Shown: positions 1 through 64,000 of the stretch, one piece after another | Position numbering within the stretch: position 1 is the first letter of the stretch | Layout: every line of letters begins with the position of its first letter | NCBI GenBank assembly: GCA_903917345.1 | Contig: CAIXAE010000010.1 | Coordinates: 62,001-126,000 of the forward strand | Length of the DNA: 64,000 nt | Direction: 5' to 3' | DNA from: an uncultured Methylococcaceae bacterium | GTDB lineage: Bacteria; Pseudomonadota; Gammaproteobacteria; Methylococcales; Methylomonadaceae | Position numbers and translations under genes: made by a program | The notes under the pieces: generated by a model | Databases searched by the model: none | What the model was told of the DNA's origin: nothing | Seen by the model: the letters and a program-made list of their open reading frames with translations, nothing else

Positions 1-90
1 GGCAAAGTCACCACCTCTTCTGCCCCCATCGCAGCCAAAGGCAACACCGATAAGCTTAAAATACTTAGTCGCTTAAACATAGGACCTTAA
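1..90 (+). CDS. C-terminal fragment of an ORF entering from the left edge (GKVTTSSAPIAAKGNTDKLKILSRLNIGP*), function unknown
   Basis: Frame +1 is open from base 1 to TAA at 88-90; its stop overlaps the stop of the convergent histidine kinase gene. Confidence 0.4.
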   Translation, partial: GKVTTSSAPIAAKGNTDKLKILSRLNIGP

Positions 91-1532
91 ATTTTCGGAC
101 AGGCATCAGTGTCGCTCTTTTTACATTGATCACAATCAACATCAGGCAGCAGGATTTCAAACAGAGCCCCGCCGTCTTTGGCATTACTCATGAGCAGTTT
201 TCCATGATGTTGCTCAATAATCGATTTAGAAATAGACACCCCTAAACCGAGTCCATCCGGTTTTGTCGTAAAGAAGGGTTCGCCTATATTTTCCAGCACT
301 GTCTCTGAGAAACCAGGACCATTATCTGATACGGCAATCACTATCCACGGTTTAACATGCTGAACAGCAGTATAAATCTTACCGGTCTTTTGCCCGGCCA
401 TAGCCTCTAAGGCATTACGGTAAATATTTAAAAGGACCTGTGACAACTGTGTTTCATCACCTAACACGATTAACGACCCTTTATCCTGACTAAAAACCAA
501 CTCCACATTACGTGACATCGCGTCTTGACGGATAAATTGCGCCGCATCCTTTACTAACTGATCCATAGGTACACAGGACTTTTTTAAAGCCTCAGGTCTA
601 ATAAACCCCCGCACTTTCTCAATGATTAAATTAGCCCGCCGAGTATTACTCATCACTTCATCTAGAATAGCGTTTAACTGTATCGCATCTAATAAGCCTT
701 TATTCACACCTTGCTTAGCCATCTGCGTAAAGGTCATGATAGCAGTTAAGGGTTGATTTAATTCATGCCCTAACGAAGCGGCCATCGCCCCCAAACTGCG
801 CTGCCGATCTAACTGTGCAATCACCAACTGACTTTTATTTATCGCGTCAAATTTATTGATTTCTAATTTTGCCTCTCGAGAAATAACACTGTCCAGAGAC
901 ATCCCTATAAAAGCAAAATTTGCAATTACTGCTGCTATCGCACCGATTGCCCCGGCCTTAAGCGATATTATATTGGCCATAATATCCTCTGGAGAAATTA
1001 GCCCACTCATGAGCTTTATAATATTGCTCGAAATTATTATCACTAATACTAACTGTACAAAAACCAGTAAATACGCATTAGAAAAACGGTATAAACGCGC
1101 AATACGCCAGGCCAGCACACCCAAAATTGCGCAGAAAACCATATTTATAGACAGGCTAAACAGTATACGCAGCTCTCCATCTTCTAATCCCAAGCGAATG
1201 CCTTCAAATAGTGCGATAAAAAGCAGGGCGGATAAGAGCATAAATGAGTAACTCAAGGGCTTGCGCAGGATGTAGAGTAAAGACTGCACTCGCCCTAACG
1301 CCGCAAAATAGATCAATAGAATGGCGACGGGGAAACTAACCCAGTCTGGCACTGTACCGCGTAAGCCCATTAAGAAAAAGCCTAAGCCATACATCAACCC
1401 ACTGGCGCACCAATAAGACACAGAGCGATAGCGCTGCCCTTTAAGCACTACCCACGTCAGTAGTGGTAATATAAAAAATATTACACTGGTTACAAGCAGA
1501 GGCGAAGAAATGATCAACTGAAGATTTATCAT
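87..1532 (-). CDS. Membrane sensor histidine kinase (multi-TM N-terminus, HisKA 'GHELNQPLTAI', HATPase) with a Cys-rich C-terminal tail
   Basis: H-box ASLGHELNQPLTA, N-box QVLLNIYRNALEA, G-boxes DNGPGFSE / GLGLGVSISKSII in the translation. Confidence 0.9.
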   Translation of the reverse strand: MINLQLIISSPLLVTSVIFFILPLLTWVVLKGQRYRSVSYWCASGLMYGLGFFLMGLRGTVPDWVSFPVAILLIYFAALGRVQSLLYILRKPLSYSFMLLSALLFIALFEGIRLGLEDGELRILFSLSINMVFCAILGVLAWRIARLYRFSNAYLLVFVQLVLVIIISSNIIKLMSGLISPEDIMANIISLKAGAIGAIAAVIANFAFIGMSLDSVISREAKLEINKFDAINKSQLVIAQLDRQRSLGAMAASLGHELNQPLTAIMTFTQMAKQGVNKGLLDAIQLNAILDEVMSNTRRANLIIEKVRGFIRPEALKKSCVPMDQLVKDAAQFIRQDAMSRNVELVFSQDKGSLIVLGDETQLSQVLLNIYRNALEAMAGQKTGKIYTAVQHVKPWIVIAVSDNGPGFSETVLENIGEPFFTTKPDGLGLGVSISKSIIEQHHGKLLMSNAKDGGALFEILLPDVDCDQCKKSDTDACPKI

Positions 1533-1896
1533 GGTAGCAACGTTAGGATGGCTCTAAAGTCTTAAAAACAGACAGTTGTAGACAGTCCACACCATATATT
1601 CTTTAACTTAATATAGCAAATATCCTAAAGGGCAGTTGATAGCATTAAGGCAGGCGCAGCAAGGGCTAAATACTTAACAAATCCTGAATCAAAAACTCAA
1701 AGATATCTTTTACCAAAGCCACTACATCAACCGGCACGTGCTTTAAATGGGATGACGGTATAAAACCACCATAAAGCCGCATCATATATTGGAGGAATAA
1801 TTGAAATTAACTGAATTTGCCCGCTAAGAAATACGCAAAATAATTCCCGTGAGAGGGAATCTGGGGGTGAGAGATCACTCAATGTTTTTTGGGATA

Positions 1897-2268
1897 TTAC
1901 GCGTGTTGCGTGTTAAATAAAACGCGTTCTAAATCGTCTAAATCGTAGGGTTTTCTAAACAGATGAGCATTGGTAGGCATCTTACCTAAGGCTTCAAGCT
2001 CTTCATGCCGTAAGGCGGTGACCATAATAATATTTAAATCAGGGTATCTATTTCGTAATTCTTTACCCAGCTCAAGTCCGTTCATGCCCGGCAAATTCAC
2101 ATCTAAAACCACAGCTGTATAGGGACAGATATCACTCTCGCCTTGGGCGTGTAATCTGGCTAATAAGTCTTCCGCAGAAAAATGCACATCCGCGCTAACA
2201 CCCAACATTTTTATCCAAGAACTAATCCCATTTGCTATCCACGTATCATCATCGACTATAGCGATCAT
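1897..2268 (-). CDS. Single-domain response regulator receiver protein (FixJ/NarL-type REC without output domain)
   Basis: IVDDD, VVLDVNLPGMNGLEL, FRKPYD motifs; 123 aa. Confidence 0.85.
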   Translation of the reverse strand: MIAIVDDDTWIANGISSWIKMLGVSADVHFSAEDLLARLHAQGESDICPYTAVVLDVNLPGMNGLELGKELRNRYPDLNIIMVTALRHEELEALGKMPTNAHLFRKPYDLDDLERVLFNTQHA

Positions 2269-2607
2269 ACTATCAGCTATTGGTTGGTTGGTTGGAATAT
2301 CATCGGTGCGCCACTCAGAAGTATATATTTATTTTATAAGTTTTAAATTATTACCACTTTGGAAAGTACTATATCAAAATTATTCCACAAAAAAAATAAT
2401 TACCAACCCCAAGACAATTAATACCAATTGATATAAAAAGTACCCGTAAAATACATCTTGGTTTCAATTATCACACAACCCTTTGGTCTCTTAGAAGAAT
2501 AAAAATATTACTTTTAATTTTAATTTTAATTTTAATTTTATTAAATGTTTTCTCGATAAATAGACAGCCTAGACTGCCCATTTATCAAAAATACCCCCCT
2601 TAAATAA

Positions 2608-3303
2608 CTACGGCCCGACAGTCACTCGTTGTACTGCACTGTGCTCACCATTTGCCTCACCTTTATCAAACCACCGAACACGATATTCTCTAATCTCTGG
2701 GGCTAAAGGATCCAACAAAGGCCGGATATCCAAGTACGGTTTAACCATAGAGATGGCTAAAAATGCCCAAGTCCCATTGTTACGCCGACTATCAATAGAA
2801 ATACCATCATGGCGGTATTTAATATAACTGATGTTGACTTGCTCAATTAACGGGCCCCGTTCTGTCATGACCGTGTACTCAGGGGTTAAATGTTCAGTCG
2901 CATCTACACCGCCAACAATACCTAAATCTAAACCGATGGAATCGGTATAACCTGTGCCGATTTTAATGCGCGCCACCAAATTATATAAACGCGTTAACAC
3001 ACCCGGCTCTGGCGCAGGCGTAGGTGCTGTCATGGGCGCATGAATGGGTAATGTGCAGAGGGGCGTAGCGGGACCAAAACCCATAATGCCTTTAAAAGCG
3101 GTGGCTTCAATAGCGCTTTGTTGAATGGCTGGATACCAGGTTTGCAAGATCCAATTATAGTAATTGACATCCGTGAGGGTTAAAGCCAGTTCAGCCGGGT
3201 TAAGCGCTAAAACAGTGGCGTGTATCTGTACCTTTGTGACGAAGTTGGAAAGCCAAATGACGCGATCGGCTTCGTTTTTTGGGAAATAACTTTGAGTAAT
3301 CAT
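2608..3303 (-). CDS. Conserved hypothetical protein (all-alpha N-terminus plus C-terminal beta domain)
   Basis: Long ORF with normal codon composition; no recognised enzyme motif. Confidence 0.6.
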   Translation of the reverse strand: MITQSYFPKNEADRVIWLSNFVTKVQIHATVLALNPAELALTLTDVNYYNWILQTWYPAIQQSAIEATAFKGIMGFGPATPLCTLPIHAPMTAPTPAPEPGVLTRLYNLVARIKIGTGYTDSIGLDLGIVGGVDATEHLTPEYTVMTERGPLIEQVNISYIKYRHDGISIDSRRNNGTWAFLAISMVKPYLDIRPLLDPLAPEIREYRVRWFDKGEANGEHSAVQRVTVGP

Positions 3304-3398
3304 AATAGATTGACCTGTGTGTTAATGATAATAATTAGATAAGCGAAGATAACTAAGCCTAAATAACAGAAATAAACAGACTATAGCGTTAATCCTGG

Positions 3399-3880
3399 CA
3401 CTGTCGGCGTCATGACTGGCGTTGTGAGCGGAACCGCTGGCAACGTGGGCGACGACCCTGACACTGTGAGCGCTAGCGCTGAGCATGTCGGTGTAAATAC
3501 GGGTGGTATTGACCCTGTGTTGGCCCTAGCCAGGGAGGGTTATGAGGTGGGAGAAAAGGCCCCCAAGGGGGGTGAAAACTATCTGGCAGTGTGAGTGATA
3601 ACACCCGCACTACCCGCGAGAACATCGACAACGCCAGCGTTTACGCTGACACCAGCAGAGACGTGGCTGACAAAGGCCGTCATGACGCCGGCAGTGTCGG
3701 CAACAACGCTAAGGGTGCTAGGGTTGTCGTTGATACCCAGCGGACGTTTGCCCCTAATGGCGGCGAATACGCGAGATATGTCAGCGATAACGCCCACAAC
3801 CTCTGCGTTATCGCTCGCCATGCCGGTTCAGACGTGGACTCCCTCGGCGAGAACACAGACAACACAAGGGTAAAGAAATA
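3399..3880. repeat. GC-rich degenerate repeat patch including an imperfect inverted repeat (3399-3429 versus 3666-3696)
   Basis: CACTGTCGGCGTCATGACTGGCGTTGTGAGC at 3399-3429 (+) matches CACTGCCGGCGTCATGACGGCCTTTGTCAGC on the minus strand of 3666-3696 (26/31 by eye). Several overlapping open frames on both strands. Confidence 0.6.
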
Positions 3881-4091
3881 AAGGCTTGGCGTAAGAATTA
3901 ACTAAGCGGATGAGTGGACTATAGGCTCTTTTTATAATATAGATAGTTATTTGTGAGATACCCCATAAAATATTATGGATTATCGGTATTTTAATGTTAA
4001 CATTTTATCTATAAAATCAGCTAATCTATTGCAATGTAATGCTTTTCTTTAAATAGCATGCTTTTTTGATCCTTTGATAAAATTATAAAAA

Positions 4092-6347
4092 ATGTTTGAA
4101 ATTAACCAAGTCTTTTATTTTGTATACGCCTTTATTGGGCTCGTATTAGGCTTAATCTCATATCTTAGTTTTAAAGACTATCCGAACTACTCCAAATCAG
4201 CTATCTATTGGACAGCTTCAATCTATCTGTTCATGGCTAATAATATGCTTTTGGCCATAGCCCCCACCCTTCAACAGACATTAGCGAACACTTTTTTAGT
4301 AGGCGCAACTATTTCAACTGTTTTTTTATTTAGATCCATTAATCAGTCCATTACTAAAGCACAGTTATGGAGCGCTTTACTCCTATTGCCTTTGTTTTAT
4401 GGTGTCTCTGAGCAATTAAGTCAGCCTGAATATATCAATCGGGTTTTACTCTTGTCATACGTGCTCTTTGTAATTTATGTCTGGCAAATAAAGGAGCTAA
4501 AAATCATTCTGAAAGTAGAGCGCTCCATTTACATGAAGCTTATCTATTTTCTTTCAATTTTGATGTTAAGCCTGCTAATGGCTCGTTTTTATTATCTGTT
4601 TTATACGCCGGAAAAATTTATAGTCAACCTGAATCAAGAACCTAGAGTCATGTTCGTGGGTAGAATAGTGTCATCGCCAGCGTTATTAATGTATTTTATT
4701 TTTTTAGGCTTATATTTTTACGATAAGGTGCGGATACAAGCCATTCAAACTATCGACCTTAAAGAGCAAGAAACGATTTCCGCTTTGGCATTAGCACAAG
4801 CCAAAAGTGATTTTTTGGCCAATATGTCGCATGAGATTCGTACGCCAATGAATGCGATATTAGGTTTTTCTGAATTGGCATTGACTAAGCCAATGCCAGA
4901 GCAAGCCCATGAATATTTTGTCAAAATCAATCAAGCCTCTAGCCATTTGTTAGTCATATTGAATGACATTTTAGAACTCTCTAAACTTGAATCCAGTGTA
5001 GTCTCACTGCATCTTAAAACATTTGATCCGCACGCTCTGCAGAAAAACTTAGTGTCATTGTTTACGGAGATTAATGCGGCTAAACAGAATACGTTTACGA
5101 TAACCATCGCCCCCGATGTGCCCGCTTATTTGCTGGGTGATTCAGTCAGAATAGAACAAATACTGATCAATCTATTGGGTAATGCCAGTAAGTTTACTCA
5201 GCAAGGTGAAGTGAGTCTGCATATCAGTTTGCAGCAGTTAGACGCTCAGCAAGCGTTGATACAATTTTGTGTGACCGATACAGGCATCGGTATTTCAGAG
5301 TCAGACACTCAAAGAATTTTAGCGCCCTTTACCCAAGTAGATGAAACCATAGGCCGGCGCTTTTGCGGGACGGGGTTAGGCTTAACGATTTGTCAGCGCT
5401 TATTGGCCTTGATGGACAGCGAATTAAATATTACCTCCACCCTGCATGTTGGCAGTCAGTTTTGTTTTAAGTTGCGTTTAGACATAAGTGATGCATCTGC
5501 ACTCACGCTGGATGACAAAGAACGGGGTACGGACCTCATTAATTCTGCAGATCTCAAAACCGTCTCAGGGCTGCATATTTTGATTGTAGAAGATAATGTT
5601 TTTAATCAGGATTTGATTCAAGAGTTTCTGGATTTCGCGGCGATTACCTACCGAGTTGCTAATAATGGAACTGAGGCATTGGCCGCCTTGGCTCAAGAGG
5701 ACTTTGATCTGGTATTAATGGATATTCAAATGCCGGTGATGGATGGTTATACGGCAACGCGGGAGATTAAGCGCCAACCCCGCTATGCTAAGCTACCTAT
5801 TATTGCCTTGTCTGCCGGTGTGACCCAAGAGGAGCAAGAAAACTGTTTGGCGGCTGGCATGATTGATTTTATCGAGAAACCGATTGTTTCTGCCAAGCTG
5901 ATATCAATCATTTGCAACCATGTTGGACCTAAAGAATCCAGCAGAAAGCCAAAAGATCCCATGCAAGAACCTAGCGACAGTCTAATTGAATCCACTGATC
6001 CTGCATCTGTTTTGGACTTAAGCTATCTAAAGAAAATGGTCGGCACCGACCCCGCTAAATTAATCTATTGGTTAGACTATTTTGTTGAAACTGCCCTAGA
6101 GAATACGACTGAACTTCGCGCCGCTGTACATTCAGGCCATGCCCTAGCCGCGAGTAACGTCGCTCATAAATTAAAGTCATCCGCATACAGTGTGGGGGCA
6201 AAACAATTTGGCAGTTTGTGTGCGGATATAGAACAAGCCGGTAAAGCAGACGATTTGGCCGAGCTGAACACCCTCTTAACACAGCTGGATATTGAATGGA
6301 CAGCCGTTACCCAAATCGTACAACTGACTAAGCATAATTTACTATAA
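4092..6347 (+). CDS. Hybrid sensor histidine kinase: 7TM-like N-terminus, HisKA, HATPase, REC, Hpt
   Basis: FLANMSHEIRTPMNAILGFSELA; DTGIGIS; GTGLGLTICQRLL; LVLMDIQMPVMDGYTATREI; C-terminal NVAHKLKSSAYSVGA (Hpt). Confidence 0.92.
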   Translation: MFEINQVFYFVYAFIGLVLGLISYLSFKDYPNYSKSAIYWTASIYLFMANNMLLAIAPTLQQTLANTFLVGATISTVFLFRSINQSITKAQLWSALLLLPLFYGVSEQLSQPEYINRVLLLSYVLFVIYVWQIKELKIILKVERSIYMKLIYFLSILMLSLLMARFYYLFYTPEKFIVNLNQEPRVMFVGRIVSSPALLMYFIFLGLYFYDKVRIQAIQTIDLKEQETISALALAQAKSDFLANMSHEIRTPMNAILGFSELALTKPMPEQAHEYFVKINQASSHLLVILNDILELSKLESSVVSLHLKTFDPHALQKNLVSLFTEINAAKQNTFTITIAPDVPAYLLGDSVRIEQILINLLGNASKFTQQGEVSLHISLQQLDAQQALIQFCVTDTGIGISESDTQRILAPFTQVDETIGRRFCGTGLGLTICQRLLALMDSELNITSTLHVGSQFCFKLRLDISDASALTLDDKERGTDLINSADLKTVSGLHILIVEDNVFNQDLIQEFLDFAAITYRVANNGTEALAALAQEDFDLVLMDIQMPVMDGYTATREIKRQPRYAKLPIIALSAGVTQEEQENCLAAGMIDFIEKPIVSAKLISIICNHVGPKESSRKPKDPMQEPSDSLIESTDPASVLDLSYLKKMVGTDPAKLIYWLDYFVETALENTTELRAAVHSGHALAASNVAHKLKSSAYSVGAKQFGSLCADIEQAGKADDLAELNTLLTQLDIEWTAVTQIVQLTKHNLL

Positions 6348-6482
6348 CCCTTATTTATTTGTTATTAGGGTTATACCTGTCCTTTAGTCGGATTGTATCG
6401 AAGGATAATCTAAGGTAGTATCCGCGATTAATTTAGATAGTTTGCTATAAATACCCAGTGCTGTGGTTATTTATAGCGGCCA

Positions 6483-9167
6483 TTGAATCACTCCTTCTCC
6501 ACCTTTAATATGCTTGAGCAGATACTTTCTTATTTATTGGGCGATACCCAGTGGATGCCCCACGGTTTTTGTATTCGATGGACACCCACTTTACTCTGGT
6601 CTTACGTGCTTGCGGATGGTCTGACGGCGTTGTCGTACTTTGCTATTCCGATGGGCATGGCTTATTTTGTTTGGCGTAAAGGCGATTTATTAAGTCGTAA
6701 AATGTATTTATTGTTTTGCGCGTTTATTCTAAGTTGTGGCATCTCGCATCTCACTTCAATCTTGATACTCTGGTTCCCTGTTTACGGCTTGGACGTATTC
6801 TCAAAACTGGTGACCGCTGGGCTTTCTGTTGCCACGGTGATTTATATTTTTCGCCATATGTCGCAACTTACCCAGCTTAAAAAGGATGACGATCGGCACA
6901 ATACTATTGATTTTATAAACTTTATTCTAAATAAAGCCCCGGTATTATTGGCTTATTGGGATAAAGACTTAGTCAACCAATACAGTAACTCAGCGTATGG
7001 TCGTTGGTTTAGTAAATCCAACACACAAATCTTAGGACAACCGCTCCATAAAGTAGTGGGTAAACGATTATATGCCGAAGAATTACCCCGGATCCAAGAC
7101 GTTTTAAAAGGTGAACCGCAAGAGTTTGTGCGCGCCATTATTAATCCTGTCACCGGGCTAAGTAACCTGACCCAATTTAACCTGATACCGCATATCGCTG
7201 ATAACCAAGAAGTACTGGGCTATTATGTGATGGGGGTTGATGTTACGGCTAAAGAGCAATTATTTAATACCACATTCCAAAATACAGCGATCTTTGAGAG
7301 CTTAACAAAAAGCGTCATTATTACAGATGCCAATAGACGCATCACCTATGTCAATACCGCTTTTACGCGTACTACCGGTTATACAGAGGCGGACGCAATC
7401 GGTCAGAGCTGTGCTTTCTTACAAGGCAAAGACAGTGACCATCGACAAATAAAACTGATGCGTGAGGCCATTAATCAAATTAAACCCTATAGCGCTGAAA
7501 TTATTAATTACCGAAAAGATGGTTCATCGTATTGGTGCGAACTGAGCATTACCCCCATATTTGATAGGCAAGGCAAATTGTCTCAATATGTGGGCTTTCA
7601 AACTGACATTACCTATAAGAAACATCTCGAACAACAAAGACTCTTTATGGAGGACATTATTGCGCACTCGCCGGATATGATTTCAATGGCTGATATGCAC
7701 GGCAACTTGACTTACATCAATGCAGCCGGTCTTAAGCTATTAGGCTTATCCGAAGACGCGCCCATAACGACTGTGGAAGTTAAAAATTTTCATACGACGG
7801 ACGTTTTAGAAGATATGAGAAATACCGCTATTCCTATAGCTCTTTCTACAGGCATTTGGCAAGGGGAATCAACTCTACTGCACCAAGACGGCCATAACAT
7901 CCCGGTTTATCAAATCATACAGGCGCATGCGGATGATAAATTGATGCAGCCGTTTCTTTCTACTATTGTGAGAGATATATCAGGTAGTAAACAATATGAA
8001 CATGACTTATTAACGGCCAAGCAAAAAGCCGAGCACTTAGCACACGCTAAATCTGAGTTCTTAGCCAATATGTCGCATGAGATTCGTACCCCTATGAATG
8101 CCATTTTAGGTTTCTCAGAACTGGCTTTATTGGAAGAGACGCCCCAAAAAATCAACGCCTACTTTAAGAACATTAATGTGGCTTCCAAGCATTTGTTAGA
8201 CATTTTGAATGGCATTCTAGAGTTCTCTAAAATGGAAGCGAATGGCATACAACTTATGCCTGCGCCTATTGACCTACAAACGCTAAAACATAAAGTTCTT
8301 TTACTCTTTACGGATCTTAACGAACAAAAAACAAACTTCTTTCAGGTTAACTTTGCACCGGATGTGCCTAGTCACGTAATGGCTGACGCTTTGAGGCTTG
8401 AACAAATACTGATTAATTTATTGAGTAATGCTAGCAAGTTTACCGAAAAGGGCAGCGTTAAATTAGAGGTGTCTGTAAAGGACAGAAACGCGGAAAAGGT
8501 GTGTCTACTGTTCTGTGTCAGCGACACAGGTATAGGCTTAACAGAAGAAGATAAGGCAAAAATTTTAGCGCCTTTTACGCAGGCCGATGAAAGCATTAGT
8601 CGTCGATTTGGTGGGACAGGCTTAGGCTTAACGATTTGTCAGCGCTTGTTGCACTTAATGGGCAGTGAATTAAGTATCGAGAGTAAAAAAGAGGCCGGTA
8701 GTCAGTTCTGTTTTGAGCTATGGTTAGACGTGTGTCCAGAGGCAATAATAACTGAGGCTGAGGCTATTATAGCCGAGCAACGTTCGTTAAAAGGCGTTCA
8801 TATTCTGATAGCAGAAGACAATGTATTTAATCAACAGGTGATTATAAGGTTTCTTGGCTTAGAGGGAATAACCTACACGATCGCCAATAATGGCATAGAA
8901 GCCTTGGCCGCGTTAACTCAAGAAGACTTTGATGGTGTTTTAATGGATATCAACATGCCGGAAATGGATGGCTATACGGCGACTCGCGAAATTAAACGCC
9001 AGACCCGCTATGCCACACTGCCTATTATTGCTTTATCGGCCGCCGTGACCGAAGAAGAACAACAAGACTGCTTAGCGGCTGGCATGGTGGGCTTTATCGA
9101 AAAACCCATAGAACCCGCTAAAATGATCGCCATTCTCTCTAAATATTTGACTAAAAGCAGGGTTTAA
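6483..9167 (+). CDS. Hybrid histidine kinase with ethylene-receptor-like membrane domain, PAS domains, HisKA, HATPase, REC (likely start ATG at 6510)
   Basis: N-terminus ADGLTALSYFAIPMGMAYFVWRKGDL...CAFILSCGISHLTSILILW resembles ETR1 transmembrane helices including the Cys-x3-His pair; later PAS (ITDANRRITYVNTAFTRTTGY), HisKA, HATPase and REC motifs. Confidence 0.88.
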   Translation: MNHSFSTFNMLEQILSYLLGDTQWMPHGFCIRWTPTLLWSYVLADGLTALSYFAIPMGMAYFVWRKGDLLSRKMYLLFCAFILSCGISHLTSILILWFPVYGLDVFSKLVTAGLSVATVIYIFRHMSQLTQLKKDDDRHNTIDFINFILNKAPVLLAYWDKDLVNQYSNSAYGRWFSKSNTQILGQPLHKVVGKRLYAEELPRIQDVLKGEPQEFVRAIINPVTGLSNLTQFNLIPHIADNQEVLGYYVMGVDVTAKEQLFNTTFQNTAIFESLTKSVIITDANRRITYVNTAFTRTTGYTEADAIGQSCAFLQGKDSDHRQIKLMREAINQIKPYSAEIINYRKDGSSYWCELSITPIFDRQGKLSQYVGFQTDITYKKHLEQQRLFMEDIIAHSPDMISMADMHGNLTYINAAGLKLLGLSEDAPITTVEVKNFHTTDVLEDMRNTAIPIALSTGIWQGESTLLHQDGHNIPVYQIIQAHADDKLMQPFLSTIVRDISGSKQYEHDLLTAKQKAEHLAHAKSEFLANMSHEIRTPMNAILGFSELALLEETPQKINAYFKNINVASKHLLDILNGILEFSKMEANGIQLMPAPIDLQTLKHKVLLLFTDLNEQKTNFFQVNFAPDVPSHVMADALRLEQILINLLSNASKFTEKGSVKLEVSVKDRNAEKVCLLFCVSDTGIGLTEEDKAKILAPFTQADESISRRFGGTGLGLTICQRLLHLMGSELSIESKKEAGSQFCFELWLDVCPEAIITEAEAIIAEQRSLKGVHILIAEDNVFNQQVIIRFLGLEGITYTIANNGIEALAALTQEDFDGVLMDINMPEMDGYTATREIKRQTRYATLPIIALSAAVTEEEQQDCLAAGMVGFIEKPIEPAKMIAILSKYLTKSRV

Positions 9168-9190
9168 CGGAACGCGCTACCGTTTATCGA

Positions 9191-9376
9191 TTACAGGGCT
9201 TTTGTTTTAATCTTTGCACAGCGCGTGCATTGATAAACAGTGATTAATTTGCCCTGTTTAACATCAAACTGTTGTTCTTTGAGGAGCTTCCATTTATGGA
9301 AGCCACTTTGACATAAGGTCTTGCCTTTATGGCGTTCTGCGACAGAGGGTCGCTTAAACTGAATAACATCACCCAT
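9191..9376 (-). CDS. Small conserved hypothetical protein with CxxC motif
   Basis: 61-aa ORF; C-terminal YQCTRCAKIKTKAL. Confidence 0.6.
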   Translation of the reverse strand: MGDVIQFKRPSVAERHKGKTLCQSGFHKWKLLKEQQFDVKQGKLITVYQCTRCAKIKTKAL

Positions 9377-9397
9377 GCATTCAAGCCCTTATGATAT

Positions 9398-10015
9398 TTA
9401 ATTGATTGAACTCGACGCCTTCTTCGCGACTACATTCCATGCTGCTATCCAGGTTTGGCTTAAATAGACATCCGCTTTCTTATCCAATTCTGCATTTAAT
9501 ACCGCACGCAAGGTACCCAAAATAATACCGAAAAATTGGGCGCTGATTAAATTAGCATCTAATGACCGAATTTCCCCCGCCTTAATGCCCGCCTGTATTA
9601 TTTTGTTTATTTTTACAAACGCGGCTGTTTGATGCAATGGCGTTATCTCGGGTAAAAACTCATCATGCTTTAATACGCATAAAAAGCGCATCACCGCGGG
9701 TGCTTCATCGGTTAAGCTAAACAACAAGTCAACAATGCCCCGCAATTGTTCTGAGGGCTTTTCGTTCTTACGCCTAATCTCATCAATAGAGACGCTTAAG
9801 CTATCCAAAATAGTGTCATATAACTGCACAGCCATACTCTGTTTATCATTAAAATGCTGATAAACGGGCCGGGTATCCGGCAACGCTAACGCCGCCGCGA
9901 TATCGGTTAAGGCGGTTTTGTAATAACCTTTACGGGTAAATAATTCTAAAGCCACTAGCAAAATGTCATTCGCAGTGAGCTCGTTTGCCTGATTACTGTC
10001 TTTGTCCTGATCCAT
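9398..10015 (-). CDS. TetR/AcrR family transcriptional regulator
   Basis: N-terminal HTH region ILLVALELFTRKGYYKTALTDIAAALALPDTRPVYQHFNDK. Confidence 0.85.
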   Translation of the reverse strand: MDQDKDSNQANELTANDILLVALELFTRKGYYKTALTDIAAALALPDTRPVYQHFNDKQSMAVQLYDTILDSLSVSIDEIRRKNEKPSEQLRGIVDLLFSLTDEAPAVMRFLCVLKHDEFLPEITPLHQTAAFVKINKIIQAGIKAGEIRSLDANLISAQFFGIILGTLRAVLNAELDKKADVYLSQTWIAAWNVVAKKASSSIN

Positions 10016-10121
10016 TTTTATTATTTTTCAGCGTTTCAATACACTGTGTTTTGGTGTTAAAAAATCGAGCGGTTAATTTTTTAATGGCTCCCGCTGAGCC
10101 CATAGCATCTATAAGGTCGAC

Positions 10122-10739
10122 TTAATTGTCGTTAATCACTTTTAAAGCGGCACTGAGATAACTCATCATCGACCACAAGGTTAATATGGCGGCAATATAC
10201 AGCAAACCATACCCTAAGTAGTTAATGGGTAGCCCCCATAAATCTTCACGATACAGTAAGAAACCAATCGCTAACATTTGCGCACTGGTCTTCCATTTAC
10301 CAACTTTGGATACTTTAACTTTAGCTCGTTGACCTATTTCTGCCATCCATTCACGTAAAGAGGCAATAGTAATCTCGCGGCCTATAATGATGGCAGCAGG
10401 TATGGCTAAATAAGGGGTGGCTTGTTGCTGAACGAGTAAGACTAAGACAAACGTGACCATTAATTTGTCGGCAACGGGATCTAAAAAGGCCCCAAAGGGC
10501 GTTTCCATATTGAGTTTTCTGGCTAAATATCCATCTAACCAGTCGGTGACACCGGCCAGAAAAAAGATAAACGTGCAGGCTATATTGGCATATTGCCATG
10601 GCACATAAAAAACCACCGCTAACAAGGGAATTAACGCGATTCTGAGCAGCGTAAGATTTGTAGGTATATTAAATTGAATCGCCATCTTGATGATGAAATA
10701 GTTCGTAAATTCGTTCTGCCAAGTGCTTGCTAATGCCAT
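10122..10739 (-). CDS. pgsA: CDP-diacylglycerol--glycerol-3-phosphate 3-phosphatidyltransferase (likely start at 10685)
   Basis: CDP-alcohol phosphotransferase motif DWLDGYLARKLNMETPFGAFLDPVADKLMV; uvrC-pgsA gene order. Confidence 0.93.
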   Translation of the reverse strand: MALASTWQNEFTNYFIIKMAIQFNIPTNLTLLRIALIPLLAVVFYVPWQYANIACTFIFFLAGVTDWLDGYLARKLNMETPFGAFLDPVADKLMVTFVLVLLVQQQATPYLAIPAAIIIGREITIASLREWMAEIGQRAKVKVSKVGKWKTSAQMLAIGFLLYREDLWGLPINYLGYGLLYIAAILTLWSMMSYLSAALKVINDN

Positions 10740-12516
10740 CTACGCTGGAGAGTGCATCCACACTCGCGCTCGTTATGCCTTGCAGCCCCCCAAATTGTTT
10801 CAATAATAATTGCCGTCTTTTGGCGCCTAAGCCCGGTATGCTTTCTAAAACAGACTGTTTAGACGCTTTACCTCTTCGCGCTCTATGGCCGGTAATAGCA
10901 AACCGATGCGCCTCGTCTCGAATATGCTGTATTAATAGCAATCCACTCGCTGTGGGCGTTATATCTATCGGCTGCTCCTGATCTACCAGTATTAACTTCT
11001 CCATACCGGGTTTTCTATCAGGGCCTTTTGAAACGCCGACTATCATAACATTGTTTATGTCTAATTCTGCTAATGCCTTTTGCGCTTCATTCACCTGCCC
11101 CCTCCCCCCGTCTATAAACAAGATATCGGGCGCTTCATGTTCACCTGCCTTGAGTCTTTTAAAGCGTCGAAAAACGGCTTGATGGATGGCCGCATAATCA
11201 TCACCGCCAGTAATACCCGTGATATTAAAGCGCCGATACGCTGATTTAACGGGCCCTTCTCTATCAAAAACCACACAAGATGCCACGGTTTGATCGCCCT
11301 GCGTATGGCTGATATCAAAACATTCCAAGCGTTTGGGTAAGTCGGTACAGCCGAGCTCTTCTTGTAAGCTTAAGAACCGCGCATAAACGCCTTGTTTATC
11401 GGCCAATTTACTTTGCAATGAATTCTCGACATTGGTCATGGCCATTTGCAACCACTTTAAGCGCTCACCTCTGACGTTGGTTGAAAGCGTTACCGCATGT
11501 TTGGCTTGTAGGGCTAACACCTCGAGCAATAAAGCCGATTCCGTCAAGTCATGGCTGACCATCACTTCATGAGGAACGGGTTTATCAAGATAATATTGCG
11601 GGATAAACGCTTCTAGAATGGCGGAAGGTTCATATTCTGTCGCAATACGCGGAAAAAAGGCTTTGTTACCGAGTTGCTGTCCATTACGAATAAAAAATAC
11701 CTGTACACAGGCAACATTACCTTTACTGGCACAGGCAATAATATCCACATCGCCTTTTTCGCCGGACACAAAGTGCTTTTCTAATACTGAGCGCAGTTTA
11801 ACAATCTGATCTCTATAGCCGGCCGCCTCTTCAAAGGCTAATGCGGCTGAGGCGTTTTCCATTTTAACGATCAGTTGATCGATCAATAAACTGCCCTTAC
11901 CTTCTAAAAAGAGTACGGTACTGTCAACATCTAAGCCATAGGTCGGTTTATCAATTAAGCCTACACAGGGCGCGGTACAGCGCTCTATTTGATATTGCAA
12001 ACACGGGCGCGTTCGGTTGTTATACACACCATCTTCACATTGGCGGACCGGAAACAAGCGCTGTAATAACTTTAAGCTTTCTTTAACCGCTCCTGAACTG
12101 GGATAAGGCCCAAAATAGCGGCCCTTTTTATTTTTTGGCCCCCGATGATAGGTGATTTGTGGAAAGTCATGTTGGGTGGACAAGAACACATACGGAAAGG
12201 TTTTATCGTCGCGTAAACATATGTTATAGCGCGGTTTGTGGGCTTTGATTTGCTGACATTCTAGCAGTAACGCCTCACCTTCTGTGTGCGTTACAGTAAC
12301 TTCTATAGCCGCTACTTTAGCGACCATGACTTGTTGTTTTATGGAAGCGGACTGTGTTTTAAAATAACTTGAAACACGATTTTTTAGGTTTTTGGCTTTA
12401 CCAATATAAATAATCTCACTCTTGTCATTCAGCATTTTATAAATGCCCGGACGCGTCGTGAGGTTTTTTAAGAAATCATCGATATCAAAACTTTTTTCTA
12501 TGAGTTCAGCCATCAC
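10669..12516 (-). CDS. uvrC: Excinuclease ABC subunit C
   Basis: GIY-YIG domain (PGIYKMLNDKSEIIYIGKAKNLKNRVSSYF), UvrC RNase H-like endonuclease region (ECFDISHTQGDQTVASCVVF), C-terminal HhH. Confidence 0.97.
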   Translation of the reverse strand: MMAELIEKSFDIDDFLKNLTTRPGIYKMLNDKSEIIYIGKAKNLKNRVSSYFKTQSASIKQQVMVAKVAAIEVTVTHTEGEALLLECQQIKAHKPRYNICLRDDKTFPYVFLSTQHDFPQITYHRGPKNKKGRYFGPYPSSGAVKESLKLLQRLFPVRQCEDGVYNNRTRPCLQYQIERCTAPCVGLIDKPTYGLDVDSTVLFLEGKGSLLIDQLIVKMENASAALAFEEAAGYRDQIVKLRSVLEKHFVSGEKGDVDIIACASKGNVACVQVFFIRNGQQLGNKAFFPRIATEYEPSAILEAFIPQYYLDKPVPHEVMVSHDLTESALLLEVLALQAKHAVTLSTNVRGERLKWLQMAMTNVENSLQSKLADKQGVYARFLSLQEELGCTDLPKRLECFDISHTQGDQTVASCVVFDREGPVKSAYRRFNITGITGGDDYAAIHQAVFRRFKRLKAGEHEAPDILFIDGGRGQVNEAQKALAELDINNVMIVGVSKGPDRKPGMEKLILVDQEQPIDITPTASGLLLIQHIRDEAHRFAITGHRARRGKASKQSVLESIPGLGAKRRQLLLKQFGGLQGITSASVDALSSVDGISKHLAERIYELFHHQDGDSI

Positions 12517-12881
12517 ACTTAACCTACAATCCTAGATGGCGCTATCTATAAGCTGACTATATCTGAACAAATCAACACATTGTTAACTAATACCCCCAAG
12601 TTACGATCTAAATTTGCGTGAGTATGGTATTTTTTTTGCATAAGTGGGTATTGGGATATAAAAACCTTAGGAGGTTTTATTTTATAACTTAAGCCGTCGC
12701 AGGCAAGATAAATTTAACGTGCCTGCGTTATTTGCAGTCTTCCATCTGCAGCGCTATCACTATAAAATACCGAGGTAAAGATAGAATTAATATCTTTAGC
12801 AAATATCAGCGGTTTATAGAACAAAAGCAGTCATCTATAATGCCCCTATCTTTAAAATAAAGAGAATTCTTATTATCTTTT

Positions 12882-13004
12882 ATGAAAATCTATAGATTTA
12901 TATTTCTATGCATTTACCTTGCATTGGTGGGCTGTGGTCAAACGGGCCCCCTGTATATGCCAGGCACTACCCCTCCACCCTCTAAAAATAGCTCTGCAAA
13001 CTAA
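12882..13004 (+). CDS. lptM: Small LptM/YifL-type lipoprotein (MKIYRFIFLCIYLALVGCGQTGPLYMPGTTPPPSKNSSAN)
   Basis: Absent from the ORF track (40 aa). Lipobox LVGC, then GQTGPLYMPG, immediately upstream of lysA as in many gammaproteobacteria. Confidence 0.85.
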   Translation: MKIYRFIFLCIYLALVGCGQTGPLYMPGTTPPPSKNSSAN

Positions 13005-13009
13005 AAAGA

Positions 13010-14257
13010 ATGGATTACTTTAATTACCGAAATAATGAGCTTTTTGCTGAAGATGTTGCCGTTAAAGATATTATTAAACAACAAGGTAGCCCTTGTTACA
13101 TATACTCTAGAGCTACGATAGAAAGGCACTGGCAGGCTTTTGATAAGGCTTTTGGTCAGCAAGCCCATTTAATCTGCTATGCCGTTAAAGCTAACTCAAA
13201 CATTGCTTTATTGAATATATTGGCTCGCTTAGGGTCTGGTTTTGATATCGTGTCTTTAGGTGAACTTATGCGCGTTATTAAAGCGGGGGGTGATCCTAAA
13301 AAAGTCGTTTTCTCTGGCATTGGTAAACGTGAAGATGAAATATTAACCGCGCTTGAGCTCGGGATTCGATGTTTTAATATTGAAGTCAGTGGCGAACTGG
13401 ATAGAATTAACGACATTGCTAAACGTTTAAATGTCATGGCGCCAGTCTCCTTTCGTGTAAACCCTGATGTGGATGCAAAAACACATCCTTATATCTCTAC
13501 GGGTTTAAAAGAAAACAAATTTGGTATCGATATTAACCAAGCCTTAGCAGAATATCGACGTGCCGCTAGCTTATCAAACATAAAAGTGGTGGGGATTGAT
13601 TGCCATATAGGCTCTCAACTCACAGAAACTCGTCCCTTTTTAGATGCGCTAGATAAAATACTAGACTTGGTAAACACTTTAAAGAATGAAGGCATTCATC
13701 TGCATCATCTTGATTTAGGGGGCGGATTAGGTATCCGATATAACGAGGAAAAACCACCTGAACCGGCTGAATACATCAAAGAATTATTAGATCGACTAGG
13801 CCATACTGATTTTGAAATTTTATTAGAGCCCGGTAGAGCGATCGTAGGTAATGCGGGCATTTTGGTCACTCAGGTAGAGTATCTAAAACCGACCGAACAT
13901 AAAAACTTTGCCATTGTTGATGCGGCCATGAACGATCTTGTTCGCCCGTCTCTTTATAACGCATGGCAAGAAATTATTCCGACTAGTCTAAACAGCACTG
14001 CTGAAGCACAGGTATGGGACATTGTTGGCCCTATCTGTGAAACCGGTGATTTCTTAGGTAAACAACGGTTGCTTAATATAAATGCAGGCGATCTTTTAGC
14101 GATTCGATCTTCTGGCGCTTATGGCTTTACCATGAGCTCTAACTATAATTCCAGACCTAAAGTGGCCGAAATTATGGTGGATGGCGCACAATCGCACTTA
14201 ATAAGAGAAAGAGAAACAATAGATCAACTGTGGACAGGTGAACACTTATTACCTTAA
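13010..14257 (+). CDS. lysA: Diaminopimelate decarboxylase
   Basis: PLP-binding CYAVKANSN, HIGSQ, GGGLGIRY, EPGRAIVGNAG; followed by dapF. Confidence 0.96.
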   Translation: MDYFNYRNNELFAEDVAVKDIIKQQGSPCYIYSRATIERHWQAFDKAFGQQAHLICYAVKANSNIALLNILARLGSGFDIVSLGELMRVIKAGGDPKKVVFSGIGKREDEILTALELGIRCFNIEVSGELDRINDIAKRLNVMAPVSFRVNPDVDAKTHPYISTGLKENKFGIDINQALAEYRRAASLSNIKVVGIDCHIGSQLTETRPFLDALDKILDLVNTLKNEGIHLHHLDLGGGLGIRYNEEKPPEPAEYIKELLDRLGHTDFEILLEPGRAIVGNAGILVTQVEYLKPTEHKNFAIVDAAMNDLVRPSLYNAWQEIIPTSLNSTAEAQVWDIVGPICETGDFLGKQRLLNINAGDLLAIRSSGAYGFTMSSNYNSRPKVAEIMVDGAQSHLIRERETIDQLWTGEHLLP

Positions 14258-14296
14258 AACAGTACGTCGACTATTCTTAACGCCATTTAATATGAA

Positions 14297-15127
14297 GTGA
14301 TGATAAATTTCACAAAAATGCAGGGCATCGGCAATGACTTTGTCGTTATTGATGCGATTAATCAAGCGGTTTCATTAACTCCGGAAAACATCCGGTTTAT
14401 GGCTGACCGTAAGTATGGGATTGGCTTTGATCAATTATTACTGGTTGAAAAAGCCAGCACAGAACAAAGCGACTTTAAGTATCGCATTTTTAATGCGGAT
14501 GGCAGTGAAGTCGGACAATGTGGCAATGGCGCCCGCTGTTTTGCACGATTTGTCCGCGACAAGGGACTATCGTCTAAGAACCCTATTCATGTCGACACAA
14601 ACTCTGGCCCCCTTGCACTTTATTTTAGTGACGATGATTTAATCACTGTCAATATGGGCATACCCAGACATAACCCTGCCCAAGTGCCTATGCTGGCCGA
14701 GCAAGAGGCCTTGACCTATCAGCTGACTATTAACAACACGCCTGTTAGTTTTGGAGCTGTATCGATGGGAAATCCTCATGCGGTTATTAAAGTCAGTGAC
14801 ATTAAATCTGCGCCTGTAGCTGAATGGGGTGAAATACTGGAGTCTCATGCTTTCTTTCCTGAGCGAGCCAATATTGGCTTTATGCAAGTCATTAGTAGGC
14901 AGGCCATTAAGCTTCGCGTTTATGAACGAGGAGCGGCTGAAACTTTAGCGTGTGGAAGCGGTGCTTGTGCGGCTGTGGTTATAGGAATAGAACAAAACCT
15001 GCTAGACTCTGAAGTTGAAGTTGAACTTCCGGGTGGAAGTCTAAAAATTAGCTGGAATGGCCGCGGCCAACCTGTTCTGATGACAGGTCCCGCAATATCC
15101 GTTTATGATGGTGTAATAAAACTATGA
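14297..15127 (+). CDS. dapF: Diaminopimelate epimerase
   Basis: FTKMQGIGNDFVVID, FNADGSEVGQCGNGARCFARF, ERGAAETLACGSGACAA. Confidence 0.97.
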   Translation: MMINFTKMQGIGNDFVVIDAINQAVSLTPENIRFMADRKYGIGFDQLLLVEKASTEQSDFKYRIFNADGSEVGQCGNGARCFARFVRDKGLSSKNPIHVDTNSGPLALYFSDDDLITVNMGIPRHNPAQVPMLAEQEALTYQLTINNTPVSFGAVSMGNPHAVIKVSDIKSAPVAEWGEILESHAFFPERANIGFMQVISRQAIKLRVYERGAAETLACGSGACAAVVIGIEQNLLDSEVEVELPGGSLKISWNGRGQPVLMTGPAISVYDGVIKL

Positions 15128-15804
15128 AAGATCAAAAGAATACGATAACTGCCACGCAAGTTGAAAGCTACTTAAGTCAAAATTTAGATTTCTTCCATGG
15201 GCATTTACATCTATTAGAAGAAATGAGTATTCCGCATGCCAGTGGCTCTGCTGTATCACTTATTTCAAAGCAACTTGAGATCTTTAGAAACAAACATCAG
15301 GAGTTAGAAAACCAACTGACCTCTTTGATCGACATCGCGCGAGAAAATGATAATTCGATGATTCGAATGCATAAGTTAACACTTGCATTACTTGAGGCCT
15401 CTACCATAGAAGAAGTGATATCTAATCTTAAAGCCGTGTTTGCAGAATACTTTTTAACTGATTTTGTCGCTATAAAGATCATTAAAAAATGTCCTGAATC
15501 TTCAATGTCACATTTGTTTATTGACCCTGACAGCAAAGATCTTCTTCCATTTATGAAAGAGCTGACAAGTAATCAACCTAAATGCGGACGCCCCACTATT
15601 AGTCAGTCTAAAGTACTGTTTGACACTTCGGCTTTAGAAATAAAATCGTGGGCCGTCATACCGATGAACTTCACTGAACTCGAGGGTATTTTAGCGATAG
15701 GTAGCCGAGAGAAAGATCGCTTTCACCACAGCATGGGGAATTTATTTTTAACTCAAATTAGTGAAATCATAGGGACACGTTTAATTTCATTACTCCGTAA
15801 ATGA
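15124..15804 (+). CDS. DUF484 family protein
   Basis: Position between dapF and xerC; N-terminus VESYLSQNLDFFHGHLHLLEEMSIPHASGSAVSLISKQLEIFR typical of DUF484. Confidence 0.88.
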   Translation: MKDQKNTITATQVESYLSQNLDFFHGHLHLLEEMSIPHASGSAVSLISKQLEIFRNKHQELENQLTSLIDIARENDNSMIRMHKLTLALLEASTIEEVISNLKAVFAEYFLTDFVAIKIIKKCPESSMSHLFIDPDSKDLLPFMKELTSNQPKCGRPTISQSKVLFDTSALEIKSWAVIPMNFTELEGILAIGSREKDRFHHSMGNLFLTQISEIIGTRLISLLRK

Positions 15805-15805
15805 A

Positions 15806-16732
15806 ATGATGCATGTTGATGCTCAGCAGATGCTGGCTGATTATGTAACCCAACTCACTATTGAAAAACGCGCGTCACAACATACCCTAAAAAACTATCA
15901 ACGAGATATCGCTCAGCTTGAGCAATATTGCATAAAAAAAGAGGTTGGCTTATGGGCTGACCTCACTCAAAATGATATACGGTCACATATGGCTAATCGC
16001 CATAGAAATGGCTTGGGTAGTAAATCAATTCAACGCGAACTGTCTGCTATTCGTGGATTTTTTAACTACCTTCTCAAAAATAACTTAGTCGAAAATAATC
16101 CCGCTCAACATATCAAAGCCCCTAAACAGGCGAGAAAACTACCCCGAACACTCGATGTTGACCAAATCAATGGGTTGCTAGACGCTAAGCCTAACTCGAG
16201 CTTAGAGATTCGTGACTTAGCGATGTTCGAATTATTTTATTCTTCTGGCATACGTTTAAGTGAATTAAGCGCTCTTGATTTAAATGATATTGATCTGGGC
16301 GATAAAACATTATTAATCCGCTCAGGCAAAGGCAATAAATCAAGAATACTGCCCATGGGCGGTAAAGCTATTAATGCTATCAAGCTTTGGCTGGGGCATC
16401 GCATTGTAAATCCAGAATCAACCGAATCCGCTTTATTTACATCAAACCGTGGCACTCGATTAGGCCAAAGAAGCATCGAATTAAGACTGTCGTCATGGTG
16501 TACAAAAAAGGGCTTAATTGAAAGTATACATCCCCATATGCTGAGACACTCTTTTGCTAGTCACTTACTTGAATCCAGTCAAGACTTAAGAGCCGTACAA
16601 GAACTGTTAGGACACAGTAATATAAGTACGACGCAAATCTATACGCATCTGGATTTTCAGCATTTGGCAGATATCTATGATAAATCACACCCCAGAGCGA
16701 AAAAAAATCGCTCCAACCCTAAGCCTAGCTAA
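15806..16732 (+). CDS. xerC: Site-specific tyrosine recombinase XerC
   Basis: SGIRLSELSAL, GKGNKSRILPM, HMLRHSFASHLLES, LLGHSNISTTQIYTHLDF. Confidence 0.95.
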   Translation: MMHVDAQQMLADYVTQLTIEKRASQHTLKNYQRDIAQLEQYCIKKEVGLWADLTQNDIRSHMANRHRNGLGSKSIQRELSAIRGFFNYLLKNNLVENNPAQHIKAPKQARKLPRTLDVDQINGLLDAKPNSSLEIRDLAMFELFYSSGIRLSELSALDLNDIDLGDKTLLIRSGKGNKSRILPMGGKAINAIKLWLGHRIVNPESTESALFTSNRGTRLGQRSIELRLSSWCTKKGLIESIHPHMLRHSFASHLLESSQDLRAVQELLGHSNISTTQIYTHLDFQHLADIYDKSHPRAKKNRSNPKPS

Positions 16733-16827
16733 GCAATAAACTTAAAAACCTGCTAACATTGCAAATATTTTTGACCGAATACAGTTGTTTTATTTAAAAA
16801 ACACACCCTCATGACAGGATACTGGAA

Positions 16828-17937
16828 ATGGCAGCACACGACACACTAGATGAGACAAAATCTAAAGGCATTCTATGGGGGTTTGGGGTTCTTACACTCG
16901 CATCTTTAGTCGTACTTTTAATTCTAGGTGCTTGGTGGGGCAGCGAACCAGATCAATTTAACATCCAAGATGAAGCGCGTAAACGTGTCGAAGAGTCTAA
17001 AGTTGAAACCAATGAACACCATGAACAACCGGTTCATGTTGCTGAAGCACCCAAAACAAATGAAGACGGAGAAATTGCTGAAGGCGAGTTCTCTGAAATG
17101 CCTATCGGTTATACCTATACCAACACCTTAGCGCATATTGCTGAAGTTTTATTACACAAAAGCGGCGGATATATTACTAATGACGTTGCCCCACCTGGCG
17201 TATTTCTAGACAACATCTCAAACTGGGAATATGGCGCACTCGTTATGTTGCGTGACGCAACTACCGCATTAAGAAACCACTTTGCTAGAGACCAATCTCA
17301 ATCAGCTGAAGATCCTGACTTGGCGATTGCAGAACCTTATTTTTACTATGAGCATAACTCATGGGCATTACCTTCAACTGAAGCAGAGTATCAAAAAGGT
17401 ATTGAAGCATTGCATAAGTACATGTCACGCTTACAAAAATATGGCGGCAATGTTAAAAAAGCTCAATTTTATTCAAGAGCGGATAATTTATGGCAATACA
17501 CTGAGGTTGTGATTAAACGTCTGGGTGGTTTATCAACACGCTTAACGGCTAATAGTGCGGGTGGTAATTATGGTCCCGGGCTTTCTGTACTTGAAAAACA
17601 AGCCGCTGATGAAAAAGGCACGCCCGTAACCAAAGTATCATGGTTAGAAATAGACGATATTTTCTATGAGGCGCGTGGCGCAAGCTGGGCTCTATTACAT
17701 ATTCTTAGAGCTATTAAACATGACTTTGCTGATATTCTTTTAGATAAACGTGCGATGCGTACCGTAGATATTATGATTAAAGCGATGGAAAATGCTTTGA
17801 CACCTATTTTAAGCCCAATGATCTTAGATGGTAGTGGTTACGGTTTATTTGCTAACTATTCACTCACCATGGCTAATTACATTTCACGTGCTAACGCGGC
17901 GGCATTAGACTTACGTGACATTATGAACAGGGGCTAA
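16828..17937 (+). CDS. DUF2333 family protein
   Basis: N-terminal TM anchor, overall sequence pattern (LRNHFARDQSQSAEDPDLAIAEPYF) consistent with the family. Confidence 0.75.
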   Translation: MAAHDTLDETKSKGILWGFGVLTLASLVVLLILGAWWGSEPDQFNIQDEARKRVEESKVETNEHHEQPVHVAEAPKTNEDGEIAEGEFSEMPIGYTYTNTLAHIAEVLLHKSGGYITNDVAPPGVFLDNISNWEYGALVMLRDATTALRNHFARDQSQSAEDPDLAIAEPYFYYEHNSWALPSTEAEYQKGIEALHKYMSRLQKYGGNVKKAQFYSRADNLWQYTEVVIKRLGGLSTRLTANSAGGNYGPGLSVLEKQAADEKGTPVTKVSWLEIDDIFYEARGASWALLHILRAIKHDFADILLDKRAMRTVDIMIKAMENALTPILSPMILDGSGYGLFANYSLTMANYISRANAAALDLRDIMNRG

Positions 17938-17944
17938 TAGCTCA

Positions 17945-18244
17945 ATGGATGAACAGATCAACTACAATCTAACTCAAGCCAGCACCTGGAAACGTATTTT
18001 CTTCATGATGGTTTTTGCGGCAATAGGCTCATTAGTTAGAATAATGATTTGGGGCGTTATTTTATTACAGGTGGGTTCAACACTCTTAACGGGTAAAGCC
18101 AATCCAAACATACTTAGCCTGGGGCAAAACCTATCCTCGTATACTTATCATATTTTATTATTTATGACTTTTAATACGGAAACCTTACCTTTTCCTTTTT
18201 CTGCGTGGAACTTAAGCACAGAGATAGAGTTAATTAATAAATAA
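17945..18244 (+). CDS. DUF4389-like small membrane protein
   Basis: 99 aa with TM helices and the characteristic late 'LPFPFSAWN' segment. Confidence 0.65.
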   Translation: MDEQINYNLTQASTWKRIFFMMVFAAIGSLVRIMIWGVILLQVGSTLLTGKANPNILSLGQNLSSYTYHILLFMTFNTETLPFPFSAWNLSTEIELINK

Positions 18245-18286
18245 AAAAAAGCCCGATCAAATTAAACACTTGATCGGGCTTTTTTC
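18245..18286. terminator. Bidirectional Rho-independent terminator
   Basis: AAAAAAGCCCGATCAA-N-TTGATCGGGCTTTTTT between convergent genes. Confidence 0.92.
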
Positions 18287-18303
18287 AAAGACTTAGACTG
18301 AGT

Positions 18304-18975
18304 CTAATCTTCGTCTTCTTCGTCGTCTTCATAATCGTCATCTTCTTCATCACCCATCTCGTAGAACTCCATCTCATCTTCGGTCTCTTCTTGGTCGAGA
18401 TCAGAAGCCTCATCATAATCAAACTCATCATCTATATTTAACAGAGTCTTTAAATAGCGATAAAGTAGTCTAGATGATTTAGGCGGCTTATTAGCTTCCG
18501 CTTCTTTCTGAATATTTCTTAATAGCTGTCTAAGATGCTGTCTATCAGCATCAGGCTGTTCATTTAAAAACGCCGTTAAAGCATCATGCCCCCCTTTAAC
18601 TAATCGATCTCTCCAGCGCTCAACGATGTGATGCTCTCTTACACCATGAGCACTCTTGTTTTTTATTCTCGCTAACTTCTCTAAAATAGGCTCAACATCT
18701 ATTTTGTGTAGTTGCCCAGTTATAAATTTTAAAAGGCGCTTTCTTGCCCCTTTATGGGGCATCTTAGAAACCTCAAGAATCGCTTTGTGGATATTTTCTG
18801 GCAAGTCTAGTGAATTAACTTGAGTGACAGACAGCTCAGATATCTCTTCACCCAAGGCAAAGAGAGCTGCCATATCTTTTTTTATCCGCGTTTTATTAGG
18901 CCTAACGGCGTAATAAACTATCTGACCTTGGTCATCATATTCATACTCATAATCAAATTCTTGCTCTTCACTCAT
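18304..18975 (-). CDS. darP: DarP/YjgA (DUF615) ribosome biogenesis-associated protein with acidic C-terminal tail
   Basis: RPNKTRIKKDMAALFALGEEISEL; EHHIVERWRDRLVKGGHDALTAFLNEQPDADRQHLRQLLRN. Confidence 0.88.
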   Translation of the reverse strand: MSEEQEFDYEYEYDDQGQIVYYAVRPNKTRIKKDMAALFALGEEISELSVTQVNSLDLPENIHKAILEVSKMPHKGARKRLLKFITGQLHKIDVEPILEKLARIKNKSAHGVREHHIVERWRDRLVKGGHDALTAFLNEQPDADRQHLRQLLRNIQKEAEANKPPKSSRLLYRYLKTLLNIDDEFDYDEASDLDQEETEDEMEFYEMGDEEDDDYEDDEEDED

Positions 18976-19223
18976 CTTTTATCAAACCATCACACATAAA
19001 AATATCGCTATAAACTCTAGAAAACTGACCGAAACGTTCCTGCCTATTAAAACCAAACGAGATACACAATCAATTAAACACTCCTGAACATTTTACCACA
19101 GACTATCTCAGCATCTTCTAAGCGTTAAATACTGATTAAATATTAAAATCTATTTATTACTGAGCAATCAGGACAAATTTGCGATAATGCTCGATCATTC
19201 ACTTTTAAGGATATTACTCACCC

Positions 19224-20129
19224 ATGTGGTTTAAAAATCTCAGCATTTTTCGTCTTACCGAAACATTCACATTATCAGCCGAAGAATTAGAACAAAAACT
19301 AGAGGCACTCGCTTTTCGACCTTGCGGGCCTCATGAAGAGTTTTCTTTAGGCTGGACTTCACCTATAGGTAAGTCCGGACAACAGCTTGTCCATTCAAGC
19401 AATGGCTATATGATGCTATGTGGAAAAAAAGAAGAGCGTGTTTTGCCATCCGCAGTTATCAATGAATTGGTTCAAGAAAAAATCATAGAAAAAGAAGAGC
19501 AGCAAGCACGTAAATTATCTAAAAAAGAACGCACCGAAATAAAAGACGAAATTATTTTTGAATCACTGCCTAAAGCATTCACATTTTCACGGAAAACATA
19601 TGCTTATATTGATATTAAAGGCAGCTATATTGTCGTTGATTCAGCTTCTAGCAAAAGCGCAGAAGATTTATTAAGCCTACTTCGTAAATCCCTAGGATCT
19701 TTGCCGGCAATCCCATTAAATACGCTTGATAAACCAAGTAGCATAATGACCCAATGGTTACTCACTCAACAAACGCCGAGCGATTTAACTATCGAAGATG
19801 AATGTGAATTACGTTCCGACGAATCAGGCAGTATTATTCGTTGTAAAAAACATGATCTTAGCTTACCTGAAATAAAGAACCATCTAGACTCCGGCAAAGC
19901 CGTCATTAAATTAGCACTAAGCTGGTCAGACCGCCTAGCCTTCATAATTGATGAACACTTAGCTGTTAAACGCCTACGTTTTCTTGATTTAATACAGGAT
20001 CAGGTTTCAGAAACAGATATTACAGACGCAGAAGCACAGTTTGATGTTGATTTTTCAATCATGTCAGCAGAGTTAGCTAACTTTATTCCACGTTTATTGG
20101 AAATTTTTGGCGGGGAAAATCAGGCATAA
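19224..20129 (+). CDS. rdgC: Recombination-associated protein RdgC
   Basis: MWFKNLSIFRLTE...LEQKLEALAFRPCGPHEEFSLGWTSP; LPKAFTFSRKTYAYID. Confidence 0.95.
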   Translation: MWFKNLSIFRLTETFTLSAEELEQKLEALAFRPCGPHEEFSLGWTSPIGKSGQQLVHSSNGYMMLCGKKEERVLPSAVINELVQEKIIEKEEQQARKLSKKERTEIKDEIIFESLPKAFTFSRKTYAYIDIKGSYIVVDSASSKSAEDLLSLLRKSLGSLPAIPLNTLDKPSSIMTQWLLTQQTPSDLTIEDECELRSDESGSIIRCKKHDLSLPEIKNHLDSGKAVIKLALSWSDRLAFIIDEHLAVKRLRFLDLIQDQVSETDITDAEAQFDVDFSIMSAELANFIPRLLEIFGGENQA

Positions 20130-20130
20130 A

Positions 20131-20165
20131 AAAAAGCCCGGCGGGTAAACCCGCCGGGCTTTTTC
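20131..20165. terminator. Bidirectional Rho-independent terminator
   Basis: AAAAAGCCCGGCGGGTAAACCCGCCGGGCTTTTT. Confidence 0.93.
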
Positions 20166-20185
20166 AGCATTAAAGCAAAGTTGAA

Positions 20186-20464
20186 TTATTTCAACATTGA
20201 TTTTTTGAACAAGTTGTCCAATTTGCTGTTTGTGTCTTGTGCGTATTGAGCAGCACGGTTAGCAGCTGATTCAGCAGCAGCAGCTTGAGCAGCAGCAGCG
20301 TCAGCAGCAGCTTTTGCGCTAGCAGCGTCAGAAGAAGCAGAAGCTACAGATGATTTCAAACCGTCAATTTGTGATTGAAGACCTTCAATGTCAGAGTTAG
20401 TTGCACAACCAACTACTAAGCTAGCAACCATTGCGATCATTGATAATTTAATTACTTTTTTCAT
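20186..20464 (-). CDS. Lpp/OprI-like alanine-zipper lipoprotein
   Basis: MKKVIKLSMIAMVASLVVGCATNSDIEGLQSQIDG lipobox and Ala-rich coiled coil; start trimmed from the ORF-track start. Confidence 0.85.
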   Translation of the reverse strand: MKKVIKLSMIAMVASLVVGCATNSDIEGLQSQIDGLKSSVASASSDAASAKAAADAAAAQAAAAESAANRAAQYAQDTNSKLDNLFKKSMLK

Positions 20465-20548
20465 ATTATTTTCCTTAGTCAGAGTTATTACTACAAAAAA
20501 CATTATAGCTGGCACAGATTTTATCAGGTTTTTAAAAAAATTCCACTT

Positions 20549-21091
20549 TTATTTTATTTTTACTACGGTTCCGGTTTCCACTAGTTGACTTAAATGATCA
20601 ATTTGGGGGTTAGTTAATGCTATACAACCATGCGTCCAATCAACGGCCTGATGAATTTTTAAATCAGCACGCCCCAAACCATGTATACCGATTTGTCCAC
20701 CTAAGGGGGTATTCTGAGGAGGGATTTGTTTATAATGATGCGCAGTTACAATACGATCAAAAGTGGGCCTATCAATCACTCCTTTATTTAAAGCCTTCTC
20801 AGCGTCTGCCGCTGAAGGATAAGTTAACCCAAAAAACCGTCGAAACTCACTCCTTTTACCCACCCAACCAATACGGTATTCGCCGAAGGGAGTCACATTA
20901 TCACCCCTGTGATTTTTTGCACCCGCTCCGCCTCTGCCAATGGCGATTGACTCTAAGGTTTCAATAGTTTTCTCACCTTTTTTTACTTCAATTTTACGTT
21001 CCTGTGTATCGACTAGTAACCAAACTCTGGGATCGGCAGAAACTGAAAAAGAAACAAAACCGAAGAGTAACAAGGAATAAATTCGTAACAT
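20549..21091 (-). CDS. L,D-transpeptidase family protein (YkuD)
   Basis: Signal peptide; IGIHGLGRADLKIHQAVDWTHGCIALTNPQID (HxnH...HGC catalytic motif). Confidence 0.9.
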   Translation of the reverse strand: MLRIYSLLLFGFVSFSVSADPRVWLLVDTQERKIEVKKGEKTIETLESIAIGRGGAGAKNHRGDNVTPFGEYRIGWVGKRSEFRRFFGLTYPSAADAEKALNKGVIDRPTFDRIVTAHHYKQIPPQNTPLGGQIGIHGLGRADLKIHQAVDWTHGCIALTNPQIDHLSQLVETGTVVKIK

Positions 21092-21142
21092 ATTAATTTT
21101 AGACTATACCTAAATTTTGGTGTATTTTATGAGCCAAGTTAA

Positions 21143-22798
<1,656 letters not shown>

Positions 22799-22809
22799 AA
22801 ACATCGCAT

Positions 22810-22842
22810 CCTCATAGAAGCAAATTATTTGCTTCTATGAGG
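22810..22842. terminator. Inverted repeat between convergent pgm and ZIP transporter genes, probable terminator
   Basis: CCTCATAGAAGCAAAT-TA-TTTGCTTCTATGAGG; no long poly-T tract. Confidence 0.65.
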
Positions 22843-22858
22843 CAAGAGGCTTAAGCCC

Positions 22859-23677
22859 CTAAGGTTTCATACTATGCGCAAAATCATGTAAGAAACAAAT
22901 CAATAAAACACCCGCAGCTATTAAAGCAATTTGCTGCAGAGAAGTTTTAGTATCTGTTTTAGTGTGCAAAGAAGGAATCAAATCTGCAACGGCAATATAG
23001 ATAAAACTTGAAGCCGCCAAAGCCAGAAAATAAGGCAAAGTATTTTGTATATTTTCCAAACTAAAGTAGGCCAAGACACCGCCTAAAACTGTAGTTAAGC
23101 TCGCCAAAACATTATATAGAAGCGCTTTCCTTCGGGAATAACCACTATCTAACAAAATTGCAAAATCACCCACTTCCTGTGGAATCTCATGTGCCGCCAC
23201 CGCTAAGCTGGTTACAATACCCAATTGCACATCAGTTAAAAATGCAGCTGCAATTAAAATACCATCAACAAAATTGTGAATGCTATCACCCAAAATAATT
23301 AATGCGCCGGCTGACTTTTTTGCCCCGTGCTTATGTGAGTGATCATGATCTGCATGACTATCTTCTCCATGAGCCTCACAATGCCCTGCATGGCAATGTC
23401 GCCATACCAATAATTTCTCTAAAACAAAAAAACCTAGTATTCCAACTAAAATAGTGCCTGATAAGGCTTGAAATTGTTCCGGCTTTACCAATTCGAAAGC
23501 CTCTGGTATTAAACCCCAAAACGCAACAGCCAATAACGCACCTATTGCAAAACTAATTCCATGAGGTAAAACTGCTTTTCTATGCTCTTCCCGCAACAAT
23601 AAAAAGATAGCAGCAGCCAATACACTTAATACACCACCCACCGCTGTGAAAATTATAATTAATAACAACAGATTCAC
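22859..23677 (-). CDS. ZIP family metal cation transporter with His-rich loop
   Basis: HCHAGHCEAHGEDSHADHDHSHKHG loop; GDSIHNFVDGILIAAAF and AVAAHEIPQEVGDFAILL metal-site helices. Confidence 0.9.
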   Translation of the reverse strand: MNLLLLIIIFTAVGGVLSVLAAAIFLLLREEHRKAVLPHGISFAIGALLAVAFWGLIPEAFELVKPEQFQALSGTILVGILGFFVLEKLLVWRHCHAGHCEAHGEDSHADHDHSHKHGAKKSAGALIILGDSIHNFVDGILIAAAFLTDVQLGIVTSLAVAAHEIPQEVGDFAILLDSGYSRRKALLYNVLASLTTVLGGVLAYFSLENIQNTLPYFLALAASSFIYIAVADLIPSLHTKTDTKTSLQQIALIAAGVLLICFLHDFAHSMKP

Positions 23678-23678
23678 T

Positions 23679-24431
23679 TTATGATTCCCTCCAAATTAAA
23701 GAAGCCATACGGCCTGTTTGGCCATCTCTACGATAAGAATAATAAGACTCATTTTCTGTAAAAGTACAAGCAGCGCTAGAATAAACGTCATTAACTCCGA
23801 TTTTTGTTAATTCAATACGCGCCAAATGATAAATATCAGCCAACCACTTATCCGAGGAAAGCTGAACAAAAGCACTTTCATTTCCCAAATGCTTTCTAAC
23901 AAAATCATCTCGTACCTCTGCACCTACTTCAAAACAATTTGGACCAATTGCCGGCCCTAACCAAACCATATAACCTTGATTATGACTCGATACCTTCTCT
24001 AATGCCTTTATAGTATTAGTTACAACTCCAGCTAATAATCCTTTCCAACCAGCATGCACAGCGGCAACTTGCGATCCATCATTAGAACAAATTAACAACG
24101 GCAAACAATCTGCTGTTAAAACAGCACATACCACCCCGATTTTTGAAGTATAACTAGCATCAGCTTGCTCTGGCATAGGCCTATGGATAGCTTCTATCGC
24201 TCGATCACTATGTATTTGTTCTAACCAAACGGGCTCAGTTGGCAGCTCTAATTCAGAACTAATAATCGCTCTATTTTGCATCACTGAATCTAAATTATCG
24301 CCAACATGCGTAGCAAGATTGAGAGTATTAAAAGGCGACTCACTTACACCGCCCACTCTTAATGTTGTTAGCGCTCTAATATTTGAAGGCGCTGGCCATT
24401 CAGGATATAGAAAACTAGGTGGATTATTCAT
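23679..24431 (-). CDS. pgeF: Peptidoglycan editing factor PgeF (YfiH / polyphenol oxidase family)
   Basis: LEQIHSDRA, LTADCLPLLIC, AAVHAGWKGLLAGV, WLGPAIGPNCFEVG. Confidence 0.94.
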   Translation of the reverse strand: MNNPPSFLYPEWPAPSNIRALTTLRVGGVSESPFNTLNLATHVGDNLDSVMQNRAIISSELELPTEPVWLEQIHSDRAIEAIHRPMPEQADASYTSKIGVVCAVLTADCLPLLICSNDGSQVAAVHAGWKGLLAGVVTNTIKALEKVSSHNQGYMVWLGPAIGPNCFEVGAEVRDDFVRKHLGNESAFVQLSSDKWLADIYHLARIELTKIGVNDVYSSAACTFTENESYYSYRRDGQTGRMASLIWRES

Positions 24432-25386
24432 TAGCTGCCAAAGCTTCTAATAAACGCACCATATCATCAGGTAGTGGCTGTATCCACTCTAAATACTCAT
24501 TTGTAACAGGATGTTGCAGCCCAAGCTTAGCTGCGTGTAGCGCTTGACGTTTAAATCCACGAAGTTCTTTTTCCAATTCCTCACTACATCCCGCAGGCAT
24601 TTGAAAACGCCCCCCATAAACTTGGTCACCCACTAAAGGAAATCTAATATGCGACATATGTACCCTAATTTGATGAGTTCGCCCTGTTTCTAACTTAACT
24701 CGCACAAAAGTATGGCGTGTAAAACGTGTCTCAACTCGATAATGTGTTATAGAATCTTTACCTGACTCTCGCACCGCATAACGTTTTCGATCAGTCGGAT
24801 GACGCGCGATGGGCTCATCAACTGTACCACCCGCTGTCATTCGTCCACGTGTAATTGCTAAATACTCTCTATTGATACTACGCTCTTGTAATTGCTGCGT
24901 TAAACTATTATGCGCCTGCAAAGTTTTAGCAATCATTAAGATGCCACTCGTTTCCTTATCAATTCTATGCACAATACCTGCTCTAGGTAATGTCTCTAAA
25001 TTAGAATCATGATTTAATAACCCGTTTAATAAAGTACCATTCCAATTACCCACTGCCGGATGCACCACCATACCCGCGGGCTTATTAACAATTAAGATAC
25101 TTTCATCTTCATAGATAATATCTAAAGGAATTTCTTCAGGTTCCGAGTTGATAACAACCTCAGCTTCCGCATCTAGCTCTATCTCCTCACCACCTTCCAA
25201 TTTATCCTTAGGCTTAAGCGCTAAGCCATTAACTTTTACGCGCCCCGCTTTAACCCATGTTTGCAATTTACTGCGTGAATAATCAGCAAATAATTCAGCA
25301 AGGATTTGGTCCAAGCGCATACCTGCCATTTCGTTAGGAACTTCTGCCGTTAGTCTTGTCATAACAAGTTCTTCTGAATAAACCAT
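24424..25386 (-). CDS. rluD: 23S rRNA pseudouridine synthase D
   Basis: S4 domain; PRAGIVHRIDKETSGILMIAKT; GRTHQIRVHMSHIRFPLVGDQVYGG; divergent from bamD, next to pgeF. Confidence 0.94.
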   Translation of the reverse strand: MVYSEELVMTRLTAEVPNEMAGMRLDQILAELFADYSRSKLQTWVKAGRVKVNGLALKPKDKLEGGEEIELDAEAEVVINSEPEEIPLDIIYEDESILIVNKPAGMVVHPAVGNWNGTLLNGLLNHDSNLETLPRAGIVHRIDKETSGILMIAKTLQAHNSLTQQLQERSINREYLAITRGRMTAGGTVDEPIARHPTDRKRYAVRESGKDSITHYRVETRFTRHTFVRVKLETGRTHQIRVHMSHIRFPLVGDQVYGGRFQMPAGCSEELEKELRGFKRQALHAAKLGLQHPVTNEYLEWIQPLPDDMVRLLEALAANE

Positions 25387-25479
25387 AGTTAAGTTATACT
25401 CGCAAGTTAATTAGGCAAATTCAAGTATGCCTTTTATCTTTCGAGAAAACCTCTAATATTACAACGTGTCGTTGGTACT

Positions 25480-26325
25480 ATGCGATTAATTTTAATTAAA
25501 ATTTTATTTGTTTGCTGTTTAAGCCTATTTTTAAACGGCTGTTCATCCTTTAAAGATATATTTTCTTCCGATTCTAAAGCTTCTGATGAGGCTGAATATG
25601 CGGATTGGACTGCCGAAAAATTTCGCACTGAAGCGAAAAAACTAATTGATGATAGTAGTTATGAAAAGGCTATCAAACTATACCAAGCTCTAGAATCTCG
25701 CTATCCCTTCGGTGAAGACTCCGCACAAACTGAACTTGATATTGCTTACGCTTACTTTAAAAATAATGAACCTGAGTCAGCCATAGCCGCAGCAGATCGT
25801 TTTGCTAAAATCAACCCACGTAGCCCAGCCATTGACTACGCCTACTACTTAAAAGGCTTAGTTAATTACAATCGCGGCATTAGTTTTGTTGATCGTTTTT
25901 TGCCTACTGACACGTCTCAACGCGATACCGGCACGGCTTCTGATGCTATAAAAAACTTTGAAGAACTCATTCAACGCTTTCCTAACAGTAAGTATATTGC
26001 CGACAGTCGTTTAAGACTTATTTCTTTAAAAAATAATCTCGCGATGCATGAGGTCCACGTAGCAAGATATTATATTAAACGTCATGCTTACGCAGCAGCT
26101 ATCAATCGGGCATCAACCGTGATTGACAAATATCCACGAACAACAGCATTACCGTATGCATTATTAGTTTTAAATGAAGCTTATACAAACCTTAATCAAA
26201 CAACACTAGCCAATGATGTAAAACGAGTATACGAATTAAATTATCCTAGTGGACCACCAGTTCTTGAACAAGCGAGCTCCACATTTTCGCACAAGGTGTG
26301 GGATTTTATAGGGCTAGAGAAATAA
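25480..26325 (+). CDS. bamD: Outer membrane protein assembly factor BamD
   Basis: Lipobox LFLNGCSS; TPR-like A-KLIDDSSYEKAIKLYQALESRYPFG; YYLKGLVNYNRG; divergent to rluD. Confidence 0.94.
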   Translation: MRLILIKILFVCCLSLFLNGCSSFKDIFSSDSKASDEAEYADWTAEKFRTEAKKLIDDSSYEKAIKLYQALESRYPFGEDSAQTELDIAYAYFKNNEPESAIAAADRFAKINPRSPAIDYAYYLKGLVNYNRGISFVDRFLPTDTSQRDTGTASDAIKNFEELIQRFPNSKYIADSRLRLISLKNNLAMHEVHVARYYIKRHAYAAAINRASTVIDKYPRTTALPYALLVLNEAYTNLNQTTLANDVKRVYELNYPSGPPVLEQASSTFSHKVWDFIGLEK

Positions 26326-26455
26326 TATCTCAAACGACTGAAATAAGATGATTGCTATCAAGCCTCCTAAATCTATACAATTACATCACTTATTTGTGCA
26401 TAGTTTTAAATTAATTTCCCTAGAAAGGCATGTTTTGAGATAAAACGAGTACATT

Positions 26456-26740
26456 TTATCGACGATCTCCACCACGATATCCATTATCATCATCACGATA
26501 ACCACCTCTTTCTCCTCCCTCATGACCCCTGCGGTAACCACGATAATCATCATGATCTCTATACCCGCCTCGGTAACCACCACCATATCCACCTTGGTAT
26601 ATAGCTCCATAACCGTATCCATACCCACCATAATAAGGCGTAGGCACATAGCGATTTTCTCCATAATAATTACCGCGATAAGGATGTTCTGCACAAGAAA
26701 CCAATACCAATATTGCCAAGACAACTAATACTCTTCTCAT
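26456..26740 (-). CDS. Gly/Tyr/Arg-rich putative lipoprotein
   Basis: MRRVLVVLAILVLVSCAEHPYRGNYYGENRY... lipobox and G/Y-rich repeats; start trimmed. Confidence 0.65.
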   Translation of the reverse strand: MRRVLVVLAILVLVSCAEHPYRGNYYGENRYVPTPYYGGYGYGYGAIYQGGYGGGYRGGYRDHDDYRGYRRGHEGGERGGYRDDDNGYRGGDRR

Positions 26741-26816
26741 TTCACTTTTACCTTTTTTTAAAAAACAATAATAGTTATTACTCATAACCGAACATTAAAG
26801 ACCTAAAATATGACAA

Positions 26817-28478
26817 TTAGTTCTTTTTTATTTTTTGAGCCCCAACCACTGCATCCGCAACACTCCAAAATAATTTATGCTGAAATTGCGCTGGCGCTAA
26901 CTTTAACAGCAAATGTCTTAGGGGATCTTTAACTCGAGCTAATAAAAGAATTCTGTTTCGTTTATTCAAATGCTCGGCAAACTCTATTAAAGATTCTGCG
27001 GCAGTACTATCAAGATCCGCACTTTGCTCTAGACTGATAATAAGAATTCGTACGTCTTTCCTGGCCTTTAATCGCCTATATATTTCAGTCAATAACCCTT
27101 CAACACTTGCAAAAAATAAAGGTGCCTCAGGTCGTAAAATTAAAATCTTATCTTGAGGAACGGCTTTAGGATGATTTTCTCTGTCCACATAATCACGTGA
27201 ATTGCCTAGTTCAGCCAGCTCTCTCACCACTGGCTGACTAAAAGATCGAATAGCTGCTGCTATTGATAAAGCGATCGCGATCAACATGCCATGCAATACT
27301 CCAAAAGCCAACACTGCAATAATTGCGGCCAAGGCTAAATATTGATCTCTATTGATTCGCCATAAAACAATTAACGATTTTGGATTTAAAGCATGACTCA
27401 AAGCATTAATAACTGCAGCTGCAACTATAGGCTGAGGAATTAACGCGATCCATCGTTGACCAAAAACAATCATTATCAACAATATTCCCGCCGCAAAAAC
27501 ACCCGCCATTTTAGATTTTGCACCCGCATCTTCACTTGCAGAACTTACAGAGAATCCCGCTCCGACGGGCATACCCTGGAGTAGTCCTGATCCTAAATTA
27601 GCCGCACCTAAAGCAAATAGCTCTCGATTAGAGTCAACTTTATCCCCATGAATTAAAGAAAGACTACGAATACTTCCCCAAGACTCCGCAACAATAATCA
27701 CCATTAAGCCACAAGCCAACTCAGCTAACTGCAACCACTTTTCTATAGGCAACTGAGGAATATTCAAACTGGGCAACTTTATTAAAACCGTACCGACAGT
27801 CGCGACATGATACTCAGACAAATTAATGGTATAACTTAAAAAAATGCCTAAGACCAAAACCACAAAAGCACTAGGTAAAGTTGGCCAGCGTTTTAAAATG
27901 GATAGCGCAAATAGAGCGACTACACCAATCACGGTACTCCATAGAGAAGCCTCATGAAATTTATCAAACAACTCCAAATACAATTTATATAGATTTGGTG
28001 TGTGTACAGTAATGCCTAGAATAATTGGCAATTGTTTACTGATAATTGTAATAGCCAATGCAAAAGAAAATCCATGTAATACAGGTCTTGATACAAAAGC
28101 AGACAACTTACCTAGTTTAGCCTTTGAAAAAATCAACAATCCCAACCCAGTAAGCATTACTAAAGCTGCTCCTAAACTTACAATGCTGTCTGCATCAGGT
28201 GGACGCATAGACAAGACAACAGCCGCCAAAAGAGCTGCAGCAGAAGAAGTTGGAGCCACTATTGCGAAAGGACTATCACCCAATAATGCGTATACCACTA
28301 AACCAATTAATGCCGCAGTAATTGCAGCTTGAATTGAAAGATGAGCAATGGCTGCATAGGCGACCGCCTCTGGCAATAGAATAAAAGCCACAGATAATCC
28401 CGCGACTAAATCAGCCAATAATATATATTTCGAAAGTGTTTTAATCGGATACGTCCAAAGAAAATTGAAAACCATCAT
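26817..28478 (-). CDS. SulP family anion transporter with C-terminal STAS domain
   Basis: LVAGLSVAFILLPEAVAYAAIAHL; GMPVGAGFSVSSASEDAGAKSKMAGV; STAS region DSTAAESLIEFAEHL. Confidence 0.92.
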   Translation of the reverse strand: MMVFNFLWTYPIKTLSKYILLADLVAGLSVAFILLPEAVAYAAIAHLSIQAAITAALIGLVVYALLGDSPFAIVAPTSSAAALLAAVVLSMRPPDADSIVSLGAALVMLTGLGLLIFSKAKLGKLSAFVSRPVLHGFSFALAITIISKQLPIILGITVHTPNLYKLYLELFDKFHEASLWSTVIGVVALFALSILKRWPTLPSAFVVLVLGIFLSYTINLSEYHVATVGTVLIKLPSLNIPQLPIEKWLQLAELACGLMVIIVAESWGSIRSLSLIHGDKVDSNRELFALGAANLGSGLLQGMPVGAGFSVSSASEDAGAKSKMAGVFAAGILLIMIVFGQRWIALIPQPIVAAAVINALSHALNPKSLIVLWRINRDQYLALAAIIAVLAFGVLHGMLIAIALSIAAAIRSFSQPVVRELAELGNSRDYVDRENHPKAVPQDKILILRPEAPLFFASVEGLLTEIYRRLKARKDVRILIISLEQSADLDSTAAESLIEFAEHLNKRNRILLLARVKDPLRHLLLKLAPAQFQHKLFWSVADAVVGAQKIKKN

Positions 28479-28535
28479 TTAAATGGCGCTGCTTGCTGAC
28501 TGAGAACGCACACTTCATTATCTATAATGATTAAT

Positions 28536-28913
28536 TTAAACAATTTTGCAGTAAATCATGGCGTCTTCATCAAATTCATAAACAGCACATAAACGATGAT
28601 ATCCATCAGCGATAATGACTCGTCCATTGACCTCATCCCTCACTAATAACAAAGGAGATAGCGCAATACCTTTATCAATTTTTTTACAATCTTTCTGGAC
28701 ATGTGAATTACTCACCCCTAACAAAGACAACTGTGAAGCTCTAAAAATATCTTTGGCTTTAAATTGAACAATACCAGTCACTCTTAACGCATCAACAATC
28801 TGACTTACTTTTTCACGATTATAAATAATACTTAAATAAGACGTTGCTGCAGGATAATCATGCTCCTCAACTTCTAGCAACCAGTTCACTTCTGTATCAT
28901 TAGATTTTGACAT
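28536..28913 (-). CDS. Small ParB/sulfiredoxin-like domain protein
   Basis: FKAKDIFRASQLSLLGVSNSHV...LSPLLLVRDEVNGRVIIADGYHRLCAVYE resembles the ParB-like 'G-HR' signature. Confidence 0.5.
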   Translation of the reverse strand: MSKSNDTEVNWLLEVEEHDYPAATSYLSIIYNREKVSQIVDALRVTGIVQFKAKDIFRASQLSLLGVSNSHVQKDCKKIDKGIALSPLLLVRDEVNGRVIIADGYHRLCAVYEFDEDAMIYCKIV

Positions 28914-28918
28914 TTAAT

Positions 28919-29140
28919 TTATTGTTCCAAGTCTGTATTGTTTCTAGACAAATGATTAAGCGGACTGTTCATATCAATTAACTCTCTTAGCAATCGATTT
29001 GTCCTCTCTTGCTCCGCTATCTGGGCATCTAGACGAGCTTTAATCCCAAACACAGCGAAAGGCAATAAGAACCACAAAACACCAAGCGCACCTAAAAATA
29101 AAATCCAAAACACACCAATGCCACCGAGCAGATCCACCAT
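28919..29140 (-). CDS. Small membrane protein of unknown function
   Basis: 73 aa, one TM segment followed by amphipathic region. Confidence 0.55.
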   Translation of the reverse strand: MVDLLGGIGVFWILFLGALGVLWFLLPFAVFGIKARLDAQIAEQERTNRLLRELIDMNSPLNHLSRNNTDLEQ

Positions 29141-29236
29141 AGAAATTCCTTAAGATATGAAGAAGTAAGACAATAAAGATAGTTATTCAAAATCAGAATA
29201 ACACAAGAAGACTAGCCGTTAAAATTAGCTTAGGCG

Positions 29237-29270
29237 TTGGGAAACAAATTCGCTAAAAATTGTTTCCCAA
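29237..29270. terminator. Hairpin downstream of the 29298..30530 gene
   Basis: TTGGGAAACAAATT-CGCTAAA-AATTGTTTCCCAA. Confidence 0.55.
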
Positions 29271-29297
29271 GCAATTGAAGATGAATACAGATATTTA

Positions 29298-30530
29298 TTA
29301 ACGCGAAGCCTGAGCCTGCATAAGCTTTAGATTTTCCTCTACGCCTGCGGCTGCGGTTAAGCCAGCCACATTCTTTTTAGTAAAGAAACCATCAAAATCA
29401 CCAAAGCGTTGGACATACTCCACAATTAAAGACGAATGCTCAGAAGCACTCGAAAAGATTTGCTTCAACCCTTCATCTTTAGAGCCAATAACATCCAACA
29501 AAAAGTCTTTACCATTTGCGCGAATCACATCAACCACATAATCTATATTAGCGATGCCATTAGTTTCACCATCCGCCACAATTAAAGCAACGTGATGTAA
29601 CCTAGGCCCGTAATTTCGCACAAAGCTTTCCGTGGGTGAAGGCAATCCATCAATATGATTTAAAAAGTAGGGATTATTAGCCGCGGTAAATACTTTAGCT
29701 GGGCTATTTCTTTCATCTTTAAAATGAATACTTTTGGTCACATTAGTAGATGAGTTTTGATCGTGAATATCATAAGACCCCCAATAGTAATAACTAGAGA
29801 GCGTTAAATATTCCAAAATAGCCACTTCACGATTTTGGCTGTATACGCGGGTCGCCAAATGATCAATTGGCAGAATTAAGTTCTCAATACCCAAGTTCTT
29901 TTGAATGTTTTTAGCATTAATATAAGCCTGATTCACATCATCCCTAATAACACTCACACCTAAATCATACACGCGAATATTTTGTTCCGGTCTTTCCCAG
30001 TAACCCACAATATTATGCGTATAAGGTGAAGGCTTAACGATTGCCATGTTTGCGGGCAATTCGAGATCTTGCATTTGCTCTGGACTAAAGAAACGAATCT
30101 CACGAGATTTTTGAATCTCCACCACATCACGTAAGTTAGTAACCCTAAATATCTCCCCCATATAACGCGCATTCGGCTTAAAGGCGCCGATGGGATAGAC
30201 CTCATTTAAACTCCTAAAAATGCCATGATAATCTGGGTTACGGACCTCACGGACTAAAATATCAGGCACACTCATATCAATTCTTAAAACATGAGTAGAG
30301 TAAGTTTCTGACTCTAAAGTGACTAAATAATTATAAGGCGTCATCAACGCCAATTCACCGACATAACTCACGGAGCAACCTGGCTCTACGTTAATTATTA
30401 AGGCATCCACCTGCCGAATCATATCCGTTAGACCAATCCGATCACGATCTTCCAACAACTTGATCAAATATTCGTTAAACCAAGAAGAGTTATATTTATC
30501 TCCCTGAATTGGGTAAATTAAAGAATTCAT
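29298..30530 (-). CDS. VOC/4-hydroxyphenylpyruvate-dioxygenase-like protein of unknown function
   Basis: C-terminal LHHVALIVADGETNGIANIDYVVDVIRANGKDFL...SLIVEYVQRFGDFDGFFTKKNVAGLTAAAG resembles the HPPD C-terminal metal-binding half. Confidence 0.5.
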   Translation of the reverse strand: MNSLIYPIQGDKYNSSWFNEYLIKLLEDRDRIGLTDMIRQVDALIINVEPGCSVSYVGELALMTPYNYLVTLESETYSTHVLRIDMSVPDILVREVRNPDYHGIFRSLNEVYPIGAFKPNARYMGEIFRVTNLRDVVEIQKSREIRFFSPEQMQDLELPANMAIVKPSPYTHNIVGYWERPEQNIRVYDLGVSVIRDDVNQAYINAKNIQKNLGIENLILPIDHLATRVYSQNREVAILEYLTLSSYYYWGSYDIHDQNSSTNVTKSIHFKDERNSPAKVFTAANNPYFLNHIDGLPSPTESFVRNYGPRLHHVALIVADGETNGIANIDYVVDVIRANGKDFLLDVIGSKDEGLKQIFSSASEHSSLIVEYVQRFGDFDGFFTKKNVAGLTAAAGVEENLKLMQAQASR

Positions 30531-30731
30531 ATCACCTAAAGTATTCTGTTAAACATAATCATGAATTAGCAAATTGCAGGCCACAAACAATTAAGTGTAA
30601 CTAACCGGCCAGAAAATGAATAAGTTAATTCAAACGAGTAGGATATTATTAAATTTTAAATCTTAAAAAACGAACCAAAAACCAACCCACCCGCTATTAC
30701 GCACCAAAATGGGATGAAATGACTTTATAAA

Positions 30732-31751
30732 TTATGATGCTGACTGATAACGCTTAACCATTTTACTTAATGGAATAGTTTTAATTTTATCTGCATGACC
30801 GGCCGATCCGAATGCCTCATATCTTGATTGACATAAGGTTTGCATCGCATCTCTAGCAGCGCCATAAATCTTACGCGCATCTAATTCCGCTTTATTTTCT
30901 GGTTGATTTGTAAACTGTCGAATAGCACCGGTTGATGCCATACGTAAATCAGTATCAATATTGACTTTACGGACCCCGTATTTAATTCCTTCGACGATTT
31001 CCGAAACCGGAACGCCATAAGTTTGCGAAATATTCCCACCATGATCATTAATGGTTTTCAACCAATCTTGTGGAATAGAACTTGAACCGTGCATTACAAA
31101 ATGCGTATTAGGCAAACGTTCTTGTAAGGTTTTTAAGCGACTAATCACTAACACCTCACCTGTAGGTGGTTTACTAAATTTGTAAGCGCCGTGACTCGTT
31201 CCAATCGCTACAGCTAAAGCATCAATTTGAGTTTGTTTGACAAATTCGACAGCCTCATCAGGATCAGTCAATAATTGACTATGACTTGTCTTATGATGAC
31301 TATCTAGAGCACCCAAGCAGCCAATTTCACCTTCAACCGAAACGCCACAGGCATGCGCCATTTTAACCACCGTACGGGTCACTTCAACGTTATATTCGAA
31401 GGTAGCTGGTGTTTTCATGTCTTCTAATAAGGAACCATCCATCATCACAGAACTAAAACCAGACTGAATTGCTTGTGCACAAATATCGGGGCTAGGGCCA
31501 TGGTCTCGATGCATAACCACGGGTATATGAGGATATTGTTCAACTGCCGCGAGAATTAAATGCCTTAAAAACACTTCTCCAGCATATCGATTAGCCCCAG
31601 CTGAACCTTGCATAATCACAGGACTATTACTGGCATCCGCCGCTTGCATAATCGCTTGAACTTGTTCCATATTACTAATATTGAAAGCAGGAACGGCAAA
31701 ACCATGTTCTGCAGCATAATCCAAAAGTTGTCTTAATGAGACTAAAGCCAT
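30732..31751 (-). CDS. fba: Class II fructose-bisphosphate aldolase
   Basis: HRDHGPSPDICAQAIQSGFSSVMMDGS; GTSHGAYK; HGSSSIPQDWL; GVRKVNIDTDLRMA. Confidence 0.95.
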   Translation of the reverse strand: MALVSLRQLLDYAAEHGFAVPAFNISNMEQVQAIMQAADASNSPVIMQGSAGANRYAGEVFLRHLILAAVEQYPHIPVVMHRDHGPSPDICAQAIQSGFSSVMMDGSLLEDMKTPATFEYNVEVTRTVVKMAHACGVSVEGEIGCLGALDSHHKTSHSQLLTDPDEAVEFVKQTQIDALAVAIGTSHGAYKFSKPPTGEVLVISRLKTLQERLPNTHFVMHGSSSIPQDWLKTINDHGGNISQTYGVPVSEIVEGIKYGVRKVNIDTDLRMASTGAIRQFTNQPENKAELDARKIYGAARDAMQTLCQSRYEAFGSAGHADKIKTIPLSKMVKRYQSAS

Positions 31752-31798
31752 GATTAACTTTCCTTAGTTTATTGTTAGCAATTAAAGGTTCTATATTA

Positions 31799-32011
31799 CT
31801 AAGAAAAAGTTCTTAAGCCCGTAATAATAATTTTTCTTTCTGTTAAATGCTCAACTAATTCCGCAGTATTCATTTTCATTACCGCCGCATTATGAGTGTG
31901 TTCTGATTGAATATTAACATCCAAACCCTGCTCTCTGAGATGCTTTCCTATCAGAGCCATTAAATGGCTTTTGCCCGACTCTTCCGGACCTTCAATAACG
32001 ATATTAATCAT
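31799..32011 (-). CDS. Small P-loop protein
   Basis: MINIVIEGPEESGKSHLMALIGKHL: Walker A-like GPEESGKS in a 70-aa ORF; start trimmed. Confidence 0.5.
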   Translation of the reverse strand: MINIVIEGPEESGKSHLMALIGKHLREQGLDVNIQSEHTHNAAVMKMNTAELVEHLTERKIIITGLRTFS

Positions 32012-32148
32012 AATCTTCGAATCTAATAATAAATAATTTTTTAGGTAGTAAGCTACTAAGTATGCCACAAACCGGCATAAAAAACTCATCCCTTGCATAC
32101 TCTCATTTATAATCGCCACCTATACTTAATTTAAAACGAGAGGTTGCA

Positions 32149-32538
32149 ATGGGACTTTTAATTACGCCAATTTATGCGGCATTGTTAGGCTTGATATTTG
32201 TAGTGTTAAGCATAAAAACCATTATCATCAGAAGAAAAAACAAAGTGGCTGTAGGCGATGGAAATAAACCGCAATTACAAAGAGCAATGCGTGTACATGC
32301 TAACTTCGCAGAATACACACCAATCGCAATTATCTTAGTTGGGTTTGTTGAAAGCTTGAAATACAACGAAATTATTGTACATATCTTACTCAGCCTTTTT
32401 CTGCTTGGAAGAATCATACATGCGTATGGTTTAAGTAAGATAGATGAGGATTTTAGATTTAGAGTATTTGGTATGGTAATGACGTTTAATGTAATTACAA
32501 TTGCTTCGGGTTTGATTATTTTTAATTTTTTAATCTGA
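32149..32538 (+). CDS. MAPEG family membrane protein
   Basis: QLQRAMRVHANFAEYTPIAIIL motif and four TM helices. Confidence 0.88.
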   Translation: MGLLITPIYAALLGLIFVVLSIKTIIIRRKNKVAVGDGNKPQLQRAMRVHANFAEYTPIAIILVGFVESLKYNEIIVHILLSLFLLGRIIHAYGLSKIDEDFRFRVFGMVMTFNVITIASGLIIFNFLI

Positions 32539-32679
32539 TCGAACTGCAGTGTCTTTTAATCATTATAAACTTACTCAGGTTTAGCATTATTATGCTGAAT
32601 GTGTGATTACAAGATTTGTCCCCGTGTTTTGCCTTTATTCATTAACCTTAACAAGAAGAATGGGGACACTTGTTGAAAT

Positions 32680-33291
32680 TTAACTCGGTTGTATTGGAAG
32701 CAATCCTTGACAGATTAAGACATCTTGGAGCGCTTCAAAGCCGTCAACATGAAACGCTGTTATACCAAGACTTTGCGCCGCTTCGACATTGGTCAAACAA
32801 TCGTCAAAGAAATAGATTTTGGCGGGATCAACATCACACTCGCGCAGTGCAAACCTAAATATTTCTGGATCAGGTTTGGTGACCCCGAGCATGTGCGACA
32901 ATAGGGTACAATCAAAATCATCCTCCAACCCTCTGAACCGTTCCCAATGCAATGAATTCGAATTACTCAGGCATCCTACCCGGTAATTTTTTCGTAAAAG
33001 ATGAATTGTCTCGCGCGCACCGGGAAATAATTCTCTAGGCCAAGATGTAAATTCCTTAATGAAGACTTGAGGCGTAATCTGAAGTCCCCATTCCGCAATA
33101 AAACTTTCGGCAAACTCACATGATGACATTTCACCGCGTTCAAATCGAATTACTGAGGGTGAAAACAGCCATTGATCTTTAATAGCGGTGAGATAAGGAG
33201 AGTCCGGCAATAAGTCGCTCAAATTTTCGAATACAGAACTCTCAATCAATACACCGCCGAGATCGAACAGTAACAGTGATGGGGAGTTCAT
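32680..33291 (-). CDS. HAD-family hydrolase
   Basis: LLFDLGGVLIE; VGCLSNSNSLHWE; KPDPEIFRFALRE; YFFDDCLTNVEAAQSLG. Confidence 0.88.
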   Translation of the reverse strand: MNSPSLLLFDLGGVLIESSVFENLSDLLPDSPYLTAIKDQWLFSPSVIRFERGEMSSCEFAESFIAEWGLQITPQVFIKEFTSWPRELFPGARETIHLLRKNYRVGCLSNSNSLHWERFRGLEDDFDCTLLSHMLGVTKPDPEIFRFALRECDVDPAKIYFFDDCLTNVEAAQSLGITAFHVDGFEALQDVLICQGLLPIQPS

Positions 33292-33401
33292 CTATAACTC
33301 CTAAAATAAACCAATGATGTCAAAATGGGGCCGTATATAATTATTGGACAAACATGAAACTGAAGATAACTGTAGCACAGTCAGGATGCTATAAATAGGC
33401 A

Positions 33402-33436
33402 TAAAAAAACCAGTTGCCTATAAAGCTAACTGGTTA
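33402..33436 (-). terminator. Rho-independent terminator of tRNA-Lys
   Basis: On minus strand AACCAGTTAGCTTTATAGGCAACTGGTTTTTTTAT. Confidence 0.8.
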
Positions 33437-33454
33437 ATTTGTTTTGATCTTTGG

Positions 33455-33530
33455 TGGTGGGTCGTGCGCGATTCGAACGCGCGACCATCGCATTAAAAGT
33501 GCGGTGCTCTACCGGCTGAGCTAACGACCC
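33455..33530 (-). tRNA. tRNA-Lys(TTT), CCA encoded
   Basis: Minus strand GGGTCGTTAGCTCAGCCGGTAGAGCACCGCACTTTTAATGCGATGGTCGCGCGTTCGAATCGCGCACGACCCACCA; cloverleaf with anticodon TTT. Confidence 0.97.
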
Positions 33531-33583
33531 AACAAAGAACGACTATTATAGTGAAAATATCAAATTTTGCAACTGCTTTTTCA

Positions 33584-34258
33584 TTAGGGTTGATACCTTG
33601 TTGTATCAATTGCTTCCGCTTCCACAAAACCCGCTTTTCTTAGACGGCAAGCATCACAAACACCACAGGCTTGCCCCTCAGAATCTGCGGAGTAGCATGA
33701 AACTGTCATTTGATAATCAACACCTAGCCCCAACCCTGTCTTAATAATTTCAGCTTTGCTTAAGGATATTAATGGCGTATGTATTTTGACAGCCTCACCC
33801 TCTACGCCCGCTTTGGTCGCAAGATTAGCTAAATTTTGAAAAGCAGCAATAAATTCAGGCCTACAATCAGGATAACCCGAATAATCTACCGCATTAACAC
33901 CAATAAAAATATCATGTGCTTGGACCACTTCTGCCCAACCGAGTGCAAAAGATAAGAAAATTGTATTTCTAGCCGGCACATAGGTAACGGGAATACCCGA
34001 TTGAGGCGTATTAGGGACTGCAATATGCTCGTCTGTTAAAGCAGATCCACCAATGGCACCTAGGCCTAATTTAATTATTTTATGGTCTTTAACCTGGTAG
34101 TGCGCTGCTATTTTACTGGCTGCGATTAACTCTGCATTATGACGTTGACCATAATCAAAGCTTAAAGCATAACACTCATAACCTTGCTGCTTTGCAAGTG
34201 CCAATACAGTAATTGAATCGAGTCCACCCGATAAAAGAATAATAGCTTTTTTTTGCAT
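33584..34258 (-). CDS. queC: 7-cyano-7-deazaguanine synthase
   Basis: [65 protein letters not shown]. Confidence 0.96.
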
Positions 34259-34263
34259 GTAAA

Positions 34264-34911
34264 TTATTTACCCTGAGCGTTATCCCAAAGCAACTTATGT
34301 AATTGAACTTGAAAACGAACTTGCAACTTATCACGCAGAATTTTTTCGGCAAGTTCAGTTGGATTTTGTATTCCCATCACCGGTGAAAATAAAATCTGAC
34401 AACGATCATTTAACTTATGCTCTTCCACAAGTTTTTTTGACCATTCGTAGTCTTCATCATTACCAATAACGAATTTAATTTGATCTTTGGCGGTTAGGAA
34501 ATCAATATTTTGATAAAGATTTTTACTCAGCTCCCCAGAGCTTGGTGTTTTAAAGTCTAGGACCTTAACTGTTCTTTTATCAACCTTAGAAACATCCAAT
34601 GCCCCACTCGTTTCTAACGAAACGATAAAACCGGCATCTAACAATTCTTTAATCAGATCGATACAGGCCACTTGAGCCAAAGGCTCACCACCGGTGACCG
34701 TTACATATTTTGTACCGTATGTTGCCGTTTGCTTAACAATATCGGCAAGGGTGATCTTTTCACCGCCTGTAAATGCATAAGCGGTATCACAGTAGGTACA
34801 TCTCAAAGGACAACCGGTTAATCTAATAAATACAGTAGGAATACCTACCGTGTTTGATTCACCTTGAAGCGAATAAAAAATCTCAGTGATTCTAAGTGAG
34901 CTCACTATCAA
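34264..34911 (-). CDS. queE: 7-carboxy-7-deazaguanine synthase (radical SAM)
   Basis: [47 protein letters not shown]. Confidence 0.95.
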
Positions 34912-35786
34912 TTTTTAACTTCATCCAATTTGAGCATTTTTTTTTCAGCAATAGGTGCAACTTGCGATTTAGGAAACTGCGTGGCTATTCGCGTGAAATA
35001 TTCTCTCGCCTTCGCCGAATTATTCTTTTCCATCTCTATCATACCCAATCTTAATAGTGCATCAGGTACCTTTGCACCATTTGGATATTTCTCAACGACA
35101 TCAACAAACGCTTGAAATGCCGCGCTATTATTTTGCTGAACGCGATAAGCCTCAGCAAGCCAATATTGAGCATTGTTAGCATACAAACTATTAGGATACT
35201 TGCTCAAAAAAGCTTTAAATTGCTCAATTGATTGCGGTGTATGGCCTGTTCTAAGCTCATTATAAGCTGTTGAATAGTCTTGTTTCTCGGGACCAGTTAC
35301 TTCCGTATTAGTAGCTGCAGCCTTAGGTGTAACAGGTGCACTTTCAACCGGCGCTTCAATTGCAGGCGTGGACTTAGTTGCGGGCGCTACTTCTGGCACA
35401 GAAGGAAGTGGAGCAACAGGTGCTTGACCTGCTGGTACCGTTTCAGGTGTGGCACCTGGAGTCGCTTGAGTAGATGAACTCCCCTTATTCTCAATACTTT
35501 GCAAGCGTTCATCAAAATCCGAATACAACTTAGATTGACGCTTCTTTAATTCATCAATCAAAAAGGCTTGTTCATCCACCTTGCCTGTTAACTGCTGAAC
35601 ATCTGACTGCATTTGCTCTAAACGCTGCATCAACTCATACATAGCACTTGATGAAGCAGGAGCGCCAGTATTAGCAGGCACCGCTGCTGTCGCTGGATAA
35701 GATGAATTATCAATAACGGCAGGCAAATCGGCTGCTTGCGCATTACCGCAAGCAGCTAGTATTAGAATAAGGCTCGTTTTTTTCAT
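34908..35786 (-). CDS. cpoB: Tol-Pal system periplasmic protein CpoB (YbgF)
   Basis: Signal peptide, coiled coil, Pro/Ala linker, TPRs (YSTAYNELRTGHTPQSIEQFKAFLSKYPNSLYANNAQYWLAEAY); next to pal. Confidence 0.92.
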   Translation of the reverse strand: MKKTSLILILAACGNAQAADLPAVIDNSSYPATAAVPANTGAPASSSAMYELMQRLEQMQSDVQQLTGKVDEQAFLIDELKKRQSKLYSDFDERLQSIENKGSSSTQATPGATPETVPAGQAPVAPLPSVPEVAPATKSTPAIEAPVESAPVTPKAAATNTEVTGPEKQDYSTAYNELRTGHTPQSIEQFKAFLSKYPNSLYANNAQYWLAEAYRVQQNNSAAFQAFVDVVEKYPNGAKVPDALLRLGMIEMEKNNSAKAREYFTRIATQFPKSQVAPIAEKKMLKLDEVKN

Positions 35787-35794
35787 TACGTAAA

Positions 35795-36364
35795 TTATTT
35801 AGGCAAATAAACAATTTCTGTACGTCGATTCTTTTCCCATGCAGACTCTTCATTGCCTATAGTCGCAGGTTTTTCTTCGCCATAACTCACTACGTTTAAT
35901 TGGCTATCAGATACACCTTGCACTTTCATCATGCTAGCTACTGATTTAGCACGTTGCTCACCTAGAGCGATGTTGTATTCAGGTGCACCACGCTCATCAG
36001 TATTACCTTCAAGAGTAATTCTTTGAGTTGGATTAGCCACTAAGTATTGTGCATGTGCATTAATAACAGGAATAAAGTCTGGCATCACTTCACTGCTATC
36101 TAACATAAAATAAACAGTTCGTTTTGATAATGGGTTATTAGGATCGTTAAACTCAGGGCCTAATGTACTTGCGTAATCACCACCTGAAAAACCAGAACCG
36201 TTGATACCTGATCCATTACCTAAACCATTGGTAGAAGCATCATTAATACCGCTTGATGCGTTTTGGCTACCATCAGTTAAACTTGCGTCTTTTTCATCAT
36301 CAGTACACGCAGTTAAAAAAACCGCACTGATAGCAAAAGCCAATAATGTTTTATTTAATTTCAT
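35795..36364 (-). CDS. pal: Peptidoglycan-associated lipoprotein
   Basis: Lipobox FLTAC; OmpA-like ITLEGNTDERGAPEYNIALGEQRAKSV. Confidence 0.95.
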   Translation of the reverse strand: MKLNKTLLAFAISAVFLTACTDDEKDASLTDGSQNASSGINDASTNGLGNGSGINGSGFSGGDYASTLGPEFNDPNNPLSKRTVYFMLDSSEVMPDFIPVINAHAQYLVANPTQRITLEGNTDERGAPEYNIALGEQRAKSVASMMKVQGVSDSQLNVVSYGEEKPATIGNEESAWEKNRRTEIVYLPK

Positions 36365-36422
36365 TTTTATTTCCTAATATTAAGTGCAAACTTTAAAAAT
36401 ACGTGCGTCTTAGATCAAAAAC

Positions 36423-37706
36423 CTAAGGTGCCCAAGAAGGTTCACGAACCTCACCACTGTTAAATACTAACTTCTGTTGCATTTTACCATCTAATGACAC
36501 TGCCGATAAGAATCCTACCCGACCTTTTTTAGCCGCATACAAAATCATACTACCATTAGGAGCAAAACTAGGTGACTCGTCAGAAGGACCCGAGGTTAAT
36601 ACATTCACTGAATGATTCCCCATATCCATGACTGCAATACGGTAATTGTTGCCATTGCCCTGCACCATCACTAAACTTCTACCGTCTGAAGAAAAACTAG
36701 CACTGGCATTATAGTTACCTGAGAAAGTGAGTCTTTTCTCTTGGCCACCCTGACTAGATACGATATAAATTTGTGGATTTCCGCCTCTGTTTGAAGTGAA
36801 CACAACGCTGCTACCATCAGGAGACCAATTAGGTTCTGTATCAATAGCCATGCTTCTACTTAATTTAGTTAAAGCACGTGACGATAAATCTAAAACATAA
36901 ATATCAGGGCTACCATCTTTTGATAAGGTTAATGCTAAGCGAGAACCATCAGGTGACCATGCAGGTGCACCATTAATACCAGGGAACTCAGCCACTTTAA
37001 CTCTTTCGCCCGTTGTTAACGTTTGGATATAAATCGCCGCTGTTTTTCTTTCGAAAGACACATAAGCTATTTTTTTTCCATCTGGAGACCAAGCAGGGGA
37101 CATTAAAGGTTCGATAGAAGCAGCAACCGTTTGTGGATTGTAGCCATCAGCATCTGCAACTTGGACTTGATGAACACGCTGAGCATTAGTCGTTACGTAA
37201 GCAATACGACCACCAAACACACCTTTTTTACCGGTTAACTTTTCGAAAATAAGATCACTAATGTAATGTGCTGTCTTTCTTAGGTCTGCACCCGATGAAG
37301 CCATCTTGTAACCTAAAATTTGACTACTCTTATATACATCAAATAATTGGAACTGAACATTGTATTGACCAGGGCCAGCACTCACCACTTGACCAATCAC
37401 CATATAATTTTGGCCTAGACCCTGCCATTCTTTAAAGTTAATAGCAGACGCGGTGCTGGGTTGATTAACCATGGACTGTTCGTCCATCATTTTAAAATAC
37501 CCACTACGCTCTAAATCAGCATTAACAACGCCACTAACATTAACAGGGGCGCTATCAGAGCCAAATGGCACGATTGCGAGAGGGGTAGCACTTTCAACCC
37601 CCTTAGTAATTTCAATATTTAATTCTGCAAAGCTAGCTTCAATGTTAAAACCCAATAAAGCTGTCAATAACAACCATCTAAAAAAATTCACTCTCACCTC
37701 TATCAT
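36423..37706 (-). CDS. tolB: Tol-Pal system beta-propeller protein TolB
   Basis: Repeated PxWSPDGxxIAYVS / SPDGSxLAL; N-terminal TolB domain; gene order. Confidence 0.96.
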
Positions 37707-37795
37707 GTTCTTGGTTTATTTTATGTCCAAATTAATGAGCATCACGTAATGCTTTAATCTTTTTAATTTAACACACACCTAATAATGCCTAAATA

Positions 37796-39085
37796 TTATT
37801 TAGGATGGAATGTGAATGTAAACGATCTAAATTCTCTAGCGAATAATTCTTTATCTGCAGGAACGGGTAAGGGAGACGCTTTATGAACCGCATTTTCGGC
37901 CGATCTATCAAATATCTCATCACCACTACTTGTGATGACTTCAGCATCTATTACAGTACCATCTGACATTAAACGCACCCTAATAGTACATTTTAAGCCT
38001 TCAGCCGCATCGACAGGACGGATCCAGCTTCGATCAACCTTTTTCATAATCGCTTGCTTGGCCTGCTCTGCTTCACCCGCTTGCGCAGCGGCTTTAGCTT
38101 GTGCTGCGGCAGCGGCATCTGCAGCCGCCTTAGCTTGTGCAGCTGCAGCCGCTTCAGCCTTAACTTTAGCCGCGGCCGCCGCCTCTGCATCAGCTTTTAC
38201 TTTTGCAGCAGCCTCCGCTTTAGCTTTTGCCGCGGCATCAGCCTTTGCCTTTGCCGCGGCCGCGTCTGCATCGGCCTTAGCCTTGGCAGCTGCTTCTGCC
38301 TTGGCTTGTTTAGCAGCTTCAGCTTTAGCCTCTGCGGCGGCTTGTTCTTTGGCAGCCTGAGCTGCCTTTGCCGCTTCTGCTTTAGCTTGTTTTGCAGCTT
38401 CGGCCTTGGCTTCTGAAACCGCTTGCTCCTTAGCTTCTTGCGCTGCTTTTGCTGCCTCTGCCTTGGCTTGTTTAGCGGCCTCTGCTTTGGCTTCTGAAAC
38501 CGCTTGCTCTTTGGCAGCCTGAGCCGCTTTCGCAGCTTCAACTTTCGCTAATTTTGCGGCTTCCGCTTTAGCTTCAGCCGCGGCTTGTTCTTTCGCCTCT
38601 TTGGCGGCCTCAGCTTTAGCTTGCTTTGCGGCTTCTGCTTTAGCCTCAGCCGCGGCTTGTTCTTTGGCTTCTTTAGCCGCTTGTTCTTTCGCCTCTTTGG
38701 CGGCCTCTGCTTTAGCTTGCTTTGCAGCTTCTGCCTTAGCTTGTGCAGCTGCCTGTTCTTTAGCTTCTTGCGCTGCTTTTGCCGCTTCTGCTTTAGCTTC
38801 TTTAGCGGCCTCTTCCTTTACTTGTTTTTCAACATCAGCCTTTTCTTGGTCGGCTTCCTTTACTTCTGGCGCTGCTTTTTCTTTAACAGTCTCAGCTTCT
38901 TTAATGGCGGCCGCTTCTTCCTGAAGGCTTGCCGTATCAATCATCGTTGCATGAATAATTTCAGAAGCGGCCTCTTCTTTAGGCGTAGGCTTATAAAGCG
39001 CACTTAAGACAAATAAACCCAGTAGCGTTACATGTAACGCAATCGCTAATAACGTAGGCTTAGTAAATCTATTCTTTTTTTCCAT
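37796..39085 (-). CDS. tolA: TolA with extended Ala/Lys/Glu repeat domain
   Basis: N-terminal TM, long KAEAAKQAKAEAAKEAKEQAA repeats, C-terminal LKCTIRVRLMSDGTVIDAEVITSSGDEIFDRSAENAVHKASPLPVP. Confidence 0.95.
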   Translation of the reverse strand: MEKKNRFTKPTLLAIALHVTLLGLFVLSALYKPTPKEEAASEIIHATMIDTASLQEEAAAIKEAETVKEKAAPEVKEADQEKADVEKQVKEEAAKEAKAEAAKAAQEAKEQAAAQAKAEAAKQAKAEAAKEAKEQAAKEAKEQAAAEAKAEAAKQAKAEAAKEAKEQAAAEAKAEAAKLAKVEAAKAAQAAKEQAVSEAKAEAAKQAKAEAAKAAQEAKEQAVSEAKAEAAKQAKAEAAKAAQAAKEQAAAEAKAEAAKQAKAEAAAKAKADADAAAAKAKADAAAKAKAEAAAKVKADAEAAAAAKVKAEAAAAAQAKAAADAAAAAQAKAAAQAGEAEQAKQAIMKKVDRSWIRPVDAAEGLKCTIRVRLMSDGTVIDAEVITSSGDEIFDRSAENAVHKASPLPVPADKELFAREFRSFTFTFHPK

Positions 39086-39090
39086 CTAGT

Positions 39091-39537
39091 TTACTTGTCT
39101 TCAGGCTTAGTCATTAAACCCACAGTTTCAACACCCGCATTTTTTAATGAGGCCATCACAGTCACTACAGTGCCGTAACTCACGCCTTTATCCGCATTAA
39201 TTAAAACTTTCGTTTTTGGCTGATTAGACAAAATAGCCGCGACTTTAGCATTGATTTCTTCAGGTAAGACGGGGGAATCATCGTCATTATCAGATTTGAT
39301 AAAATATTCGCCCGACTCTTTAATAGAGATAACGATAGGCGGTGTGTTGCCATCGCCCTCAGACTCAACCATTTTAGATTCTGCTTGAGGTAAATCGACT
39401 TCAACACCGGTTTGTAACATAGGTGTCGTTACCATAAAGATAATCAATAACACCAAGGTCACGTCAATGTAAGGTACTACATTGATTTCTCCCATGGGGC
39501 GTCTACGCCCATTTTTTCTACCTATTGGCGCACTCAT
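39091..39537 (-). CDS. tolR: TolR
   Basis: INVVPYIDVTLVLLIIFMVTTPML. Confidence 0.95.
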   Translation of the reverse strand: MSAPIGRKNGRRRPMGEINVVPYIDVTLVLLIIFMVTTPMLQTGVEVDLPQAESKMVESEGDGNTPPIVISIKESGEYFIKSDNDDDSPVLPEEINAKVAAILSNQPKTKVLINADKGVSYGTVVTVMASLKNAGVETVGLMTKPEDK

Positions 39538-40211
39538 TTTTGATGGGCCTGTCTTTGTAATAAGACGACAAATTCTTCAACAAATAACTCATATCGGCCT
39601 ACCAATCTATCTAAACGGGTAGAAAAACGGTTATACGCAATAACAGCAGGAATCGCTGCAAATAAACCAATCGCTGTTGCAATCAATGCTTCAGCAATAC
39701 CCGGTGCAACCTGCGCCAATGTGGCTTGCTTAACATTACCTAAGGCCATAAATGAATTCATAATCCCCCAAACGGTCCCAAATAAACCGATGTAAGGACT
39801 AATAGAACCGACCGTCGCTAAAAATGATAAATGTTCATCTAAGCGTTCTAGCTCACGTGATAATTCAATACGCATCGCTCTTTGGGCACTTTCAACCTGT
39901 ACGCCTGGCTCAACATTACCTGCCTGACGCATTCTTGAAAATTCTTTGTAACCCGCCAAGAAAATCTTTTCTATTCCTTCTGGCTCAAAATCTTTTGCCG
40001 ATAATTTTCTATACAGATCAGCCAGAGCAACGCCAGACCAAAACTGCTCTTCAAACTCATCGGTAATTTCAACCGCTCTATTAAGCTCTTTACGCTTAGA
40101 AAATATAAATGTCCAAGAAGCTAATGATGCTGAGAACAGCAAAAACATAACAAATTGCACAACAAAACTAGCATCTTTGACTAAATGGAAAATAGATAAA
40201 TCAGTATTCAT
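39534..40211 (-). CDS. tolQ: TolQ
   Basis: LATVGSISPYIGLFGTVWGIMNSFMALG...IAEALIATAIGLFAAIPAVIAYN. Confidence 0.95.
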   Translation of the reverse strand: MNTDLSIFHLVKDASFVVQFVMFLLFSASLASWTFIFSKRKELNRAVEITDEFEEQFWSGVALADLYRKLSAKDFEPEGIEKIFLAGYKEFSRMRQAGNVEPGVQVESAQRAMRIELSRELERLDEHLSFLATVGSISPYIGLFGTVWGIMNSFMALGNVKQATLAQVAPGIAEALIATAIGLFAAIPAVIAYNRFSTRLDRLVGRYELFVEEFVVLLQRQAHQK

Positions 40212-40611
40212 TCTTTAACAGCTCTAGTAAGTTTTCAGGAATTTCTTTGGGTCGTAAGGTTTTGGCGTCTAAACACGCAATGCGAACAGTGCTTTTGCAT
40301 AGAATGTCATCCCCTCGGGTAATGTTTTGTTCAAACGTAACGCTTACCTTTTTAGCCAGCACCACTTCGGCACTCACCAAAATTTGTTCATTAAACAAGG
40401 CTGGACGAAGATAATCCACCTCTACAGATCTCACAGCAAAAATTATACCGTTTTTTGCAATTAAATCATCTTGCTCAAAACCCAAAGCTCTGAGCATCTC
40501 CGTTCTAGCACGCTCAAAAAACCTCAAATAATTAGCATAAAAAACCACACCACCCGCATCAGTATCTTCATAGTAAATACGAATTGGCCAATAAAACGTC
40601 TTAAGAGACAT
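40201..40611 (-). CDS. ybgC: Tol-Pal-associated acyl-CoA thioesterase YbgC
   Basis: IRIYYEDTDAGGVVFYANYLRFFERARTEMLRALGFEQ. Confidence 0.95.
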   Translation of the reverse strand: MSLKTFYWPIRIYYEDTDAGGVVFYANYLRFFERARTEMLRALGFEQDDLIAKNGIIFAVRSVEVDYLRPALFNEQILVSAEVVLAKKVSVTFEQNITRGDDILCKSTVRIACLDAKTLRPKEIPENLLELLKNEY

Positions 40612-40617
40612 GCTTAA

Positions 40618-41652
40618 TCATTCAAAATAATCTTCAAAGTCACCCATTTGTTTGGGTGCTGGCAATCCAAAATGAAGGTAGGCATTTCGGGTAACTACGC
40701 GTCCGCGCGGCGTCCGCATGATAAAGCCTTGTTGCAATAAATACGGCTCCAGAACATCTTCAATAGTGCCCCGCTCCTCACTGATTGCCGCAGCCAACGT
40801 ATCTAACCCTACTGGACCACCATCAAAGTTTTCAATCATCGTTAACAGTAACTTTCGATCTAAGGCATCAAAACCATTATTATCCACTCTCAGCATATCC
40901 AAAGCCTGCATGGCGGCCGCCTCTGTAATAGTGCCATCACCTTTGACTTCTGCGTAATCTCGCACACGCCTTAACAATCTATTCGCAATTCTGGGGGTAC
41001 CACGAGAGCGCCTAGCAATCTCATGCGCACCTTTTTGGTCCATTGCAATGCCCAAAACACTTGCAGAACGAGTCACGATACTCGCCAACTCATTAACGGT
41101 ATAAAACTCTAAGCGCTGCACGATACCAAAACGATCGCGTAATGGCGAAGTTAATAAACCCGCTCTTGTCGTAGCGCCAATTAATGTAAAAGGAGGTAAA
41201 TCTAATTTGATTGACCGAGCAGCGGGCCCTTCGCCAATCATAATATCTAACTGATAATCTTCCATCGCAGGATAGAGGATTTCTTCAACAGCAGGATTTA
41301 AACGATGTATTTCATCAATAAATAATACGTCATGCGCTTCAAGATTAGTTAAAAGCGCCGCTAAATCACCTGCTTTATCCAATACCGGCCCAGAAGTTTG
41401 GCGAATTTTAACACACATTTCGGCCGCAATGATATTAGCCAAGGTCGTTTTACCTAAGCCTGGCGGCCCAAAAATAAGTACATGATCCAACGCTTCTTGG
41501 CGCGCTGTTGCCGCTTGAATAAAAATTTCCATTTGGGCGCGCAATTCTTTTTGGCCCACATAATCAGCTAACCTTTTAGGTCGAATAGCCCGATCTTGGC
41601 GCTCTTCGTCAACATTACTGCGTGCAGTGATTAATCGGTCGCTTTCAATCAT
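40618..41652 (-). CDS. ruvB: Holliday junction DNA helicase RuvB
   Basis: [59 protein letters not shown]. Confidence 0.97.
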
Positions 41653-42257
41653 CTAACAGTACCTTGCAAGGCCAATCGAATAATGTCTTCACAGGTTTTA
41701 TCTTCTGCGCTAATGTTTTGTACCATTTTGCCGGCATCCAAAGGTTTATAGCCTAAAGAACATAAGGCGCTGATCGCTTCTTGTTTTGGATTAGCGACCG
41801 CCGTTGATCGACCTCCGGCTTCCTGAGTAAAGTTCGCCGCCGATGATTCACTTAATTCAGGTAATCGATCCCGCATTTCAATCACTAAACGATCTGCAGT
41901 TTTTTTACCGACACCCGGTAAACGCACTAAGGCTTGTGTGTCATTATCATGAATACAGCGATGAAATTCTTCCGCACTCTGTCCAGACAAAATGGTTAAA
42001 GCCAACTTAGGGCCTACACCATTCACTTTAATTAATGTTCTAAACAAACTTCGTTCAGCTTCGGCAGAAAAGCCAAACAAAATGTGAGCATCCTCTCTCA
42101 CCACCAAATGGGTGTGTAACTTAATTTCTTGATTCAAAGCCGGAAGATCATAAAACGTGGTCATAGGCGCTTCAACCTCATAACCGACTCCATTAACGTC
42201 TAACACCAAAAAAGGCGGCGCTTTATGCACTAATTTACCGCGTAAAAACCCGATCAT
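41649..42257 (-). CDS. ruvA: Holliday junction DNA helicase RuvA
   Basis: [64 protein letters not shown]. Confidence 0.97.
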
Positions 42258-42757
42258 CTCGTCATTCCTTGTTTGGCTAACATAGTTGCGGTTTGCTGAT
42301 AATTACCATGACAAATAGCGATAGCCAAGGCATCACTGGCATCTAAAGATAATTCACCTTGTACATTTAACAATATTTTTACCATATGTTGTACTTGAGT
42401 TTTATCAGCGGCCCCTTTTCCGACCACCGCCTGCTTGACTTGGCGAGCCGCATATTCATAAACAGGAATCGATTGAGTTTGCACGGCACAAATTGCCGCG
42501 CCACGCGCTTGGCCTAATTTTAAAGCCGAATCCGCATTTTTATGCATAAAGACCTGCTCAATCGCCATTTGTTCCGGCTGATAGTTATCCATAATTTCTA
42601 TGAGCCCATCAAATATCTGCTTAAGTCGATCAGGAAAGTAATCCCCTTTAATTTTTATACTGCCACTGGCTATATAGCGATAGCCTCTAGATGTGTTTTC
42701 AATAATGCCATAACCCGTTAATCTTGAACCTGGATCTATCCCTAAAATTCTCATCAA
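42254..42757 (-). CDS. ruvC: Crossover junction endodeoxyribonuclease RuvC
   Basis: ILGIDPGSRLTGYGII; AIEQVFMHKNADSALKLGQARGAAI; DASDALAIAICH. Confidence 0.97.
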   Translation of the reverse strand: MMRILGIDPGSRLTGYGIIENTSRGYRYIASGSIKIKGDYFPDRLKQIFDGLIEIMDNYQPEQMAIEQVFMHKNADSALKLGQARGAAICAVQTQSIPVYEYAARQVKQAVVGKGAADKTQVQHMVKILLNVQGELSLDASDALAIAICHGNYQQTATMLAKQGMTR

Positions 42758-42772
42758 GTCTCTGTGTTTGAA

Positions 42773-43411
42773 TTATAAAATATGTTCTAAAACAAACAAT
42801 AATGACGGATCTGTACTATAAAAATCTGCATTTTCTCGCACAATATCTCTATCAGCCACGCCACCAAAACCAATCACATAAGCACCGGCCTGTTTCGCCT
42901 CTAAATCTGTTTTACCGTCACCAATCATCACCAGCGGTGCCGTTGTTTTTAATCCAGCGACTACAATCGCCTTACCACCGGTTTTGGCCAAGGGAGACGT
43001 TTGGTCAAAACCTGCATAAGCGCCTGCGGCATCAAAATAAACATCAACCGCATGCACATGATCTTCGGGTATACCTAAGTACGTTGCAAAAGGCAAAATA
43101 GCCTGCCTTAAACCCCCGCTGATAATGTGTACCGTTTTACCTTGCGCTAACAAAGTGCTAAATACCTCTTTAACACCCGCCACTATTTCAGCAATATATA
43201 AATCAGCCACCCAGTCGATACTGGCTTTATCCGGTTTAATTAATGATAAACGTCGGTCGTAAACAGCCTCTAAAGAAAACTCACCATTCATGGCCGCATC
43301 CGTTAATTTGGCTATCTCAGCACCCATGCCGACTCTGCTCGCTAACTCATCAATCCCTTCTATTTTGCTTAAAGTGCTATCACAATCAAAGCAAATAACA
43401 TCAAAACTCAT
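42773..43411 (-). CDS. HAD-IB phosphatase, phosphoserine phosphatase-like
   Basis: VICFDCDSTLSKIEGIDELA; VHIISGGLRQAI; VMIGDGKTDLEAKQAG. Confidence 0.85.
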   Translation of the reverse strand: MSFDVICFDCDSTLSKIEGIDELASRVGMGAEIAKLTDAAMNGEFSLEAVYDRRLSLIKPDKASIDWVADLYIAEIVAGVKEVFSTLLAQGKTVHIISGGLRQAILPFATYLGIPEDHVHAVDVYFDAAGAYAGFDQTSPLAKTGGKAIVVAGLKTTAPLVMIGDGKTDLEAKQAGAYVIGFGGVADRDIVRENADFYSTDPSLLFVLEHIL

Positions 43412-43482
43412 AACTTCCCGAAAAACAACGTTTAATTAAAGCGTGCAGTTTACCAGCTTTGCTATAATCTCGGTATTACCCA

Positions 43483-44046
43483 ATGGCTACAACTATGCAA
43501 AAATTGACCCCATTATTCAAGCCTTTCGTTAAAAATAGCGGATTTAGCCTACAAAATGCTTTATTGGCGACCGTATTAATTCCCTTAATTATCGCCGTTA
43601 GCATTAATATCTATCAAAACTACTCACCCCGATTAGCACCTGACGTTACTTTTTCTACGCTAACCGGTGAAAAAATTGCCTTAAAGGCACTCCACGGCAA
43701 ACCGGTATTAGTCACTTTTTGGGCATCAGATTGTCCCGAATGCCTTAAAGAAATACCTATCTTTACAGAGCTTTATGAAAACTATCACAGTAAAGGTTTA
43801 GAGATTATTGCGGTAGCCATGCCCTATGACCCACCTAATCATGTTATTGCCCTCAATCAAGAAAAACACATCCCTTACCCGATTGCCCTAGATTTAGATA
43901 CCGAAGTCGTACATGCTTTTGATAATGTACAAGTCACCCCGACAACTTTTTTAATTAACCCTCAAGGTATTATTGATTTGAAAATAATCGGTAAAATTGA
44001 TTTTAACGCACTAAAAACGCATATCGAAACTTATATAAAAGGATAA
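43483..44046 (+). CDS. TlpA-like thiol:disulfide redox protein
   Basis: TM anchor; KPVLVTFWASDCPECLKEIP (CxxC); VTPTTFLINPQGII. Confidence 0.9.
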   Translation: MATTMQKLTPLFKPFVKNSGFSLQNALLATVLIPLIIAVSINIYQNYSPRLAPDVTFSTLTGEKIALKALHGKPVLVTFWASDCPECLKEIPIFTELYENYHSKGLEIIAVAMPYDPPNHVIALNQEKHIPYPIALDLDTEVVHAFDNVQVTPTTFLINPQGIIDLKIIGKIDFNALKTHIETYIKG

Positions 44047-44049
44047 CTC

Positions 44050-44475
44050 ATGCTTTGGCTTAAGGCGCTACACCTCATATTTATGGTCACTTGGTTTGCG
44101 GGTTTATTTTATCTACCTCGACTGTTTGTTTATCATGCCATGAGCTCAGATGAAATCAGCAATGAGCGCTTTAAAATCATGGAACGTAAACTTTACTACG
44201 GCATTATGACGCCAGGGATGATCATCACCTTTATCTTTGGAATTTGGATGTTAACTGATTATGCATGGGCTATTTATGGTCAAAGTGGCTGGTTACATAT
44301 AAAGCTCAGCCTACTCTTCATCATGGTTATTTATCATATTTTTTGTGGCCTATGGCTAGTAGCCTTTAAACATGATCGCAATCAACACAGTCATGTGTAT
44401 TACCGCTGGATGAATGAAGTACCGGTATTGTTTTTAGTCGGTATTATTATTTTGGCGGTGGTTAAACCTTTTTAA
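44050..44475 (+). CDS. hemJ: HemJ-like protoporphyrinogen oxidase / CopD family membrane protein
   Basis: LWLKALHLIFMVTWFAGLFYLPRLFVYHAM; WLHIKLSLLFIMVIYHIFCG. Confidence 0.9.
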   Translation: MLWLKALHLIFMVTWFAGLFYLPRLFVYHAMSSDEISNERFKIMERKLYYGIMTPGMIITFIFGIWMLTDYAWAIYGQSGWLHIKLSLLFIMVIYHIFCGLWLVAFKHDRNQHSHVYYRWMNEVPVLFLVGIIILAVVKPF

Positions 44476-44548
44476 CCTTAATGTAATAATGGCACACTAA
44501 CTGCTTGCCACTTTTGATACATTATTTAATCATTGAGTACCTGTATTT

Positions 44549-45658
44549 ATGCGTATTTTTACCGTTTTACTGACCAGCCTAACGCTACTATTCAGCACTG
44601 TAAGCTTTGCAAAACCCACTCACACGGTAAAAGCCCCCTACTCGTTAACCAAACAACTCACGATCATTACCCTAGGCGAAGGTCAAATACACGATTCCTT
44701 TCGCCTGCCGGCCCGCATAGAACTTGATCAACAGCATGTAGCCCGAATAGGCGCTACTGTCACAGGACGCATCATCCAAACAGAAACCGTATTGGGCCAA
44801 GAAGTCGCTAAAGGCGAACAACTCGCCACGCTTAATAGCAATGAACTAGCTGAAGCGCAGTCCATGTATTTAAAAAACGCCTCTCAAACGCATTTAAGAC
44901 AATTGGCTGTTAATAGAGCAGAACGCTTACTTGATAATGGCGTTATTGCTACCGCTAACTTACAAGAACGCTTGGCCGCCCTAGAAGAATCCCAAGTTAA
45001 TTTGCATACAGCAGAAGACCACCTGCGTGCCTTGGGCATGAACAATAAAGATCTGAGCCAATTATCAAAAGCCAAAATCATACATTCCATTTTACCCATC
45101 ACCTCCAGCATACAAGGCACCATTGTGGAGCGTAAAGTGACAGTTGGCCAAGTTGTGCAACCGGCAGATGCGTTATTTACCGTAGCCGATTTATCACATG
45201 TATGGATCGTAGCAGAGCTTCCAGAACAACAAGCCAGTTGGGCCCATAAAGGTGATGCCGCTGAAATCAACATCCCTGCATTACCCGAAGCCCACTTAAC
45301 AGGCACACTTAACTATGTTGCAGATATGGTGGATGCCAGCACGCGCACTGTTACAGTGCGCATAGAGTTACCCAACCCCCATCGGGATTTAAAACCGAAC
45401 ATGTTGGCGAGCCTACTCATTAAAAAGCAAGGCACGCAAGAACTCATCTTACCGGATACGGCTGTCATCCGAATTAATGACAAAGACCATGTGTTTAAAG
45501 AAATTAACGCTGATGAATTTGAGCTGATTCCTGTGGAGTTAGGCCCTCGCCATGACAATGTGCGTCCCATCATCAGTGGCTTACACCAAGGTGACAAAAT
45601 AGTCACCGAGGGGAGCTTTCATTTAAACAGTGAGCTACAAAATAAGAAAACGGATTAA
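44549..45658 (+). CDS. Heavy-metal efflux RND periplasmic adaptor (CzcB/CusB-like)
   Basis: Signal peptide, barrel-sandwich hybrid (VTGRIIQTETVLGQEVAKGEQLATLNS), followed by a CzcA-type pump. Confidence 0.9.
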   Translation: MRIFTVLLTSLTLLFSTVSFAKPTHTVKAPYSLTKQLTIITLGEGQIHDSFRLPARIELDQQHVARIGATVTGRIIQTETVLGQEVAKGEQLATLNSNELAEAQSMYLKNASQTHLRQLAVNRAERLLDNGVIATANLQERLAALEESQVNLHTAEDHLRALGMNNKDLSQLSKAKIIHSILPITSSIQGTIVERKVTVGQVVQPADALFTVADLSHVWIVAELPEQQASWAHKGDAAEINIPALPEAHLTGTLNYVADMVDASTRTVTVRIELPNPHRDLKPNMLASLLIKKQGTQELILPDTAVIRINDKDHVFKEINADEFELIPVELGPRHDNVRPIISGLHQGDKIVTEGSFHLNSELQNKKTD

Positions 45659-45661
45659 GCC

Positions 45662-48600
45662 ATGTTTGAAGCACTGATTAGAAATAGTTTAAATAGTCGT
45701 ATTCTGGTGTTAGCGCTCGCCGTCTGTATGATTGTTTTTGGCATTTTTGCCTTCAAAAACTTATCGGTTGATGCTTTTCCTGATGTTACCAATGTCCAAG
45801 TTCAAATTGCCACCGAATCTCGGGGACGCTCACCCGAAGAAGTAGAACGTTTTATTACGGCGCCCTTGGAAATCGCCATGACCGGTTTGCCTAACTTAAC
45901 CGAAATGCGCTCACTCAATAAAAACGGTCTGTCTTTAATCACTTTAGTGTTTACCGATGAAACGGATGTTTACTTTGCTAGACAGTTAGTGATGGAACGC
46001 CTTATAGAAGTGAGTCATAGGATGCCTGATGGCATTAATCCCATTTTAGGCCCCGTATCCACAGGATTAGGTGAAGTTTATCAATACACATTAGAGCGTA
46101 GCGATGATGGTAATCGCGCCCTCAGTACAGATGAACTCATGCGGCGCCGAGAAATTCAAGATTGGGTTTTACGTCCGCTATTAAGAAGTATTGCTGGGGT
46201 TGCAGAAATTAACTCACAGGGCGGCTATAACAAGCAGTATCAAATACTCATAAATCCTGACCGATTATTTCATTACCAAATCACCAGTGAAGACGTATTA
46301 AATGCACTTACTCGCAACAACGCAAACAGTGGTGGTGGCGTCTTACCGCATTATGCAGAACAATATTTAATTAGGGGTGTCGGCTTAATTCGGGATATTA
46401 AAGATATTGGCAATATTGTTCTAAAAGAAGAAAACGCCACCCCTATTCACATGCATGACGTTGCCGAAGTCAAAATTGGCTATGAAGAACGCGTGGGCGC
46501 TGTTATTAAAAATGGCTACACAGAGTCAGTCGGTGGCGTCGTAATGATGTTACGAGGTGGCAATGCGAAAGATGTAGTTACGCGTATTAAAGCCAGAGTT
46601 GACGAAATCAACAACAATAATATGTTGCCAGAAGATTTAAAAATCATACCTTACTACGACCGCAGTGAATTAGTCGATGCCGCATTAGGCACGGTAACTC
46701 ACGTTCTTTTAGAAGGTATCGCCCTGGTTATTATTACCCTCGTATTATTTTTAGGGGATGTTCGTTCCAGTCTTATTGTGGTTTGCACGCTCATTGTGAC
46801 GCCATTAATGACGTTTATCGTCATGAATCAACTCGGCATTTCAGCTAATTTAATGTCATTAGGCGGTTTAGCCATCGCGATAGGACTAATTGTGGATGGT
46901 TCGGTCGTGGTGGTTGAGAATGCTTTCAGTGTATTAACCCTCCGTAAAGGCAAATCCACCAGTCGTGTTAACGTGGTTTTGGCTGCCGCCCAAGAAGTAG
47001 CGACGCCCGTCATTTTTGGGGTCATCATCATTGTTTTAGTTTTTCTACCCCTGATGACCTTAAACGGCATGGAAGGCAAAATGTTTGCCCCTCTCGCTTA
47101 TACCATCGCTATTGCACTACTGATTTCACTCATCTTATCACTCACCTTAACCCCCGTATTATGTTCCTATTTATTACAAGGCCAATCTTCGGGTGAGCAT
47201 GACACCCGTATTGTTGCCTTCCTAAAAAAGCCCTATCTGAAACTGCTCAATTTGGCTTTATTAAAAAGCAAGCATGTCGTTCTAGTTGCCAGCTTATTAT
47301 TCTCAAGCGCGCTCCTATTACTGCCTTATCTAGGCAGTACCTTTATCCCAGAAATGAAAGAAGGCTCTATTGTGCCCGCCATTAATCGAGTACCTAATAT
47401 TTCATTACAAGAAGGCATAAAAATGGAGATGGAAGCTATGCGCCTTATTATGACCATTCCCGGGGTTAGCCTAGCGGTCACCAATATTGGTCGAGGCGAA
47501 AGTCCTGCAGATTCACAAAGCCAAAATGAGTCCACCCCCATTATTAGTTTAAAGCCAAGAAATGAATGGCCAGAAGGCTGGACACAAGACCAAATTGCCG
47601 ATGAAATTAGAGATAAATTAAGCACCCATCTGCCGGGCATTCAAATAGTGATGGCGCAACCGATCTCAGATCGAGTTGACGAGATGCTGACCGGCGTGCG
47701 TTCTGATTTAGCCATTAAAGTATTTGGCGACGACTTAGAAACCCTTAAAGCAACGGCCAATGAAATTGCCCACATCGCAAACTCTATTCAAGGCGCCCAA
47801 GATATTCGGGTAGAACGACTCACCGGCCAACAATACTTATCCATTAATGTTAATCGCCAAGCCACTGCCAGACACGGCATTAATGCCGCAGAGATTCATG
47901 ATGTAATTGAAACAGCCATCGGAGGAAAAATAGCCACGGATATTTATGAAGGCGAACGCCGATTTTCTGCCTCAGTACGTCTCCCAGAAAACTTTCGTAA
48001 TAGCATAGAAGCGATTGATGCCATTTTACTCACCTCTGCCAATGGCGCCCGCGTTCCCTTGGGTGATCTTGCCGACATTAGTTTAAATGATGGCCCTTCA
48101 CAAATTAGTCGTGAAATGGGCAAGCGTCGTATCGTAGTGGGTATTAATGTGCGAGATAGAGACCTAGGTGGTTTTGTAGCAGAGCTCCAAAAAGCCGTAG
48201 CTAAGGACGTTAAATTACCCGCGTCCTATTATTTAGAATGGGGTGGACAATTTCAAAATATGGAACGTGCAATAGCCCATCTAAAAATCATTATTCCGAT
48301 TACGATTGCCGGCATTTTCTTCTTATTATTTTTATTATTTAACTCTTTACGTTTTGCGAGTTTAATTATATTGGTGTTACCTTTTGCCTCCATCGGCGGT
48401 GTCTTTGCATTGTTTATCAGCGGTGAATACCTTTCTGTGCCGGCATCTGTAGGCTTTATTGCCTTATGGGGCATTGCCGTCTTAAATGGCGTAGTTTTGG
48501 TGTCTTATATCAGAAACCTTAGAATCAGTGGCCTTAGCCAAGAACAAGCCATCCGCCAAGGATGCGCACAACGTTTTAGACCGGTCATGATGACAGCAAC

Positions 48601-48763
48601 CGTGGCATTATTAGGCTTAATACCCTTTTTATTTGCTACGGGGCCCGGTTCAGAAGTTCAACGGCCTTTAGCCATTGTTGTGATAGGTGGGTTAATTACA
48701 TCAACGTTATTAACCTTAGTGATGATACCCGCGATTTACCATTGGTTTGAAGAAGAGCTATAA
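45662..48763 (+). CDS. CzcA/CusA family heavy-metal efflux RND transporter
   Basis: AFPDVTNVQVQIATESRGRSPEEVERFITAPLE; 1033 aa; HAE/HME topology (LGGLAIAIGLIVDGSVVVVENAF). Confidence 0.94.
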   Translation: MFEALIRNSLNSRILVLALAVCMIVFGIFAFKNLSVDAFPDVTNVQVQIATESRGRSPEEVERFITAPLEIAMTGLPNLTEMRSLNKNGLSLITLVFTDETDVYFARQLVMERLIEVSHRMPDGINPILGPVSTGLGEVYQYTLERSDDGNRALSTDELMRRREIQDWVLRPLLRSIAGVAEINSQGGYNKQYQILINPDRLFHYQITSEDVLNALTRNNANSGGGVLPHYAEQYLIRGVGLIRDIKDIGNIVLKEENATPIHMHDVAEVKIGYEERVGAVIKNGYTESVGGVVMMLRGGNAKDVVTRIKARVDEINNNNMLPEDLKIIPYYDRSELVDAALGTVTHVLLEGIALVIITLVLFLGDVRSSLIVVCTLIVTPLMTFIVMNQLGISANLMSLGGLAIAIGLIVDGSVVVVENAFSVLTLRKGKSTSRVNVVLAAAQEVATPVIFGVIIIVLVFLPLMTLNGMEGKMFAPLAYTIAIALLISLILSLTLTPVLCSYLLQGQSSGEHDTRIVAFLKKPYLKLLNLALLKSKHVVLVASLLFSSALLLLPYLGSTFIPEMKEGSIVPAINRVPNISLQEGIKMEMEAMRLIMTIPGVSLAVTNIGRGESPADSQSQNESTPIISLKPRNEWPEGWTQDQIADEIRDKLSTHLPGIQIVMAQPISDRVDEMLTGVRSDLAIKVFGDDLETLKATANEIAHIANSIQGAQDIRVERLTGQQYLSINVNRQATARHGINAAEIHDVIETAIGGKIATDIYEGERRFSASVRLPENFRNSIEAIDAILLTSANGARVPLGDLADISLNDGPSQISREMGKRRIVVGINVRDRDLGGFVAELQKAVAKDVKLPASYYLEWGGQFQNMERAIAHLKIIIPITIAGIFFLLFLLFNSLRFASLIILVLPFASIGGVFALFISGEYLSVPASVGFIALWGIAVLNGVVLVSYIRNLRISGLSQEQAIRQGCAQRFRPVMMTATVALLGLIPFLFATGPGSEVQRPLAIVVIGGLITSTLLTLVMIPAIYHWFEEEL

Positions 48764-48865
48764 CAATAAATCGCTAATGGGTGGTGAAAGCCTTGACAAT
48801 AAAAGAGTAAGCTAGGTATTTTACTTAGCTTATTTAATAATGTGTAAGGACTGCCCACTAACACC

Positions 48866-49708
48866 ATGGCCCATCCGTCCTCCCTTATTCGAACCATCGG
48901 AATTTTCGACTCTGGCGTTGGTGGCTTGTCAGTTCTTAAAGCTATCAGAAAAAAACACCCCAGCATTAATTTCATCTACATCGCAGATTCGGGGTACGCC
49001 CCCTATGGCAGTCGGTCAGCAGAATTCATTGAAAGCCGAGCCTCTCATATTGCCCATTCTCTGATTGACGCAGGCGCAGAAGTTATCGTTATCGCCTGCA
49101 ACACCGCCACGGCAATAGCGGTTGCAAAGTTGCGCGCAACACTGACTGTCCCGATTATCGCGTTGGAACCCGCCATAAAACCCGCAGTCGCACTCACAAA
49201 AACCAAAGTCATTGGTGTTCTGGCCACTGAAAGAACGATAGAAAGTCAAACAGTAGCAAGACTATGCGCGGAATTTGGTCATGGCGTAAATATCTTATTA
49301 CAACCCTGTCCGGGTTTGGTAGAATGGGTCGAGCGCGGTGAACTCTCCTCCGATGGAACCTATGAGTACCTCAGAAAACTTATTTGCCCATTGCTTGCCC
49401 AACATGCCGACACCCTCGTCCTTGGCTGTACACATTATGTGTTTTTAAAATCCGCTATTCAGCAAATCGCCGGCCCCGACGTCCATATCATAGAGTCATC
49501 AGCAGCGGTTGCTCGCCAAACGATGCGCTATCTTAATATTAACAAGGCTAACAGCCTAAACGAACCGACAGGTCATGAAGTATTTATGACCACGGGATCT
49601 CCAGAACATGCCCAGACCCTGTTTTCGCAACTATGGGGAAGTCCGGTTAAGGTTTTGGCTCTTGATAACCCAGTAGCACCTTCTCACCTTATCATTGATA
49701 GATATTAG
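48866..49708 (+). CDS. murI: Glutamate racemase
   Basis: IGIFDSGVGGLSVLKAI; YIADSGYAPYGSRS; IACNTATAIAV; LVLGCTHYVFLK. Confidence 0.95.
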   Translation: MAHPSSLIRTIGIFDSGVGGLSVLKAIRKKHPSINFIYIADSGYAPYGSRSAEFIESRASHIAHSLIDAGAEVIVIACNTATAIAVAKLRATLTVPIIALEPAIKPAVALTKTKVIGVLATERTIESQTVARLCAEFGHGVNILLQPCPGLVEWVERGELSSDGTYEYLRKLICPLLAQHADTLVLGCTHYVFLKSAIQQIAGPDVHIIESSAAVARQTMRYLNINKANSLNEPTGHEVFMTTGSPEHAQTLFSQLWGSPVKVLALDNPVAPSHLIIDRY

Positions 49709-49765
49709 AAGGTTATAGCAAAACCATGATAGCATTGATATCAATCGTTTTCTTGGAGATAAATC

Positions 49766-50002
49766 ATGCCTAGTCTAGTCGTTAGAAATCTTGACGAATC
49801 TATCCTTATTGCACTTAAAGAAAGAGCTGTTGCGCATCAACGGTCAACAGAAGCGGAACACAGAGCGATTTTGGCAGAGGTATTAAGCAAACCTAAGCGT
49901 AAATCTTTTGCTGAAGCCTTATCAAGCATTCCTGATGTTGGGAATGATGAGGATTTTGTCAGAATACAAGACGACACCCCTGCAAGCCATGTATTTAATT
50001 GA
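49766..50002 (+). CDS. FitA-like ribbon-helix-helix antitoxin
   Basis: MPSLVVRNLDESILIALKERAVAHQRSTEAEHRAILAEVL; overlaps the downstream PIN gene. Confidence 0.88.
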   Translation: MPSLVVRNLDESILIALKERAVAHQRSTEAEHRAILAEVLSKPKRKSFAEALSSIPDVGNDEDFVRIQDDTPASHVFN

Positions 50003-50408
50003 TACCAATATTATTAGTGAAATTAGAAAAGGTGAAAAAGCTGATCAAGGCGTAAAGCATTTTTTTGATACCGCAAACCAAAACAGTACACCACTGTATA
50101 TTTCATCAATAACCATCGGTGAATTAAGGAGAGGGGTCGATTTAATTTATCATCGTGGTGATGATACGCAAGGTAGATTATTAGAGAATTGGTTAAATTC
50201 AATTCTTGATGAATACCAAAACAATATTCTTAATATAGATTATCAAATTGCCTTGCTTTGGGGAAGATTAAGAGTGCCGGAGCCTCAACATGCGCTGGAT
50301 AAATTGATTGCAGCCACTGCATTAAACTACGGACTGATTGTTGTTACACGAAATACCAAAGACTTTGAGAATACTGGTATTAGACTCTTAAACCCTTTTA
50401 TAGATTAA
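49989..50408 (+). CDS. PIN-domain toxin (VapC/FitB family)
   Basis: MYLIDTNIISEIRKGEKADQG; SSITIGELRRGV; LDKLIAATALNYGLIVVTRNTKDFENTGI. ORF-track start at 49908 trimmed to ATG 49989. Confidence 0.9.
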   Translation: MYLIDTNIISEIRKGEKADQGVKHFFDTANQNSTPLYISSITIGELRRGVDLIYHRGDDTQGRLLENWLNSILDEYQNNILNIDYQIALLWGRLRVPEPQHALDKLIAATALNYGLIVVTRNTKDFENTGIRLLNPFID

Positions 50409-50459
50409 TAACAAAACGCGGTACTTGGTTATTTATAAATACCGCCCAACGAAGAATAC

Positions 50460-51095
50460 TTAGATAATAATTTTTGAAACAGGATCACAAAAATCGGTGA
50501 GGCCTAGTGGGGTCAGTGCATTCATTCTAAAAAAGCATTTTGAGCCAACCGTTAAACCAGAAATCGTCATTCTTGCACTGGTACTACTTCCCGCTGATTT
50601 CCAACCTGCCGCTGTAGTGGGTATTTCACCTATTGTAATCTCCACATTATAAGCCCCTGCACTTTCAATCGCTTTCATCACCGCGTCTACCGTACCCGAA
50701 ACCAAACCGTCATTAATCACTAAGGGCAATTTATTAAAAGGTGCGGGCTGCAGGGTACAATGAAAACCACTAGAAAGTATTTTAGCGTCATCACCGTTGG
50801 CAATTCTCTCTACATACGCGGCTAAATTATGGAATATGTCATCCGCAATCTTTTCTTTAGCATGTTCTTACGCGGTTGTTAATGGACCCCCGCCTTGTGC
50901 AGCTAATGCCGCTATTTCTAAATTATCGACCGCCAGTTTAGCCTCTGCTAAAGGTACATCCGGCATCTGATAATTTATATTCCCTGTCATATAAACTAAT
51001 ACACTGCGATAAAAAATAATTTTATCTGGCACGGGCAATCTAATAAACTCTAAAGAGACTTTAGTCTTTTTCATATAAAACCTTAATATAATCAT
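50460..51095 (-). pseudogene. Conserved hypothetical protein interrupted by one in-frame TAA (at 50868-50870)
   Basis: The ORFs 50868..51095 and 50460..50729 are in the same frame. The segment between them translates without further stops as EHAKEKIADDIFHNLAAYVERIANGDDAKILSSGFHCTLQPAPFNK and runs into LPLVINDG. A likely start is at 51074 (MKKTKVSLEF). Confidence 0.7.
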
Positions 51096-51362
51096 TTAGG
51101 AAGGAGTCTTGAGTATACGCAGTAAAGTCAAAAAGCTAGCATTTATTTTCCGCCGACCCACATTAATCCTCATAAATAATAGGTTTTATTGGCTAATTTT
51201 AAACTTAATTACCTCTACAGTCCCCGCACACCCTAAGATCTTAAGAAATAATGGTGATTGAGAAAATAATTTAAATACAGTCCCATTTTTAGCAAATTAA
51301 CGGCAATGCTTGCGGTGAATTTATTATGTGCCCAAGAACCAGAGCTCGTTGTTGAGGAACTC

Positions 51363-51416
51363 TGCGTGCATGTCCAATACCTGTGCAAGCTTGCACAGGT
51401 ATTGGACATGCACGCA
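51363..51416. repeat. Perfect 54-bp palindrome
   Basis: TGCGTGCATGTCCAATACCTGTGCAAGCTTGCACAGGTATTGGACATGCACGCA is its own reverse complement. Confidence 0.9.
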
Positions 51417-51650
51417 CAGTCCTTATGCGAGCCTGCACAGATACTCGACCTGCACGCACAGTCCTTATGCAAGCCTGCACAGATACTCGACCTGCATGCA
51501 CAGACCTTATGCAAGCTTGCACAGGTACTCGACCTACACGCACAGTCCTTATGCAAGCCTGCACAGATACTCGACCTGCACGCACAGTCCTTATGCAAGC
51601 CTGCACAGATACTCGACCTGCACGCACAGTCCTTATGCAAGCTCGCATAG
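51411..51650. repeat. 42-bp tandem repeat array, five full units plus a partial unit
   Basis: Consensus CACGCACAGTCCTTATGCAAGCCTGCACAGATACTCGACCTG at 51411, 51453, 51495 (variant), 51537, 51579 and partial from 51621. Confidence 0.95.
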
Positions 51651-51715
51651 AGTTCCTCCTCCTCTTTTAAACTTTCCTGCAAAATAAGAATCATCATCTG
51701 TAATAAACCCGACAA

Positions 51716-51739
51716 CGTTATGTACTAAACAGCCTAACG
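51716..51739. promoter_or_regulatory. Candidate ModE-like operator (distal)
   Basis: CGTTATGTACTAAACAGCCTAACG: 24 nt, outer CGTTA/TAACG dyad, upstream of the porin-modABC genes. Confidence 0.35.
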
Positions 51740-51870
51740 ATGTAAGAAATAAAACAGAACCCTTAAACTTTTCAGCACAACCTTCCCTCAGCAACCTTAT
51801 TAATATCAATAGGGAGCGCTATTTCTAACCAAAACAAAATCTTTGGCATGTCATTTGCAAACACCATACA

Positions 51871-51894
51871 CGTTATGTACTAAAGTACATTCCG
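51871..51894. promoter_or_regulatory. Candidate ModE-like operator (proximal)
   Basis: CGTTATGTA-CTAAAG-TACATTCCG: 24 nt imperfect dyad about 70-95 bp upstream of the porin start. Confidence 0.45.
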
Positions 51895-51965
51895 TTATAT
51901 AATTGAACACGAGCCCAACGAATCCCTCTTCGTTGAAACTTTTTGTACCGCTTTAAGGAACCCTG

Positions 51966-53642
51966 ATGACATTAAAGAAACGTCGTCCCGTCGGACATTC
52001 GACACTTAAATTAATTATCCCTGGTTTGATGATGCTTAATTATCCAACGCTAGGACTTTCTGCTGAAACTCTCAATGCGGATCCTGCCGCCACAAAGCTA
52101 CCCACGCCTACCTACACTAGTGCCCCTATGGCGGCTTACAACTTTATGATGGATGATGCGCTACTAGGTAATAGTTATGAAAAGCCGGTCTGGAATGTAC
52201 ATGACACCTTAGGCTTGCCGAAATGGTTGTCGTTTGGTGTGGAACAAAGAACGCGATATGAGTCAGTTTCCGATGCCTTTAAAGGCTCACAAAAAACGTC
52301 GCCTTCTTCACTCGGCCAATCAAAGGGCGGGGATCAGCAAATCGCTTTACAAACAGACTTTTGGTTACAAGCCAAGTTTAATAAATTTCGACTTGCCGTG
52401 GAATTAATGGATGCCAGAACGTTAGGCTCAGATGTTAGCAAAAGCACAAATGCCAGCAATAGTCCTAACACAACCCCGTTTCCATCAAACAACTCATCTG
52501 TTGATACTTGGGATTTTGCTCAAGGCTATGCCTCTTGGGCTGATCAAAACGTATTGAATAGTGGCTTAGGCACTGAGATTAAATTCGGCCGCCAAACCAT
52601 GGATTTGGGCAGTCGTCGCTTAGTCGCCAGACCCATATTTAGAAATACCGTTAATAACTTTACCGGCGTAAGAACGCGCGTAATAGCTTATGACAAATGG
52701 CAATTTAATGCGTTTGCTACGGTACCCGTGCTCAGATACCCTAATTACAATTCGATAACAACAAACCCCAATTTACTGAATAACACAAAATGGGATGAAG
52801 AAGATTTTCATACTTGGTTTTCAGGCGGCATTTTTGAATACAGCAACTTATATAAAGATATCAACGCAGAGGTGGCTCTGTATCAGTTAAACGAAGGAGA
52901 CAGTTCTCTAAACGCCACTCGTAATCGCAATTACTGGACACCGACGGTGCGTATTTATCAAAAACCAGCCAAAGGGAAGTTCGACTTTCAAGCGGAAGGA
53001 ATGGGGCAATTTGGTACGGTTAAATATGCTGCAACCAGCACTTATGCTAATACAACCCAACTCCATGAAGCGTGGTCCTCACATGTAGAAGCAGGCTATA
53101 GTTTTGACATGCCTTGGTCACCCCGATTCTATTTAGAATATGACTATGCCAGTGGCAGTTCTAATTGGAAAGACCATTCTTCTGCAGGTGTTGATGGTCG
53201 ATTTGACCCATTATATGGCGCCTCTGATTTTGACTTTGGACCGACAGGCATTTATGGTGCCTTCCAAAGAAGTAACATCAACTCTCCGGGCTATAAATTG
53301 GACTTTGCACCCACTAAAGATTTGTCATTCAGGTTTCAACAACGTTTAGTGTGGTTAGCCTCTGCAACTGATTGTTGGGGTGGAAATACCTGCACCGCTG
53401 CCACGCAGCCCGCATTAGCTAATGGTAATGGTTCCTTTGTGGGTGATCAATTAGGTTTTACCGGACGTTATAACTTTAATAGCAGTATTAATTTTGATGC
53501 CGGCTGGTACCACTTATTTAAAGGTGAATTTGCTAAATCAGCGCATACCACTTCAAGCACAGGCATTTATTTAACCGGAGTCACTCCACCGCCTGGCGCT
53601 GATACTGACTATTTCTTTGTTCAAAGTCAGTTAAGATTTTAA
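51966..53642 (+). CDS. Alginate export family-like outer membrane porin
   Basis: Signal peptide; WLSFGVEQRTRYESVSDAFKG; beta-strand-rich; terminal aromatic YFFVQSQLRF. Confidence 0.8.
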   Translation: MTLKKRRPVGHSTLKLIIPGLMMLNYPTLGLSAETLNADPAATKLPTPTYTSAPMAAYNFMMDDALLGNSYEKPVWNVHDTLGLPKWLSFGVEQRTRYESVSDAFKGSQKTSPSSLGQSKGGDQQIALQTDFWLQAKFNKFRLAVELMDARTLGSDVSKSTNASNSPNTTPFPSNNSSVDTWDFAQGYASWADQNVLNSGLGTEIKFGRQTMDLGSRRLVARPIFRNTVNNFTGVRTRVIAYDKWQFNAFATVPVLRYPNYNSITTNPNLLNNTKWDEEDFHTWFSGGIFEYSNLYKDINAEVALYQLNEGDSSLNATRNRNYWTPTVRIYQKPAKGKFDFQAEGMGQFGTVKYAATSTYANTTQLHEAWSSHVEAGYSFDMPWSPRFYLEYDYASGSSNWKDHSSAGVDGRFDPLYGASDFDFGPTGIYGAFQRSNINSPGYKLDFAPTKDLSFRFQQRLVWLASATDCWGGNTCTAATQPALANGNGSFVGDQLGFTGRYNFNSSINFDAGWYHLFKGEFAKSAHTTSSTGIYLTGVTPPPGADTDYFFVQSQLRF

Positions 53643-53680
53643 TAAGAACGCACACTTCACTCAATTACATGGAGACGATT

Positions 53681-54445
53681 ATGTCTAAAAAGTTATCCCT
53701 CTTATCGCTTATCACTTTTGGTTTAGTACTGAGCACCTCTTCCGTTAGGGCAGACTCTACCCTCGTAGCTGTGGCATCAAACTTTACTAAACCGATGACC
53801 GAAATTGCCGAAAGCTTTGAAAAAGCCACGGGGCATTCTGCAAAACTATCATTTGGCTCAACAGGTAAGTTTGTCTCTCAAATCCAGAACGGCGGGCCTT
53901 TTGAAGTACTACTCGCTGCGGACGAAACCGGCCCCGCTTTACTGGAGAAAGAAGGTTTGGCTGTCAGCGGTACCCGTAGTGTATACGCCATAGGTAAATT
54001 GGTACTTTGGTCTGCAACAGCGGGTTATGTTGATGCAGAAGGCACTGTATTAAAAACAGGTCATTTTAAACATCTTGCCATTGCCGATCCTAAACTAGCG
54101 CCTTATGGTGCAGCGGCTGTTGATTATTTAAAAAAACAGGGCTTGCTTGATAAAATCCAACCCTTAATGGTCTTTGGCGAAAACATTAGCCAAACTCAGC
54201 AATTCATTAGTACGGGTAATGCAGAATTAGGCTTTGTCGCACTCGCTCAAGTCATTGAGAATGGTAAAATTGGCTCTGGATCCGGTTATATAATTCCGGC
54301 AAGTGAATATGCCACTATTCGCCAAGGCGTGGCCTTGTTAAAGAATGGCAGTGATAATCCCGCCGCTATCGCCTTGTTAGCCTATTTAAAATCGGCACCC
54401 GCACTAGCGATTATCCAAAAATACGGTTACGATTTACCAAAATAA
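53681..54445 (+). CDS. modA: Molybdate ABC transporter substrate-binding protein
   Basis: VAVASNFTKPMTEIAESFEKATGHSAKLSFGSTGKFVSQIQNGGPFEVLLAADETGP; followed by modB and modC. Start chosen after GGAG. Confidence 0.95.
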   Translation: MSKKLSLLSLITFGLVLSTSSVRADSTLVAVASNFTKPMTEIAESFEKATGHSAKLSFGSTGKFVSQIQNGGPFEVLLAADETGPALLEKEGLAVSGTRSVYAIGKLVLWSATAGYVDAEGTVLKTGHFKHLAIADPKLAPYGAAAVDYLKKQGLLDKIQPLMVFGENISQTQQFISTGNAELGFVALAQVIENGKIGSGSGYIIPASEYATIRQGVALLKNGSDNPAAIALLAYLKSAPALAIIQKYGYDLPK

Positions 54446-54464
54446 CCTAATGACTTGTTAAAAC

Positions 54465-55151
54465 ATGCTCACTACTGCCGATTTAGATGCGCTCTGGCTT
54501 ACCTTTAAAGTAGCCAGTTTAGCGACTTTTTTATTACTCTTAATCGGCACCCCTTTAGCGTGGTGGTTGGCTCGCACCCCTTCACCCGCCAAGGGTTTTA
54601 TTAATGCTTTAGTGTCTTTGCCTTTAGTGCTTCCGCCCACTGTATTAGGTTTTTATCTACTCATCTTAATGGGCCCCAGTGGGGCAATCGGCCAATTAAC
54701 CCATTTTTTAAATCTAGGCACCTTATCATTTACCTTTGCTGGCTTAGTGATAGCATCAGTTCTTTACTCTCTGCCCTTTGTGGTACAACCCTTACAAACC
54801 GCCTTTAATAGTATTGCCGAACAAACCTTAGAGGCAGCAGCTACTTTACGCGCCAGCCCTATCAGCACGTTTTTTAATGTCGTTTTGCCCATTAGCCGGC
54901 CCGGATTTTTAACCGCCAGTATCTTAGGCTTTACTCATACCGTCGGGGAGTTTGGCGTCGTGTTAATGATCGGCGGTAATATCCCCGATAAAACCCGCGT
55001 GGTTTCCGTACAAATTTATAATCATGTCGAAGCCTTAGAATATCCCCAAGCGCACTGGTTGGCGGGTTGCTTATTAGCCTTTTCTTTTACGGTCTTATTT
55101 ATTTTGTATTCCGTGCTTAAAACGCCACCGCAAGTACAGCAACTAAAGTAA
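54465..55151 (+). CDS. modB: Molybdate ABC transporter permease
   Basis: ALWLTFKVASLATFLLLLIGTPLAWWLART; FTHTVGEFGVVLMIGGNIPDKTRVVSVQIY. Confidence 0.95.
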   Translation: MLTTADLDALWLTFKVASLATFLLLLIGTPLAWWLARTPSPAKGFINALVSLPLVLPPTVLGFYLLILMGPSGAIGQLTHFLNLGTLSFTFAGLVIASVLYSLPFVVQPLQTAFNSIAEQTLEAAATLRASPISTFFNVVLPISRPGFLTASILGFTHTVGEFGVVLMIGGNIPDKTRVVSVQIYNHVEALEYPQAHWLAGCLLAFSFTVLFILYSVLKTPPQVQQLK

Positions 55152-56230
55152 TGAAACCTTTAACCGCGCGTTTTAAATTAACGTACAGCGAATTTAACTT
55201 AGCTGTTGACTTACAGCTACCCAGCACCGGGGTCACGGTTCTATTTGGCCCCTCGGGTTCTGGCAAAACTACCCTACTCCGTTGCATCGCGGGTTTAGAA
55301 AAAGCACCCACGGGCTATTTTGAAATTAACGGGCACTGCTGGCAAGACAGTGGCCATAACCAATTTGTCCCTACTTATCAGCGTAACCTAGGGTATGTAT
55401 TTCAAGAGGCCAATTTATTTCCACACTTAACGGTATTGGGTAATTTACAGTTTGGCTTAAAGCAGCAAAAAAAAGCCTCTATTAATCTAAAAGAAAACCA
55501 AGAGCTCTTAGAATTACTGGGCATTACGCATTTACTCCATCGTAAACCGGATCGTTTATCGGGTGGTGAAAAACAACGTGTAGCGATTGCAAGAGCGTTA
55601 TTGTTAAAACCCGACATATTATTGATGGATGAACCCTTAGCGGCTTTAGACAACAAACGTAAACAAGAAATTTTGCCTTATTTAATCCACCTTCATCAGC
55701 ATCTCTCTATCCCCGTACTTTATGTCACACACTCCCCACAAGAAGTGGCGCAACTTGCCGACACCTTAGTGGTTATGGAATCAGGTAAAGTCATTGCAAT
55801 GGGCGGCCTGACTGAAACCTTTAATCGTATTGACCTTAGCTTTTCGCAAGATAAAGCGGCCAGTAGCGTATGGCAAGTTACCTTGCTTCAGCATGAACCC
55901 GAATTCCATTTAAGCTGTGTTGAGATTGAAAATAATAGACTGAGCCTGCCGTTAATTAATGCGCCTGTAGGCACAGGGTTAAGGGTTCAGATTTACGCAA
56001 GAGATGTGAGCCTTACGCTTGAAGCACCCAAAGCCACTAGCATTCTTAATATACTGCCCGCCCGTGTTAAAGAAATTAAAAATGACAACCACGGGCAATG
56101 TACAGTACGCTTAGAACTCGGGAGCCAATCTCTATTGGCACACATTACCCAAAAGTCCGCTCAAGTACTCGATTTGCGGACTGGAATGCAGCTCTATGCT
56201 CAGATTAAGGGGACCTCGTTACTTGGCTAG
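55151..56230 (+). CDS. modC: Molybdate ABC transporter ATP-binding protein
   Basis: Walker A LFGPSGSGKTTLLRCIAGL; LSGGEKQRVAIARALL; C-terminal MOP-like domain. Confidence 0.95.
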   Translation: MKPLTARFKLTYSEFNLAVDLQLPSTGVTVLFGPSGSGKTTLLRCIAGLEKAPTGYFEINGHCWQDSGHNQFVPTYQRNLGYVFQEANLFPHLTVLGNLQFGLKQQKKASINLKENQELLELLGITHLLHRKPDRLSGGEKQRVAIARALLLKPDILLMDEPLAALDNKRKQEILPYLIHLHQHLSIPVLYVTHSPQEVAQLADTLVVMESGKVIAMGGLTETFNRIDLSFSQDKAASSVWQVTLLQHEPEFHLSCVEIENNRLSLPLINAPVGTGLRVQIYARDVSLTLEAPKATSILNILPARVKEIKNDNHGQCTVRLELGSQSLLAHITQKSAQVLDLRTGMQLYAQIKGTSLLG

Positions 56231-56313
56231 CGTATCCGCTTAAGAGATGATCATATCTGGCATTATTCATGCTTTAAATTTTACTGAACTAAACTCTATA
56301 TAGCAGATGTGTC

Positions 56314-57765
56314 ATGAAATCAATTTGGGAAAACTATAAAACTGATGTTGCTTACGATGAGTTGATGTTTTCGGAATATCAATCTCGTCCTGTGAGCCAC
56401 CAATTATGTCGTTATTTAGATACTCTTAAGAAAGAGGATATAGATAAAAGAAAAGCCGCTGCTGAACTTGCCATTATGGAAATGGGCATTAGTTTTACGG
56501 TGTACAGCGATGAAGGCAACATAGACAGGGCATGGCCTTTCGACATTATCCCCCGCATTATTGCTGCCAAAGAATGGCGTATTATTGAGAAAGGTTTAAA
56601 ACAACGCCTAACCGCTTTAAACTGCTTTATCAGTGACGTTTACGGCGAACAAGCTTTTATAAAAGCAGGCAAAATGCCTGGCGAAATTGTAAACAGTTCT
56701 AAAAACTTTCGTAAAGAATGCGTTGGCATGAAGCCCAAACACAATGTGTGGGCCAACATCTGTGGCACCGATTTGGTGCGCGACAAAGATGGCATTATGT
56801 ATGTACTAGAAGACAATTTACGTGTCCCTTCTGGCGTTTCTTATATGTTAGAAAATAGAGTTATTACTAAAAGGGTATTTCCTGAATTATTTCAGGATAT
56901 TGATATTCAACCTATCGATGATTACCCTACCCGTCTCCATGAAATGCTAACCTCTATTGCTCCGCACCAAAATGGTCAAGTGACTTGTGCGGTGCTAACA
57001 CCTGGTATTTACAACTCTGCCTACTTTGAACATGCCTATTTAGCTCAACAAATGGGCGCTCAATTAGTAGAGGGTGGCGACTTAGTGGTTAAGGATGATG
57101 ACTGCGTTTACATGAAAACCATTCAAGGTCTTGAGAAGGTCGACGTCATCTATCGCCGTATTGATGATGACTTTTTGGATCCAGAAGTATTCCGTAAAGA
57201 CTCTACGTTAGGTGTAAAAGGTTTAATGCGCGCCTGGAAAGCAGGCAATGTAGCCTTGGCTAATGCACCAGGCGCCGGCGTTGCTGACGATAAAGTGGTG
57301 TATGCCTACGTACCCGAAATGATTCGTTACTTTTTAAATGAAGAACCGATATTACCGAACGTGCCTACTTATTTATGCAGCAACCCTGATGATCTTGAAT
57401 ATGTGCTTGATCATTTAGCCGAACTCGTTGTTAAACCGGCTAATGAGTCAGGTGGTTATGGGATGTTAGTAGGTCCCCATGCAACCGAGAAAGAAGTCGC
57501 TAGTTTTAGAGACATCATTAAAAAAGATCCTCGCAACTATATTGCACAACCGACATTATCCATTTCAACCGCCCCAACTTTGTGCAAGAGTAAGCTAGAA
57601 CCTCGTCATATTGATTTACGCCCCTTTATTTTACAAGGACAAGATACGTTTGTGACCGCAGGTGGTCTGACCCGAGTAGCGTTAAAGAAAGGCTCATTAG
57701 TGGTCAACTCTTCTCAAGGTGGTGGAAGTAAAGATACCTGGATTATTAACATGGGGGATAAATAA
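56314..57765 (+). CDS. Stand-alone circularly permuted ATP-grasp protein (DUF404/DUF407-type)
   Basis: LEDNLRVPSGVSYMLENR; VLTPGIYNSAYFEHAYLAQQMGAQLVEGGDLVV; ELVVKPANESGGYGMLVGP. Confidence 0.92.
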   Translation: MKSIWENYKTDVAYDELMFSEYQSRPVSHQLCRYLDTLKKEDIDKRKAAAELAIMEMGISFTVYSDEGNIDRAWPFDIIPRIIAAKEWRIIEKGLKQRLTALNCFISDVYGEQAFIKAGKMPGEIVNSSKNFRKECVGMKPKHNVWANICGTDLVRDKDGIMYVLEDNLRVPSGVSYMLENRVITKRVFPELFQDIDIQPIDDYPTRLHEMLTSIAPHQNGQVTCAVLTPGIYNSAYFEHAYLAQQMGAQLVEGGDLVVKDDDCVYMKTIQGLEKVDVIYRRIDDDFLDPEVFRKDSTLGVKGLMRAWKAGNVALANAPGAGVADDKVVYAYVPEMIRYFLNEEPILPNVPTYLCSNPDDLEYVLDHLAELVVKPANESGGYGMLVGPHATEKEVASFRDIIKKDPRNYIAQPTLSISTAPTLCKSKLEPRHIDLRPFILQGQDTFVTAGGLTRVALKKGSLVVNSSQGGGSKDTWIINMGDK

Positions 57766-58703
57766 TGTTATCACGCTCAGCAGAACGCATTTATTGGCTT
57801 GCCCGCTATATTGAACGTACCGAAAACATCGCCCGATTGGTTAATGTTCACATGAATTTACTCATGGACTTGCCTAAAGATGTAGAAATGGGCTGGAAGC
57901 AGTTAATTTTAATTAATTCTTCTGACCAGATATTTTATGAGAAATATAATGTCGCCAATGAAAAAAACATTACTCGTTTTTTATTGGCTGATGATACTTA
58001 CGCCGGCTCTTTATTTTCTTCTTTAACCGCGGCGCGAGAAAACATCCGTACGTCTAGGGATTTATTACCCGATGAAGCATGGGAACAAGTCAATGAGATG
58101 TATTTATTTGCCAAAAAGAATTTAGATACCGTCTCAAATAGACGTCATCGCGTCATTTTTCTTAATGAGATTTTAAAAGGTTGCCAACGCTTTACCGGTC
58201 TATTATCTGGCTATATGAGCCACAACCATCCTTATGCCTTTATTCGTTTAGGCAGAAATATGGAACGTGCGGATATGACCAGTCGCATATTAGACTTGGC
58301 CTCTTTACTACTCTCTGAATCGCGCAGCGATGAAGTCCGTCAATATGAAACGATCTTATGGATGAATGTCTTAAAAGCGCTGAATGCGCTATTGATGTAT
58401 CGTCAACAAAAACACAGCCATGTTAATGGTGATGATGTACTGGACTTTTTACTGAAAAACACCAATCTACCGCGTTCCGTGATGTGTTGTTTATCAGAAA
58501 TATCTGAATGTATTATCAAATTACCCAACAATGGCGACTTACCAGCAAAAGTCGTTGAGTTACAAACTTACGTGCAAGCCATTAAAACGGAGGACACAAC
58601 TCAAGCTCAACTACGTGGGATTCTAGATGATCTACAAAATAAGATAGGTGGCCTACATAATGAGATCACCCAAAATTGGTTTTTGATTGTTTCAGAAGAC
58701 TAA
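57765..58703 (+). CDS. Alpha-E domain protein (DUF403)
   Basis: MLSRSAERIYWLARYIERTENIARLVNVHMNLLMDLP; GRNMERADMTSRILDLASLLL; TAATG overlap with the ATP-grasp gene. Confidence 0.92.
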   Translation: MLSRSAERIYWLARYIERTENIARLVNVHMNLLMDLPKDVEMGWKQLILINSSDQIFYEKYNVANEKNITRFLLADDTYAGSLFSSLTAARENIRTSRDLLPDEAWEQVNEMYLFAKKNLDTVSNRRHRVIFLNEILKGCQRFTGLLSGYMSHNHPYAFIRLGRNMERADMTSRILDLASLLLSESRSDEVRQYETILWMNVLKALNALLMYRQQKHSHVNGDDVLDFLLKNTNLPRSVMCCLSEISECIIKLPNNGDLPAKVVELQTYVQAIKTEDTTQAQLRGILDDLQNKIGGLHNEITQNWFLIVSED

Positions 58704-58714
58704 CTATGCATTTT

Positions 58715-58743
58715 GTTAGTGGGGCTAATCCAGCCCCACTAAC
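58715..58743. terminator. Hairpin between convergent alpha-E and Anbu genes
   Basis: GTTAGTGGGGCT-AATCC-AGCCCCACTAAC. Confidence 0.7.
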
Positions 58744-58765
58744 CGCTTTACAACAACTTAAAATC

Positions 58766-59521
58766 TTATAAAACCTTTCGCATTACCTTATGTGAGGTTT
58801 TATCTATGTCAGGCAAGGCCGCTATAGCCTCACGTAACTTGGTTTCCCAACTACGTCTGAGTTGCAACATATAATCGTCATCATCATCAAAGCAGTAATA
58901 TTCTTCAAAGCTATGACTGTCTTTACGGTATATGAGCATTTCTACGGGTGATCCAACACTCGCATTACTACGAATAGTTGAATCCATAGAGACCAAACAG
59001 CAACGTGCTGCTTCATAAATCGGGGTATTTAATTTTAAAAACCGATCCAATATAGGTTTACCGTATTTACTCTCACCTATTTGCAAAAACGGTGTATTAG
59101 CAGAGGTGGTTATACTATTACCTTCTGCATAAACCATATACGCTGCAGGGGGTTCGTCACCTATTTGACCCGCAATGATAAAACTAGCGGTCGGATTAAA
59201 CGCAGACTGACCTTTATCACTTTTATGTTGTTTTTGTTTCTCTACACTCACATGGCCCAAATAATCGGCCGCCTCAAACAGGCTTTCTACATTATTTAGA
59301 TTTATTTCGGCTTCTTTAACTTTATCACGATGCAACTGCTCCAAAACCGCCTGAGTGGTGGCTAGATTACCCGCGCTCAACAACACGATATAGCGATCAC
59401 TTGTTGTATCAAAAGCATGCATTTTGCCATGTGTACTCACATTATCGATGCCTGCATTGGTTCTGGAGTCAGAAACCAAAATCAAACCCTCGTCTATAGA
59501 CGCTGCAATACAATAAGTCAT
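58766..59521 (-). CDS. Anbu-type proteasome-like peptidase
   Basis: MTYCIAASIDEGLILVSDSRTNAGIDNVSTHGKMHAF: N-terminal Thr after Met and Ntn-hydrolase fold motifs; neighbours are ATP-grasp, alpha-E and transglutaminase genes. Confidence 0.92.
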   Translation of the reverse strand: MTYCIAASIDEGLILVSDSRTNAGIDNVSTHGKMHAFDTTSDRYIVLLSAGNLATTQAVLEQLHRDKVKEAEINLNNVESLFEAADYLGHVSVEKQKQHKSDKGQSAFNPTASFIIAGQIGDEPPAAYMVYAEGNSITTSANTPFLQIGESKYGKPILDRFLKLNTPIYEAARCCLVSMDSTIRSNASVGSPVEMLIYRKDSHSFEEYYCFDDDDDYMLQLRRSWETKLREAIAALPDIDKTSHKVMRKVL

Positions 59522-59554
59522 AATTAGTTATTCGATGAAAATTTTTTTGATGCG

Positions 59555-60343
59555 TTAATTATCCAGCAAATCGACCCGAACGTCCATATTGTTTAACAAA
59601 CATCCCGAACCAAATTGATGAAAAATGGATACATCAGCCGCATCTCTACCAAAGGCGACAATCACACGCCCCCCCAAAAAATCAGCCTGTGTTGGGTCAA
59701 AGGCATACCATCGCCCCCCCACATAAGCCTCAAACCATGCATGCAAATCCATGGGCTGTAAATTGTACAAATACCCGACCACTAATCGAGTAGGAATACT
59801 GATACTTCGACATAAAGCGATTGCCAACTGCGCTAAATCACGACAAACACCCTGTCCGCGTTGATGCACTTCTATTGCTGATAATGGAAACTCACTGGAC
59901 CCTGGAACGTATTCTATAAAATCACGCACCCATGCATTGATCCTGCTAACTTGATCATAACCAGGCAACGCTCCTAACGTGATTTCTCTGGCTAAATCAC
60001 CAAAACGATCGGATTCACAATATCGACTAGGCAATAAAAAGGGCAGCACATAATTGGGCAAATCTTGAATCTCTACAAAATAAGCACCAGGAGCAACATC
60101 AATCTTATCGGCGACAATGACATCCGTTGAGGTATATATTAAAAAATTACCGACCGGAGCCATCAACCGCTGTACTGAATTACCAAAACTATCGGTACTC
60201 TCCAGCATGGGTATAACAGGTCTTACTACATAAACTTCTCGGTTAATCCATTGCTGGATACCTCGATAGGGCCGCAGCATTAAAATTAATACGCTGGGCT
60301 CAAAGACTTGAAAACGAAGACTACAACTGACTCTTAATTTCAT
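59555..60343 (-). CDS. Transglutaminase-like cysteine peptidase family protein (set 1)
   Basis: VHQRGQGVCRDLAQLAIALCRSISIPTRLVVGYLY...DLHAWFEAYVGGRWYAFDPTQ (Cys-His-Asp triad). Confidence 0.92.
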   Translation of the reverse strand: MKLRVSCSLRFQVFEPSVLILMLRPYRGIQQWINREVYVVRPVIPMLESTDSFGNSVQRLMAPVGNFLIYTSTDVIVADKIDVAPGAYFVEIQDLPNYVLPFLLPSRYCESDRFGDLAREITLGALPGYDQVSRINAWVRDFIEYVPGSSEFPLSAIEVHQRGQGVCRDLAQLAIALCRSISIPTRLVVGYLYNLQPMDLHAWFEAYVGGRWYAFDPTQADFLGGRVIVAFGRDAADVSIFHQFGSGCLLNNMDVRVDLLDN

Positions 60344-60391
60344 ATCAGCAACATGTCCAAGAATAATCCTAAAAGTAATGTGTCCGTATTT

Positions 60392-61087
60392 TTAAATCCC
60401 TAATGACTCTATCTGCTTATAAGCATGACTGAGCCAAATTTTAACGCGCTGTCTTTCTAACAAACCTAAGGCATCTAGGCTATTTTCATCTTTATTTTTC
60501 GCAGCCCAAAAACTGTAGCTGTTACCATCTATTTTAGTCATGACTGCCGCATGCAGACGTTTTAAAGTCATTACTTTTGCATCAAACGCTAAAGCACGCT
60601 CTTTAACACCTGAAAACTCTAAAATATTAAAATGCTCATCGCGTAACTGATTCTGCACGATGACATAATTCAGCTTGGTCCCAAATTGCGTTAATAATTT
60701 ATTAAGCAGATCAACAGAGTCTTTGCCCGAGTCCATCACGTTCCAATAATAAATCTTAATATCTAACTCTTCAGCTAATTCCAACACCCCTGAGTCATCT
60801 ATCCATTTTGCAAGCGCTTGATGCGTTTGAGCGGCTAAATCCACCAAAATGCGCTGCTCGGGTTGCTCTGCAGCCACTTCCATAATGGCGTCTAAACTTT
60901 GGTAACTATCAATCACCGTGGGTGACGTGTAATCTGAGTAAAATCTCAGTAATGAACCATGAGATTTATCGGTATCGAAACCCACAAACGGTAGCTCATG
61001 ATCAATCATGTATTGCGCTAATAAGCGCGCCACCACTGACTTACCCACGCCGCCTTTTTCTCCCCCGATCAAATGAATTGTAGCCAT
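60392..61087 (-). CDS. ParA/MinD-like P-loop ATPase
   Basis: MATIHLIGGEKGGVGKSVVARLLAQYM deviant Walker A; VGFDTDKSHGSLLRFY. Confidence 0.85.
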   Translation of the reverse strand: MATIHLIGGEKGGVGKSVVARLLAQYMIDHELPFVGFDTDKSHGSLLRFYSDYTSPTVIDSYQSLDAIMEVAAEQPEQRILVDLAAQTHQALAKWIDDSGVLELAEELDIKIYYWNVMDSGKDSVDLLNKLLTQFGTKLNYVIVQNQLRDEHFNILEFSGVKERALAFDAKVMTLKRLHAAVMTKIDGNSYSFWAAKNKDENSLDALGLLERQRVKIWLSHAYKQIESLGI

Positions 61088-61124
61088 CTAGCCCTCTTTG
61101 TATATATGTAAAAATTAAATGTGT

Positions 61125-62087
61125 TTATATCAGTCTTAAGACATCAACTGAAACTGACAAGGTGTGTTGACCACCTCCAAATGCAATGCCTTTTAAAGGC
61201 GTTACATCTGAAAAATCTCGCCCCCATGCCAAGGTAATATGTTGATCATGGGGTACTTTATTATTGGTTGGATCAAAATCCATCCAGCCAATCGCCGGAA
61301 CATAAACTGAAAACCACGCATGGGAGGCGTCTGCCCCCACTAACCGAACTTTACCCGGCTCAGGTAAGGTTTCAACATAACCACTCACATAGCGAGCAGC
61401 AATGCCATAAGCCCTTAAACAGCCAATCGCCAAATGCGCAAAATCCTGACAAACACCTCTACGAAATTGCAATACATCCGATAAAGGCGTGGCGATCGTC
61501 GTAAAAGTAGGATCGTAAGTAAAATCTTTATAAATACGTGCCATCAAATCATGAACTACTTCTACTAAAGCACGCTGAGGCAAAAAAGACGCCCGGGCAT
61601 ATTCAGCAAGTTCTGCGCTGACGGACACCATAGGTGAATCCAATACATATTGTCTCGCATCAAATAACTCAAGCATATACTCTGAGCTTTGGTTCTGAGT
61701 TTGTGATTGTGATTGGCTCTGACTCTGATTGTCAAACGATTGGGACTGGCTATTGATTAAAACATTCCCCTGCATTATCTGCTGCACTTGCTCCCACGTC
61801 ACGGCATTAAATAAATCTAAGCTATTGTGCTTTGGAAAAAGACTGACCTCACTGACAACAGTGACAAGCAATTTAGTGTGTGGCTTTTGCACTGAGAAAT
61901 AAGCCACTCTATTACCGAAAAAATCTGTCCGCTCATTATAATCAGTCGGACTTGGCGTTATTTCAAAATGGCTGCTATGTGCTTGCTGACGCCAAAAGTT
62001 ACGCGGCTGCAAACGTGCTTCATTTTGACATAAGCCTACTGACTGACTGTAATCATAGAGGGTACTGTGCGTAATGCGGTATTTCAA
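61125..62087 (-). CDS. Transglutaminase family protein with N-terminal bacterial TGase-associated domain and Ser/Gln insert (set 2)
   Basis: MKYRITHSTLYDYSQSVGLCQNEARLQPR; RRGVCQDFAHLAIGCLRAYGIAARYVSGYVET; DASHAWFSVYVPAIGWMDFDPTNN. Confidence 0.92.
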   Translation of the reverse strand: MKYRITHSTLYDYSQSVGLCQNEARLQPRNFWRQQAHSSHFEITPSPTDYNERTDFFGNRVAYFSVQKPHTKLLVTVVSEVSLFPKHNSLDLFNAVTWEQVQQIMQGNVLINSQSQSFDNQSQSQSQSQTQNQSSEYMLELFDARQYVLDSPMVSVSAELAEYARASFLPQRALVEVVHDLMARIYKDFTYDPTFTTIATPLSDVLQFRRGVCQDFAHLAIGCLRAYGIAARYVSGYVETLPEPGKVRLVGADASHAWFSVYVPAIGWMDFDPTNNKVPHDQHITLAWGRDFSDVTPLKGIAFGGGQHTLSVSVDVLRLI

Positions 62088-64000
62088 AGTTCGTCCTCAG
62101 GTGTATTATTCACCATTAATTGAGAGGTTTGAGAATGACTAAAATAAGCCTCTGCAATCAGTTCAGATAATTGCCATAATAAATCGGTTGTATTGGACAA
62201 TAACTCTTCAAACTCCTGATAAACGCCCTCTTCTTCATTAACTTGCGTTAATTCTTGCACATTACATAATTTTAAATCGGTATACGCTTTTAATATTATC
62301 CGTTCCTCAGCCGTTATTTGACCGGCTCGCTTACATCGGGGCAAAGCACTGATGTGAACACTCAATTCATGTAACTGATAAGCCACAGATCTTGGATGCG
62401 CTTCATCCAATAAAAGCAATTCCAGCACTAAAGGCAACTGAATATAGGATCGATAACGGCGTTGATAAATAGTTAAACTATCAGTTGCCACCAAAACGGA
62501 TTCAAGCACTTGGTTTTGGAGAATATCTTCATGTCGTAAAGCTAATGTAGAACGTAATAGCGAGATAAGCGCTAAGGCTCGCTCCAATCGACGCCCACTG
62601 TCTAACATTAACCAAGCCGCTTCACGGGTCATGCTCTCGCTCGTCAGGCCTGTAAAAGCTACAATACCTGTCATCAAGTCATCTAAATGACTGGGCAGTT
62701 GCTCAATCCTCAATTCAAGGTTATTAATGCGTTGCTGCCATCGACGATGTATATTATCGACACTACGCCAAGTATCTTGTGACCATAAATCACGAATACT
62801 AAAAGCCGCCTGGAAGAAGGCTTGAATATTAGCCGTTAAACTTCCGCGTCGAAATCCATCTTTCACTAATGAAATTAATTCAGCCTCTGGCTCTTTTAAA
62901 AACGATTCATCGCATTTTATAAAGCCTGGATAGGTACCCGTCACCTGTGTAAATGTTCTTAATAAAACACCCAAGCACTCGGCATCTAGAGGATCTTTAA
63001 ATTCAAATACCTCTCTAAGCTTAGTCAAGATAACTCTTAACAAGCGCGTGACCGCCTCTGTTCTTTCCAGATGACGCCCCACCCAAAACAGGTTATCTGC
63101 TGCCCTGCTTGTTAAGGCTTCAGTATCTGCATCAATTAACTGATTTCGTTTAGGCTGTGTCCATAAACTAACGGGCTTATCCGGCTCCGTCGCTAATACC
63201 CAAGTATCTTTACTGATGCCACCCGCTTGGTTTGAAACGATGAAATTATCTTTTTGCCGAGCAACGCGCGTCAAACCACCGGGCATGACCTCATAATCAC
63301 TGCCACTCGCCACCACAAAATTTCTTAATACGGCATTGCGAGGTTCAATTTTTTGATCAATAAAAGCCGGTAAGGTAGAGAAACTGACCTGCTCTTGACC
63401 AATAAATAAATGCGGCTTAGCCAGTATTTGGCTACGTAAGTATTCTTTTTCTTTGCTACTTAAACTCCCACCAAACACAGCATAATTTCCAAACCCACGA
63501 TTAATCGGCTTAATGACTAAACTATCTAGATGCTGTAATACGAAATCTCGCTCTCGAGCTTGGCCGCACCACCAAGTCGCAATGGAAGGTAGCTTTAATT
63601 CATCATTCAAAAAATAACGAGCGAGTCGAGGTAAAAAGGCCATAAGACCTGGATTTTCTAAGACGCTACTACCTAACGGATTAGCTATCGCGACATTTCC
63701 GCGTCGCACCGCCTCTAACAATCCTGCTACGCCTAATTTTGATTCGCTTCGTAACGCTAGAGGATCACAAAATGAATCATCAACACGTCGCAAAATAACA
63801 TCTACTGCCTGCAAACCTGAGAGTGATTTTAACCAAACCTTGCCATCTCTAACGGTTAAATCTCCGCCTTGAACAAGGGTATAACCCAAATAGGCTGCTA
63901 AATAAGCGTGTTCAAAGTAAGTTTCGTTGAGTGGCCCGGGTGTTAGTATGACAATACGCGGATCTTCTTTCTTATGCGGCGCAATATCAACCAGACCTTT
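62084..64000 (-). CDS. Fused circularly permuted ATP-grasp + alpha-E protein, N-terminus beyond the window edge
   Basis: ORF-track start at 63889 is internal: the frame stays open to base 64000 (...[49 protein letters not shown]). C-terminal half [31 protein letters not shown] is alpha-E. Confidence 0.93.
   Translation of the reverse strand, partial: [638 protein letters not shown]

Follow-up and report, generated by a model that had tools for sequence, protein, structure and literature searches.

Plasmid iterons are arrays of sites of ~17-22 bp that lie about two turns apart beside the gene whose Rep product reads them. BOX elements of Streptococcus pneumoniae are made up of 45-bp inner units, have no associated gene and are described by an RNA-structure model. 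In the ArgR operator, two 18-bp imperfect palindromes are placed 3 bp apart and the protein is positioned on one face of the helix (PMC6640053). RAYT/REP pairs combine intergenic palindromes with an adjoining transposase gene, gene and palindromes co-evolving (PMC2817692), and TIGR-Tas systems comprise 8-12-nt dual repeats with ~9-nt spacers and 36-nt guides beside a tas gene (PMC12045711). In the present study, an array of phased palindromic sites and the gene family adjoining such arrays were analysed, starting from a 64,000-nt stretch of DNA (the window) from a member of an uncultured methanotroph genus. Array and multicopy gene look like an undescribed two-part system, and no described match to it was found in the literature available as open-licence papers.

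Results

Architecture of the array and its locus

The 42-bp tandem repeat reported in the initial annotation was confirmed by TRF (42 bp x 6.2 copies, 92% match, 51384-51642). As the basic period, however, 42 bp did not hold, since the basic unit is 21 bp and consists of an 18-bp palindrome (CTRTGCAAGCYTGCAYAG) plus 3 nt, which is doubled to 42 bp in the window copy. Written as 21-bp rows, the site types are CTGTGCAAGCTTGCACAG, TTATGCAAGCCTGCACAG and the variant CTCGACCTGCACGCACAG, the alternation of which generates the 42-bp repeat. The palindrome noted earlier was recovered at a length of 62 bp (Table 1) and is composed of three sites, with sites 1 and 3 mutually inverted around site 2 (CTGTGCAAGCTTGCACAG). 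The inverted 10-bp pair said to bound the array exists, but not as a conserved end: it does not accompany the arrays that occupy this locus in G029, G021 and G007 and is thus private to the window copy, for which reason the reading of GAGGAACTCT as a terminal repeat was rejected.

Table 1. Coordinates of the array-related features in the window
Feature	Position	Strand	Description
Window array	51360..51650	.	14 palindromic sites (18 bp + 3 nt) at an exact 21-bp pitch; alternating types give the 42-bp repeat
62-bp palindrome	51359..51420 (halves 51359-51389/51390-51420)	.	97%; left end of array
GAGGAACTCT	51354..51363	+	Left member of inverted 10-bp pair; not conserved at orthologous loci
AGAGTTCCTC	51649..51658	-	Right member of inverted 10-bp pair; not conserved
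Leader, array to FN3-like gene	51075..51359	-	Homologous up to 51280 in G029 and up to 51313 in G007
FN3-like array-linked gene	50466..51074	-	203 codons, helical + FN3-like; intact in G029, G021 and G007
Second 21-bp-period array	3594..3866	.	13 units, weaker; upstream of 231-aa protein gene
231-aa protein gene	2608..3303	-	Adjoins second array; family different from FN3-like, 6 copies in the source genome

Between a minus-strand gene and porin-modABC, i.e. at the locus of the window array, arrays were also found in G029, G021, G007 and G008; their unit sequence has diverged between the species and the 21-bp pitch is maintained. In G029, G021 and G007 the array has been retained together with an intact gene despite sequence divergence. 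The window copy of the gene carries a premature in-frame TAA at codon 69 (50868-50870), the remainder being colinear, and because of this stop the window module may be in decay, or its only present role may be that of an upstream region for the divergent porin-modABC genes. A second alpha-type array (the type with the consensus CTRTGCAAGCYTGCAYAG) lies upstream of trpF in the source genome, and G029 has one there too.

The porin-modABC region (window 51815-52400 onward) is 96.8% identical to that of G027, which far exceeds the ~86% at trpF, and this identity begins abruptly at 51815, so that horizontal transfer of the porin/molybdate operon is likely. The G027 region sits in a different context and has no array. 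Regulation of the porin as the primary role of the array was rejected on account of this array-free region and of the genome-wide association of the arrays with the FN3-like family.

The 231-aa protein possibly represents a second array-linked family; array support at its other copies is weak. Toxin-antitoxin genes (FitA/VapC-like, HigA-like) recur near arrays (window 49766-50408; L234:612-1034; L166:1733-2134; L208:12403-12702). Elsewhere in the window, a long Ala-rich coding tandem repeat with periods of 24, 81 and 96 bp is located on the minus strand (38058-38818), the product of which would by its composition be a TolA-like or histone H1-like protein.

A genome-wide class of phased arrays

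A motif-free scan for periods of 10-60 was applied to 356 kb of non-ORF DNA within 1.55 Mb (~63%) of the source genome and returned 23 non-ORF arrays at a score >= 0.15. All but one of these (22/23) have a period of 20-22 or 40-43 bp; possible coding repeats coincide with or adjoin one or two of the 23 (L210:11495, window 20241). From locally shuffled sequence the scan returned zero arrays at a score >= 0.09, and such a period was likewise missing from the 172 kb of non-ORF DNA sampled as controls from E. coli (34 kb) and two relatives, namely G149 from another genus (66 kb) and the large-genome congener G018 (71 kb). In G018, one array of this class nonetheless adjoins a linked-gene copy (L317). 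The absence of a second occurrence, named in the initial annotation as part of what would refute it, is excluded by the many such arrays in the source genome and its relatives.

The arrays contain several unrelated palindromic motifs, among them AAACTTAAGTTT (20 bp), TTTTGATATYAAAA, AAAGCTTT, CTACACATGTAG (22 bp) and ACAATGnnnCATTGT, and some are laid out as repeats with variable spacers (GTAGTTAC + 11 variable nt). A search with a profile of alpha arrays detected further arrays in the source genome and in relatives, all of them inside the genus, and the alpha arrays of several species display strict 21-bp phasing of 18-bp palindromes. On each strand of the source genome the 16-bp alpha core pattern was counted 11 times, nearly always within the two alpha arrays.

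Members of the AAACTTAAGTTT family (L166:415-914, L208:11753-12192, L215:8724-9043, L299) have a period of 20 bp, not 21, and where linked to an FN3-like gene they are found downstream of it (L294, L299, L313), most other families being located upstream. The complete genome of the congener G018 additionally holds a non-ORF block of ~11 kb consisting of 56-57-bp repeats (CCAAGACCGTTAAGCGCCTTGG...; L272:1-11500, corresponding to C1 ~200-211 kb).

The linked gene family

The proteins encoded beside the arrays have a length of ~204 aa, with three predicted N-terminal helices followed by an FN3-like domain. Judged from sequence, the C-terminal part probably adopts the FN3 fold: its profile matches FN3 chains of solved structures (best 1e-14), and Pfam fn3 hits fall just below the gathering score. 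The single-sequence structure model (pLDDT 38.6) was too poor for use. Domain and profile searches with the linked proteins revealed no known DNA-binding domain.

The family is present in 27 of 35 genomes of the genus. Among ~200 genomes from other genera of the taxonomic family it was detected in two, one match being weak, and full-length matches in 399 sampled genomes of the phylum were confined to the source genome. Similar proteins of ~200 aa are presumably annotated as 'fibronectin type III domain-containing' in other phyla. Searches of plasmids, phages and viral contigs returned one isolated pattern match and no relatives of the linked gene, and an origin from such elements was rejected on these grounds.

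An array with a period of 20-22 or 40-42 bp is found no more than ~700 bp from the gene in 12/17 copies of the source genome and, at the same distance limit, in 17/19 copies taken from 19 other species; of the copies lacking one, L312 and L315 are truncated at contig ends. Such an array was present in 9 of 584 random stretches of the source genome (1.5%), which gives a binomial probability of 3e-15 for the linkage. Linked arrays are mostly located upstream of the gene and in four cases downstream, and several arrays are without a linked gene of the family (trpF, glnE/chrA and others). Similarity of the array motifs tracks similarity of the proteins, with a Mantel r of 0.52 overall (0/2000 permutations), 0.43 among proteins of less than 60% identity (0/5000) and 0.39 among source-genome paralogues at different loci (30/5000). 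Joint descent alone could explain this covariation.

The dispersal of the family bears on the proposal that the array is a mobile repeat. Its 17 copies are scattered over the source genome, and paralogues at different loci share no more than the gene and up to ~190 bp of leader, their flanks being unrelated; the unit has consequently moved or been copied. On this reading, gene and array, or the array alone, would spread by transposition or recombination, the palindromes being recognition or by-product sequences of a putative transposase as in RAYT/REP/BIME. RAYT genes and REPs likewise adjoin and co-evolve (PMC2817692), and gene-free alpha arrays with common edges occupy several places in G007. 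The strongest rival to operator function, and one that is compatible with binding by protein dimers, joint mobility of gene and array is nevertheless an unlikely, if serious, explanation. The unit contains neither a transposase nor an integrase, and its position is stable, in that several species have it at the porin locus and other species pairs likewise keep gene and array between the same flanks. Features of MITEs or other transposable elements did not emerge either: the 10-bp ends are restricted to the window copy, conserved terminal inverted repeats or other conserved ends beyond gene and leader are lacking, and no empty site with a target duplication was found. Of the mobile-repeat proposal, the dispersal hence stands, and none of the hallmarks (conserved termini, target duplication, transposase) could be added to it.

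The gene-free alpha copies in G007 are elements of ~330 bp with the shared edges TTTACGATAAAGYGTAATCGAGYCATATTAG ... CCGTTGYGATTGTAT (C126:208-498, C289:356-625, C269:850-1139 and C75:16466, the last one truncated), possibly a non-autonomous form.

Double-stranded sites, RNA or protein

Palindromy exceeded that of column-shuffled profiles significantly in 25 of 30 gene-linked arrays and not in the other five. Conservation is uneven between columns in 23 of the 30, against the uniform decay of a tandem repeat, and in 5/7 alpha arrays the spacer is more variable than the motif (p<0.05). These values bear on a neutral satellite, in which slippage or unequal exchange yields palindromic tandem units that drift and are homogenised without function. 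Concerted change of the units between species at the same locus would be expected of it, as would the near homogeneity of the window copy (92%) with its recent inverted duplication and the broken gene beside it. Unrelated motifs with one period of 20-22 bp, uneven columns, linkage to one gene family with motif-protein covariation, and controls devoid of such arrays make this origin improbable.

The arms of the palindromes do not covary. In 12 alpha-type arrays 769 Watson-Crick pairs were counted versus 765 expected, and over the 30 gene-linked arrays z was -1.1, with no bias of G-U over A-C on the gene-sense strand. As in dimer-binding sites, the half-sites are conserved independently and not by compensation. 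For a non-coding RNA array, whose units would be transcribed as tandem hairpins or as short guides (TIGR-like, CsrB-like), one could cite the strong predicted folding of the window copy (z = -7.5) and the repeat-plus-spacer layout of some arrays. The folding value follows from the 62-bp palindrome and the palindromic units, though, and the former also accounts for the Rfam result on the window array, i.e. chance hits to hairpin models only, all below gathering scores. Another array folds barely better than its shuffles (z -2.0), a motif like TTTTGATATCAAAA has no room for a loop, and a search for PF01798 (Nop), in which the archaea positive control was detected, found no such protein in the source genome. 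Together with the arms that do not covary, this renders an RNA array very improbable, and hairpins or structured RNA, one of the options in the initial annotation, were rejected as the general case.

Its other option was a variable repeat protein. The open reading frames 51306-51650 (+) and 51233-51715 (-) are present as given, further long ones cover the window array in other frames, and several arrays elsewhere span long open frames as well. The 21-bp units are palindrome-like and free of stops in several frames, so long frames on both strands follow automatically. Comparison of pN/pS between units in all six frames identified none under purifying selection, and a frame and its mirror on the opposite strand gave similar values. 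Stops and 1-nt shifts interrupt arrays of the orthologous locus and of relatives, and periods of 20, 40 and 41, none of them a multiple of three, occur among the sister arrays. The repeat-protein reading was rejected on this basis, and a heptad-repeat protein encoded on one strand can hardly be expected any longer. Since the arms lack covariation and no frame is conserved, dyad-symmetric double-stranded protein sites fit better than hairpins or a protein.

Discussion

Non-coding arrays of unrelated sequence that agree exactly in helical pitch and adjoin the same gene family imply an undescribed nucleoprotein system. Its module would consist of an array of ~10-27 sites, a leader of roughly 60-300 bp and a gene of ~204 codons for three predicted helices and an FN3-like domain. 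The array is a non-coding cluster of dyad-symmetric sites, best read as double-stranded, two helical turns apart, at many of which protein dimers, most simply of the linked-gene product or a partner, could bind on one face of the helix and cooperatively form a filament or loop controlling the adjacent gene or genes. The data show the period, the palindromy, the absence of coding, the genome-wide class, the gene linkage and the covariation of motif and protein. From site layout and gene linkage we infer protein binding, the identity of the binder and a regulatory outcome, and our tentative preference, which we rate at slightly less than an even chance, is that the arrays are multi-site operators occupied on one face by a dimeric protein associated with the linked gene, in the simplest case its product. 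Counting against such operators, 10-27 of them per gene are far above ordinary regulatory need. The missing DNA-binding domain, the arrays without a linked gene or downstream of it, the five arrays of non-significant palindromy and joint descent as a source of the covariation weigh against this preference too.

As the motif changes from module to module, the reader of an array would be a dedicated protein or one closely matched to it. That every FN3-like paralogue recognises a private array, with more than a dozen distinct protein-array pairs co-evolving and multiplying on one chromosome, is a bolder proposition that we regard as possible but doubtful. If true, it would mean a new class of DNA-binding proteins as well as a chromosomal nucleoprotein element of a new kind; the paralogues would supply orthogonal protein-DNA pairs ready-made by nature, and binding assays could directly test a gene family that has no assigned function.

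Some arrays alternate short repeats with short variable spacers like TIGR-Tas, but their units of 20-22 or 40-42 bp differ from the 36-nt unit of that system, and identity with TIGR-Tas was rejected for want of a Nop protein in the source genome. With BOX the arrays have in common the intergenic element in which a variable number of tandem inner units stands between fixed edges; BOX differs from the phased arrays by its 45-bp units, the missing gene and the RNA model. REP/BIME and RAYT resemble them as intergenic palindrome arrays beside a gene family with which the motif co-evolves, whereas the arrays described here have a strict pitch of 20-22 bp and no GT(A/G)G-headed REP layout, no Y1 tyrosine transposase was matched among the array-linked proteins searched, and in place of the more than 100 dispersed palindromes of REPs the alpha core reaches 11 per strand, with sites confined to arrays. 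As a phased site array adjoining a gene, the iteron-Rep arrangement would be the closest functional match. Here, in contrast, the arrays are chromosomal and occupy dozens of loci, the sites are palindromic and not asymmetric, and the gene is no Rep homologue, the linked proteins showing no Rep domain and the related DNA not being on plasmids. Neither the alpha consensus CTRTGCAAGCYTGCAYAG nor the other array motifs resemble the ARG-box consensus. In architecture the ArgR operator is nonetheless the closest match, its layout of 18-bp palindromes at a 3-bp spacing recurring in the alpha arrays, with two boxes and one fixed consensus there versus 10-27 sites and several motifs here.
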